Positions 1 through 40,721 of a DNA stretch of 40,721 nucleotides are shown here, in pieces; within the stretch, counting starts at the first letter, position 1, and every line of letters starts with the position of its first letter. The notes under the pieces were generated by a model. It was not told the origin of the DNA. It was given only the letters and a program-made list of their open reading frames with translations, and did not search any database. The stretch lies in assembly GCA_015061005.1 (NCBI GenBank), contig SUXJ01000003.1, positions 167,129 to 207,849 on the forward strand. Reading direction: 5' to 3'. A program made the translations under genes and the position numbers. This stretch comes from Bacteroidales bacterium (GTDB lineage Bacteria; Bacteroidota; Bacteroidia; Bacteroidales; Muribaculaceae).

Positions 1-1465
1 TTACTTCGCCCATCACTAAGGGAATCCAGCTTGCGTTGCTCTTGCCGAGATTGAATTTTACTTGATTGGCAATCTCGCCTTCAGTGGTAATCCACGCAAA
101 GCGTTGAATAAAGTTCTTTTCCGAGTCAACTTCAGGGGTGGGGAGTGCCACGATATATTGGTATCCGGCGCCAACTGCATAGCGATCGATATTTGTGGAG
201 ATAGGTTCACCTTCCACTTCATTGCCAAAAGTGATTACTGTTTCACACTCGGGAACGTTCACCATTGACAGTGCGGTGCCGTCGGCTGAAAGCATGGCTA
301 ATTGAGTGGGTTGACCGGGTACGTCATACATTCTCATCCAATCGCTGATTTCAGTAGCAATGTCTTTAACATGATTGCCTTTCAGCTCGTAAACGCTGAT
401 GCTGACGTTTTCCGACTCTGAAACTACGTTGAAAATCGAAGTCGTCACCACGAGTTGCATATTATTGGATGAGTCCCAATAATTTTTGCTGAAATCTTGA
501 ATGCCCAATAATCCGATGCCGAACTGCATGAGTTTCTGTGGAGTCGATACTACCGGGACTTTAATCATGCCGATTTCTTTAAAGTTTTGGTCAAAAATGG
601 TTGTGATAAAGTTGTTGTCGGCTGTGGGAATCATGTCCCAAGGTTCTTCATAGGACGCCGGATCGAGATATTCTTTTTCGTAATGCGAAACTGTGTAGTA
701 TGGCTTGTGGTCCATGAAAAACACATTTAGTACGCTGCCAATCTGATATTCTGCCAATGATGTGGGGACAGCAAACGTGTGTTTAAGAGTGGCGTTGTCG
801 GAACTGTAGCCGGGTTTGGTGTATATATCGTAGCGTGCGTATGAATGACCGTCAGCAATGGAGTCGCTGCTCAAAATGCCAATCCATTCGTTGCGATATC
901 CGGTATTGTAGCTCATCAGAACCATACGCCCCTCGTATGTTGCTTTGAGTTGACCTGAAGCAATGTCATAAATATTAGTTGTGTATGACGTTTTTCCGGG
1001 TGCAAGAATATTGTGGAAAATAACGGGGAGTTCCATGGTGTTGGCGTCTTTGTCGAAGAGAGTGGTTGAAACAACGTCATCAACTATTATTTGATTCACG
1101 TTTTGCCCCTCAGGGATTTCAACGTTGATAACTCCTTGTTGCTCTCCACGCCCATTGAAAACAGTAATAATAGATGCACTATAATAATAGTTCTCCGACG
1201 TATAGGTTTGAGTCGCATACCATTGAGAACCATCCGGACCGGTAATGAGGGAGTAGCCTTCTGTGGGCCCGAGGATAACGTCTGATTCTTGCTTTGATGC
1301 GTTCTCTGCAATATGGCGAATAAATTTCGGGGATTTCCAGCTGTGTTGAGTGTCGGGCGCAATGTTGTGCGCAAATGAATCGATTTTCACGATCTTATCA
1401 ACTGCCGAAGCAGATGATGCGAGTAATAATGACATTGCTATGCCGGCAAGAATCTTTTTAGTCAT
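1..1465 (-). CDS. Secreted protein, N-terminal part, runs off the left edge
   Basis: An open frame reads leftward from an ATG at 1465 to the window edge with no stop, giving the first 488 residues. It begins with a signal peptide (MTKKILAGIAMSLLLASSAS) and so is exported. The rest has no motif I recognise; it is rich in Thr, Asn, Tyr and Asp with beta-type alternation, as in Bacteroidales surface proteins. The C-terminus, where a type IX sorting domain would lie, is outside the window. A TAnnTTTG box at 1503-1510 on the same strand fits as its promoter. Function unknown; export is well supported, the rest is not. Confidence 0.8.
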   Translation of the reverse strand, partial: MTKKILAGIAMSLLLASSASAVDKIVKIDSFAHNIAPDTQHSWKSPKFIRHIAENASKQESDVILGPTEGYSLITGPDGSQWYATQTYTSENYYYSASIITVFNGRGEQQGVINVEIPEGQNVNQIIVDDVVSTTLFDKDANTMELPVIFHNILAPGKTSYTTNIYDIASGQLKATYEGRMVLMSYNTGYRNEWIGILSSDSIADGHSYARYDIYTKPGYSSDNATLKHTFAVPTSLAEYQIGSVLNVFFMDHKPYYTVSHYEKEYLDPASYEEPWDMIPTADNNFITTIFDQNFKEIGMIKVPVVSTPQKLMQFGIGLLGIQDFSKNYWDSSNNMQLVVTTSIFNVVSESENVSISVYELKGNHVKDIATEISDWMRMYDVPGQPTQLAMLSADGTALSMVNVPECETVITFGNEVEGEPISTNIDRYAVGAGYQYIVALPTPEVDSEKNFIQRFAWITTEGEIANQVKFNLGKSNASWIPLVMGEV

Positions 1466-1502
1466 GTATGGTTATGTGTTTAAGTGTATGATGAATTGTC
1501 TG

Positions 1503-1510
1503 CAAATTTA
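1503..1510 (-). promoter_or_regulatory. Candidate -7 box (TAAATTTG) for the leftward secreted protein
   Basis: Reads TAAATTTG on the minus strand, a full match to the Bacteroidetes -7 consensus TAnnTTTG, about 38 bases before the ATG at 1465. No TTTG is seen at the expected -33 spacing. Confidence 0.4.
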
Positions 1511-1638
1511 CGCAAAAAATATGAAATCAGCGACCCTTGTTTGATTCAACGGATTAAAACGTAATTTCAAATATTTAATTTTTACAGATTGCCTTGTATT
1601 AATAAATGAAAATAAGTGTAAATTTACGTTTTGATAAT

Positions 1639-1646
1639 TAAATTTG
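1639..1646 (+). promoter_or_regulatory. Candidate -7 box (TAAATTTG) for the YiiX-like gene
   Basis: TAAATTTG lies 45 bases before the ATG at 1692 and matches TAnnTTTG. The rest of the 226-base gap (1466-1691) is AT-rich with no other feature seen. No -33 TTTG is present at about 20 bp spacing. Confidence 0.35.
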
Positions 1647-1691
1647 TTCAAGTGACACGGTGTTGTCGGTTAAAACCACCAAATTTGCCTC

Positions 1692-2327
1692 ATGTTTCAC
1701 CACAAAGAATTCATGTTACGGTTCTTAATAAATATGGCAACTCTGACCCTTGTTGCGATAGCTTTGGTTCAATGCTCCGATGTTAACGATAGAAGAGCAT
1801 TGAGCATTCCGAGCGATGCAATTACGGAGGGAGATGTTGTGTTTCGTCGTGGCAATGGAATTACCAGCAATATTGTGGCTTTCAACGATGCTGATGGGAA
1901 ATACTCCCATGTTGGGGTCGTTGCGAAAGGAGATAGCGGATTAGTCATAGTTCATGCCGTGCCCGGAGAGGGTGCTGACGGATTGGATAGAGTTCGTGCG
2001 GTGGCTTTGAATGATTTTTTCTCAATGGAAAAAGCCGTTAGAGGCGAAATCATGCGCTATCCTCTCGATTCAGTCCAACGTCGGGAAATCAGTGTTAGAG
2101 CAATAGAAAAGGCAAATCAGAAAGTCAAATTTGATCATCAATATGATTTATCAGACACTTCGTCGCTTTATTGCAGTGAATTGTTGCAGTTGCTCTTCGA
2201 ACATGTTGGAGTAGACTTGGCTCAAGGGCGACTTACTCGAATCAATGCTCCCGGTATGTCAGGCGACTATATTATGCCCTCGGATATACATCAAAATCCG
2301 CTGTTAGAATCAACTTACCTTTATTAA
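1692..2327 (+). CDS. YiiX-type permuted NlpC/P60 cysteine peptidase, lipoprotein
   Basis: A 211-residue lipoprotein of the YiiX/YaeF group of circularly permuted papain-like enzymes. A hydrophobic leader ends in VAIALVQC, so Cys28 is the probable lipidation site. The fold's landmarks are in order: EGDVVFRRG, then YSHVGVV carrying the histidine, an HAVPG strand, and near residue 156 YCSELL carrying the nucleophilic cysteine. In this family the His comes before the Cys, as here. Members act on amide or lipid-linked bonds at the envelope, and the substrate here cannot be told. ATG at 1713 (residue 8) is an equally good start because it puts Arg closer to the hydrophobic core. It stands alone and is followed after 39 bases by a DUF4878 lipoprotein. 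Confidence 0.8.
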   Translation: MFHHKEFMLRFLINMATLTLVAIALVQCSDVNDRRALSIPSDAITEGDVVFRRGNGITSNIVAFNDADGKYSHVGVVAKGDSGLVIVHAVPGEGADGLDRVRAVALNDFFSMEKAVRGEIMRYPLDSVQRREISVRAIEKANQKVKFDHQYDLSDTSSLYCSELLQLLFEHVGVDLAQGRLTRINAPGMSGDYIMPSDIHQNPLLESTYLY

Positions 2328-2366
2328 ATAAATATAATTATTAACCATTTAAATTCATTATTCATT

Positions 2367-2777
2367 ATGAAAAAGCTATTTTTCTCTTTGGCTTGCGTGA
2401 TTGCTCTTTTTGCAACAACAGCTTGTGGCGGTGGTGCTTCAACTCCCGCAGATGCAGCAGCAGAATGCATTGAACTCTTGAAGGACAAAGACTATGAAGG
2501 CTTCGTTGAAACCATCAAGATGGGCGAAAACGTAACTCCCGAAGAAGCTAAACAAGCTAAGGAAATGTATGTTTCTATGTTGAAAGAAAAAGGTGATGCT
2601 CAATTTAATGAAAAGCAGGGCATTGCTTCTTACACTCTCGTGAGCGAAGAAATCGCTGAAGACGGCACCACCGCTAAGGTTGTTTACGAAGTTACCTACG
2701 GTGACGGCTCTACTGACAAGCAATCATTCAACATGGTGAATGCTGACGGCAAGTGGATGCAAGATCTCAACAAGTAA
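2367..2777 (+). CDS. DUF4878-type lipoprotein
   Basis: A 136-residue lipoprotein: the signal peptide ends in FATTACGGG, giving Cys20 as the lipidation site. After a short linker (TPADAAAECIELLKDKDYEGF) comes a compact alpha/beta domain of the DUF4878 (NTF2-like) type, typical of Bacteroidales: a helix of small residues that leads into 'KDYEGFVE', a Lys/Glu-rich helix, and strands ending in DGKWMQDL. The family has no assigned reaction. The codons are those of a highly expressed gene (few rare codons, many AAG/GAA/GCT). A strong hairpin follows directly, so it is probably the last or only gene of its transcript. Confidence 0.75.
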   Translation: MKKLFFSLACVIALFATTACGGGASTPADAAAECIELLKDKDYEGFVETIKMGENVTPEEAKQAKEMYVSMLKEKGDAQFNEKQGIASYTLVSEEIAEDGTTAKVVYEVTYGDGSTDKQSFNMVNADGKWMQDLNK

Positions 2778-2799
2778 TCATCATCATCAGATATTCAGC

Positions 2800-2838
2800 A
2801 AAAGAGGTTGCACTTAAAATCCGGGTGCAACCTCTTTT
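2800..2838 (+). terminator. Intrinsic terminator after the DUF4878 gene
   Basis: A perfect 13-base stem, AAAAGAGGTTGCA (2800-2812) with TGCAACCTCTTTT (2826-2838), around a 13-base loop, 22 bases after the stop codon. The A and U ends of the stem supply the U-tract. Confidence 0.8.
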
Positions 2839-2860
2839 ATAAAACACACTGCAAAATAAA

Positions 2861-2892
2861 TTTGCAAAATTCAAGAATAGTCGCTATCTTTG
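2861..2892 (+). promoter_or_regulatory. Promoter of tRNA-Pro(CGG): TTTG-N20-TATCTTTG
   Basis: TTTG at 2861-2864, exactly 20 bases, then TATCTTTG at 2885-2892: a full match to both elements of the Bacteroidetes housekeeping promoter. The tRNA starts 13 bases downstream. Confidence 0.8.
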
Positions 2893-2904
2893 CAGTCGCA
2901 AAAT

Positions 2905-2977
2905 CGGGGTGTAGCACAGTTGGCAGCGCGCCACGTTCGGGACGTGGAGGTCGGAAGTTCGAGTCTTCTCACCCCGA
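2905..2977 (+). tRNA. tRNA-Pro, anticodon CGG
   Basis: All four arms fold: acceptor CGGGGTG with CACCCCG, D stem GCAC with GCGC-type partner, anticodon stem CCACG with CGTGG around the loop TTCGGGA (anticodon CGG), and T arm with TTCGAGT. The discriminator base is A at 2977. The 3' CCA is not encoded (CGA follows). It reads codon CCG. The acceptor stem is identical to that of the second proline tRNA at 26963-27037. Confidence 0.95.
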
Positions 2978-2991
2978 CGATTTTCTACAAA

Positions 2992-3020
2992 ACGGGTATA
3001 ACTTACAGAGTTATGCCCGT
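2992..3020. terminator. Hairpin between tRNA-Pro and folC, probably bidirectional
   Basis: ACGGGTATAACT (2992-3003) pairs with AGTTATGCCCGT (3009-3020) around a 5-base loop, with one G-T pair. It lies 15 bases after the tRNA on the plus strand and 17 bases after the folC stop on the minus strand, where it is followed by TTTT. Confidence 0.65.
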
Positions 3021-3036
3021 TCTTGTTATATGGACG

Positions 3037-4293
3037 CTATGGTTTGTTTTGCAGCAGGTCGGCGATGAGGAAATTACTACCGCCGATGAAGATGGTGCCT
3101 CCCGCAGGGGTTATTTCTTGTGCACGAGCCATCGCTTCGCCGATTGAGGTGGCAACCTCGCCGATGAGTCCGATGCGAGAGCCTCGCCGGTGAAGTTCCG
3201 CGGCATCAAGTCCTCGCGGGCTTGATGGTTTGCAGAAGATAAACGATGCGTCTATGGGCATGGACTGCAAAATGGAATCGACGTCTTTGTCGGCGGCAAA
3301 TCCACAAACGATTGTGAGCGGACGCGCCATGCGCGAGAGTTCCTGACTGAGGTAGTGCCATGCCCCGGGATTGTGGCCGGTGTCATACACAATGGCGATG
3401 GGCTCGGATTGCATTACTGTCAAGCGCCCGCGCAGTCCTGTAAGGCTTTCCACTTCACTAAATCCGCGTTTTATGGCTTTCAATGACACTTTCGGGAAGA
3501 AGCGCAGTGCGGTGAGAACTGTTGAGGCGTTTTGCGGCTGGAAAATTCCGCGAAGAGCTCCGTGTATGTCATGGTCGGGATATATCCATGAACCGTCTGG
3601 CTGCTCTATGGCGTTGATTTTCGGAGCGTATAATATGGGAGAGTGCCTTTCGGCGGCCGTAGAGTCAAAAACTTCGCGCACCACTGCATCGGAAGCCTCT
3701 CCGATAATTACCGGCACTCCCTCCTTTATGATGCCGGCTTTTTCGGTGGCGATTTCCCTCAGTGAGTTGCCGAGCAGGGCGGTATGGTCGGCTGAAATGT
3801 TGGTGATAATGCTCAGCATGGGGGTGATTACATTGGTGGAGTCAAGCCTGCCGCCGAGTCCCACTTCGATTATGGCAATATCTACGTTTTCTTTCGTAAA
3901 GTGGTCAAAAGCCATGGCAGTGGTCAGCTCAAAAAATGAGGGGTGCAATCCGCGGGTGTCTGCGCAATATTTTTCAACAAAGTCAATAACTTTTGATTCC
4001 GAGATCATTTCGCCATTGACTCTGATGCGTTCGCGGAAGTCAACCAAATGGGGCGAAGTGAAAAGTCCGGTGCGGAACCCTTCAGCTTGGAATATTGCCG
4101 CAAGAGTGCTTGCCGTTGAGCCTTTGCCGTTTGTCCCTGCAACGTGAATACACTTGATTTTGCGATGAGGGTTATCCAATCGGTCGAGTAATGATGTGAT
4201 AGTGGCGAGTCCCGGTTTATATGCCGAGGCTCCTTCGCGCTCAAAGACCGGAGTTTGAGTAAAGAGCCAGTCAAGGGTTTCCGGATAGGTCAT
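3037..4293 (-). CDS. folC: Bifunctional dihydrofolate synthase / folylpolyglutamate synthase
   Basis: A cytoplasmic Mur-ligase-family enzyme, 418 residues from ATG 4293. It joins glutamate to dihydropteroate and extends the glutamate tail of folates using ATP. The ATP loop HVAGTNGKGS sits near residue 50, followed by the FTSPHLVDFRERIRVNG segment typical of FolC, FFELTTAMAF, EVGLGGRLDSTNV, SADHTALLG (metal and ATP site) and the C-terminal substrate motifs YDTGHNPGAW and VCGFAADKD. The open frame extends 11 codons upstream, but ATG 4293 is one base after the stop of the upstream transporter gene and starts the family-typical MTYPETLDWL. It is the third gene of a leftward operon with two chromate-transporter halves. 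Confidence 0.93.
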   Translation of the reverse strand: MTYPETLDWLFTQTPVFEREGASAYKPGLATITSLLDRLDNPHRKIKCIHVAGTNGKGSTASTLAAIFQAEGFRTGLFTSPHLVDFRERIRVNGEMISESKVIDFVEKYCADTRGLHPSFFELTTAMAFDHFTKENVDIAIIEVGLGGRLDSTNVITPMLSIITNISADHTALLGNSLREIATEKAGIIKEGVPVIIGEASDAVVREVFDSTAAERHSPILYAPKINAIEQPDGSWIYPDHDIHGALRGIFQPQNASTVLTALRFFPKVSLKAIKRGFSEVESLTGLRGRLTVMQSEPIAIVYDTGHNPGAWHYLSQELSRMARPLTIVCGFAADKDVDSILQSMPIDASFIFCKPSSPRGLDAAELHRRGSRIGLIGEVATSIGEAMARAQEITPAGGTIFIGGSNFLIADLLQNKP

Positions 4294-4294
4294 T

Positions 4295-4864
4295 TTAATA
4301 GATAAAAAAGCCTGCAGCACCGGCAAGGCATATAACTAATATTGGATGTATTTTCATGAAGTATGTGGCAATGAATGCCCCGGCGCATATTCCTATGCTT
4401 TTCATCACGGCGGGCATTTCAGTTCCGAAATTGTCGCCATTCATCAGCAGTAATGCCGCCGACGCTATCAATCCGATTGTCACAGGTCGCAGACCTGCAA
4501 AGATTCCTTTTATGGCTGCGCTGTCTTTATGGCGATGCACGAAATGAGCGGTGTATAATACCAACAAGTAGCTCGGAATAACCACCACGAGGGTGCAGAT
4601 TATAGATCCGAGAATGCCGAATGCCGGGTGGCTGAATTGCGGGTCAACAGCTCCGGGGGTGACATAGCCGATATATGTTGCTGAGTTTATGCCGATAGGT
4701 CCGGGTGTCATCTGCGAAATGGCCACTATATCGGTGAATTCTGTCGATGTCAGCCATCCGTTGCCCACTATTTCGCGTTCAATGAGGGTGAGCATGGCAT
4801 AGCCGCCGCCGAAGCCGAAAAGCCCGATTTTAAGGTATGACCAGATGAGTTTCAGGTAAATCAT
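4295..4864 (-). CDS. Chromate transporter family protein, second half-size subunit
   Basis: A 189-residue membrane protein of the CHR family, half-size (single-domain) type. The N-terminal segment FGFGGGYAMLTLIEREIV is the CHR signature, followed by ISQMTPGPIGINSATYIGY and about five to six hydrophobic segments. Half-size CHR proteins come as adjacent pairs assumed to work as heterodimers; the partner is the gene immediately upstream, whose end it overlaps by 4 bases (ATGA). Family members export chromate or transport sulfate-like oxyanions; the substrate here is not shown by the sequence. It is followed after one base by folC. Confidence 0.88.
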   Translation of the reverse strand: MIYLKLIWSYLKIGLFGFGGGYAMLTLIEREIVGNGWLTSTEFTDIVAISQMTPGPIGINSATYIGYVTPGAVDPQFSHPAFGILGSIICTLVVVIPSYLLVLYTAHFVHRHKDSAAIKGIFAGLRPVTIGLIASAALLLMNGDNFGTEMPAVMKSIGICAGAFIATYFMKIHPILVICLAGAAGFFIY

Positions 4865-5448
4865 TGTTGAGATTTAGTAGTGTCGTTTTCTGTTTTACGT
4901 CCGAGGAAGAACCATCCCCCGAAAATGCCAAGCAGAATATAAATAACGGGATTTGAGACTATGGGCCAATGGCTCCAAATCAGCAACGCCGCTCCGATAG
5001 GAATGAAGGCGGTTTTCCACGTAATCCCGGCGCGTTTCCAATTAGTGACCAATGGCGCGAGAATAAGTGCTACAACTGCGGGGCGTATGCCTTGGAAAAT
5101 TTTGCTTACCGTTTCGTTCTCTTTAATCATGTCCGGTGTCAAGAAAATGGCAATGGCAAGGATTATGAAGAATGAGGGCAATATGGTGCCGAGGGCGGAG
5201 ACCACAGTCCCTCGAGTGCCGGCGATTTTGTCGCCCACCGCTACCGAGATGTTCACTGCGAGAATGCCGGGCATGGATTGTGCCACTGCGAGTTGATCCA
5301 GAAATTCTTCTTTCGTAAGCCATTTCCGTTTATCTACTATTTCGCGTTCCATGATGGCAATCATCGCCCAACCTCCGCCGAATGTGAAGGCTCCGATTTT
5401 TGCAAACGTCAGGAATAGTTTGCTGAAAACGTGGGGTTCTTTTGTCAT
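4861..5448 (-). CDS. Chromate transporter family protein, first half-size subunit
   Basis: A 195-residue half-size CHR family membrane protein. It has the signature FTFGGGWAMIAIMEREIVD and the second motif QLAVAQSMPGILAVNISV, then hydrophobic segments to LGIFGGWFFLG. The frame extends to 5499, but a TAnnTTTG promoter box at 5457-5464 would lie inside that extension, so ATG 5448 is the start. The leader is then only a few bases. It overlaps the second CHR half by 4 bases. The tail is charged (RKTENDTTKSQQ). The adjacent gene on the other strand (5526) is read divergently from the same short spacer. Confidence 0.88.
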   Translation of the reverse strand: MTKEPHVFSKLFLTFAKIGAFTFGGGWAMIAIMEREIVDKRKWLTKEEFLDQLAVAQSMPGILAVNISVAVGDKIAGTRGTVVSALGTILPSFFIILAIAIFLTPDMIKENETVSKIFQGIRPAVVALILAPLVTNWKRAGITWKTAFIPIGAALLIWSHWPIVSNPVIYILLGIFGGWFFLGRKTENDTTKSQQ

Positions 5449-5456
5449 AGTGAGTG

Positions 5457-5464
5457 CAAAGTTA
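5457..5464 (-). promoter_or_regulatory. -7 box (TAACTTTG) for the chrA-folC operon
   Basis: TAACTTTG on the minus strand ends 8 bases before the ATG at 5448, which implies an almost leaderless mRNA and rules out the longer start. Confidence 0.6.
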
Positions 5465-5509
5465 CGACATTTTTTGTGGCATATCCGCAGTTTTGTCAAC
5501 CTTTTTGCT

Positions 5510-5517
5510 TACATTTG
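5510..5517 (+). promoter_or_regulatory. Candidate -7 box (TACATTTG) for the exported protein
   Basis: TACATTTG matches TAnnTTTG and ends 8 bases before ATG 5526, the same spacing as the divergent chrA promoter. A TTTG at 5492-5495 is too close (14 bp) to be a standard -33. Confidence 0.45.
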
Positions 5518-5525
5518 CCGTCGGT

Positions 5526-6383
5526 ATGCGCAGGTTATTCGTGATATTGACTCTTCTGGGACAGACATTGGGAGCATTTGCCGGTGTCAGGTTCTTATCC
5601 GTGGATCATCCCGTCGTTACTGATAAGAACATCGATGCTTTGGAGGTCCGAGTGGCTCACAGCGCTGCCCGAGCCGGGCGTAACGGGCTTCAGCAATGGA
5701 GCGTGGGGTGGGGCGAGAATGTTATCAACGTTGTTTTCGATTTTCGTAATTTTGTTGAGGGAATAGATGTGCCGCGGGTCAAAATCCAATGCGGAAACGT
5801 TACCGGCACTCTTGACCATGGCTTCGATTGTGATGGCGGATATAACACGCTTGCCTTGGAATGGTCCTCTGATGGCTCTGTCGAAGTGCTTTTCGGCGAG
5901 CGAGGTCTTCATTCGGTAATGATGTTGGATTCATTGGCTCGCCCCGATGGTGAGCTGCTGATTAATGCCCGAGGCGGTGAGATTGACGTTGTCGATGTGG
6001 TCGTTGAGGTCAACGACGATGACATATCGCGCTTGATGACCGACTATTCCGCTCGCGATATCGCCGATGCCGTGAAGTTGCGCTATCTTGACCGCGAGAG
6101 TGACCCGAAATTGTCGAGCCCGGGTGGGCGATACACCTTGGCTCGTATCGGTGATGATTTGATCTACGTTGACGGAGCGCAAATAAATGCGACCCATTGG
6201 CACTGCGGAATGCTAAAGGGTCGCTTGACGCCGACTCCCTATGTCGGCTATTATCATTTGCTCTGGTATGACTCCACCGGACGTCGCCTTTCCGATGATT
6301 GCTATGCCGAGGTTGATGAAAATTCACGCACCATAAAGTGCGTGTTTCCATCGCTTTCGGCTACTCTACGATTTTCGTTCTGA
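5526..6383 (+). CDS. Unrecognised exported protein
   Basis: A 285-residue protein I cannot assign. ATG 5526 gives a clean signal peptide, MRRLFVILTLLGQTLGAFAG, then a mature part rich in strand-like segments (VINVVFDFRNF, NTLALEWSSDGSVEVLFGER, EIDVVDVVVEV) and two Trp-rich patches (ATHWHCGML, YHLLWYDSTGRR). It has no lipobox and no type IX sorting tail, so it is probably periplasmic. The longer frame to 5454 is rejected because the -7 box at 5510-5517 lies within it. Its last 18 bases overlap tail-to-tail with the polyprenyl synthetase gene. Confidence 0.75.
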   Translation: MRRLFVILTLLGQTLGAFAGVRFLSVDHPVVTDKNIDALEVRVAHSAARAGRNGLQQWSVGWGENVINVVFDFRNFVEGIDVPRVKIQCGNVTGTLDHGFDCDGGYNTLALEWSSDGSVEVLFGERGLHSVMMLDSLARPDGELLINARGGEIDVVDVVVEVNDDDISRLMTDYSARDIADAVKLRYLDRESDPKLSSPGGRYTLARIGDDLIYVDGAQINATHWHCGMLKGRLTPTPYVGYYHLLWYDSTGRRLSDDCYAEVDENSRTIKCVFPSLSATLRFSF

Positions 6384-7322
6384 GAGCGAGGCAGTTAGGT
6401 TTATAAACCAGTCGCGTGCGCGTGGCGAGATGTTGGCATCTGCCAGAGCTTCGTTGGCTTTTACCGTATATGAATCAATCAGTCGATGAATGCGTGCCGG
6501 AAGGTTCAGTTTCCGATAAACCTCGGTAACAGCATCGATTTTTGCTTGCGAGCGCTCGCCGCCGAGTAGCGGCCTGATTTCATCGGGCGCTTCGGCTTCC
6601 GCAGTTATGAGCAACCACGTTTTTTTGTCGTTCAAGATATCGCCGCCCGGTGTTTTGCCGAATGTTTCGGCATCGCCGAAGGTGTCGAGGTAATCATCTT
6701 GCAGCTGGAATGCCAACCCAACGTTTTCCGCCCATTCGCTCAGTGCTTGGCGAGTGGTGTCGGCTGCGTGGGCCATGATAGCACCGGTTTCGCAAGCGCA
6801 TGACAGCAACACGGCAGTTTTCAACCGTATCATTTCAAGATATTCTTCGACTCTCACGTCATTGCGTACCTCAAAATCCATGTCCATTTGCTGTCCCTCA
6901 TAGATTTTAATTGCCGTGGAGTTAAACAGCCTGAGCAACTCGGGTAGCTTTTCGTCGGGGCAGCGTGCCAGCAACTGAGTTGCAAGGGTCAGCATCGTGT
7001 CGCCCGAAAGTATTGCCGTAGCCTCGTTCCATTTAATGTGTACCGTTGGCCGATTGCGACGAGTCTCGGCGCGATCCATAACGTCATCATGTAGCAGAGT
7101 GAAGTTATGAAACATCTCAATGGCCCATGCTTGGTTGATGGCTTCTTCAGGATTAACTCCGCATGCCTGACAGCTGGCAAGGGTCAGCAAGGGCCGTATG
7201 CGCTTGCCTCCGGCACTGAGAGTGTAGCGAATGGGCTCATACAGCCCCGGAAGATAATCGCGCAGACCAAGGTTGCCCTTGGCCTGCTCGATTAGGTTAA
7301 TCAGTTCTTCGGTGATAATCAT
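6366..7322 (-). CDS. Polyprenyl synthetase (trans-isoprenyl diphosphate synthase)
   Basis: A 318-residue cytoplasmic enzyme that condenses isopentenyl diphosphate with allylic diphosphates. The first Asp-rich motif is LLHDDVMDRAETRRNRPTVH and the second is QLQDDYLDTFGD; GGKRIRPLL near the N-terminus is the diphosphate-binding GGKR motif. Phe lies five residues before the first Asp motif (FTLLHDD), and there is no two-residue insertion in DDVMD. An aromatic residue there usually limits products to C15-C20, so a farnesyl or geranylgeranyl diphosphate synthase is likely; the exact chain length is inferred. It overlaps the upstream OmpA gene by ATGA, so the two are probably translated together. 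Confidence 0.9.
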   Translation of the reverse strand: MIITEELINLIEQAKGNLGLRDYLPGLYEPIRYTLSAGGKRIRPLLTLASCQACGVNPEEAINQAWAIEMFHNFTLLHDDVMDRAETRRNRPTVHIKWNEATAILSGDTMLTLATQLLARCPDEKLPELLRLFNSTAIKIYEGQQMDMDFEVRNDVRVEEYLEMIRLKTAVLLSCACETGAIMAHAADTTRQALSEWAENVGLAFQLQDDYLDTFGDAETFGKTPGGDILNDKKTWLLITAEAEAPDEIRPLLGGERSQAKIDAVTEVYRKLNLPARIHRLIDSYTVKANEALADANISPRARDWFINLTASLSERKS

Positions 7323-8023
7323 TTTTGTTGCTGGGCTGCTTCGGCTTCGGCTTGGCGAATCATTTCTTCATTTGCAGAAATGAAAATCTCAACGCGGCGA
7401 TTCTGTGCGCGTCTTTCTGCCGTTTCGTTCGTTGCAACGTAATTTTGCATAGGCAATCCTTCTGCCGACAGACGTGACTTTTCAACTCCGTTGTTGAGCA
7501 GATAAGTGAATACGGCATCAGCGCGACCCGTGCTCACGCGTTGGTTAACCTCAAGCGAACCGGTATTGTCCGTAAAGCCGTAAATCTGAACGTTCGTTTC
7601 GGGATTTTGCTTCAATGATTGTGCAAATTGGTTCAAGTCTGTGCGTGCTCCTTGGCTCAAAGTGGTGCCATTGGTCGGGAACAAAATGCCGCCGTCGAAA
7701 GTTACGCGGATGGCTTGCAGACCGTTTGCGTCGGTGGCTTCCTCCACTTTTGCGTTTTCTATTTGTTTGAGTTCTTCGGCTTGCTGGTCCATCTTCTTGC
7801 CGATAAGCATTCCGGCACCGGAACCCACTGCTGCACCAATGGCTGCACCGATGGCTGCACCTTTGCCGCCGCCGATTAATGCGCCTACTCCGGCACCTAC
7901 TGCGCCGCCGCCTGCGCCGCCAATGGCAGCTCCCTTACCGAGGTTGGTCCATGTGCCACAGCCGGCGAGCAACAATGCGCCGCTGAGCAATCCTGCTGAG
8001 CAAATCTTTGTAATGTGTTTCAT
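7319..8023 (-). CDS. Glycine-zipper, OmpA-domain outer membrane lipoprotein
   Basis: A 234-residue lipoprotein. The signal peptide ends in LLAGC (Cys22). Residues about 27-75 are a glycine zipper (repeats such as GAAIGGAGGGAVGAGVG and GAAIGAAIGAAVGSGAG), which packs into membranes, then a short Glu/Lys linker and a C-terminal OmpA-like peptidoglycan-binding domain (about 110-220) with VQIYGFTDNTGSLEVNQR and the closing RRAQNRRVEI. It ties outer membrane to peptidoglycan. The frame continues upstream to 8074, but a TATATTTG box at 8063-8070 places transcription start after that codon, and ATG 8023 gives the correct signal peptide. Downstream it overlaps the polyprenyl synthetase gene by 4 bases. 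Confidence 0.88.
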   Translation of the reverse strand: MKHITKICSAGLLSGALLLAGCGTWTNLGKGAAIGGAGGGAVGAGVGALIGGGKGAAIGAAIGAAVGSGAGMLIGKKMDQQAEELKQIENAKVEEATDANGLQAIRVTFDGGILFPTNGTTLSQGARTDLNQFAQSLKQNPETNVQIYGFTDNTGSLEVNQRVSTGRADAVFTYLLNNGVEKSRLSAEGLPMQNYVATNETAERRAQNRRVEIFISANEEMIRQAEAEAAQQQK

Positions 8024-8062
8024 AAAAATAGGTTGAGTTTGATTTGTAATAGTTACTAACCG

Positions 8063-8070
8063 CAAATATA
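8063..8070 (-). promoter_or_regulatory. -7 box (TATATTTG) for the OmpA-lipoprotein operon
   Basis: TATATTTG on the minus strand, 39 bases before ATG 8023; a full match to TAnnTTTG. No TTTG at the usual -33 distance. Confidence 0.5.
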
Positions 8071-8119
8071 ACAAAAAAATCGGAGAGTTTTAAGCGATGA
8101 ATGAAAAAATATTTTCGTT

Positions 8120-8390
8120 TGTCGCTGAGGAGTCGCCGCTCTGCGGCTTGGTTGGGAGGGGGGTGTCTGTGGGAGAACCCGCGCTGCGCATCGCTACCGC
8201 GCTGCTTGCACGGGCCTATATGCAAGTCGCTGCTACGCAGCTTAAACGCCGCTCTGCGGCTATTTTGACGCGTGGGCGGTTGTTTTGTCGAATGTAGCTG
8301 CGAGCAGCGTGAGGTCGTCAACGTGGCGTCTTCCTCCCCCAAAAAGCTGCGTAGCTGCGGCTTGGTGGGGAGGAGGCGGCGTCGCTCAAC
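8120..8390. repeat. GC-rich intergenic cluster of short palindromes and repeats
   Basis: This gap between the OmpA gene and the next gene's terminator carries repeated short modules. The palindrome GCCGCTCTGCGGC occurs identically at 8135-8147 and 8248-8260. TGCGGCTTGGT followed by a G-rich run occurs directly repeated at 8142-8152 and 8356-8366. GCTGCTACGCAGCTT (8229-8243) recurs inverted, with one mismatch, at 8344-8358. Around 8332-8375 a C-rich arm, a GCTGC core and a G-rich arm form a long hairpin. The stretch is much richer in G+C than its neighbours. The short frames that cross it have no protein character. It resembles REP-like intergenic elements. Confidence 0.6.
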
Positions 8391-8423
8391 AAAAAAAACG
8401 GCGACCCCATGCGGAGCCGCCGT
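8391..8423 (-). terminator. Intrinsic terminator of the large secreted-protein gene
   Basis: On the minus strand ACGGCG (8423-8418) pairs with CGCCGT (8403-8398), extended by inner pairs to an 11-bp stem with a GCAT loop, followed by eight T residues (8398-8391). It lies 29 bases after the stop at 8452. Confidence 0.9.
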
Positions 8424-8451
8424 CTTCCATACTTATCAATCTTTAGGCTAA

Positions 8452-11049
8452 TTATTTAACCAATACTTTCTTTCCGTTGATAATGTTAATGCCCTTAACG
8501 GGTGCGCTCAAGCGGCGGCCCTGCAGGTCATAAATACCTTGAACCTTGTCAGATTCAACATTGATTTCTTCAATGCCGGTATTACCGTTTCTATCTACCT
8601 CTTCGAGGTACCAGTTGGTAGCGTGATTGCTGTTGTCGTATGCTCCATAGCGGTCAGCGGTGGTAGTGTTGTCATGTAAATAAGTTCCGCCCGATGTGGT
8701 GTTTGATTTTACAGTAAATACACCTGCTTTTTTGCCCTCTGAAGCTACAAATGTGTAGGTTTCTGCTCCGTCAGCGCTGAGGCTATGAGTGCCGGTAATG
8801 CCGGCATTGTATTGAACATTAAGAAGCTTAAATGTATTATTGCTACCTTCCACTGCTTGGAACAAGAATACTGAGTATTCATTCGCTTGCTCGCTTAACG
8901 TCATTTTTCCGGTTGCTGCTGTGGGGGTAATATACTTATTAGAAGCGTAGCCTTTGAATCGATAGTATTTGTCGGCTTCGGGGAGGTGTACTTGCACTTT
9001 TGCAACTTCTTCAGCAAGCGCAGCGGTTGCAGCGGTGATTGCAGCAACGTCTGTACCCTCAAGAGTTCCCTGCAGGGCAGCAGCTAAAGCGACGATAGCA
9101 TCGTAGTCAGTGCCATAGAAATAGCCGAGGTCTTCACCGAAGTGGTCAGCAGTATAATTAGCGATGCTTGCGAGCGATGCTTGGGCTTCAGCTACAGCAG
9201 CAAGATAAGGAGCGGATGCTTCAAACAGGGAGCGCACGTCAGCAGCACTCTTTGAAGCCTTAGCGGCATCGAGCATTTCTTGAGTAATGAAGGCAGCAAG
9301 GTCACCTTCCATGAGACCGTCGAAGTCGCTATCTTCCAATGCGCCAAAGCGGAGGAACGAACCTGCGTCATTTTGGCTGTTTGCGTGATTCCAGATGCCG
9401 AGACCTGAAGAAAGGTCATTAACATGGGCATTGTTGCTTTCAGGGTGCTGCAATGAAATGCCGGTGCCATTGCTGTTGGTAACCACGCGGAACTCGGTAG
9501 GAGTTTCAGAGAACGCTCCTACGCTGTTGTTACCAACTGCTACTTGGAAACCGGTAGAAGCGTCAGCTGCGATTGAGTGAAGAGTTACGATCAGGCTACC
9601 CGTTGTTGCGTCAAAACCTTTACCTGCGAGATAGAACAAACGCTCGGGCACAAACGCGTCTTGGTTCGTCGTATTGCGAGTATTTACTTTTTTGGTACTT
9701 GCTTCATACAAAAGGTTAGAACAGCCATGTTGAGCACTCTTCAGGCGGATATCAATGCGATAAACTTCTTCATCTTCAAAGGGGAACGCCCAATCACCGA
9801 TAACGGTGAATGATGTGTTTTCGGTTGAAACGATTGTGTTATTGTCTTCCAAGGCGGTTGCATTGAAGAATGCAACGGTCGGAATTACGTCTTGTGCATC
9901 AACTCCTGTCATAGTTGATACGGTCATGGTCAAGCTGTGTCCGCCAAATTCGGGGAATGTGAAAGTGATGTCTTGTTGAGTAGCTTCTGCAGCATTAATT
10001 TTTGCTTTTGCAGCAGATAAATCAACTCCGTGAGAGGGAACTGAGGTGAGTTCCATTCTGTTACCTACGTCCGGTGCGGTGCTGAATATTTTACAACCAT
10101 TAGCTGCTTCCCAGTTAGTAACGTTAAGGTATGTTTGTGTCGTTTCGGGGACTTTAATAAGGAATAAGCCGTCTTGAACTGTTATTGACCAAGTGTAGGA
10201 GGCGTCTTCTACCAAATCAACTGCTACTCCTGTGCCGGACCAAGATAGGAACTTTTGTGCGGCAGTATTATAAATGTAATACTGACCTTCAGCGGTCTTA
10301 TCTGTTCTCAGAATAGCGAACCATGCAGATGAATTGTCAATGGGAGCGGCATCATCTGTAATGGTGGTGTGTGACGATGAGTACAGCTGAGTGGTGTTTT
10401 CGCTGTTATAGTACAAGTAACCGCGACCTTCACTGTTAATTGTATAAACTGATTCATTGTCGATATCTGCCAACTCGTGAATCAATACCGGTTCAACTGC
10501 TTTAATGGCTGTTTCAGCGTTGGCTACGGCTTCAGCATAGGTAGTGAGGCCGTCTGCAATCAATGTCATTGTGTGTGTGGAGCCGCCGTCAGCTGCTTCC
10601 CAGTGATAGTTAACGTTCTTGGGCTTTGTGCCACAGGCGAATGAAACGTACTTGATAGAGGTATAGGTCACTCCGCCTTGAGTATTATCAACGATTTCCC
10701 AATTGTAGGGATTATCGCTGAAATGAACAGAACTGCCTTCTCCGGACAAAAACTTGTTCAAGGCAACGTTATAAACATAGTATCCGGTCGCGGTGCCATT
10801 TGGTGTGATATACCAATATTTGCCGTCTTCTATGGCTGTTGTTGAATTCTGGTTATAGTTGGACCAGCCAATATCGCTCAGAACGGGATATTCGGTGTAG
10901 CCTTCACCTGCGGCAAGGAAACCGCGGTGAGCTGAAGTTGAGCCGCCCTCAATGGTATAAATACCATCGGCGAATGGCAGCGTTGCTGCTGCGAACGCTG
11001 AAGCCGTCGTCATGGCCAGCGCTGCAAGTGTTAAAGTAAATTTTTTCAT
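8452..11049 (-). CDS. Large secreted protein with repeated carbohydrate-binding-like domains and C-terminal sorting tail
   Basis: An 865-residue exported protein. It has a signal peptide (MKKFTLTLAALAMTTASAFA). Residues about 22-185 and 190-340 look like two copies of one domain: each has a YTI strand, a RGxL segment, then YY(V/I)YNxAxxKFLS near its middle (YYVYNVALNKFLS; YYIYNTAAQKFLS), a pattern seen in beta-trefoil ricin-like sugar-binding domains. The central 340-590 is beta-rich, 590-700 is helical and Ala-rich, and 700-835 is a third related beta domain. The end, GIYDLQGRRLSAPVKGINII then GKKVLVK, is the short C-terminal signal common on Bacteroidales secreted proteins. Likely a surface or released glycan-binding protein; no catalytic motif recognised. 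Confidence 0.8.
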   Translation of the reverse strand: MKKFTLTLAALAMTTASAFAAATLPFADGIYTIEGGSTSAHRGFLAAGEGYTEYPVLSDIGWSNYNQNSTTAIEDGKYWYITPNGTATGYYVYNVALNKFLSGEGSSVHFSDNPYNWEIVDNTQGGVTYTSIKYVSFACGTKPKNVNYHWEAADGGSTHTMTLIADGLTTYAEAVANAETAIKAVEPVLIHELADIDNESVYTINSEGRGYLYYNSENTTQLYSSSHTTITDDAAPIDNSSAWFAILRTDKTAEGQYYIYNTAAQKFLSWSGTGVAVDLVEDASYTWSITVQDGLFLIKVPETTQTYLNVTNWEAANGCKIFSTAPDVGNRMELTSVPSHGVDLSAAKAKINAAEATQQDITFTFPEFGGHSLTMTVSTMTGVDAQDVIPTVAFFNATALEDNNTIVSTENTSFTVIGDWAFPFEDEEVYRIDIRLKSAQHGCSNLLYEASTKKVNTRNTTNQDAFVPERLFYLAGKGFDATTGSLIVTLHSIAADASTGFQVAVGNNSVGAFSETPTEFRVVTNSNGTGISLQHPESNNAHVNDLSSGLGIWNHANSQNDAGSFLRFGALEDSDFDGLMEGDLAAFITQEMLDAAKASKSAADVRSLFEASAPYLAAVAEAQASLASIANYTADHFGEDLGYFYGTDYDAIVALAAALQGTLEGTDVAAITAATAALAEEVAKVQVHLPEADKYYRFKGYASNKYITPTAATGKMTLSEQANEYSVFLFQAVEGSNNTFKLLNVQYNAGITGTHSLSADGAETYTFVASEGKKAGVFTVKSNTTSGGTYLHDNTTTADRYGAYDNSNHATNWYLEEVDRNGNTGIEEINVESDKVQGIYDLQGRRLSAPVKGINIINGKKVLVK

Positions 11050-11105
11050 TGTACGTTTTGGTTTTATAATAATGATTGATTGAGTAGTAGTTATATGACG
11101 AAGCG

Positions 11106-11127
11106 CATCTGAGGATATCCGCAGATG
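11106..11127. repeat. 22-bp near-perfect palindrome in the 5' leader of the secreted-protein gene
   Basis: CATCTG, A, GGATATCC, G, CAGATG: both halves are complementary except for one central A/G pair at each side of the GGATATCC core. It lies immediately downstream of the minus-strand box at 11129-11136, at or just after the expected transcription start, so it could be an operator or a 5' mRNA hairpin. Confidence 0.5.
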
Positions 11128-11128
11128 T

Positions 11129-11136
11129 CAAAATTA
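11129..11136 (-). promoter_or_regulatory. Candidate -7 box (TAATTTTG) for the large secreted protein
   Basis: TAATTTTG on the minus strand matches TAnnTTTG; the leader to ATG 11049 would be about 75 bases and would include the palindrome at 11106-11127. Confidence 0.45.
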
Positions 11137-11432
11137 CGTTATTTTAGCAAAGTAATGCGCGAGTTTTACCCTCTTGCTTGTTTGCAAAATGGGGGGGTAA
11201 ATGTCAGATAATCAAGCGTTTGCATTGATAGTATGGGTGCTGTTTTGTGTTTTTAACGCACAAATTTAATAAAAAATCTCATATTACACAAATCCATTCT
11301 CAAAATCCCGTATAAAAAATTCCTCCCCCCTCATAAGAAACATAAGTTACATATGCCCCATAGGAATAGTCGACTCGTCTGCTTTTCGGGTAAATTTTGC
11401 GCCGGACTGGAGAGATATTGGAGAAATTTATT

Positions 11433-11440
11433 TAACTTTG
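11433..11440 (+). promoter_or_regulatory. -7 box (TAACTTTG) for the EamA transporter
   Basis: TAACTTTG, 22 bases before ATG 11463. No TTTG at the usual -33 spacing. Confidence 0.5.
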
Positions 11441-11462
11441 TGGTCAGAATCATTCGAATCAC

Positions 11463-12416
11463 ATGTCGTCATCGATATTTAAACATGGATTTAAGCGTGT
11501 TCCCGCGTTTATGGTGCATGTGGCAGCCGTAGTGGCTGTTGCGGCATGGGGTGTTTCGTTTGTCAATACTCGAGTTTTGTTAGATAATGGATTTTCACCC
11601 ATCGAAGTCTATTTGTTCAGATGCGTGATCGCCTATGCGTTGCTATTGGCGTTTTGCCATAAGCGTATGCGAGCGCTTAACGGTTGGCATGAGTTGCTGT
11701 TCTTGCTCTGTGGCATTTGTGGCGGTTCGGTCTATTTCGTGGCAGAGAATATGGCGTTGCTCTATACCTCCACCACTAATGTTTCTCTCATCACTTCCAC
11801 TTCGCCGCTCATCAACGCCCTTTTGGTAGGCCTCATCTATAAGGAAGAGCGTCCTAACAAGGGGATTGTGCTTGGCTCGGTTATTGCCATGGTCGGGGTG
11901 GTGATGGTGATTCTTGGCGGAAGCTCTGCCGGCGATTCAGCCGGTCATGGTTTCGCCCACGGAGTTCTTGGCGACTCATTGAGCTTGTTGGCCGCCGTGT
12001 GTTGGAGCGTTTATGCACTGCTGTTGCGCAAACTTCAAGCATTTTATTCCGCACTCTACGTAACTCGAAAAACCTTCTTCTACGGCTTGATAACAACGCT
12101 CCCGTTTTTGATGCTTCAGCCGAGCAACTTGACTCTTGAGGTTTTCACCTTGCCTGTCGTTTGGGTCAATTTGTTGATTTTGGCGTTGATAGCCTCATCG
12201 TTATCGTTCGTGATATGGGCGTGGGTCATTGCGCGCATTGGAGCGGTAAAGGCAGGGAATTATTTATATTTTCAGCCCGTAGTCACTTTGATTTTCGGTG
12301 CAATAGTGCTGCATGAGGCCATGAGCCTGCTCGGCATTGTCGGTGGGGTGGTCACTATCTTGGGCGTCTATGCCGGTGAGCGTCTGTCGAAGGAGCAGCG
12401 ACGCCTGCACCATTGA
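11463..12416 (+). CDS. EamA/DMT-family transporter
   Basis: A 317-residue inner membrane protein of the drug/metabolite transporter superfamily with about ten helices arranged as two EamA repeats. The first repeat opens with AAWGVSFVNTRVLLDNGFSP, includes LLYTSTTNVSLITSTSPLI and closes at VVMVILGG; the second starts at GDSLSLLAAVCWSVYALLLRK, includes YLYFQPVVTLIFGAIVLHEA and ends VVTILGVYAGERL. The tail is basic (SKEQRRLHH). Such proteins export or import small metabolites; the substrate is unknown. It is followed after 42 bases by dgt on the same strand, possibly in one transcript. Confidence 0.88.
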   Translation: MSSSIFKHGFKRVPAFMVHVAAVVAVAAWGVSFVNTRVLLDNGFSPIEVYLFRCVIAYALLLAFCHKRMRALNGWHELLFLLCGICGGSVYFVAENMALLYTSTTNVSLITSTSPLINALLVGLIYKEERPNKGIVLGSVIAMVGVVMVILGGSSAGDSAGHGFAHGVLGDSLSLLAAVCWSVYALLLRKLQAFYSALYVTRKTFFYGLITTLPFLMLQPSNLTLEVFTLPVVWVNLLILALIASSLSFVIWAWVIARIGAVKAGNYLYFQPVVTLIFGAIVLHEAMSLLGIVGGVVTILGVYAGERLSKEQRRLHH

Positions 12417-12458
12417 TTTAAACACATTCATTTCATTAAGAATTAATTCAGTAACGCA

Positions 12459-13793
12459 TTGAATTGGGACTTATTAATATCCGATAAACGTTTCGGACTC
12501 GAGGATTATCATAATCGTCAAAGCGAAACTCGCAGTGATTTTCAGCGAGATTATGATAGATTGGTATTTTCTTCGCCATTTCGTCGATTGCAAAACAAAA
12601 CGCAAGTGTTTCCTCTGCCGGGAAGCATTTTTGTGCATAACCGTTTGACCCACAGTATTGAGGTTGCTTGCGTGGGCCGGTCGCTTGCCCGAGTGGCGGT
12701 GACAGAATTGATGCGCAAGTATGCCAATAAGCCGTGGCGAGAAAAGTTGTTGAATCTGCCCGACATTGTTGCCGCTGCTTGTTTGGCTCATGACTTGGGC
12801 AATCCACCGTTTGGTCATAGCGGCGAGAAGGCCATTTCATCGTTCTTCTCTGAGGGCGCGGGTGCATCGCTTCAACACGAATTAACCGCAGAGCAATGGT
12901 CGGACTTGATTAACTTTGAGGGCAATGCAAATTCTTTCAGGCAGTTGACTCATCAGTTCAAAGGAAGGCGCCCCGGAGGCTTTGCCATGACTTATTCCAT
13001 GTTGGCATCGATTGTGAAGTACCCCTATGAGAGCGGAGCCGCCGTGCATGCCAATAAGTTCGGTTTTTTCTGCACGGAAAAAGATGATTTTAAGCGCATT
13101 GCCGATGAGCTGGGAATCAAACGCATGGCTCGGGCAGACGGCAGAATGGTCTATGCCCGACATCCGTTGGTTTACCTCGTGGAGGCTGCCGACGATATTT
13201 GTTACGAAGTCATGGACTTGGAAGACGCCCATAAACTGAAAATCTTGTCGCATGGCGAAGTGATGGAGTTGATGCTTGGCTTTTTTGATTGTGAACGTCG
13301 TAAGCACATGATCGAGGTGATGAAAGGCATAGATGACCCGAACGAAAAAGTGGCATACATGCGTTCTTGCGTAATCGGTCGATTGGTGGAGTGTTGTGCC
13401 AATGCGTTTGTTGAGAACGAAGACGCCATACTTGCCGGTGAGTTCAGCGGCTGTTTGTTGGATAAAATCAATCGAGCTGAACGCGAGGCGTATGAGGCTT
13501 GTGATCGAGTTTCGTGGGCTAAGATTTATAGTGCCCCCGATGTGGTTGATATTGAGTTGGCAGGTAATCGAATTATTACGTTCCTGATGGAAAAACTCGT
13601 TGGTGCGGTGCGAGCTCCCGAGTTGAACTATTCGCGATTGTTGCTGAGCAAGGTCCCCGAGCAGTATGATGTGCATTCTTCGGACTTGTTTACCAAGGTG
13701 CAAGCCGCAGTGGACCATGTGGCATCGATGACCGATGTCTATGCCCTTGACTTGTATCGCCGACTGAACGGACAAACTTTGCCCGCTGTTTAA
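12459..13793 (+). CDS. dgt: Deoxyguanosinetriphosphate triphosphohydrolase-like protein, TTG start
   Basis: A 444-residue HD-superfamily enzyme that splits dNTPs, classically dGTP, to nucleoside and triphosphate. The HD metal site is spread as expected: LTHSIEVACVGRS (first His), AACLAHDLGNPPFGHSGEKA (HD pair) and EAADDICYEVMDLEDAH (last Asp). RRLQNKTQVFPL is the conserved N-terminal block. The start is TTG at 12459: upstream in frame there is a stop at 12444 and no ATG or GTG, while the next ATG would delete conserved sequence; the resulting N-terminus MNWDLLISDKRFGLEDYH fits the family. A rare start codon suggests low expression. The TPM gene follows after 10 bases. Confidence 0.9.
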   Translation: MNWDLLISDKRFGLEDYHNRQSETRSDFQRDYDRLVFSSPFRRLQNKTQVFPLPGSIFVHNRLTHSIEVACVGRSLARVAVTELMRKYANKPWREKLLNLPDIVAAACLAHDLGNPPFGHSGEKAISSFFSEGAGASLQHELTAEQWSDLINFEGNANSFRQLTHQFKGRRPGGFAMTYSMLASIVKYPYESGAAVHANKFGFFCTEKDDFKRIADELGIKRMARADGRMVYARHPLVYLVEAADDICYEVMDLEDAHKLKILSHGEVMELMLGFFDCERRKHMIEVMKGIDDPNEKVAYMRSCVIGRLVECCANAFVENEDAILAGEFSGCLLDKINRAEREAYEACDRVSWAKIYSAPDVVDIELAGNRIITFLMEKLVGAVRAPELNYSRLLLSKVPEQYDVHSSDLFTKVQAAVDHVASMTDVYALDLYRRLNGQTLPAV

Positions 13794-13803
13794 GTAAGGT
13801 ATT

Positions 13804-15054
13804 ATGAAGAGAATTTTGACGATTTTGATCGCCGCTCTGGCGATTTTTATGGCCAATGCCGCAGGCTATACTATTGACGATATTCCTAACGTGCACATTG
13901 CCGACAGCACTCGCTTTGTGACCAATCCCGATGGAGTGTTGACCCCTGCAGGCGAGGCACAGCTTAATGAAATGCTTCGCACTCTGATGCGCGAAACTTC
14001 AGCTGAAGTGTTTGTCGTGGCGGTGGCTGCCATTGATGAAAATGCCGATGTAAATGATTTCGCTACTGAACTTTTCCGCACTTGGGGCATCGGCAAAAAG
14101 GACAATAACAACGGATTGCTCATATTGCTCGACATGGGGCGCAAAGTGGCGGTTTATCGCACCGGCAATGGGTTGGAAGGACTTCTCCCTGACGGATTGT
14201 TGGGCACGTTGCATCGCCGCAAAGTAGTGCCGAAGTTTCGCGAGGGAGACTTCGACGGCGGATTGGTTGCTGCCGTATCGGATATTTCTCAAATTCTTTC
14301 TTCACCCGAGGGTAGGGAGGAGGTTATGAGTGAATTGGAGAATAATGCCTCAACCGACGAGAATGGTTCCTTGTTTACGTTCTTCATATCTATTTCATTG
14401 GTGATTTCCGCAGTGTGTCTCCTTTGGCTTTTGTTTGTGATTTCAGAGAATCGAACTAAGCCGGTCACTGAAAAATATGCCGCCCTGACAAAGATGATTA
14501 TTCCCATGGGAATCTTGTCGTCCTTTACCCTCGGCATTGCTTTGCCTGCGCTGATAATAGTCTATGTGATGCGCAAGCGCATGCGTTATGGTAAGCACCT
14601 GTGTGCATCGTGTGGCGCGCAATCACACTTGGTAGATGAAGTTCATGACAATGAATATCTGACTCATCAACAGGATATTGAGGAGAGAATCGGCTCGGTT
14701 GACTATGATGTGTGGCTTTGTCCGCAATGCGGTGAAACGGAAATAATACCTTATCGTCAGCAGGCAGGGGCTTTTTCGGAATGTCCGGTCTGCAAGGCGC
14801 ATACCTATCATGTTGTGTCGGACCGAACAGTTGTGCGCCCCACTTCATATTCCGATGGCACTCGACTTATTACCTCCAGATGTGTTCACTGTGGGTTTGA
14901 AGGGGCTGAGCAGAGATTAGTACCCAAAGTGCCCCCGGTGATTATTCTTCCCGGAGGTGGCGGAGGTGGCAGCTTCGGTGGCGGAGGTGGTTTCGGCGGT
15001 GGTTCTATGGGTGGCGGCACTACTTCAGGTGGCGGTTTCTCCGGTGGTTGGTAA
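13804..15054 (+). CDS. TPM-domain membrane protein with zinc ribbons and Gly-rich tail
   Basis: A 416-residue envelope protein. A signal peptide (MKRILTILIAALAIFMANA) leads into an extracytoplasmic TPM domain (about 30-165; VTNPDGVLTPAGEAQLNEML, GNGLEGLLPDGLLG), the YgcG/TPM_phosphatase type linked to acid phosphatase activity or photosystem repair in other organisms. Two membrane helices follow (about 192-215 and 230-257), then a cytoplasmic part with four CxxC pairs (CASCG, CPQCG, CPVCK, CVHCG) that make two zinc ribbons, and a Gly-rich end (GGGGSFGGGGGFGGGSMGGG). The combination is common in Bacteroidetes and its role is not settled. It ends 5 bases from the convergent lrgB stop, leaving no room for a terminator. 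Confidence 0.85.
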   Translation: MKRILTILIAALAIFMANAAGYTIDDIPNVHIADSTRFVTNPDGVLTPAGEAQLNEMLRTLMRETSAEVFVVAVAAIDENADVNDFATELFRTWGIGKKDNNNGLLILLDMGRKVAVYRTGNGLEGLLPDGLLGTLHRRKVVPKFREGDFDGGLVAAVSDISQILSSPEGREEVMSELENNASTDENGSLFTFFISISLVISAVCLLWLLFVISENRTKPVTEKYAALTKMIIPMGILSSFTLGIALPALIIVYVMRKRMRYGKHLCASCGAQSHLVDEVHDNEYLTHQQDIEERIGSVDYDVWLCPQCGETEIIPYRQQAGAFSECPVCKAHTYHVVSDRTVVRPTSYSDGTRLITSRCVHCGFEGAEQRLVPKVPPVIILPGGGGGGSFGGGGGFGGGSMGGGTTSGGGFSGGW

Positions 15055-15059
15055 GCCGA

Positions 15060-15755
15060 TTAATTGTAGCCAAGCAACTGAAGTATAATCGGGGCGAGAA
15101 TGGCGGTCAGCAGTCCGTTGATTGTCAGTCCCAAGGAAGAGAATGCTCCCCAACGTTCTCCGCGCTCAATGGCGGCGGCAGTGCCAACCGCATGGCTTGC
15201 GGTGCCAATGGAGAGAGACCCGGCAATGGGGCTTTTTATTCTCGACAATTTGGCAATCTTAAATCCTACTATATTGCCGAAAATCCCTGTGCAGACAACC
15301 ACGGCTGCGGTCAGTGGCGCAATACCCCCAAGGGTAGATGCTATTTCCAATGCGATAGGCGTGGTAACGGATTTCGGTGCCAACGAGATGATTACGGCGC
15401 GCGATGCTCCGAGCATTTCGGCAATCAATACAACGGAAATGATGCCTACTATGCAGCCGGCAAGTTCAGCGAGCAATATGGGTAGTAGCTGCTTGCGAAT
15501 GGTGCTCAACTGCCTGTAAAGCGGCACTCCGAGAGCCACAACTGCCGGCTTGAGCCAAAAATCAATGAATTGTCCCCCTTCTTGATATGTTTCATAGCTG
15601 ATTTCTGTACATAGCAAAAATGCAATGAGAGCTATCATCGAAAAAAGTATCGGATTGAGCAACACTACTTTAAAACGGCGTTGCAACCACTGCCCGAAGA
15701 AGAATACCGCAAAGGTCAGTGCAATCAGAAAAAACTTATTTTCGAGAAATTCCAC
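15060..15755 (-). CDS. lrgB: LrgB/CidB-family membrane protein
   Basis: A 231-residue inner membrane protein. The family signature is intact: KPAVVALGVPLYRQL, then SLAPKSVTTPIALEIASTLGG and SLSIGTASHAVGTAAAIERGE. LrgA/LrgB pairs form a holin/antiholin-like or small-molecule export system affecting murein hydrolase activity in Gram-positives; plant and some bacterial relatives move glycolate or pyruvate. The start overlaps lrgA by 20 bases. It is the last gene of the leftward kinase/RodA-PBP operon, which suggests, without proving, a link to wall turnover. Confidence 0.9.
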   Translation of the reverse strand: MEFLENKFFLIALTFAVFFFGQWLQRRFKVVLLNPILFSMIALIAFLLCTEISYETYQEGGQFIDFWLKPAVVALGVPLYRQLSTIRKQLLPILLAELAGCIVGIISVVLIAEMLGASRAVIISLAPKSVTTPIALEIASTLGGIAPLTAAVVVCTGIFGNIVGFKIAKLSRIKSPIAGSLSIGTASHAVGTAAAIERGERWGAFSSLGLTINGLLTAILAPIILQLLGYN

Positions 15756-16095
15756 GTTTGTTCAGCTTTCGGGCAAATTGGTGCACCCTACCGGTAACTG
15801 CAATTACCAGCAAGGTGCTGACTATCGTTGCGATGATAATAGTGAAGAGGTCGGCGCGGATAATGTCGAGGCATTTAAGTAGCCCCACTCCGGCTGGCAC
15901 GAAAAAGAACCCGATATTTTTCACCAAGAAATCGGCAATGCGACTAACCCACTGCTCCTTGATGATACCGATTTTTAGAGCTGCAGTGAGCGAAATCATG
16001 CCTATGATGCTTGACGGAATCGGCACTCCGGTCAGATATACCACCAACTCGCCAAGTGCTAAAAACGCAAACAAAATCAAGCACTGCACCACCAT
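15736..16095 (-). CDS. lrgA: LrgA/CidA-family holin-like protein
   Basis: A 119-residue protein with four hydrophobic segments and the CidA/LrgA pattern: LALGELVVYLTGVPIPSSIIGM, then DFLVKNIGFFFVPAGVGLL near the middle, ending in a basic tail (RKLNKRGISRK). It would form oligomeric pores or a transporter with LrgB. The ATG at 16095 is one base after the kinase stop (16097-16099), so it is translated directly behind the kinase; the 3' end overlaps lrgB by 20 bases. This tight packing is the reason to treat lrgAB as part of the phosphorylation operon. Confidence 0.9.
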   Translation of the reverse strand: MVVQCLILFAFLALGELVVYLTGVPIPSSIIGMISLTAALKIGIIKEQWVSRIADFLVKNIGFFFVPAGVGLLKCLDIIRADLFTIIIATIVSTLLVIAVTGRVHQFARKLNKRGISRK

Positions 16096-16096
16096 A

Positions 16097-17692
16097 TCAG
16101 ATTTGCTTTGCCTTCCTGTATTGCAGTTTGTGAATAATAATCAGCGTGAATGCACCGATGCATGTGGCCATCAACATTTCGTCTTCTCCATAATGATCGA
16201 AGAGTGAGCATATCACTGCAAAAACTGTCCAACATAGAATGAATAGCACATTGATGAACTTCCATTTTGGTTTGACAAGCCACGGAATGATGACGCAAAG
16301 TACGGTGAAGATGAACGGCCAAGCCCCAAAGTGAGCAAAGTACCCGGCATAGTCACTTCTCTCGTACCAATCAAATCCATGATCCAATCCTTCCAAACAC
16401 ATAAAGCATGAGCAAACCAAGACTAAGAGCCAAAGAAAGTTTGTGAATACTTTAATCCACGTTTTTTCTTTAGCTGCAGGGACCGGGGGGGTTGGCGGAG
16501 GCGTTATTGTCCCCGGAGCTTCTGTAACATTTCTCCGTGTGATTTTTTGCGCAAGATTTTGATGCATTGAGTTGATGTCGGCTCGGAGCTGTTTGATTTC
16601 ACTCTGAAGTTCGGCAATCACTGCGGGATCCAATTGCGCGTACTGCGGTTGCTCCGGTTGCGGTTGCTCCGTCTGCGGCTGCTGCGGCTGTTCCGGCTCG
16701 GAGTGGTGAGCGAAGCATTCTTGCAGAGCAGTGAGGAGAACTTTTGCATTTTCAAAACGTTCTTCAGGATTCTTTGCCAAGCATGTCATTACGATGTCAA
16801 CCAATCCATCGGGAAGATCATCGGTAAACGTCATGCCCGGGTGGGTGGATTCAAAAGCCTGCTTTCGCAGGTCGATGAGATTAGGCGGAGTCTCGTTGAG
16901 GTGCTGCATATAGACTTTGGCGCGCGCCGATTCAGGTGAGTTACCTTTGCATTGGAACGGAACACGCCCGGTAAGCATCTCATAGAGCAGAATCCCGAGA
17001 GCATACACATCGGATTGTTTTGACGTTAAGTTGTTTTCCAATTTTTCCGGAGCAGTATATTCGATAGCACCGTCGCCGCGCGATGAACTTTTCACGCAGT
17101 GGTCATTCTGAATCGACAGCCCGAAGTCAAGGAGAATATATTGGCCGTCATAATGTCTGCGAATGATATTGTTGGAATGCAGATCATTGTGGGTAACGCT
17201 ATACTCTGCAATCAGTTCTTGCTCTTTTTTCGGCGAGATGATAAATCTCCGTCCATCGTTCGGATCGGGCTCAAGGTTGTCTTTTTCCGCATCCATCAAG
17301 AATCTGTAAATATCGACGTGGCAATATGCCAGCGCGCCTACAATCTGCATGGCAAACGCCTTGAATTCATCAATAGATATGAACTTCTCGGTGCCAATAT
17401 ATTCGGCAAGCGAAAGGCCGTCAACGAAGTCCATTTCCACTGCTGCTTTGTTCTCAAGGAGTTTGGGTTGATAGATTCTGACAATGTTGGGGTGAGCACC
17501 GTTGCCGATACGAAGAAGCATCTTGCACTCTTCAAGAAAGGTTTTCCAAACCTTGTCGTCTTTGCTTTCGATTAGTTCGTGGCTAACCTTCAGAGCTCTG
17601 ACATAGTCGAGTTCGGCATGGCGCACTTTATAGACCGACGCAAAGGCACCTTTGCCTAAGAGTCGCAGCTTTTCATATTCTTGTAGAAACAT
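16097..17692 (-). CDS. Membrane Ser/Thr protein kinase with atypical HND catalytic loop
   Basis: A 531-residue Hanks-type kinase. The domain covers about 6-305: Gly-loop LGKGAFASVYKV, invariant Lys35 (RALKVS), catalytic loop THNDLHSNN in place of HRDLKPxN, LLDFGLS (DFG), EYTAPEKL (APE) and SDVYALGILLYEMLTG. The Asp and Asn of the catalytic loop are kept; Arg and the following Lys are replaced. About 30 extra residues precede that loop. A Pro/Gln linker (16642-16697) and a coiled coil (AELQSEIKQLRADINSMHQN) lead to four membrane helices (about 415-525). There is no PASTA or other extracellular sensor domain. It sits between an FHA gene and lrgA, the position pknA/pknB hold in Actinobacteria. 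Confidence 0.9.
   Translation of the reverse strand: MFLQEYEKLRLLGKGAFASVYKVRHAELDYVRALKVSHELIESKDDKVWKTFLEECKMLLRIGNGAHPNIVRIYQPKLLENKAAVEMDFVDGLSLAEYIGTEKFISIDEFKAFAMQIVGALAYCHVDIYRFLMDAEKDNLEPDPNDGRRFIISPKKEQELIAEYSVTHNDLHSNNIIRRHYDGQYILLDFGLSIQNDHCVKSSSRGDGAIEYTAPEKLENNLTSKQSDVYALGILLYEMLTGRVPFQCKGNSPESARAKVYMQHLNETPPNLIDLRKQAFESTHPGMTFTDDLPDGLVDIVMTCLAKNPEERFENAKVLLTALQECFAHHSEPEQPQQPQTEQPQPEQPQYAQLDPAVIAELQSEIKQLRADINSMHQNLAQKITRRNVTEAPGTITPPPTPPVPAAKEKTWIKVFTNFLWLLVLVCSCFMCLEGLDHGFDWYERSDYAGYFAHFGAWPFIFTVLCVIIPWLVKPKWKFINVLFILCWTVFAVICSLFDHYGEDEMLMATCIGAFTLIIIHKLQYRKAKQI
16642..16697 (-). repeat. Imperfect hexamer repeat encoding the Pro/Gln linker of the kinase
   Basis: Repeated GGTTGC/CTGCGG units within the kinase gene encode an array of Glu-Gln-Pro-Gln-like residues (EQPQPEQPQ). 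The units vary slightly. Such tracts can change length by slippage without a frameshift because the unit is six bases. Confidence 0.6.
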
Positions 17693-17704
17693 AATTCTGT
17701 GAGA

Positions 17705-18565
17705 TTATTGCTGTTTTTCGGTTGAGAAAATCAAAACAACGTGTTTGCCCAATTCGATGTGGTCTTTGTCCCTGAGAGGAATGAGACTGTCGGTGTCGCG
17801 CAGCTCTGTGCATTTGTCATTGCGATAGATTTTGGTTGCCACTCCGCCCGAAGCGCGGCAGCCGCCTTCTGAGGCTTTGATGTAAAACGCATTATTCTCT
17901 ATGATGATTTCTGCTTGAGCACTGCTGACGTATTTGTTCATTTCCGACAATACGGAGTCACTTTCTGCATCATTGATGATGATGTCGTTGATTCGCATAC
18001 GCCCGTACTTGCGAGCCGATACCCCTCGCCCTATCTTATATGAGGTTTTTTCTTTCGCTGACATATAAACCGGAGATTCCAAAAGACTGCCTGTGCCCTC
18101 CTCCACTGCAATCCATGCCTCGGCAGGTGTGATATTGGACTCTTTGGCGGATTTAACGGGCTCTTTTTCGCTTTCCCAATTGTAATATAATTCGTCAGCT
18201 ATGACCGATATGCTGTTATGAGGGAGCTTGTCAGATGTAATGAAGTTGATTTGTAACTTCTTACGACCTATGGTTTCAAGCATGGCGTTATCAAGGGCAA
18301 GGCGCAGGTCTGACTTAAACACATCGTCGGCCCAAGCAAAGTCAGTGGGCTCATAGTCTTCTTCGGGGACAATTACCCAGATGTTCATATTGTGCAATTT
18401 GGCGGACTTCGACCCAATTGCTCCACTGAGGGATTTTACAATAGCTTTGACAGCATTTTCGCGCCGGTCAATTGCATTGTCGGTTGCCTCTTTAGTTGTG
18501 TTTTCTGTTTCCGGATCTGTGGCGTCTCCGGAAAGTTTTGCGAATATTTTGTTGAATAGTTTCAT
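17705..18565 (-). CDS. FHA-domain protein with FhaA-like N-terminal region (second copy)
   Basis: A 286-residue cytoplasmic protein. The C-terminal ~100 residues are an FHA fold: SYKIGRGVSARKYGRMRIND, then NKYVSSAQAEIIIENNAFYI, and LIPLRDKDHIELGKHVVLIF. The phospho-Thr loop is not canonical: the usual SxxH is SSAQ and the usual NGT is GGVAT, but the Gly-Arg pair is kept. The N-terminal half contains NIWVIVPEEDYEPTDF and a mixed helix-strand segment resembling the DUF3662/FhaA_N domain (assignment by eye). It lies 6 bases after the SEDS-PBP gene and 12 before the kinase, so it is a probable kinase partner or scaffold. Confidence 0.8.
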   Translation of the reverse strand: MKLFNKIFAKLSGDATDPETENTTKEATDNAIDRRENAVKAIVKSLSGAIGSKSAKLHNMNIWVIVPEEDYEPTDFAWADDVFKSDLRLALDNAMLETIGRKKLQINFITSDKLPHNSISVIADELYYNWESEKEPVKSAKESNITPAEAWIAVEEGTGSLLESPVYMSAKEKTSYKIGRGVSARKYGRMRINDIIINDAESDSVLSEMNKYVSSAQAEIIIENNAFYIKASEGGCRASGGVATKIYRNDKCTELRDTDSLIPLRDKDHIELGKHVVLIFSTEKQQ

Positions 18566-18571
18566 AAGCGA

Positions 18572-21500
18572 TTATTTTACTTTATAGCCGGTTGACTGCA
18601 AGGTGGGAATAATGGCATTTGCCATGGCTTTCACGGCAAGTCCGGAAGTGTAGCCCGAATTCCCCACGCTTGTGCGTTCAATTCTTAGTGCGATTGCAAG
18701 AGGCGAGCCGGTTTTCTCTGATTCTATGAAGCAGATATACCATGCATCGTTTCTGTCAACTCCTCTGCGGTCGGTCCTTTCCGGAGTGCCGGTTTTGCCG
18801 CCCATGCGCTTCTCTGAGGAACTGTGTTTTGGGAATGAGTATCTATTACTCCTATGTTTGTCGGACTCTTCTTGCATAAAGCTTTTCAGTCGGTTGGCGG
18901 ATTTCTCGTCAATGACGGATATGCTTTCTGATGCGTAGTCTTCCGATAATGTGTAGCGGGTCGGAACCAATGTGCCGTTGTTTGCCACGATTGATGCCAC
19001 GCGCGCCATGTTGAGCGGAGTGGCTCGCAATGCACCTTGTCCCCACGCAACGGCAGTCTGCGCCCACCACATTTTGCGTGGACCAAGTGTCTTGTTGTAA
19101 TTATAAGTGTTGACTGCATTGATTCCGATGTCAGTCATCAATTCGGAGAAGTTTGCTTTCGACGACAGCTCTCCGATATGGAAGTAATATGGGGTTTGAC
19201 TCTCATACGGTGCATTGAAATGTTGAACTCGGACACCAACGGCCTGATACAACGAGTCTAACTCCGTATATAATTCTTTTTCATGTACGAGCTTCACAAA
19301 ATAGCAGTTCGAGGATTTCACTATGGCACGTTCCATATTCACTCGACCCAAGGGCTCAACACCGGGCGGCTCAATGGCTTCTGCGGCAACGATATCGTAC
19401 CATTGATTAGCTGCGTCGGGACCTTCTTTCATCAACGCTGCAATTGCCGACATAACTTTCGCCGTTGATCCGGGCTGTGACTGGAACGTCAAACCGAGAT
19501 CTCGTTCGGTGATCGGAGTGTGTCCTTTGATTTTTTCCGCAGGTGCATCTCCCCAAATTCGGCGTTCGTTGAGCATGACAATGGAATCTTGTTCCGGTAG
19601 TGGATAGTTTGCCGACGAGAGCAAGTCGCCGGTGCGACTGTCGAGGATAACGACCGAAGCTCTCAAGTCCTTATATCCCTTGAGTAGGTTTGCCGGATTA
19701 CTTATAAACTTGTTAAGCTCATTTTGGAGAGCCACTTGCAGTTTTGCATCAATGGTGAGTTTGAGGTCGCGTTCAGGGCGGTTTGCATTGTGCTCCTCAA
19801 TGAAGTGGTTATTGTGAACGTCCAACTCAAGGAAAGGAAGAAGTGCGGAGTAGTCCTTCAGTCTGTAGGTGAAAGTCCGAGGTTGTGCCGACATGAACCT
19901 GTTTGGTTTATATTCATCAGCAGTCAAGGTTACTACGTCTGTAATCGGAATATCCAATCCACGCAATTCGGACAGATGTCTGTATTCTGCAAGATATCCG
20001 GTCGGATTGGCATCGTAGTAGCTGTAAACCTGACGTGTATTGGCATCGCCAATCATAAACAGGGTGTGATTGCCAAACGGGTAGTAACGCCGTTGTGTTT
20101 TTGCCATCATGGCTGCAATCTCGGTCTTGTTCGCTCCTGCTTTAATTAAGATTTCTTGATTATTGCTGACTGAGTCGCGGTTACTCGTTGCCAATAGCAA
20201 TCCGTTTCTATCATATATATTCCCGGATTCGAGTCGGCGCAGAACCTTATTGATGCGAGGATTATATTCAACGATGCGTGCCCCTTCAGTGTTCGTAATC
20301 AAAGCCGGACGAATCAGAGTGTCGCTTTTGTCAAGAATCTGATAGTTGGCTATGGTGGCAAGAATGACAATACCACCGGCCATGAATACCAATGCTCCTG
20401 CAGCAACGGCCCCTTGAAATTTGTGTGCGTTTTCTTTTTGTGCTTCAGTCGTTTTGAGGCGTGATGCCGATAGGGCGATACCATATACCGTGAGCATCAT
20501 CACCAGACTCACACCGCCTTGACTGAGGAAGGGCACATTGATGCCGGTAAGAGGGAAGAGACCTAATGAGCCGAACACTATTATAAGGAATTGCACTCCG
20601 GTCATTATGCCCAATCCCATCACGAAGAACATCACAAACGGATTGCCGGCTTTACGTCCGATGAGCAGCGTGCGGTGAATTAATGCAAACATGCAGAGAA
20701 CCACGAGGAGCAAACCGACAAAACCGAGCATCTCACCTATGGAGAGAAAGGCCATGTCGGTATGACACGCCGGAATGCTTGACGGGCTACCATTGCCTAA
20801 TCCCATGCCGGTAAGGCCGCCGGAAGCAACGCCCCATATTCCTTGTGCAATTTGATCGCCGCCCGGCACTGTGTTGTTCCAGACGCCATCCCATGCCATG
20901 CCGGTGCGATTCGACATTCGAGCACCTTCATTTCCCCCAAGAAATGCATTCATAAGAATGAACAGCAGAGGAATGAGATTCATGAAATACGCACTCTCAA
21001 AGATGGTTCGATGTTTCAAGCAATAGATGGACCAACCTACGTACCATGCAACTGCCGCAATTGCCACTATTATCATTGACTGCGATATGAGCCATGCAGC
21101 AAGCAAACAAATTGCAAACGTTGATACTCCGAGCAGCATTTTGCCTAAATCTTGGCGAACTACTGAATACAGTAGTATAAACGTAAACAACAATACTAAT
21201 GCCGGACCGCCATCAGAGAGATAAAAGTATATGCCCATGAGGGTCATCATTGCAAATACAATGACCGACATGATTCTCAATTTGCGCTTAGTAGTAAGAG
21301 TGGTCGCTTTTTCCGAGAATTTCTGAATCAGCGTATATTTGTCTGCAAAAAATGCTGCAATGAATGCAAGTATGAGAAACTTGCATATCTCGCTTGGTTG
21401 AATAGGACCAAGGTTGACTTTGGCAACGCTGCCTTCGGGTCCGGTCCCAAAGAAGGCTAACATCACAAACAGAAAAACCGCCAATCCAAGGAATATCCAA

Positions 21501-22699
21501 CCTTTGTTTTGAGATATGTTGAGTAGCCACGTAAAGCGTTGCTGAGGCTGAATCAGTGATTTGCCGTGATAAAACTTTGCCCAATTGATGGAGTATAATG
21601 CAGCAAATCCCAATAACCCGACTCCGAGATACGTTGACATGCTGCTGCCGTGAGCAATATCGCAGAGAGGATCGGTGATAGAGTGCCATGCAAAAGTGCC
21701 GATGCCCGACAATGTCATTAGGATGATAATGCTCAAGTAGTCGGATCTTGTTTTGAGTCTGTAGTCAGTATATAATGCAAGGAAAAGGACTGCCGCCCAC
21801 CCAATCAAAAAGATCAAACAGCCCAAGAGGAGCGAACTCTTATAGTCGGCAGGAGTGCGCGCCGTCAGTGCATTGTCTGCCTTAATGTTGGAAAATACGC
21901 TACGAGATATTGGTGTCAACGTGTGAATTTTTTCCGTAAATCGGCAATTTAATCCGTCTTCAGTTAGTTCCGACGAGGTTGTGCCTCTCGCTTTGCCATA
22001 TTGATAACCACGGTTAACAGGCACTACGCTATAATATTTCCCTTTGGGGACATAAAATCTTGCCTTTCCTTTATTGTCGGTTTTTGTCCACGCTACGGTC
22101 TTTTCTGCAATTTCTTCTTGATAAACGGTGTCTTGTAAGTTAGATTTTATGACCTTAAGTTCGGTGTAATGTTCGCGCAGTCTGACCGGAATACCTGAGA
22201 GCTGGCGCAATGGGTTTTTGCTCGTAACTGTAACTTCTATGCACGCATTGCCTGCCGATTGCTCGCCATAAGTATCACTTAAATTATCATTCTTAATGTT
22301 GTTGTATTCAGCGTCTTGTCCGAGAGAGTGATAATCGTTTTCAATGCGAATTTTAGTTTCTTTTCCGCCCAACATGGACGCTGTGTCCGCCGAAATTTTA
22401 AAGTTGTCCTTTAAGAGTGAGCCGAGGTTGGGAATTCCATTACCTAATTGAATCTTTTTGTAAATCCAATCGGCCGCCATGCGAGCGTCTTTAGGGTCAA
22501 TGATGTATCCGCCATTGTACAATACCTTGTATAATGCGTCGGCGGTGAACTCGGAATTCAATGCCAATGCTTGACCGTCTTGAGCGGCCTTATTGAATTC
22601 CTCAAATTGATATGAGCGGTTAGATAATAGCGAGAATATTCCGCAAAGGAACATCGTAGCGCATATTAGGTAGCCGATTAAGGATTTACGCGGACTCAT
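18572..22699 (-). CDS. Fused SEDS glycosyltransferase (RodA/FtsW) and class B penicillin-binding protein
   Basis: One 1375-residue polypeptide carrying both halves of a wall polymerase. Numbered from ATG 22699: one membrane helix (5-25); an extracytoplasmic region (26-287) whose end, with SGIPVRLREHY and KARFYVPKGKYYSVVPVN, looks like a CnaB or regulatory beta-sandwich; the multi-helix SEDS domain (about 290-750) with GPIQPSEICKFL, SDGGPALVLL, ACHTDMAFLSIGEMLG and LTGINVPFLSQGG; a helix (765-785); a pedestal with ESGNIYDRNGLLLA; and a transpeptidase domain with S1078TAK, S1129SN and K1302TGT, all three catalytic motifs intact. ATG 22699 is preferred over 22795; it overlaps the PP2C gene by 14 bases. 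It should polymerise lipid II and crosslink the product. Confidence 0.92.
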   Translation of the reverse strand: MSPRKSLIGYLICATMFLCGIFSLLSNRSYQFEEFNKAAQDGQALALNSEFTADALYKVLYNGGYIIDPKDARMAADWIYKKIQLGNGIPNLGSLLKDNFKISADTASMLGGKETKIRIENDYHSLGQDAEYNNIKNDNLSDTYGEQSAGNACIEVTVTSKNPLRQLSGIPVRLREHYTELKVIKSNLQDTVYQEEIAEKTVAWTKTDNKGKARFYVPKGKYYSVVPVNRGYQYGKARGTTSSELTEDGLNCRFTEKIHTLTPISRSVFSNIKADNALTARTPADYKSSLLLGCLIFLIGWAAVLFLALYTDYRLKTRSDYLSIIILMTLSGIGTFAWHSITDPLCDIAHGSSMSTYLGVGLLGFAALYSINWAKFYHGKSLIQPQQRFTWLLNISQNKGWIFLGLAVFLFVMLAFFGTGPEGSVAKVNLGPIQPSEICKFLILAFIAAFFADKYTLIQKFSEKATTLTTKRKLRIMSVIVFAMMTLMGIYFYLSDGGPALVLLFTFILLYSVVRQDLGKMLLGVSTFAICLLAAWLISQSMIIVAIAAVAWYVGWSIYCLKHRTIFESAYFMNLIPLLFILMNAFLGGNEGARMSNRTGMAWDGVWNNTVPGGDQIAQGIWGVASGGLTGMGLGNGSPSSIPACHTDMAFLSIGEMLGFVGLLLVVLCMFALIHRTLLIGRKAGNPFVMFFVMGLGIMTGVQFLIIVFGSLGLFPLTGINVPFLSQGGVSLVMMLTVYGIALSASRLKTTEAQKENAHKFQGAVAAGALVFMAGGIVILATIANYQILDKSDTLIRPALITNTEGARIVEYNPRINKVLRRLESGNIYDRNGLLLATSNRDSVSNNQEILIKAGANKTEIAAMMAKTQRRYYPFGNHTLFMIGDANTRQVYSYYDANPTGYLAEYRHLSELRGLDIPITDVVTLTADEYKPNRFMSAQPRTFTYRLKDYSALLPFLELDVHNNHFIEEHNANRPERDLKLTIDAKLQVALQNELNKFISNPANLLKGYKDLRASVVILDSRTGDLLSSANYPLPEQDSIVMLNERRIWGDAPAEKIKGHTPITERDLGLTFQSQPGSTAKVMSAIAALMKEGPDAANQWYDIVAAEAIEPPGVEPLGRVNMERAIVKSSNCYFVKLVHEKELYTELDSLYQAVGVRVQHFNAPYESQTPYYFHIGELSSKANFSELMTDIGINAVNTYNYNKTLGPRKMWWAQTAVAWGQGALRATPLNMARVASIVANNGTLVPTRYTLSEDYASESISVIDEKSANRLKSFMQEESDKHRSNRYSFPKHSSSEKRMGGKTGTPERTDRRGVDRNDAWYICFIESEKTGSPLAIALRIERTSVGNSGYTSGLAVKAMANAIIPTLQSTGYKVK

Positions 22700-23810
22700 T
22701 TTCTGTGTCTTCTGTGTCGGTGGTAGGTTGTTCAGGTTCGGTAGTTTCTTCTGCCTCGGATTTGGGTTCTGGATTTGACTCGATTTGTTGATCAATCTCC
22801 GGGAGACTTTCCGGTGATGGAATTGAAGTAGAATTTGTATCCATCAGAACTTTCGGTTCTTTTTCGGTATCTTCCTCATGAACGGGGTTGATGAATTTGT
22901 ATGCAACTAATGCCGCCAGAGCAAGGACCGCAAGAACTATAATTACACTAACTGCAACCTTGATTTTCTTTCCTTTTTTCGGCTTGACTACTGCTGTGCC
23001 TCCGGCATTGTTGTCAGTTTTGTTAGCTGATCTGTTGTGAAGTTGTCGTACTTGGGTCAAGACCACTGTGACGTTGTCTTTTCCGCCGGCTTCAAGGGCG
23101 TCGTTTATGAGGCGGTTTACTTTGTCTTCAGTCGCAAGGCTGTCGTTGGCAAGCACTTCGCGTATCTCGGAAGAACGTAACATGTCGCTCAATCCGTCGG
23201 AACAAAACAGGTATTCCGCATCAGCAAGGAGGGGATAAATTGAGGATTCGAGGAATCCTTCATCGTTTACCGTGTGTGATTCATGACCAACGCTGCGACT
23301 GATTACGTTCCGTTGAGGGTGCTTCATTGCCTCTTCTTCGGTTAAGTCGCCGATTTCTTCGCGGTAGCCCACAATGGAATGGTCATGGCTGAGTTTTTGC
23401 AACTCTCCCCCTTGATAACGGTAGAGGCGTGAGTCGCCTACGTGAACCACGTAGAGATGACGACCGATGATGTCGAATAGCCCCACTGTGGCCACACAGC
23501 CCATTGATGAATACTTGGGAGTGGCTTGGCGATGACGCACTATTTCGTTGTTAGCATTGACAAATGCTTGCTTTAAGGCCTCGAATACGTCGTCACCCTG
23601 AAAATCTTCAAGGTCATTTATCAGTGTGAATCGAGCTATATCGGCAGCGACTTCTCCGCCTTCATATCCGCCCATGCCGTCAATGGCGGCACAGAGCAAA
23701 AATTGATTATTCCAAATGTATTGAGATATGAAGCAATCTTCATTATTGGTTCGAACTTTGCCAACATTTGTTGCGCCGAACGTATCGACGGCGATGAGTG
23801 GTTTAATCAT
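22686..23810 (-). CDS. PP2C-family Ser/Thr phosphatase with single membrane helix (PstP-like)
   Basis: A 374-residue metal-dependent phosphatase. The catalytic domain (about 5-250) has RTNNED (res 20-25), DGMGGYEGGE (44-53), YVVHVGDSRLYRY, LFCSDGLSD and GGKDNVTVV, so all metal and phosphate residues are present. A basic stretch (KPKKGKKIK) precedes one membrane helix (about 283-308) and an acidic Pro/Glu/Thr tail outside. This layout (PP2C, helix, short outer tail) matches mycobacterial PstP, which reverses PknA/PknB phosphorylation. The ATG overlaps the microprotein stop (ATGA), and the 3' end overlaps the SEDS-PBP gene. Inferred target: the kinase at 16097-17692 and its substrates. Confidence 0.92.
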   Translation of the reverse strand: MIKPLIAVDTFGATNVGKVRTNNEDCFISQYIWNNQFLLCAAIDGMGGYEGGEVAADIARFTLINDLEDFQGDDVFEALKQAFVNANNEIVRHRQATPKYSSMGCVATVGLFDIIGRHLYVVHVGDSRLYRYQGGELQKLSHDHSIVGYREEIGDLTEEEAMKHPQRNVISRSVGHESHTVNDEGFLESSIYPLLADAEYLFCSDGLSDMLRSSEIREVLANDSLATEDKVNRLINDALEAGGKDNVTVVLTQVRQLHNRSANKTDNNAGGTAVVKPKKGKKIKVAVSVIIVLAVLALAALVAYKFINPVHEEDTEKEPKVLMDTNSTSIPSPESLPEIDQQIESNPEPKSEAEETTEPEQPTTDTEDTENESA

Positions 23811-23890
23811 TTCGGGAGATTATTGAAATGGTTCTTAAATATAAAAATGACCAACAAAGCCAAGGCTATAATAAAAATCAGTTTCGGCAT
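23807..23890 (-). CDS. 27-residue single-helix membrane microprotein
   Basis: A short frame between the first FHA gene and the phosphatase gene. ATG at 23890 is 7 bases after the FHA stop (23898-23900), and its stop TGA (23809-23807) overlaps the phosphatase ATG as ATGA. The product starts MPKLIFIIALALLVIFIF and ends in KNHFNNLPK: one hydrophobic helix of about 16-18 residues with one Lys before it and a short polar tail. The tight coupling at both ends argues for real translation, or at least for a role in translating the phosphatase. Length and composition give no family assignment. Support is positional and compositional only. Confidence 0.6.
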   Translation of the reverse strand: MPKLIFIIALALLVIFIFKNHFNNLPK

Positions 23891-23897
23891 TATGGTT

Positions 23898-24878
23898 TTA
23901 TTGGGCTTTAAAGGTTAGGTCAATGTCATCAATAGATATGTAGGAATGCTTGGGCAGTTGCTCCCACGTGTCTATTCCCGGTGTGAGCTTGCGTTCGTTG
24001 AGTCGAGCTTCGCCCAGAGTGTTTATTTTGAACTTTTTAGATGAACTGTCAAAGGCAATCTCAATGTGATGATTGAGAATCTTATCGCTGTTCACACACA
24101 GAACCGGAATGCCGTCATTGCCCGTTGACCCGTTTTTGCCGGCAATTCTCAGCGACGGATGTTTCATGGTGTAGGTTGTAAATGTGCGATTTCCGTCAAT
24201 AAACGTGCCACCGGTTATTTTGATTGCTGCTAATGCAGATGTTTGTTTTGATGTTGGCGAGGTGTTGTTGACTGGGGCAACAGTATCGTCTAAACTAAAG
24301 CGAAATATGGCTTTGTCTTTCTCGGCAGCAATTAATCCTTGCAATATCGCTGAATTAAACCCCTTGGGTATTTCACGCATTGAATTTTTGTCGTGAAATG
24401 TCACTACTTCGCGCTCTCCGCATGAGTCTTCTTCACCGACTGAAGAGTTGGGTGCCCAAAGGCGTGATACTATTGCTATGCAACTGTCGCAGTCAGAGTT
24501 TTCAAGGCCTTGGATTCTCTGTCCGTTTGCCAAGGGAATCAATTGGAACTCCCAACGCGTGGAAAATGGCGTAAAATCCGGATAATTTGAAAGTTTGTTT
24601 TTCAGCGTTCGGGTGAATACCTTTACTGCATCTTCTGCTGTTTTATGAAAACTTGCCGAGATTTTTTCATAGAAATCTTCTTGAATATATACCTTATAGA
24701 AAGTGTGGCAGAGCATACTCTCTGTGGTGGTTTCCTCGTTTAAGGAGTGATGAAAAGCAGCGCGAAGCGAATCAAGCACGTTTTGGCGCGTAATAGTATT
24801 GTAGCTCTCGAGTTTCGGCTCGGTGTTCGTGTCATTGTCCGGCGCTAATAATTTTTTAAAAAAGTCTCCGATACTCAT
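23898..24878 (-). CDS. FHA-domain protein with FhaA-like N-terminal region (first copy)
   Basis: A 326-residue cytoplasmic protein, first gene of the leftward phosphorylation operon. The N-terminal ~120 residues have HTFYKVYIQEDFYEKIS, helices and TRWEFQLIPL, a pattern close to the DUF3662 domain at the N-terminus of actinobacterial FhaA; the second FHA protein here has a parallel VIVPEEDYE segment. The last ~95 residues look like an FHA fold: PSLRIAGKN, CVNSDKILNHHIEIAF, GEARLNERKL and a closing strand, with the conserved His kept but the Ser of SxxH replaced. A middle stretch has several Cys (SDCDSC, EEDSCGE). Start ATG 24878 follows a TATATTTG box by about 51 bases. Confidence 0.75.
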   Translation of the reverse strand: MSIGDFFKKLLAPDNDTNTEPKLESYNTITRQNVLDSLRAAFHHSLNEETTTESMLCHTFYKVYIQEDFYEKISASFHKTAEDAVKVFTRTLKNKLSNYPDFTPFSTRWEFQLIPLANGQRIQGLENSDCDSCIAIVSRLWAPNSSVGEEDSCGEREVVTFHDKNSMREIPKGFNSAILQGLIAAEKDKAIFRFSLDDTVAPVNNTSPTSKQTSALAAIKITGGTFIDGNRTFTTYTMKHPSLRIAGKNGSTGNDGIPVLCVNSDKILNHHIEIAFDSSSKKFKINTLGEARLNERKLTPGIDTWEQLPKHSYISIDDIDLTFKAQ

Positions 24879-24929
24879 GCAAGACAGAATAGAAGTTCAG
24901 TTATTATATAATGACTCTAAAATATCATG

Positions 24930-24937
24930 CAAATATA
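24930..24937 (-). promoter_or_regulatory. -7 box (TATATTTG) for the FHA-PP2C-RodA/PBP-kinase-lrgAB operon
   Basis: TATATTTG on the minus strand, matching TAnnTTTG, with a leader of roughly 45 bases to ATG 24878. No TTTG is seen at the -33 position. It is the only consensus box before the eight-gene operon. Confidence 0.55.
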
Positions 24938-24987
24938 GTGAATTTTAGTGATATGTTGTTAATTTATTAGAAATAATAGGCGCGTAT

Positions 24988-25019
24988 TTTGTGAGTATAG
25001 ATGTATATCCGTAACTTCG
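24988..25019 (+). promoter_or_regulatory. Promoter of the T9SS-cargo gene: TTTG-N20-TAACTTCG
   Basis: TTTG at 24988-24991, 20 bases, then TAACTTCG at 25012-25019 (one mismatch to TAnnTTTG). The leader to ATG 25052 is about 25 bases. Confidence 0.6.
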
Positions 25020-25051
25020 TAGCTGAAAAATCTATTTAATCAGTAGTGCTT

Positions 25052-25537
25052 ATGAATAAACTTTTACCAATGATTGCCGCAACTTTGATGTTATCGGTTG
25101 CCGCAGAATCGAAGGCCGACAAGGTTATTCAAATTTACTCTAACGACTCATCGGCAGCGCCGGTCGAGATTCCGTTGCAAACTATTACTAAGGTACAGTT
25201 TGCCGATGGCGGGAAGATGAATGTGGTGAAGAGTGAAGGAGAAGAGGCGTTCGATATTAAGAATGTGAGCAGAATTTCGTTTGGCGAAGCTTCTGCTATT
25301 GATGAAATTGAGGCGTCTATGCCGTTAGTGGTGACCCCAAATCCCGTCAGAGATTATCTCACCGTGAAAGGCGGTCAAGACCTGTATGGCTCGGAAATGA
25401 GCATCTATTCGATTGCCGGAATGCGCGTAAAGAGCGTTCCCTCATGGAAAGGCGAATCGGTAGATGTTGTTTCTATCCCGTCAGGTATTTACATTCTTAA
25501 AATTCAGTCACAAACAGTTAAATTTATGAAATTATGA
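25052..25537 (+). CDS. Secreted protein with type IX secretion C-terminal sorting domain
   Basis: A 161-residue exported protein. The signal peptide is MNKLLPMIAATLMLSVAAES; the GTG two codons upstream (25046) is less likely. A short N-terminal region (VIQIYSNDSSAAPVEIPLQ, TITKVQFADGG) is followed by the sorting domain, about 88-161: VTPNPVRDYLTV, MSIYSIAGMRV, IPSGIYILKI, ending VKFMKL. This is the type A pattern recognised by the type IX secretion system, so it should be carried through the outer membrane and anchored. Nearly half the protein is the sorting domain and little cargo remains. Its stop overlaps the next gene's ATG (ATGA). Confidence 0.85.
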   Translation: MNKLLPMIAATLMLSVAAESKADKVIQIYSNDSSAAPVEIPLQTITKVQFADGGKMNVVKSEGEEAFDIKNVSRISFGEASAIDEIEASMPLVVTPNPVRDYLTVKGGQDLYGSEMSIYSIAGMRVKSVPSWKGESVDVVSIPSGIYILKIQSQTVKFMKL

Positions 25538-26820
25538 AAAAGATTCTCATTACATTATTGACCGCTATTATAGGTTTTGGCGCAATGGCGCAAGACGTTG
25601 ACCCAAATCGCCTTATGGTAATTGATAAGTCTCAAAGCTTTAAGGGTTTTGTGCTCGATAACGTTGATTACTTGGAATTTAGGACAGTTGAGGGCGAAGT
25701 CGCTGCCGATGTGGAAGTCCTTGATGTTACATTGGAAACAGTGACTGTCAAGGTTATGCGCACCGAATCTTGCCAAGCATTTAAGATTACGTGCGTGCCC
25801 ACCGTGCAAATTGCAAACTACACTGACGATACTCTCGCGAGAGTTGTAGAAGAAAATGCCGGAGAAGCATACTTTCAAGACTTTGAAATGGCTCAAATGT
25901 CCGGTATGGTGTTAGAACCGACGACTGACTATTCGATCTTAACCCTCGGCTACGATATCTATGGCATAGGCGTGGAAGTCAGAAGAGCAGACTTTACCAC
26001 CCCGAACGTTCCGGTTGTGGGTAATCCCGAAGTGACTGTTGAAGAAGTTGATATTCAACAATATCAGTTCACCCTGCGGTTCACACCCAACGCTGACGTT
26101 AGTCGCTATGCGGTAGTTGCCGGCGAAAAAGGCACAATGCAGTCGCAGTATGAAATGTTTGCGCCCATGTTCGGGTACAATAATTTCGGTCAAATGATTG
26201 AACAATGGGGCGTGAAGTACGAAACCACTAAAGAACACACATGGACATCTATGCAGCCTAATACTGAATATGAAGTATTTATTCAGACTTGGGACGTAAA
26301 TGACACTATGGCAGATTATGCGGTTTACAATCTCAAAACCGGTGCCTTGGGCGGAGAAGGTACTGCTGAAGTGACAATTACACTCGGTGACTATAAACTC
26401 GCAGATTGGAATGGAGAAATGCTTCCGAGTCAATTCATAACGTACACTCCGAACGATCAAGCCAGTGCATACCGTTTCAATGTTTATCTCGCCGAGGAAT
26501 ATGACCCCCAGGCTGAAGCAATTAAGGCCGACCTTTGCAGCGAACCGCCGATGCCGATGAGCAATTGGTTCTTCTATGATCCGATTACCACTGACTATCA
26601 GATCAATCCTAATACTGAAGTAGTTGTCATTGCAGCGGCCAAGAATATAAATAACGAATGGGGTCCTGTTAATGAGCTCCGCTTCACCACCCCGGCAGAA
26701 GCTGCTGACCCGAATGTCGCACCTTCTTCCGTTATCAAGCAGCGCAAACCGAAAGCTGTAAAACAAGCCGGCGTTGTTCCCGTAATCACTAAACAGCCCG
26801 TTAAGTTGGTTGTAAAATAA
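25534..26820 (+). CDS. Secreted beta-rich protein with fibronectin-III-like repeats
   Basis: A 428-residue exported protein. The signal peptide is MKKILITLLTAIIGFGAMAQ. The next block, LMVIDKSQSFKGFVLDNVDYLEF, resembles the N-terminal segment of the upstream protein (short hydrophobic strand followed by V(D/K)xxxF), and then come about three Ig- or FnIII-like units of roughly 100 residues, each ending in a phrase like TEYEVFIQTW or TEVVVIAAAKN before TP. No type IX sorting domain is present; the end (KQPVKLVVK) is basic. It is cotranscribed with and overlaps the upstream cargo gene, and is followed by a good terminator. Surface or periplasmic location is inferred. Confidence 0.75.
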   Translation: MKKILITLLTAIIGFGAMAQDVDPNRLMVIDKSQSFKGFVLDNVDYLEFRTVEGEVAADVEVLDVTLETVTVKVMRTESCQAFKITCVPTVQIANYTDDTLARVVEENAGEAYFQDFEMAQMSGMVLEPTTDYSILTLGYDIYGIGVEVRRADFTTPNVPVVGNPEVTVEEVDIQQYQFTLRFTPNADVSRYAVVAGEKGTMQSQYEMFAPMFGYNNFGQMIEQWGVKYETTKEHTWTSMQPNTEYEVFIQTWDVNDTMADYAVYNLKTGALGGEGTAEVTITLGDYKLADWNGEMLPSQFITYTPNDQASAYRFNVYLAEEYDPQAEAIKADLCSEPPMPMSNWFFYDPITTDYQINPNTEVVVIAAAKNINNEWGPVNELRFTTPAEAADPNVAPSSVIKQRKPKAVKQAGVVPVITKQPVKLVVK

Positions 26821-26843
26821 AAATTATAGATATCAAGTTTGTC

Positions 26844-26877
26844 TGAAGGCGATCCGTTGCGGTCGCCTTCATTTTTG
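26844..26877 (+). terminator. Intrinsic terminator after the secreted-protein pair
   Basis: TGAAGGCGA (26844-26852) pairs with TCGCCTTCA (26863-26871) around a 10-base loop and is followed by TTTTTGTT. It lies 24 bases after the stop. Confidence 0.9.
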
Positions 26878-26902
26878 TTATAACGGTTTTGTGTGGGGCA
26901 CT

Positions 26903-26939
26903 AAAAAAAGACAATCAAGCGAGTGAACGCTTGATTGTC
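26903..26939 (-). terminator. Intrinsic terminator of tRNA-Pro(GGG)
   Basis: On the minus strand GACAATCAAGCG pairs with CGCTTGATTGTC (a 12-bp perfect stem, 6-base loop), followed by a run of seven T (26909-26903). It lies 24 bases after the tRNA 3' end. Confidence 0.9.
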
Positions 26940-26962
26940 TGAAATGCTTTTGAGTAGCTTAG

Positions 26963-27037
26963 TCGGGGTGACAAGATTCGAACTTGCGACCACACGCCCC
27001 CCAGACGCGTACTCTAACCGGGCTGAGCTACACCCCG
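26963..27037 (-). tRNA. tRNA-Pro, anticodon GGG
   Basis: Read on the minus strand: acceptor CGGGGTG with CACCCCG, a D arm GCTC...GAGT, anticodon stem CGCGT with GCGTG (two G-T pairs) around the loop CTGGGGG (anticodon GGG), variable region, T arm with TTCGAAT and discriminator A. It reads CCC and CCU. CCA is not encoded. Confidence 0.95.
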
Positions 27038-27069
27038 AAATCGGTTGACTTTTGCTCCCAAAAGCGATG

Positions 27070-27101
27070 CAAAGTTAGTGAGTTTTTTTGAGTTGACCAA
27101 A
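27070..27101 (-). promoter_or_regulatory. Promoter of tRNA-Pro(GGG): TTTG-N20-TAACTTTG
   Basis: On the minus strand, TTTG at 27101-27098, exactly 20 bases, then TAACTTTG at 27077-27070. The same arrangement and spacing as the other tRNA-Pro promoter. Confidence 0.8.
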
Positions 27102-27154
27102 TATTTTTGTGACTTTTTAGGTAATAATTTTAAAGTTGTCAGAATATCAGCAAT

Positions 27155-27922
27155 TTACGCCTTTATGCAAAATTGCGAAAAAAGCGAATAAACGCGATCC
27201 ACGGCTTCTTGCGCCGGGTGAACGAGATCAGATGCATAAAATTTGTAGTCGCGTAATTCATCAATTAAAACTTCATAGGCCGGAAAGTAAGCAGTTCTTT
27301 TTAGTGCGTCAATGGCGAGCAGCAATGTTGCTTTCGATAGTTGGTTGCCGTGAAGTCCGTCGGCGGTGTGACGAATCGGGCTAACTGTAAAGATGAATTG
27401 CTTCTGAGGGTATCGGTCAATGATGGGTTGCCATGCATTAACTATCTCGTCGATGCTTAGTCGGCGGCGCACAAACTCTCGCGCAGGAAGTTTATGGCAG
27501 TTGCATACTACTTTTCCATTGCGCTCGAAAACATAGGCGGTGCCAAAAGTAATAATGACGTGAGAGGCTTGCGCTAAGGCGCGTGAGCCGATTTTCATGG
27601 AGTCGTTAATGCGGTTCAGTGCTTCAGGAATGGTAGGAGCGGCAAGGCGCGTGTGGTGATCAAGTGAGCGCCACAGACCTTGTACTTCAATCAACTCGTC
27701 GGCGGTGTAGCGACGGTTAGATTCGAGGTTGCCTATTGTGTGAGCAGCCGATAGCGGATTAAACACGTTTCCCGTTGGATTAATGCAAACGTTGAAACCC
27801 TCGGCGGCAAGCTTTGAGCCTACTTCTGTTGTGAAGCACGAACCGAGCATTAAAATTGCGGAGTTGGAGCGCGTAATCGTTTTGCCTTCAATGGGCTTGA
27901 TCGATATCAGGGTCTGTTGCAT
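27155..27922 (-). CDS. GSCFA-domain protein
   Basis: A 255-residue protein of the GSCFA family. The defining block is near residue 27: ILMLGSCFTTEVGSKLAAEGF, followed by NPTGNVFNPLSA, FGTAYVFERNGKVVCNCHK and SPIRHTADGLHGNQLSKATL. The arrangement (GSCF at the start, a later PxRH) resembles SGNH-type hydrolases; the reaction is not established. The domain is complete, but the protein is shorter than many members, which are about 310 residues. The ATG shares one base with the stop of the PorE-like gene upstream, so they form a translationally coupled pair. No signal peptide. Confidence 0.88.
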   Translation of the reverse strand: MQQTLISIKPIEGKTITRSNSAILMLGSCFTTEVGSKLAAEGFNVCINPTGNVFNPLSAAHTIGNLESNRRYTADELIEVQGLWRSLDHHTRLAAPTIPEALNRINDSMKIGSRALAQASHVIITFGTAYVFERNGKVVCNCHKLPAREFVRRRLSIDEIVNAWQPIIDRYPQKQFIFTVSPIRHTADGLHGNQLSKATLLLAIDALKRTAYFPAYEVLIDELRDYKFYASDLVHPAQEAVDRVYSLFSQFCIKA

Positions 27923-29898
27923 TAATACATTTGATAATCAATGCTGAGCACTTGAAATTCCGTGCGACGGTTGATTTGGTCGGCAATTTCTTGGTCTGTA
28001 TCGCTCAGTGTTTCAATATATTCTGCGGTTAGTTCCGTGCCTTCTTCAAATTGCGGAAATTCGCGTGCCAATTTTTTTGTGATTATCTTAGGCTTGGTTT
28101 CGCCGTAGCCTTGTGGCTTCAGTCTTTCTTGTTCAATTCCGGCGGCGATAAGATAGTCAATGACGGATTGAGCTCGCCGTTGAGAGAGTTCAAGGTTATA
28201 TTCATCAGTGCCTTTTCTGTCAGTGTGTGAGCCCATCTCAATGGTCACATTCTTGTTTTCCAGCAGCATTTTTGCCATTTCATCGAGTGCTGTCTTAGAC
28301 TCGGGGCGCAATGATGCTTTGTCGAAGTCGTAGAATATGTTTTCAATAACCACGGGCTTATTGATTGACGCAAGAATAAAGTCTACGCCGTATTCCGCGT
28401 CTTCTTCGGCGGTGTCAGAGGTGAACTCTTGGCGAGCATTGAGATAACCGGGAGCTCCGGCAAGCATTGTGTAGCTCACTCCGCGTTGCAGCGGAAAACG
28501 AAATGACCCGTCATCTTTGCCCATTGCCTTTTGATTTGAACCGTCATTGCCAACAATGCGTATCACTGCGTTGGGCACCGGTTCTTCGTCCTTGTCGAGT
28601 ACCCACCCTGAGATCCAAATCTCCAAGTTTGGAAGTTCAAAAGTATAAATATGGTCATAGCCGCGAGCGTCACCGCGATTGGAAGAGAAAAATCCGCTTT
28701 CCGAACCCTGAGCAAATGTTATGCCGAAGTCATCAGCAGGAGAGTTCACGGGCCATCCCATGTTTTCAACGTTCCAGCCTCCCGAAGGCGTTTGGGTGGC
28801 TTTGAATAGGTCAAGTCCTCCCATCCCGGCATGACTGTCGGACGCAAAATAGAGCACAGAATCTCCTCTGAGATACGGAAATTGCTCATTGCCCGGGGTA
28901 TTGATAAATTCACCCAGATTTTCGAGCGAACCAACGCGATCTTTAAGATTGATGCGCCAAATATCGTAGGCTCCGGAGCCTCCGGGCATGTTAGATGTGA
29001 AGTAAAGCCATTCTCCGGACGGACTGACCGCAGGGTGTCCCACCGAGGAGAGAGTGTCGGCCGTAATTTCGAATTTCTGAGCTGAACTCCACGTTGCTTC
29101 GCTGCGTGATGACGTGAATATTTCAACCACAGTAGATGAGTTGGGCTCGCGGCGAGCGCGAGTCAGATACATCGTGTTGCCATCGGGTGAGAATGAGCAG
29201 ATTCCTTCTTCAACGTCGGTGTTCAACTCCCCTTCAACGGCTTCCGGCTTCAACCATTGGCCTTGTTCGTCTTTTCTCATTACCCATATATCGGGCTTCT
29301 TTGTACCGGTTATTTCCGAGCGAATGTCGCCTGTGACTTTCTCATTGGTAGTCGTATAATACAGCATATCGTCGTTCTCGCCGGCATACATCGGGGCATA
29401 GTCCGAGCGTCGAGAGTTAACGAGTTTATGCTGACGCACCACGTAGCGTGTCGGGTCCGCTTTGGCTTCAATTGCGCCTCGTGCTCCCGAAAGTCCCAAC
29501 TGTGCCGATTCATTCTCGGGATCTGTGCTGAGATAGTCTTCGTAGGCGGTGATTGCTTGAGCGTATTTCCCCTCTGCGTGCAGCGAACGCGCCAGCGCAA
29601 GCGTGGTTGTTGAATCGCCGGCTCCATAGCGTATGGCATTTTGATATGCCGCCGAAGCTCGCGGAAATTGCGACAATCGGCGATAACATTCTGCCATTTT
29701 CAGAGCCACTTTGCCGCGGTCCGGTCGCTGTTCGCGCTTGGTCATTTTATTATATACCTTGCGATATGTTTTGGCGGCATCGAAATATTCGCCGCGCTCC
29801 ATTTGTTCATCAGCTACCGACAACTTAGCCGAGCCACACGAAACAAGTATCGACAACAGAGTCGATACCGCAAGCAATATCAATGAGAAACGTTTCAT
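27922..29898 (-). CDS. porE: PorE-like lipoprotein: TPR, PD40 propeller, regulatory domain, OmpA domain
   Basis: A 658-residue lipoprotein. The leader ends LLSILVSC (Cys21). In order: TPR-type helices (about 25-150; MERGEYFDAAKTYRKVYNKM), a six-bladed-type PD40/WD40-like propeller (about 165-430; CSFSPDGNTMYLTR, AVSPSGEWLYFTSN, GESGxx-type SESGFFSSNRGDARG), a carboxypeptidase-regulatory beta-sandwich (about 430-515; ISGWVLDKDEEPVPNAVIRI) and a C-terminal OmpA domain (about 520-658; EMGSHTDRKGTDEYNLELSQ then RRAQSV). This is the layout of PorE, the type IX secretion subunit that links the system to peptidoglycan, including its usual length. Similar propeller-OmpA proteins outside the secretion system exist, so porE is a likely, not certain, name. 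The cargo at 25052 is nearby. Confidence 0.75.
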   Translation of the reverse strand: MKRFSLILLAVSTLLSILVSCGSAKLSVADEQMERGEYFDAAKTYRKVYNKMTKREQRPDRGKVALKMAECYRRLSQFPRASAAYQNAIRYGAGDSTTTLALARSLHAEGKYAQAITAYEDYLSTDPENESAQLGLSGARGAIEAKADPTRYVVRQHKLVNSRRSDYAPMYAGENDDMLYYTTTNEKVTGDIRSEITGTKKPDIWVMRKDEQGQWLKPEAVEGELNTDVEEGICSFSPDGNTMYLTRARREPNSSTVVEIFTSSRSEATWSSAQKFEITADTLSSVGHPAVSPSGEWLYFTSNMPGGSGAYDIWRINLKDRVGSLENLGEFINTPGNEQFPYLRGDSVLYFASDSHAGMGGLDLFKATQTPSGGWNVENMGWPVNSPADDFGITFAQGSESGFFSSNRGDARGYDHIYTFELPNLEIWISGWVLDKDEEPVPNAVIRIVGNDGSNQKAMGKDDGSFRFPLQRGVSYTMLAGAPGYLNARQEFTSDTAEEDAEYGVDFILASINKPVVIENIFYDFDKASLRPESKTALDEMAKMLLENKNVTIEMGSHTDRKGTDEYNLELSQRRAQSVIDYLIAAGIEQERLKPQGYGETKPKIITKKLAREFPQFEEGTELTAEYIETLSDTDQEIADQINRRTEFQVLSIDYQMY

Positions 29899-30016
29899 AA
29901 AAACTTAACGTATATCCTCCCTCGATTATTGCAATTTACAGTTCCCCATACAAATTGATTTTACAAAATATCATGGCTGAGGGACGACTTGATAGATCAG
30001 ATTAAAACCATAAGAT

Positions 30017-30048
30017 AAAAAGGTCTCGGACTTTGAGGCCCGAGACTT
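30017..30048 (-). terminator. Intrinsic terminator of the rsmI operon
   Basis: On the minus strand AAGTCTCGG pairs with CCGAGACCT-type arm (stem GTCTCGG at 30023-30029 with CCGAGAC at 30040-30046) and a run of T (30021-30017) follows. It lies about 30 bases after the stop at 30079. No other feature is seen in 29899-30078. Confidence 0.8.
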
Positions 30049-30078
30049 GTTTATGTCTGTTGCAATAATTTTGCGAAA

Positions 30079-30756
30079 TTATTGACGGTGGAGTTTGAAG
30101 CCGGCGCAAATGCCATCGTAGCTGTCAAGCAGTCCGGTGATAGTGTTGATTGTTGAGTTGTTGATGGCTGAACCGATAGATTTGACTATGTTCATCAGTT
30201 TGCTGATATCGAACATAATTGACAGGTTTGAGCCTGATTTTACCACGTAGGTTTTAATCTTACCCAGCGATATTTTGCCCAATGCCGCAAAGTTAAAGTA
30301 AACGTCGGAACCTTCAATTGTGATTGTACCGGCTGCTTTAAGTTTACCGCTTTCCATGGTGAAGTTGAGTTCTTCGTCCACAGTGAGAACCAATTTGTTC
30401 AACCCAAAGCGAGTGAAGTATGGTGCAAGTTTGCCTTCAAGGGTCGCTGCAGCTGCGCTTCCACCGGCTTTTTGCAAGAAGTTTTCGGATTGGAAGCATA
30501 CCGCGGGGCCGGAGTATGTCCACGTTCCGGTGAAGTCTTTGGCTGTGAGTTCATCATTTGACAGAAGTCCGCCAATCAATCCGCTAATGGCATTGCCCAA
30601 GTCTGAATTAGATGAGCCGTCGCCGCTGTTTGAACCTGTTGTATTTTTTAGATTGTTAAACAGGTCGCCGAGAGGATTGTCGGCAGTTTGCAAGGGAGAT
30701 GCTGCAGCGCATAATGATGTTAGAACTGCTGAGCAGAAAATAAGGAACTTTTTCAT
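30079..30756 (-). CDS. DUF4923-type secreted protein
   Basis: A 225-residue exported protein. The signal peptide is MKKFLIFCSAVLTSLCAAAS, without a lipobox. A Gly/Ser/Asn linker (GSNSGDGSSNSDLG) leads into the conserved block LTAKDFTGTWTYSGPAVCFQSE and a beta-rich C-terminal domain (KLVLTVDEELNFTME, SDVYFNFAALG). GTWTYSGPAVCF is the pattern I associate with DUF4923, a Bacteroidales family without known activity. Last gene of the leftward operon, followed by a clear terminator; the gap to the upstream coiled-coil gene is 23 bases. Confidence 0.75.
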   Translation of the reverse strand: MKKFLIFCSAVLTSLCAAASPLQTADNPLGDLFNNLKNTTGSNSGDGSSNSDLGNAISGLIGGLLSNDELTAKDFTGTWTYSGPAVCFQSENFLQKAGGSAAAATLEGKLAPYFTRFGLNKLVLTVDEELNFTMESGKLKAAGTITIEGSDVYFNFAALGKISLGKIKTYVVKSGSNLSIMFDISKLMNIVKSIGSAINNSTINTITGLLDSYDGICAGFKLHRQ

Positions 30757-30779
30757 TGTGAGGATATTAAAATGATGGA

Positions 30780-31643
30780 TTATTTAACTTCTATTACGAG
30801 GAAATCGCGCAGAGCCCAGAATGATTCGGGATTGGTGATTACCAAAGTAAGCATCCCATGGGTGTCTTTTTCAAGAGTGTAGGAACTTTCGGGCTGTTCG
30901 GTCAGTAGTTTCGCTTTTTTCGAATCCAAGGGGATGCGCGTGAGTGTTCTGCGGTCGGCGCGAGTCATATATGTCAAATCAAAATCCGAGCCCAATTTTG
31001 ATTTTTTGAAAATATTGCCTCCTTGTTTAAATCCATGTTCCTTGAGTTCATCGGTGTTGCCGATAACATAATAAATGGCGTTTATTTCAGCGTAGGCATC
31101 ATTTAATTCTTGCTGAATTTCTGCCTGATTCACCATAACGGAGTCAATCGAAGCTGTCAGGTCCGTAAGTGAATCTTGTAGTTCTTCGATTTTGAAGTTT
31201 GCAGCTTCGAGGCGAGTTGTCAAGTCGCGTACCGTTTGAGCTTGGCTGTCTATTTGTTTTCGAAGGTCGCTTATTCTTTGGAGAAATTTTTCGTTTCCGG
31301 TTTTATTGGCATCAAATTGCTTCTCAAGTTCATTGATGCGTTGGCGTCGTTCATAAAGTCCGCGCTTTATGGCTTTCATGCGACGTGAAATGTCGGCACG
31401 AGTATCGGGACTTTCGTTGTCGATATCTCCGCTGAGCAGCTGTTCCATTCGAGTAATCTCCTCAAGTCCTATCGTAACATCATAAAGAAGTGCATACAGA
31501 GTGTCCGCATTGGCGAGTGCCACTTTCAGGGAATCACCGATGTTGTGTTCCGCCAATTCTTCGGGCGATAGTTTGGTGTTGCCGCAGCTGGCTGCTATGG
31601 TCAATGTGAGGGTTGTTGCAATAATTGGAAGAATCTTTTTCAT
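30780..31643 (-). CDS. Coiled-coil lipoprotein
   Basis: A 287-residue lipoprotein. The leader ends LTIAASC (Cys20). From about 60 to 200 there is a long coiled coil with heptad Leu/Ile spacing (RRQRINELEKQFDANK, QAQTVRDLTTRLEAANFKIE), then a compact domain (AIYYVIGNTDELKEHGF, SDFDLTYMTRADRRTL) and LTLVITNPESFWALRDFLVI at the end. Bacteroidetes proteins of this shape are sometimes labelled Cbp1-family collagen-binding adhesins; I have only the general shape to go on and do not assign that. It is 20 bases after rsmI and 23 bases before the DUF4923 gene in the same operon. Confidence 0.75.
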   Translation of the reverse strand: MKKILPIIATTLTLTIAASCGNTKLSPEELAEHNIGDSLKVALANADTLYALLYDVTIGLEEITRMEQLLSGDIDNESPDTRADISRRMKAIKRGLYERRQRINELEKQFDANKTGNEKFLQRISDLRKQIDSQAQTVRDLTTRLEAANFKIEELQDSLTDLTASIDSVMVNQAEIQQELNDAYAEINAIYYVIGNTDELKEHGFKQGGNIFKKSKLGSDFDLTYMTRADRRTLTRIPLDSKKAKLLTEQPESSYTLEKDTHGMLTLVITNPESFWALRDFLVIEVK

Positions 31644-31663
31644 TTATTGGAAAAATGGGAGTG

Positions 31664-32377
31664 TTATTCTTTATATTTATTCTTATGTGCTGAACGTTCC
31701 GGAGCCGGTTTTCCTGCCACAACTATAACGATCTCACCCTTTGCTTGGTTCGAGGCATAGTGAGATGCGAGTTCGGCAAGAGAGCCTCGGCGAGTTTCTT
31801 CATGAAGTTTGGATATCTCACGGCTCACGGATGCCGATCTGTCAGCGCCGCATGTTTCGGCGAGCTCTTGCAGAGTCTTACCCAATCGCAGAGGGCTTTC
31901 ATAGATAGCAAAAGTGCGCGGCTCGTCGGCCAATTCTTTCAGTCTCGTTGCTCGTCCTTTTTTTTGAGGAAGAAATCCTTCGAACGCGAAACGATCAATG
32001 GGAAGTCCGCTATTGACCAATGCAGGAATAATTGCCGTTGGCCCGGGAAGAGTTTGCACATCAATATTAAGCTCCCTGCAGCGGCGTGAGAGCATGAAGC
32101 CCGGGTCGGATATGCCCGGAGTGCCGGCATCGCTGATTAAAGCAATATTTTCGCCGGCCGCAATTCGAGCAGCAATGGCGTCCACCGTCTTATGTTCGTT
32201 GAACTTATGGTGTGACGCCGTTGGGGTTGAGATTTCAAAGCGTTTCAGCAGAGGTGCACTTGTGCGAGTGTCTTCCGCAAGAATCAAACTGACACTTTGG
32301 AGCACTTCGATTGCTCTGGGTGTCATGTCGTTGAGATTGCCGACCGGAGTCGGTACGATGAAAAGTGTTCCTGCCAT
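31664..32377 (-). CDS. rsmI: 16S rRNA (cytidine-1402-2'-O)-methyltransferase
   Basis: A 237-residue cytoplasmic SAM-dependent methyltransferase that modifies C1402 in the decoding centre of 16S rRNA. The tetrapyrrole-methylase fold signatures are intact: TLFIVPTPVGNLNDMTPRA at the start, LILAEDTRTSAPLL, GENIALISDAGTPGISDPGF and LPGPTAIIPALVNSGLP, then EGFLPQKKGRATRL and YESPLRL. Start is ATG 32377; it shares one base with the stop of the upstream gene (TGATG). The frame has a TTG codon just upstream (32380) that is not needed. Downstream it is followed closely by the coiled-coil lipoprotein. High confidence. Confidence 0.95.
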   Translation of the reverse strand: MAGTLFIVPTPVGNLNDMTPRAIEVLQSVSLILAEDTRTSAPLLKRFEISTPTASHHKFNEHKTVDAIAARIAAGENIALISDAGTPGISDPGFMLSRRCRELNIDVQTLPGPTAIIPALVNSGLPIDRFAFEGFLPQKKGRATRLKELADEPRTFAIYESPLRLGKTLQELAETCGADRSASVSREISKLHEETRRGSLAELASHYASNQAKGEIVIVVAGKPAPERSAHKNKYKE

Positions 32378-32832
32378 CAAGCTAATAGAGTGGGGCGTTC
32401 GTTGAATCGCTCATTGACTGCGGCCAAGAAATCTTTTGTAATCTGTTGTTCCGGGTCTTGATTGAGCGTGCCGATTACGTAAGCGGTCACTTCTTCGGCG
32501 CTGCTCATCTGCTCCATGTCGGTTATCGCATCGGTCATCTCCGATATGGAGTTGCCAAAGATTTCGCGCAAGAAGCGATAGCGATCGTTCAGAGTGAATT
32601 GAATCGGCTTTATCGGTTGAGGAGATTGAACTATATTTGGCGTTTCAGCCTCAGTTGGGGCCTCTGTGATTGCCGGCATGTCCGGCTGCTCTTTCGTGCT
32701 TTCATCGCATTCGCACACATCTTCTGCATGAGGGCATGCATTCAACTCTTGCTCGTAGCGAGCTGCCAAAGCATTCAGTTGCTCAGCCAGCTCCGAGATT
32801 TTGCGTGAAATTTCAAGTAATTCCTGTTTCAT
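32377..32832 (-). CDS. Conserved protein with N-terminal coiled coil, upstream of rsmI
   Basis: A 151-residue cytoplasmic protein I cannot assign. It starts with an amphipathic coiled coil (MKQELLEISRKISELAEQLN), has a Cys/Asp/Glu segment (CPHAEDVCECDE), a Pro/Thr/Glu linker, and a C-terminal helical block FTLNDRYRFLREIFGNSISE that recurs in Bacteroidetes proteins of unknown function. ATG 32832 is chosen because the TATCTTTG box at 32841-32848 would lie inside the longer frame to 32862; the leader is then only a few bases. The stop shares a base with rsmI, so it leads that operon. Confidence 0.75.
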   Translation of the reverse strand: MKQELLEISRKISELAEQLNALAARYEQELNACPHAEDVCECDESTKEQPDMPAITEAPTEAETPNIVQSPQPIKPIQFTLNDRYRFLREIFGNSISEMTDAITDMEQMSSAEEVTAYVIGTLNQDPEQQITKDFLAAVNERFNERPTLLA

Positions 32833-32840
32833 ATTGAGTG

Positions 32841-32848
32841 CAAAGATA
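32841..32848 (-). promoter_or_regulatory. -7 box (TATCTTTG) for the rsmI operon
   Basis: TATCTTTG on the minus strand ends 8 bases before ATG 32832. Same short-leader spacing as the chrA and 5526 promoters. Confidence 0.55.
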
Positions 32849-32895
32849 CGGAAAAAATCCAATATATCATTGTTGGTTATTATGTGAAAAATACT

Positions 32896-32903
32896 TACCT
32901 TTG
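32896..32903 (+). promoter_or_regulatory. -7 box (TACCTTTG) for the YitT-family gene
   Basis: TACCTTTG matches TAnnTTTG. GTTG at 32872-32875, 20 bases upstream, is a one-mismatch -33. The leader to ATG 32930 is about 20 bases. Confidence 0.55.
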
Positions 32904-32929
32904 TGCGTTAATTTTTAGACGTATTTGAG

Positions 32930-33883
32930 ATGCCAAAGTTTAATAAATTCACATGGCTTGATGTCAAAGATTATATTTTTATAATCATAGGCATATCACT
33001 TTATGCTTTCGGTTTCACGGCATTCATTCTCCCCCACGAGGTCGTAATGGGTGGTATGGCCGGTTTGGGCTCAGTTGTATATTTTGCCACCCAGCGAATG
33101 CATGAGGCCGGATATTTTCCGTTTGCCATTCCTGTTGCGGTGACTATGTATGCGGTTAATTTTTTGCTACTCTGTATAGCATTCCGCATTGTGGACCGCA
33201 CTTTTACCATTCGTACTCTCTTTGGCATGACGGTGTTGTCACTTGTGGTCGGCGTATTGCAGCCTATATGTGCTGAACTGCACATTATGCCCGATGAAAA
33301 GGTGTTAAGCTTGGTTCTCGGTGCTGCAGTTATGGGTGCCGGCATCGGTACGGTGTTCATTCATAACGGGTCTTCGGGTGGCACGGACATTGTGGCGGCA
33401 ATGGTGAGCAAAAAGAGCAACGTGACCATTGGGCGCACCATGATGATATGTGACTTGTTCATCGTTGGCTCAGCATTTGTAGTGCTCAATTATCCCATTT
33501 CGGAGATAGTGCTCGGTCTGCTGGTGACTGTAATGACCGGATATATGTGTGACCTCGTTATTAATTCGAATCGTCAAGCAGTGCAATTCACGATTTTTTC
33601 TAAAAAATGGGAGGAGATAGCCGATGCCATTATTCGCGATGCTAATCGCGGCTGCACTGTGCTCGATGCCGAGGGGTGGTATTCCCACAAACCGGTAAAA
33701 ATGCTTCTGGTGATGTGTAGAAAAATTGAATCGGTAACTATTCATAGAATCATAAAATCCATAGACCCCGATGCTCTTGTAACGCAGTGTAACGTAAACG
33801 GCGTTTATGGTCAGGGATTTGATACTATGAAAGTGAAGATGAAAAAGACTCAGTCAGCAGCAAAGCGAATCAAAGAGTCTTAA
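32930..33883 (+). CDS. YitT-family membrane protein (DUF161 plus DUF2179)
   Basis: A 317-residue inner membrane protein with about five helices (20-225) and a soluble C-terminal domain. Family landmarks are present: GISLYAFGFTAFILPHEVV, MGGMAGLGSVVYF, VFIHNGSSGGTDIVAAMV and the closing DUF2179 block ADAIIRDANRGCTVLDAEGW followed by the VxxxEIxxIxxxIxxxDPxAF-type RKIESVTIHRIIKSIDPDA. The family is widespread; transport is likely but substrates are not established. It has its own promoter and its last 14 bases overlap the end of the helicase gene in tail-to-tail orientation. Confidence 0.88.
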   Translation: MPKFNKFTWLDVKDYIFIIIGISLYAFGFTAFILPHEVVMGGMAGLGSVVYFATQRMHEAGYFPFAIPVAVTMYAVNFLLLCIAFRIVDRTFTIRTLFGMTVLSLVVGVLQPICAELHIMPDEKVLSLVLGAAVMGAGIGTVFIHNGSSGGTDIVAAMVSKKSNVTIGRTMMICDLFIVGSAFVVLNYPISEIVLGLLVTVMTGYMCDLVINSNRQAVQFTIFSKKWEEIADAIIRDANRGCTVLDAEGWYSHKPVKMLLVMCRKIESVTIHRIIKSIDPDALVTQCNVNGVYGQGFDTMKVKMKKTQSAAKRIKES

Positions 33884-35177
33884 GCGTAACTCGTATTTTC
33901 CTGTTCTTTATTCGCGCTGCATTAAGTGCGGCAGCAACAGACTTGGCTTTATCCGTTGATATTGCCGCAACGGCGTAGTGGTCATGAAGAGAAATCAATC
34001 CCACCTCAGTTGCTGACAAGTTGCCCGGTCCGGTTAGCGCACCCAAAATGTCGCTTTTCGATAGTTTTTCGCGTTTTCCGGCATGAAAGTATAGAGAGGT
34101 ATATGGTTTTGCCCATCCCGAAGGTACATTGCCCGTGAATTCGGGAGCAGCGTAGCTCTCATTTGGGGCAAGGATATGGTATGCTTCGCCTTCTGCACCC
34201 ATGCGAGCTGCGCGACCGTTTCTGTGGGTTAGTATTTCATCGGAAGAGGGTGAGTGGTAGTGAATGACTGAGCGTACTTGGGGAATGTCAAGTCCGCGTG
34301 CTGCCAAGTCTGTCGCAATCATAATAGGAGCTGTGCCGTTCGTGAATATATCAACTGCTATTTCCCGATCTTGTTGATCTAATGCACCGTGATACAATAC
34401 TGTGGGGAATCCCGATTTACTAACAAAACTGAATACTCTTTCTGCACTCTCTCTATGGTTCACGAATACGATTGTTCGCTCTTGAGGCAGTCTTAGCAGT
34501 AACGTTTTCAACGCAAGCAGTTTGTCGGCTTCTGTTGATTTGAAGATATACTCCTTGATTTGAGGTTTCTCGGCCTCATTTTCGCTGTAATCAATAACGA
34601 GAGGTTTATTTGCTCCGAGCCATTCCGGAAGGTCATCGTCTTGGCGAGTGGCTGAGGTGAGTATTATTTGTTGCGGACGCCGTATTTTACGTACAATGCG
34701 CCGCATCTCATCTTGGAATCCAAGTTCCAGCGATTTGTCATATTCATCAGTCACGAGGGTCTTGACCCGATACAGGTCTATTCGCCCTCTTGTGATATGG
34801 TCAAGTATGCGTCCCGGAGTGCCAACAAGAATGTCGGGAGTGGCAGCTTCCAGAGAGCGCGATTCATCGATGACCCGATGTCCGCCGTAAACGGCTGTGA
34901 TTCTCAGTTTTGGGGCTAATTGTGAAAGGACTTTTGCAATCTGCAATGTGAGTTCGCGAGTTGGTGCGATTACAAGGCTTTCAATGTGGCCGGTAGCACC
35001 TTTGGTGCGTTTAAGCATTGCAAGGGCAAAACCCAACGTCTTGCCTGAGCCTGTTGGTGCTATGGCTTGGACATGTGCCACGCTTGATGGCAAGTTGGCA
35101 AGTTTGTTTTGTAATGGCGTGAGCGACTCTATGTGGAGTCGCTCACGCGCATTCTTAATTATTTCTTTAATTTCCAT
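33870..35177 (-). CDS. DEAD-box-type RNA helicase with DbpA-like RNA-binding domain
   Basis: A 435-residue cytoplasmic ATP-dependent RNA helicase. Motifs in order: APTGSGKT (Walker A), APTRELTLQ (Ia), VGTPGRILD (Ib), VTDEYD (motif II, DEYD in place of DEAD), LTSATRQ (III), IVFVNHRESAE (IV), IATDLAARGLDIPQV (V) and HRNGRAARMG (VI). The C-terminal ~75 residues (AGKREKLSKSDILGALTG) match the DbpA RNA-binding domain that in E. coli targets 23S rRNA. It is short and lacks a basic tail. Probable role in large-subunit assembly or cold adaptation. The ATG overlaps the purM stop by one base, and the 3' end overlaps the convergent YitT gene. Confidence 0.9.
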   Translation of the reverse strand: MEIKEIIKNARERLHIESLTPLQNKLANLPSSVAHVQAIAPTGSGKTLGFALAMLKRTKGATGHIESLVIAPTRELTLQIAKVLSQLAPKLRITAVYGGHRVIDESRSLEAATPDILVGTPGRILDHITRGRIDLYRVKTLVTDEYDKSLELGFQDEMRRIVRKIRRPQQIILTSATRQDDDLPEWLGANKPLVIDYSENEAEKPQIKEYIFKSTEADKLLALKTLLLRLPQERTIVFVNHRESAERVFSFVSKSGFPTVLYHGALDQQDREIAVDIFTNGTAPIMIATDLAARGLDIPQVRSVIHYHSPSSDEILTHRNGRAARMGAEGEAYHILAPNESYAAPEFTGNVPSGWAKPYTSLYFHAGKREKLSKSDILGALTGPGNLSATEVGLISLHDHYAVAAISTDKAKSVAAALNAARIKNRKIRVTLKTL

Positions 35178-36352
35178 TAGTAGGTGTATACTCCTTCCGG
35201 ACCGGTGATAGTCAATGATGGAGAGTCAGCTTCGGCTTTTTCCACTCTGCCAATAACTTGAGCGGCAATACCGAATTTATTTGCAATGGCAATCACCTCG
35301 TCTGCATCAGTTGGGTCGACATAGACTTCCAATCGTGTGCCCATGTTGAATACTTTAAACATTTCTTGCCAATCCGTGCCGCTTTCTTTTCTGATGAGTT
35401 CAAAGAGCGGAGGTATGGGCAGCAAGTTGTCTTTGATAACGTGCAGTCCGGGAGCAAGGAAATGGAGAATCTTGGTTTGTGCGCCTCCCGAGCAGTGAAT
35501 CATGCCTTTTATGCGCGGACGCATGGCATCAAGCATCGCTTTTACAAATGGAGCATAGGTGCGAGTGGGAGAAAGTACTAGCTTGCCGGCATCTACTCCG
35601 TCAACTTCAGTCTTATCGGTCAGACGAACCGAACCGCTATATACGAGCTCTGCAGGAGTGGCTGCATCGAAGCTTTCGGGATATTTTTCCGCCAGATAGT
35701 TGGCAAAAACATCGTGGCGAGCCGACGTGAGACCATTTGAGCCCATGCCGCCGTTGTAGGCGGATTCATATTCAGCTTGTCCGTAGGATGCAAGACCAAC
35801 GATTACCTGTCCGGCTCCGATGTTGGCATTGTCGATGACGTCAGCGCGTTTCATGCGACAAGTCACCGTAGAGTCCACAATGATGGTGCGTACCAAGTCG
35901 CCAACATCAGCGGTTTCTCCTCCGGTGGAATGAATGTCAATGCCGTGTGAGCGCAATTCCGCCAAGAGTTCTTCCGTGCCATTTATGATTGCGGCAATTA
36001 CTTCGCCGGGAATCAGGTGCTTGTTGCGTCCGATTGTAGAACTCACGAGGATGCCGGAAGTGGCACCAACGCAGAGCAAATCGTCAATGTTCATGACCAA
36101 GGCATCTTGGGCAATGCCTTTCCATACGCTCATATCGCCGGTTTCGCGCCAATAAATGTAGGCTAACGATGATTTTGTTCCGGCTCCGTCAGCGTGCATA
36201 ATATTGCAATAATCAGGATCTCCGCCCAATATGTCGGGGATAATTTTGCAGAACGCTTTCGGAAAAAGTCCTTTGTCGATGTTTTTGATTGCGGAGTGAA
36301 CGTCTTCTTTCGTTGCTGAAACTCCACGAAGGTCATAACGTTGGTTTGACAT
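35177..36352 (-). CDS. purM: Phosphoribosylformylglycinamidine cyclo-ligase (AIR synthase)
   Basis: A 391-residue enzyme that closes the imidazole ring in purine synthesis, using ATP. The PurM fold is clear: YCNIMHADGAGTKSSLAYIYW, QDALVMNIDDLLCVGATSG, GIDIHSTGGETADVGDLVR, IVGLASYGQAEYES with GGMGSNGLTSARHDVF, and HCSGGAQTKILHF near residue 290, with LFELIRKESGTDWQEMFKVFNMGTRLEV. It matches the Bacteroidetes form, longer than E. coli PurM (about 345). Start ATG 36352 is preferred over the upstream Met at 36394, which would overlap yidC by 38 bases; it is 4 bases after the yidC stop. The helicase gene follows with a one-base overlap. Confidence 0.9.
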   Translation of the reverse strand: MSNQRYDLRGVSATKEDVHSAIKNIDKGLFPKAFCKIIPDILGGDPDYCNIMHADGAGTKSSLAYIYWRETGDMSVWKGIAQDALVMNIDDLLCVGATSGILVSSTIGRNKHLIPGEVIAAIINGTEELLAELRSHGIDIHSTGGETADVGDLVRTIIVDSTVTCRMKRADVIDNANIGAGQVIVGLASYGQAEYESAYNGGMGSNGLTSARHDVFANYLAEKYPESFDAATPAELVYSGSVRLTDKTEVDGVDAGKLVLSPTRTYAPFVKAMLDAMRPRIKGMIHCSGGAQTKILHFLAPGLHVIKDNLLPIPPLFELIRKESGTDWQEMFKVFNMGTRLEVYVDPTDADEVIAIANKFGIAAQVIGRVEKAEADSPSLTITGPEGVYTY

Positions 36353-36356
36353 AATT

Positions 36357-38480
36357 TTATCTGCGGCGTTTGTTTTGTTGTTTTGCTTGTTCACGCATCA
36401 GTGCTTGCTGTTTGCGCTGAGCTTCTTCCATACGAGCCAACCAGCCGTTTTTCTTGCGCGGCTTTTTTGCATTTTCTGCCATCTCAGCGCGTACTTTGTT
36501 CTCATCAATTACCCAATGGCGAATCACGTAGGTCTGTATAATTGTGATAAGGAGCGACAGGAAGTAGTAGTAGCTCAAACCGGCAGCATAGTTGTTGAAC
36601 CAGAACAAGAACATGAGAGGCATGCCGTAGGTCATCAGTTTCATGCCCGGCATTGTGGCACCGCCGGGTTGTGATTGCATCATAATCTTTGAATATATGA
36701 TGTTGGTCACTGTCATCAGTAAGCAGAAGATGCTGATGTGATTATCAAAGAGCCATGAAATTACGGGGATATTGGCATCCCAAGAGAGCCATGAAACGGT
36801 GTCGGGGGCTGACAGGTCAGTTGCCCAAAGGAAGGATTGTCCGCGTAACTCTATGCAACTCGGGAAGAAAGAGAACATTGCAACCAAGATAGGCATCTGC
36901 AGCAACATAGGCAGACAGCCACCCATGGGGCTTACTCCGGCCTTGGAGTAGAGTTCCATGGTTTTTTGTTGGCGTATCATTGCGTTATCGTTGCCGGGAT
37001 ACTTGTCGTTGATTTCTTTAATCTCCGGACCGAGAACCTTCATCTTCGCCTGTGAACGATATGTCTTATAAGTGAAGGGGAATAAGACAAGTTTGATTAG
37101 GAGGGTGAGGATTAGGATGATAATACCATAGTTGGCAATGTGTTTACTCAAGAACGTGAACACCGGGATGATGACTCCGGTATTAATCCAACGGAACAAT
37201 GACCAACCCAAAGGAATCACTTCTGTGAGCTTGAGGTCTCCGCCGTCGGGGTTAACATTGTCCATCTTGCTCAATACCGGGTAGAGGTTCGGCCCGAGAT
37301 AAAAAGTGAATGAGGCAACGTCTGATTTGTTTACAGAGTAGTTAACTGAGGCTTCGGCCTTCATGCGTTTGATGAACTCCTTACTGCCCTTAATTTCTGC
37401 AGAATTGAGGTCTGCTTTCGCGTTGAATGAATCGTTCGCAATGAGAATGGAACTGAAAAATTGATTCTTAAAGCCAATCCACTTCAACGGCATATCAACG
37501 ATTTCGCCGTCATTGTCCATTTCCGACAGGTGCTCAACGTCTTCTCCATCTGGCTTATAGTAAAGGGCGGAGTTGCGTTGTTCCATAACTTCGCCAACTT
37601 CGAGTCGAGGCATGTTTTGCCACCAACATAAGTCCATAGCCGATGCGCTTTCGGATATTACGTTTGCAGTAGCAATGTTGTGTTGAACAACGTCCATTTC
37701 AACATAATATCCATTGGGGTCCGGCATTGAGTAACGGATACCGAACCATGAATCCGCACCTAATTCGAGTTTCATCAAAACCGTAGAATCGTTTTCTACT
37801 TCCGGAGTGAAATAGAACGCGTCAGTGCGGAATTTTTGAGAGTCGGAGTAGAGTGTGAAGAAGAACATGTTGTCTTCCTTACCCCAGATTTTCATTTCTG
37901 TAGTGTCACCATTCAGATAGCTCTTGTATTCGCTTAGTACGGCAGATGAAATTTGAGCACCTTTTGTGGAGATGTCAACACTCAAAACGTTATTTTTCAA
38001 CTTGATTACCGTGTCCTCACCTGAACGGAATTGAGTGAGACTGCGATAGTTTGCAAGGTCAGCAATGGCTTTGCCGATAGTGCGTCCGGCAGCCGCTTTA
38101 TTCTCTTGGTTCCAATCTGTCGGATATAGTCCTGCAATGACGTTGTTTACGTCTACCTCTCCTTGTGGAGTCTTGATAACGCCTTCAATCACAGTGTCAT
38201 TGCTAAGACGCAGTGCATAGCTGTCAGTGGTGATTGTGCGAGTGCTGTCGCTGTTCAGTACGCCGAATTGTGCCATTGCACCGCGAAGTGTGTTCACGTC
38301 ATCAGCTGTGATTTCGGGAATGCGCAGTGATTGCTCTCGCTCAAGCACTCTTGCTATGGAGTCTTGGCGTGCAGCTTCTTGTCTTTGTTGAATTTCTTCT
38401 TGGCTTGGGCGATTCAAATACATGAAGCCGAATACTATGGCCGTCATGAGTAGTACGCCGCTCAGAGTGTTCTTATCCAT
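36357..38480 (-). CDS. yidC: Membrane protein insertase YidC
   Basis: A 707-residue inner membrane insertase. The first helix is LSGVLLMTAIVFGFMYLN (residues 5-22), a large periplasmic beta-sandwich domain follows (about 60-420), and the conserved YidC/Oxa1 core (about 440-650) has KLVLFPFTYKTYRSQAKMKVL, KTMELYSKAGVSPMGGCLPMLLQMPI and FWFNNYAAGLSYYYFLS. A basic tail (KKPRKKNGW...KRRR) can bind ribosomes. Start ATG 38480 begins with the classic MDKNTLSGVLL; the upstream codon at 38531 would overlap the preceding gene by 59 bases. The actual overlap is 8 bases. A CTP synthase homologue upstream of yidC is a familiar order in Bacteroidetes. Confidence 0.95.
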   Translation of the reverse strand: MDKNTLSGVLLMTAIVFGFMYLNRPSQEEIQQRQEAARQDSIARVLEREQSLRIPEITADDVNTLRGAMAQFGVLNSDSTRTITTDSYALRLSNDTVIEGVIKTPQGEVDVNNVIAGLYPTDWNQENKAAAGRTIGKAIADLANYRSLTQFRSGEDTVIKLKNNVLSVDISTKGAQISSAVLSEYKSYLNGDTTEMKIWGKEDNMFFFTLYSDSQKFRTDAFYFTPEVENDSTVLMKLELGADSWFGIRYSMPDPNGYYVEMDVVQHNIATANVISESASAMDLCWWQNMPRLEVGEVMEQRNSALYYKPDGEDVEHLSEMDNDGEIVDMPLKWIGFKNQFFSSILIANDSFNAKADLNSAEIKGSKEFIKRMKAEASVNYSVNKSDVASFTFYLGPNLYPVLSKMDNVNPDGGDLKLTEVIPLGWSLFRWINTGVIIPVFTFLSKHIANYGIIILILTLLIKLVLFPFTYKTYRSQAKMKVLGPEIKEINDKYPGNDNAMIRQQKTMELYSKAGVSPMGGCLPMLLQMPILVAMFSFFPSCIELRGQSFLWATDLSAPDTVSWLSWDANIPVISWLFDNHISIFCLLMTVTNIIYSKIMMQSQPGGATMPGMKLMTYGMPLMFLFWFNNYAAGLSYYYFLSLLITIIQTYVIRHWVIDENKVRAEMAENAKKPRKKNGWLARMEEAQRKQQALMREQAKQQNKRRR

Positions 38481-40008
38481 TCTGATTCTTTTGATTGTGA
38501 TAATTAATTGTGTGGCACACAAAGTCCGCAATAAGCGGATTTGGAGCCTGAATTGTTGATGTATATTCAGGATTAAAAATTGTTCCGATAAACCAGCGTT
38601 GGCCGGGCACTTCGACTACGTCAACGTGTCCGGTTCGGAGTGTTGTCCCCGAACAGCACATTCCGGCTTGTTCAAGGCGTTGTGTGTAATTTTTGTTTAT
38701 TTCAAAACTATGGTGGTGTCGTTCTATGACAGTTTCTGCTTTGTTGTAGGCACTGGCGGCGAGTGAGCTTTGCTGCAAAGAGCATGGTTCTGCTCCGATG
38801 CGGGTCGGTGAGAGCTCAATGAGGTCTTTATCGTTTTGCTTCATTACATTGCGTGCATATTCTTTGACCATACATGCCATGCCGAATCCGATTGCGAGTG
38901 TGGGTACGTCGTTTTCGCGACTCCATTTCAGAGCCTCAATGCAAGATTCCTCGCCAATTTCGTTTATCTGCCCCGGGATAACAATGCCGTTAATGCCGTC
39001 AAGGAGACTACCGGCAGAATTGCTGTTGATTTTTCCGATCTCGATAGCGTACACGTTAACCGTTCGCTCTTTTCGGAGCGCGGCATATTTCAGGGATTCA
39101 ACAAGTGAGAATATATTTTTCAAACTGCTGTCGCACCCAATAACTGCTATGTTTATGGGAACATTTTCATCCGCCTCAATTTTTTTGTCCATTAGTTGAA
39201 ACCAAGGACTTAGGTCCGGCTCTGAAGCGTTAAGACCGAGAGTGCGGAGCACGGTGAGGTCTACGGCATTATTGTGCAAAACAAAAGGTGCTTTGATGCT
39301 TGATGTTTCAGTGGGTAATATTGATACTGAATATTCAGGAATATTGCCGGCACGAGCAATTTTGGGCACAGAGTTCATCGCATCTTTTGAGTCCGTTAGC
39401 AAAATAACCGCATCGGGATACAATCCATGCATTGTTAACTTTCGGATGGGCTCTATTGCTGTGAAATCATTTTCGAGTGTGGACATGTGGATGCTGCACG
39501 TTGCATTCGCAGCCTCATAACGGAGTTGACCGATTGCCTCAATAAAGGGTAGGGAGTCCGTTTCGGTAATGCAGTCGCTGAGTTGAACCACCACCAAGTC
39601 ATACTTGCCCGAGTCGGCAAAATGAGTGATGCGGTGCTTGATTTCATTGATTACGTGAACCGAGAAGCGAACTTTTTCGCCATTGAAGTCACCGCGACGT
39701 TCTTTGTTGCAGACGGTTTGGAAGACATTGCCGAGAGTCACGCAGTTGTTTTGACTCGTTTCTTGTTCGAGAAAACGCTCATAAATTCCGAGTTCCGGCG
39801 GCGTTTCACAACCATCGGCAGTAATATAGCATTCACCGTAAAGGTTGGGATTTAGTGTGCTTGAGTCGTGATTCAGGTAGGGTGCAAGATTCAGAATAGC
39901 AACACGAAAGCCGCGTGCCTTAAGCAGGCATGCGAGCGATGACGAAAAATTTGACATATCGCCGGGTGAAACAATCCCTCCGGTGATGAAAATATATTTG
40001 CTATTCAC
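38473..40008 (-). CDS. CTP synthase homologue lacking catalytic residues (probable pseudoenzyme)
   Basis: A 511-residue full-length relative of PyrG, GTG start at 40008. Conserved PyrG landmarks survive (KYIFITGG, SLACLLKARG, ERFLEQ, KERRGDF, HVINEIKHRI, IERHHHSFEIN), but the active sites do not. By direct alignment with E. coli PyrG, the P-loop Lys18 is Met (SPGDMS), Mg ligands Asp72 and Glu140 are Glu and Gln, the oxyanion loop PGGFG is PGQIN, and nucleophile Cys379 is Phe (GFGMA), His515 is Asn (FNPEYTS). Both the ATP-dependent ligation and glutaminase sites are therefore probably dead. It is an intact open frame with its own promoter (40028-40035), overlapping yidC by 8 bases, so it is not a plain pseudogene. 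The normal enzyme would lie elsewhere. Confidence 0.85.
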   Translation of the reverse strand: MNSKYIFITGGIVSPGDMSNFSSSLACLLKARGFRVAILNLAPYLNHDSSTLNPNLYGECYITADGCETPPELGIYERFLEQETSQNNCVTLGNVFQTVCNKERRGDFNGEKVRFSVHVINEIKHRITHFADSGKYDLVVVQLSDCITETDSLPFIEAIGQLRYEAANATCSIHMSTLENDFTAIEPIRKLTMHGLYPDAVILLTDSKDAMNSVPKIARAGNIPEYSVSILPTETSSIKAPFVLHNNAVDLTVLRTLGLNASEPDLSPWFQLMDKKIEADENVPINIAVIGCDSSLKNIFSLVESLKYAALRKERTVNVYAIEIGKINSNSAGSLLDGINGIVIPGQINEIGEESCIEALKWSRENDVPTLAIGFGMACMVKEYARNVMKQNDKDLIELSPTRIGAEPCSLQQSSLAASAYNKAETVIERHHHSFEINKNYTQRLEQAGMCCSGTTLRTGHVDVVEVPGQRWFIGTIFNPEYTSTIQAPNPLIADFVCHTINYHNQKNQNG

Positions 40009-40027
40009 GACTTCGTAATTACAAGTG

Positions 40028-40035
40028 CAAAGTTA
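40028..40035 (-). promoter_or_regulatory. -7 box (TAACTTTG) for the pyrG-like/yidC/purM/helicase operon
   Basis: TAACTTTG on the minus strand, 19 bases before the GTG start at 40008. The only candidate start between this box and the frame is that GTG; the nearby TTG is followed directly by a stop codon. Confidence 0.55.
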
Positions 40036-40721
40036 CGAAAAAATCGTGAAATTATGCCCGATTTATCACGCGTTTAATTACTTTATCCCGATTAGTAATA
40101 AAACGGCATTAATAGCATGTCAGGATATAGTCCTCACAAGGGGAAGAAAATGAAAATAGCTACCTGATTAGGTGGCTACGTTCTGATTTTTTCTGTGATC
40201 CGCCTGGAGTAACTTCAATTTGATGACCAAGTCAACGAGAGGAACTCACTTATATCTTTAGCTACTAAGAAGTAGTCAATTCATTTTAATGTTCTCGTTT
40301 TTGCTTCCATTTTTGTGGTAGGTAATGGAAAAATCCTTAGGTGATAGGTAAGCAATTTCTTGCTTTTAGGCTCATTTCAGTTGTTCAGTTGATTGTTAAG
40401 GGGTGTTAATATATTGATGCGTATTTCCCACTTACCAACTAACAAAGTTAATACAAAAAAATTATATCATCGGTATTCTGCCGTGAAATATTACATGGTA
40501 TATACTTATCACATTCTCTTTTCTTATCTTGAACGGTTCGTAATCTGCATTGTCTGATGTCAATGTGATGTACGGACTATTTACTTTGCCAAGTGCGTAA
40601 CCATTCGTCCCACGCTTTGAGTTTGCTTTTTGATTATAGTTGTGTGGCGAAATTCCCTTTATCAGTACTTGCTTATGTGACGCAGTTATTGTTCGTTGAG
40701 TATTTTATTATTCTACTGTCA
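40036..40721. other. AT-rich right-hand region without a recognised gene
   Basis: About 690 bases with no convincing gene. A small hairpin, TAGCTACC (40157-40164) with GGTGGCTA (40171-40178), is followed by CGTTCTGATTTTTTCT and could be a terminator or leader element. The remaining AT-rich sequence has frequent stops in all frames apart from the short leftward frame at 40462-40704, listed separately. The base composition differs from the operons to its left. Confidence 0.4.
40462..40704 (-). pseudogene. Possible remnant of a gene, C-terminal fragment
   Basis: A leftward frame of 80 codons between an in-frame double stop (40710-40705) and a stop at 40462, without ATG, GTG or TTG early in it. 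It reads like protein rather than noise: NSKRGTNGYALGKVNSPYIT, then DNADYEPFKIRKENVISIYH. The DNxxYEPF and following IxxIYxV phrase resembles the end of S24/LexA-type regulator domains, but this is too weak to name. Either the front of the gene is broken by a frameshift near 40672 (another frame is open there to the window edge) or it is chance. Confidence 0.3.

Follow-up and report, generated by a model that had tools for sequence, protein, structure and literature searches.

We found in Bacteroidota an operon, related to an actinobacterial module, whose likely product is an auxiliary SEDS-bPBP peptidoglycan synthase, the third of its genome, with a Ser/Thr phosphorylation circuit of its own. 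The copy from which we started lies in a 40,721-nucleotide stretch of a Bacteroidales contig (SUXJ01000003.1; the window, that is, the whole stretch of DNA analyzed), where reading frames and Pfam matches confirm the gene order claimed in the initial annotation, namely FHA1, microprotein, PP2C, SEDS-bPBP fusion, FHA2, Ser/Thr kinase, lrgA and lrgB:

23898..24878, minus strand: FHA1, an FhaA-like protein whose N-terminus may resemble FhaA_N, with an FHA domain at the C-terminus
23807..23890, minus strand: membrane microprotein of 27 aa, read from the sequence, in the fhaB position
22686..23810, minus strand: PP2C-type Ser/Thr phosphatase with an acidic tail and, by eye, a single membrane helix
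18572..22699, minus strand: SEDS-bPBP fusion of 1375 aa, with a helix, a probable extracytoplasmic domain, a SEDS polymerase and a class B PBP transpeptidase
17705..18565, minus strand: FHA2, a second FHA-domain protein, with PF00498 assigned via its family
16097..17692, minus strand: Ser/Thr protein kinase lacking PASTA, with an HND catalytic loop and, by eye, hydrophobic helices at the C-terminus
15736..16095, minus strand: LrgA (PF03788, 6.3e-30), in the window operon, outside the conserved module
15060..15755, minus strand: LrgB (PF04172, 8.4e-82), in the window operon, outside the conserved module

A scan for promoters and terminators gave no clear excess over shuffles (17 vs. 16.9; 13 vs. 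10.8). Profile searches upheld the proposed families for the kinase, PP2C, SEDS, transpeptidase and LrgA/B genes, the exceptions being window FHA2, which taken alone has no PF00498 match in the Pfam scan, and window FHA1, which has no Pfam match to FhaA_N. The kinase (PF00069, 8.2e-40) has the catalytic loop HNDLH and belongs to a family whose profile finds StkP and PknB as the nearest solved sequences; an HxDxxxN loop, in the form of HGD, HRD, HND or HLD, is present in 111 of 112 module kinases. None of the 37 module kinases scanned carries PASTA, which bears out the absence of a PASTA sensor first remarked for the window copy. Extra domains in the same 37 kinases comprise TIR, FHA, TPM_phosphatase and a zinc-ribbon (one each) and FGE-sulfatase (two). 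The window PP2C matches PF13672 (4.9e-13) and PF00481 (1.1e-12) and scores 194.5 bits against NF033484 (Stp1), under the cut-off of 230.

The fusion matches PF01098 (2.3e-33, residues 428-780) and PF00905 (1.6e-21, residues 1047-1395), numbered on a 1407-aa reading that begins at an alternative TTG start at 22795, upstream of the 1375-aa reading. The SEDS aspartate that we take to be catalytic and the SxxK, SxN and KTG motifs of the PBP are conserved in 89-90 of the 90 distinct fusions, with the Thr of KTG replaced by Ser in three of the 90; these counts are on distinct fusions, the 117 rows of the transpeptidase tree containing repeated loci. Given these residues, we predict the fusion to be a lipid II polymerase joined to a cross-linking transpeptidase. 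Its N-terminal part matches CarboxypepD_reg in three outer-lineage fusions, two of them over the cut-off of that profile, which makes a sensor-like domain outside the membrane plausible for the family, the window copy being assigned one by eye. A very improbable alternative is that the fusion produces or alters some other polymer, such as that of a special sheath or aggregate wall, instead of general peptidoglycan: the separation of its SEDS clade from RodA and FtsW and the occurrence of secreted genes without a clear family in some copies would suit such a role, but both halves carry the key residues of peptidoglycan synthases. In one outer-lineage locus (L045:6262-10416), a PP2C fused ahead of the SEDS-bPBP makes a single 1384-aa protein of phosphatase, polymerase and transpeptidase.

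The window neighborhood is no one-off assembly, as its partners recur in at least 53 of 56 related loci. The survey of Bacteroidota neighborhoods called for by the initial annotation found, in these 56 loci with more than 6 kb on both sides, FHA2 in all 56, FHA1 and the kinase in 54 each and PP2C in 53; across all 80 loci, at least four of which (contigs L047, L050, L056 and L057) equal the profile sources L009, L012, L013 and L011, respectively, the counts are 76 for FHA2, 74 each for PP2C and the kinase and 73 for FHA1. The order FHA1-PP2C-(zero to two kinases)-fusion holds in 69 of the 80 by our own sum, with the kinases varying between loci in number and position; exceptions include L090 and L115, which show only the fusion and FHA2, and L074 and L076, where FHA1-PP2C lies behind. 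Each of the 10 loci sampled at order and class level (L031-L040) has all four partners. The outer lineages (L041-L046, six loci) have FHA1 in five (four by profile, L044 by Pfam) and FHA2 in two, while profile search finds PP2C only in L044 and, fused, in L045, and a kinase only in L046; since these loci mostly lack kinase and PP2C matches, the circuit is demonstrated in full only for class Bacteroidia. The lrgAB pair does not appear to be part of the machine as at first supposed, since blastp at 1e-5 matches neither gene in any of the 80 other loci. Some loci have further genes of their own: L009 (2419-7038) and L010 (6202-12438) feature several mostly secreted-looking genes between kinase and FHA2, mostly without a clear Pfam family, and a response-regulator-like family lies about 10 kb or less from the module in 22 of the 80 loci (e.g., L067:17383-18855).

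The two FHA proteins and the microprotein are best read at the level of their families. In window FHA1 the FHA fold is at the C-terminus, the VIA alignment spanning the FHA part alone; the FhaA N-terminal domain is not among the listed fold matches, which does not speak against its presence. The FHA1 family aligns with FhaA_N at 89.8% in hhalign, and FhaA_N is matched at E <= 0.01 in 4 of 35 FHA1 relatives, the three named ones all being from outer lineages; scored singly, these three reach 26.5 bits (cut-off 25) and, below it, 19.9 and 17.7. For FHA2, PF00498 is found in 20 of 31 family members, and hhalign aligns the family with FHA1 at 95.4%. Its columns 179-180 hold G (31/31) and R (30/31) and column 214 holds S (31/31), with H in column 217 in 28 of 31 members and Q there in the window copy. 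A hydrophobic micro-ORF occupies the gap between FHA1 and the next gene in 57 of 72 related loci, where shuffles preserving base composition only would give 1.4 (72 gaps from the 80 loci, the remaining loci having no closely spaced gene pair). The passing micropeptides are 22-36 aa long with one hydrophobic stretch, and many end in HFxxLPR or HFxDIKxS; where such a peptide is missing, the gap is mostly no longer than 40 bases. Four of five outer-lineage gaps scanned also pass, the fifth falling just under the threshold (1.95 vs. 2.0). In Nonomuraea the same position is occupied by an FhaB-like frame with a hydrophobic N-terminus. From place and topology, the microprotein being too short for sequence comparison, we suggest that it may be a reduced FhaB.

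The ancestry of the SEDS half ties the module to Actinobacteria and Clostridia. In a first tree of 65 rows, the fusions and the actinobacterial and Monoglobus cluster SEDS separate from FtsW and RodA at 100/99. As controls for sorting by phylum, the tree was extended by the FtsW of Tsukamurella, of Nonomuraea and of a Streptomyces plasmid and by both FtsW and RodA of Monoglobus; with 21 of 37 fusions in this tree, the controls fall in the canonical families and the split of fusion and cluster SEDS holds at 100/100, the Nonomuraea "FtsW" (a name given in this analysis) sitting next to RodA. The Arthrobacter cluster (L142) was omitted from the tree as its SEDS spans two frames. Three further actinobacterial rows, two of which (Embleya and S. 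cattleyicolor) have no visible FHA cluster, leave the split at 100/99. The AU test rejects an origin of the fusion SEDS from Bacteroidota RodA (p 0.000174), with which it does not group, or from Bacteroidota FtsW (p 0.00354). The tree contains long branches, which calls for caution on the grouping; the sequences nevertheless support a shared ancestry of the fusion SEDS half with the SEDS of actinobacterial and clostridial fhaA clusters, not coincidence. The independent origin initially entertained is thus not borne out for the SEDS, and of the likeness to the actinobacterial cluster, the common SEDS ancestry (100/100 and AU) and the FhaA_N domain of outer-lineage FHA1 stand. The transpeptidase half shows no clear grouping with cluster PbpA: in its tree the fusions join no other group, the PbpA of the clusters goes with PBP2 at 84/79, and a grouping of fusion and PbpA is not rejected (p-AU 0.171). 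This lack of a clear grouping, the varying number and position of kinases and the outer-lineage loci mostly without kinase and PP2C by profile search would all fit a convergent assembly, in which a fused SEDS-bPBP pair independently became a neighbor of kinase, phosphatase and FHA genes, in an order that only resembles the actinobacterial one. We consider this quite improbable in the face of the controlled SEDS grouping and the AU rejection of Bacteroidota sources, the FhaA_N domain in FHA1 relatives and the hydrophobic peptide behind FHA1 in outer lineages too. Building on the shared ancestry, we tentatively raise, without leaning toward it, a broader reading in which Actinobacteria, Clostridia and Bacteroidota hold a third SEDS lineage of ancient origin, in most cases linked to FHA, PP2C and kinase genes, which in Bacteroidota would be a fused, partly mobile and phosphorylation-switched synthase running beside RodA and FtsW with a reduced-FhaB peptide of about 22-36 aa as regulator.

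The fusion is additional, as the window genome has two ordinary SEDS genes alongside it. One belongs to a gene run that includes FtsZ-, FtsA-, Mur- and FtsI-like members and the other adjoins a PBP2-like gene (named from sequence and order); in the trees the two SEDS group with FtsW and RodA, and the two ordinary PBPs with E. coli FtsI (100/98) and PBP2 (88/85). Two ordinary SEDS genes plus a fusion are likewise seen in nine of nine further genomes, of which G666 holds two fusions, the second, more distant one (L046:112-9088) lying near a kinase-like ORF, besides that of L041.

The spread of the fusion is patchy: with the window included, it is carried by 6 of 149 genomes of the window's family, 2 of 393 in an order sample and 15 of 395 in a phylum sample (thresholds differing between 1e-30 with one sequence and 1e-60 with an alignment), and is frequent in certain genera, with 65 of 100 genomes for the one to which G894 belongs and 27 of 36 for that of G782. 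Among named genomes, a single-sequence scan confirmed no relative and an alignment scan confirmed 389, the best 80 of which are all Bacteroidota by title and include Muribaculaceae, Prevotellaceae, Barnesiella, Mucilaginibacter, Pedobacter, Spirosoma, Larkinella, Chitinophagaceae and others; nothing was found in the viral contigs searched. In Spirosoma oryzicola a 137-kb plasmid carries the entire module (L136:8426-18982), the only copy found in what is apparently the same genome (G1033). The fusion of L090, labeled Flavobacterium sp. SUN052, is nested among Spirosomataceae, suggesting transfer or mislabeling. Patchiness in family and genera and the plasmid-borne copy could point to an accessory, partly mobile tolerance or defense system, a kinase-switched back-up synthase for blocked SEDS-bPBPs or envelope attack, and to this may be added the PADLOC scores of the kinase on models such as mad6 (4.9e-46) and of the PP2C on PDC-M21C (5.2e-8) and weak matches to MecA-type models in at most 9 of 16 fusions. 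In our judgement, however, such PADLOC matches are expected of any such kinase and PP2C; the fusion, FHA1 and LrgAB have none, and no recurring defense or mobility family lies beside the module among the clusters examined, so that we regard this role as rather unlikely. An antiphage system as such was rejected, the PADLOC matches being limited to the kinase and PP2C models.

The auxiliary synthase that we favor is most readily compared with the actinobacterial fhaA-fhaB-pstP-rodA-pbpA-pknA-pknB cluster, which shares its gene families in nearly the same order, including a PP2C between FHA and SEDS genes, as well as an FHA1 relative with FhaA_N and FHA (in outer lineages) and a SEDS of the same group; the actinobacterial orders are as annotated for Actinomyces and Tsukamurella (whose PP2C is not listed) and read from frames for Nonomuraea. 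In contrast to that cluster, the Bacteroidota module has SEDS and PBP fused and an extra FHA2; where FhaB combines a membrane helix with an FHA domain it has a short membrane peptide without FHA, FHA2 lying elsewhere; its kinases lack the PASTA of PknB and vary in number and side; and its owner also has a canonical RodA. As the module lacks the FHA of FhaB and a PASTA kinase and adds the fusion and FHA2, the best reading is that it is a relative, not a strict member, of the actinobacterial one. In the clostridial Monoglobus pectinilyticus (L137), an FHA gene directly precedes a SEDS and a PBP; this SEDS falls in the fusion group and is, as with the fusion, a third one beside FtsW and RodA, but SEDS and PBP are separate and the (incomplete) gene table lists no adjacent PP2C or kinase. 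The canonical RodA-PBP2 and FtsW-FtsI pairs of E. coli and Bacteroidota are the same enzyme pair with the same key residues, but are separate genes of other SEDS groups; the window genome has both kinds. PMC10449877 mentions a SEDS-PBP single ORF, citing the Rhodococcus sp. RHA1 genome, which by that description is one frame like the fusion, but actinobacterial. The Monoglobus SEDS has matches in fifteen Rhodococcus plasmid records, which may be informative given this published fusion. Kinase control of such synthases has been studied in Actinobacteria and Firmicutes, where the module has been linked with growth and division; PMC6554272 ascribes the pknB-fhaA linkage to Actinobacteria and a subset of Firmicutes, and in it knockdown of the pstP operon halts growth of M. 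smegmatis, and that of pstP, rodA or pbpA alters wall and cell shape in M. smegmatis and M. tuberculosis. Among titles and abstract openings in one open-access literature collection, we found no prior description of the module in Bacteroidota.

By analogy with M. smegmatis and M. tuberculosis, we posit that the operon places wall synthesis under phosphorylation control. The module would have been kept by Actinobacteria in the form of the seven-gene cluster and by Clostridia in part, the Bacteroidota copy being a relative. The SEDS half of the fusion would polymerize lipid II and the transpeptidase half cross-link the strand, in a fixed 1:1 ratio; the kinase or kinases may phosphorylate cytoplasmic sites of module proteins or of lipid II supply proteins, with the FHA domains docking the phosphorylated forms and PP2C resetting them. 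The membrane microprotein might replace the membrane anchor of FhaB, and the extracytoplasmic domain of the fusion together with the variable kinase C-termini could take in the signal in place of PASTA. As it would work beside the ordinary FtsW and RodA, the synthase is probably conditional, serving in envelope stress, repair or a growth phase. Gram-negative genera for which named strains exist (Mucilaginibacter, Pedobacter and Spirosoma) carry the full kinase-linked set, with its synthase fused, as an additional system, and, since all nine genomes checked keep their two ordinary SEDS, the module is probably deletable; if so, phosphorylation gating of a SEDS synthase would become directly testable.
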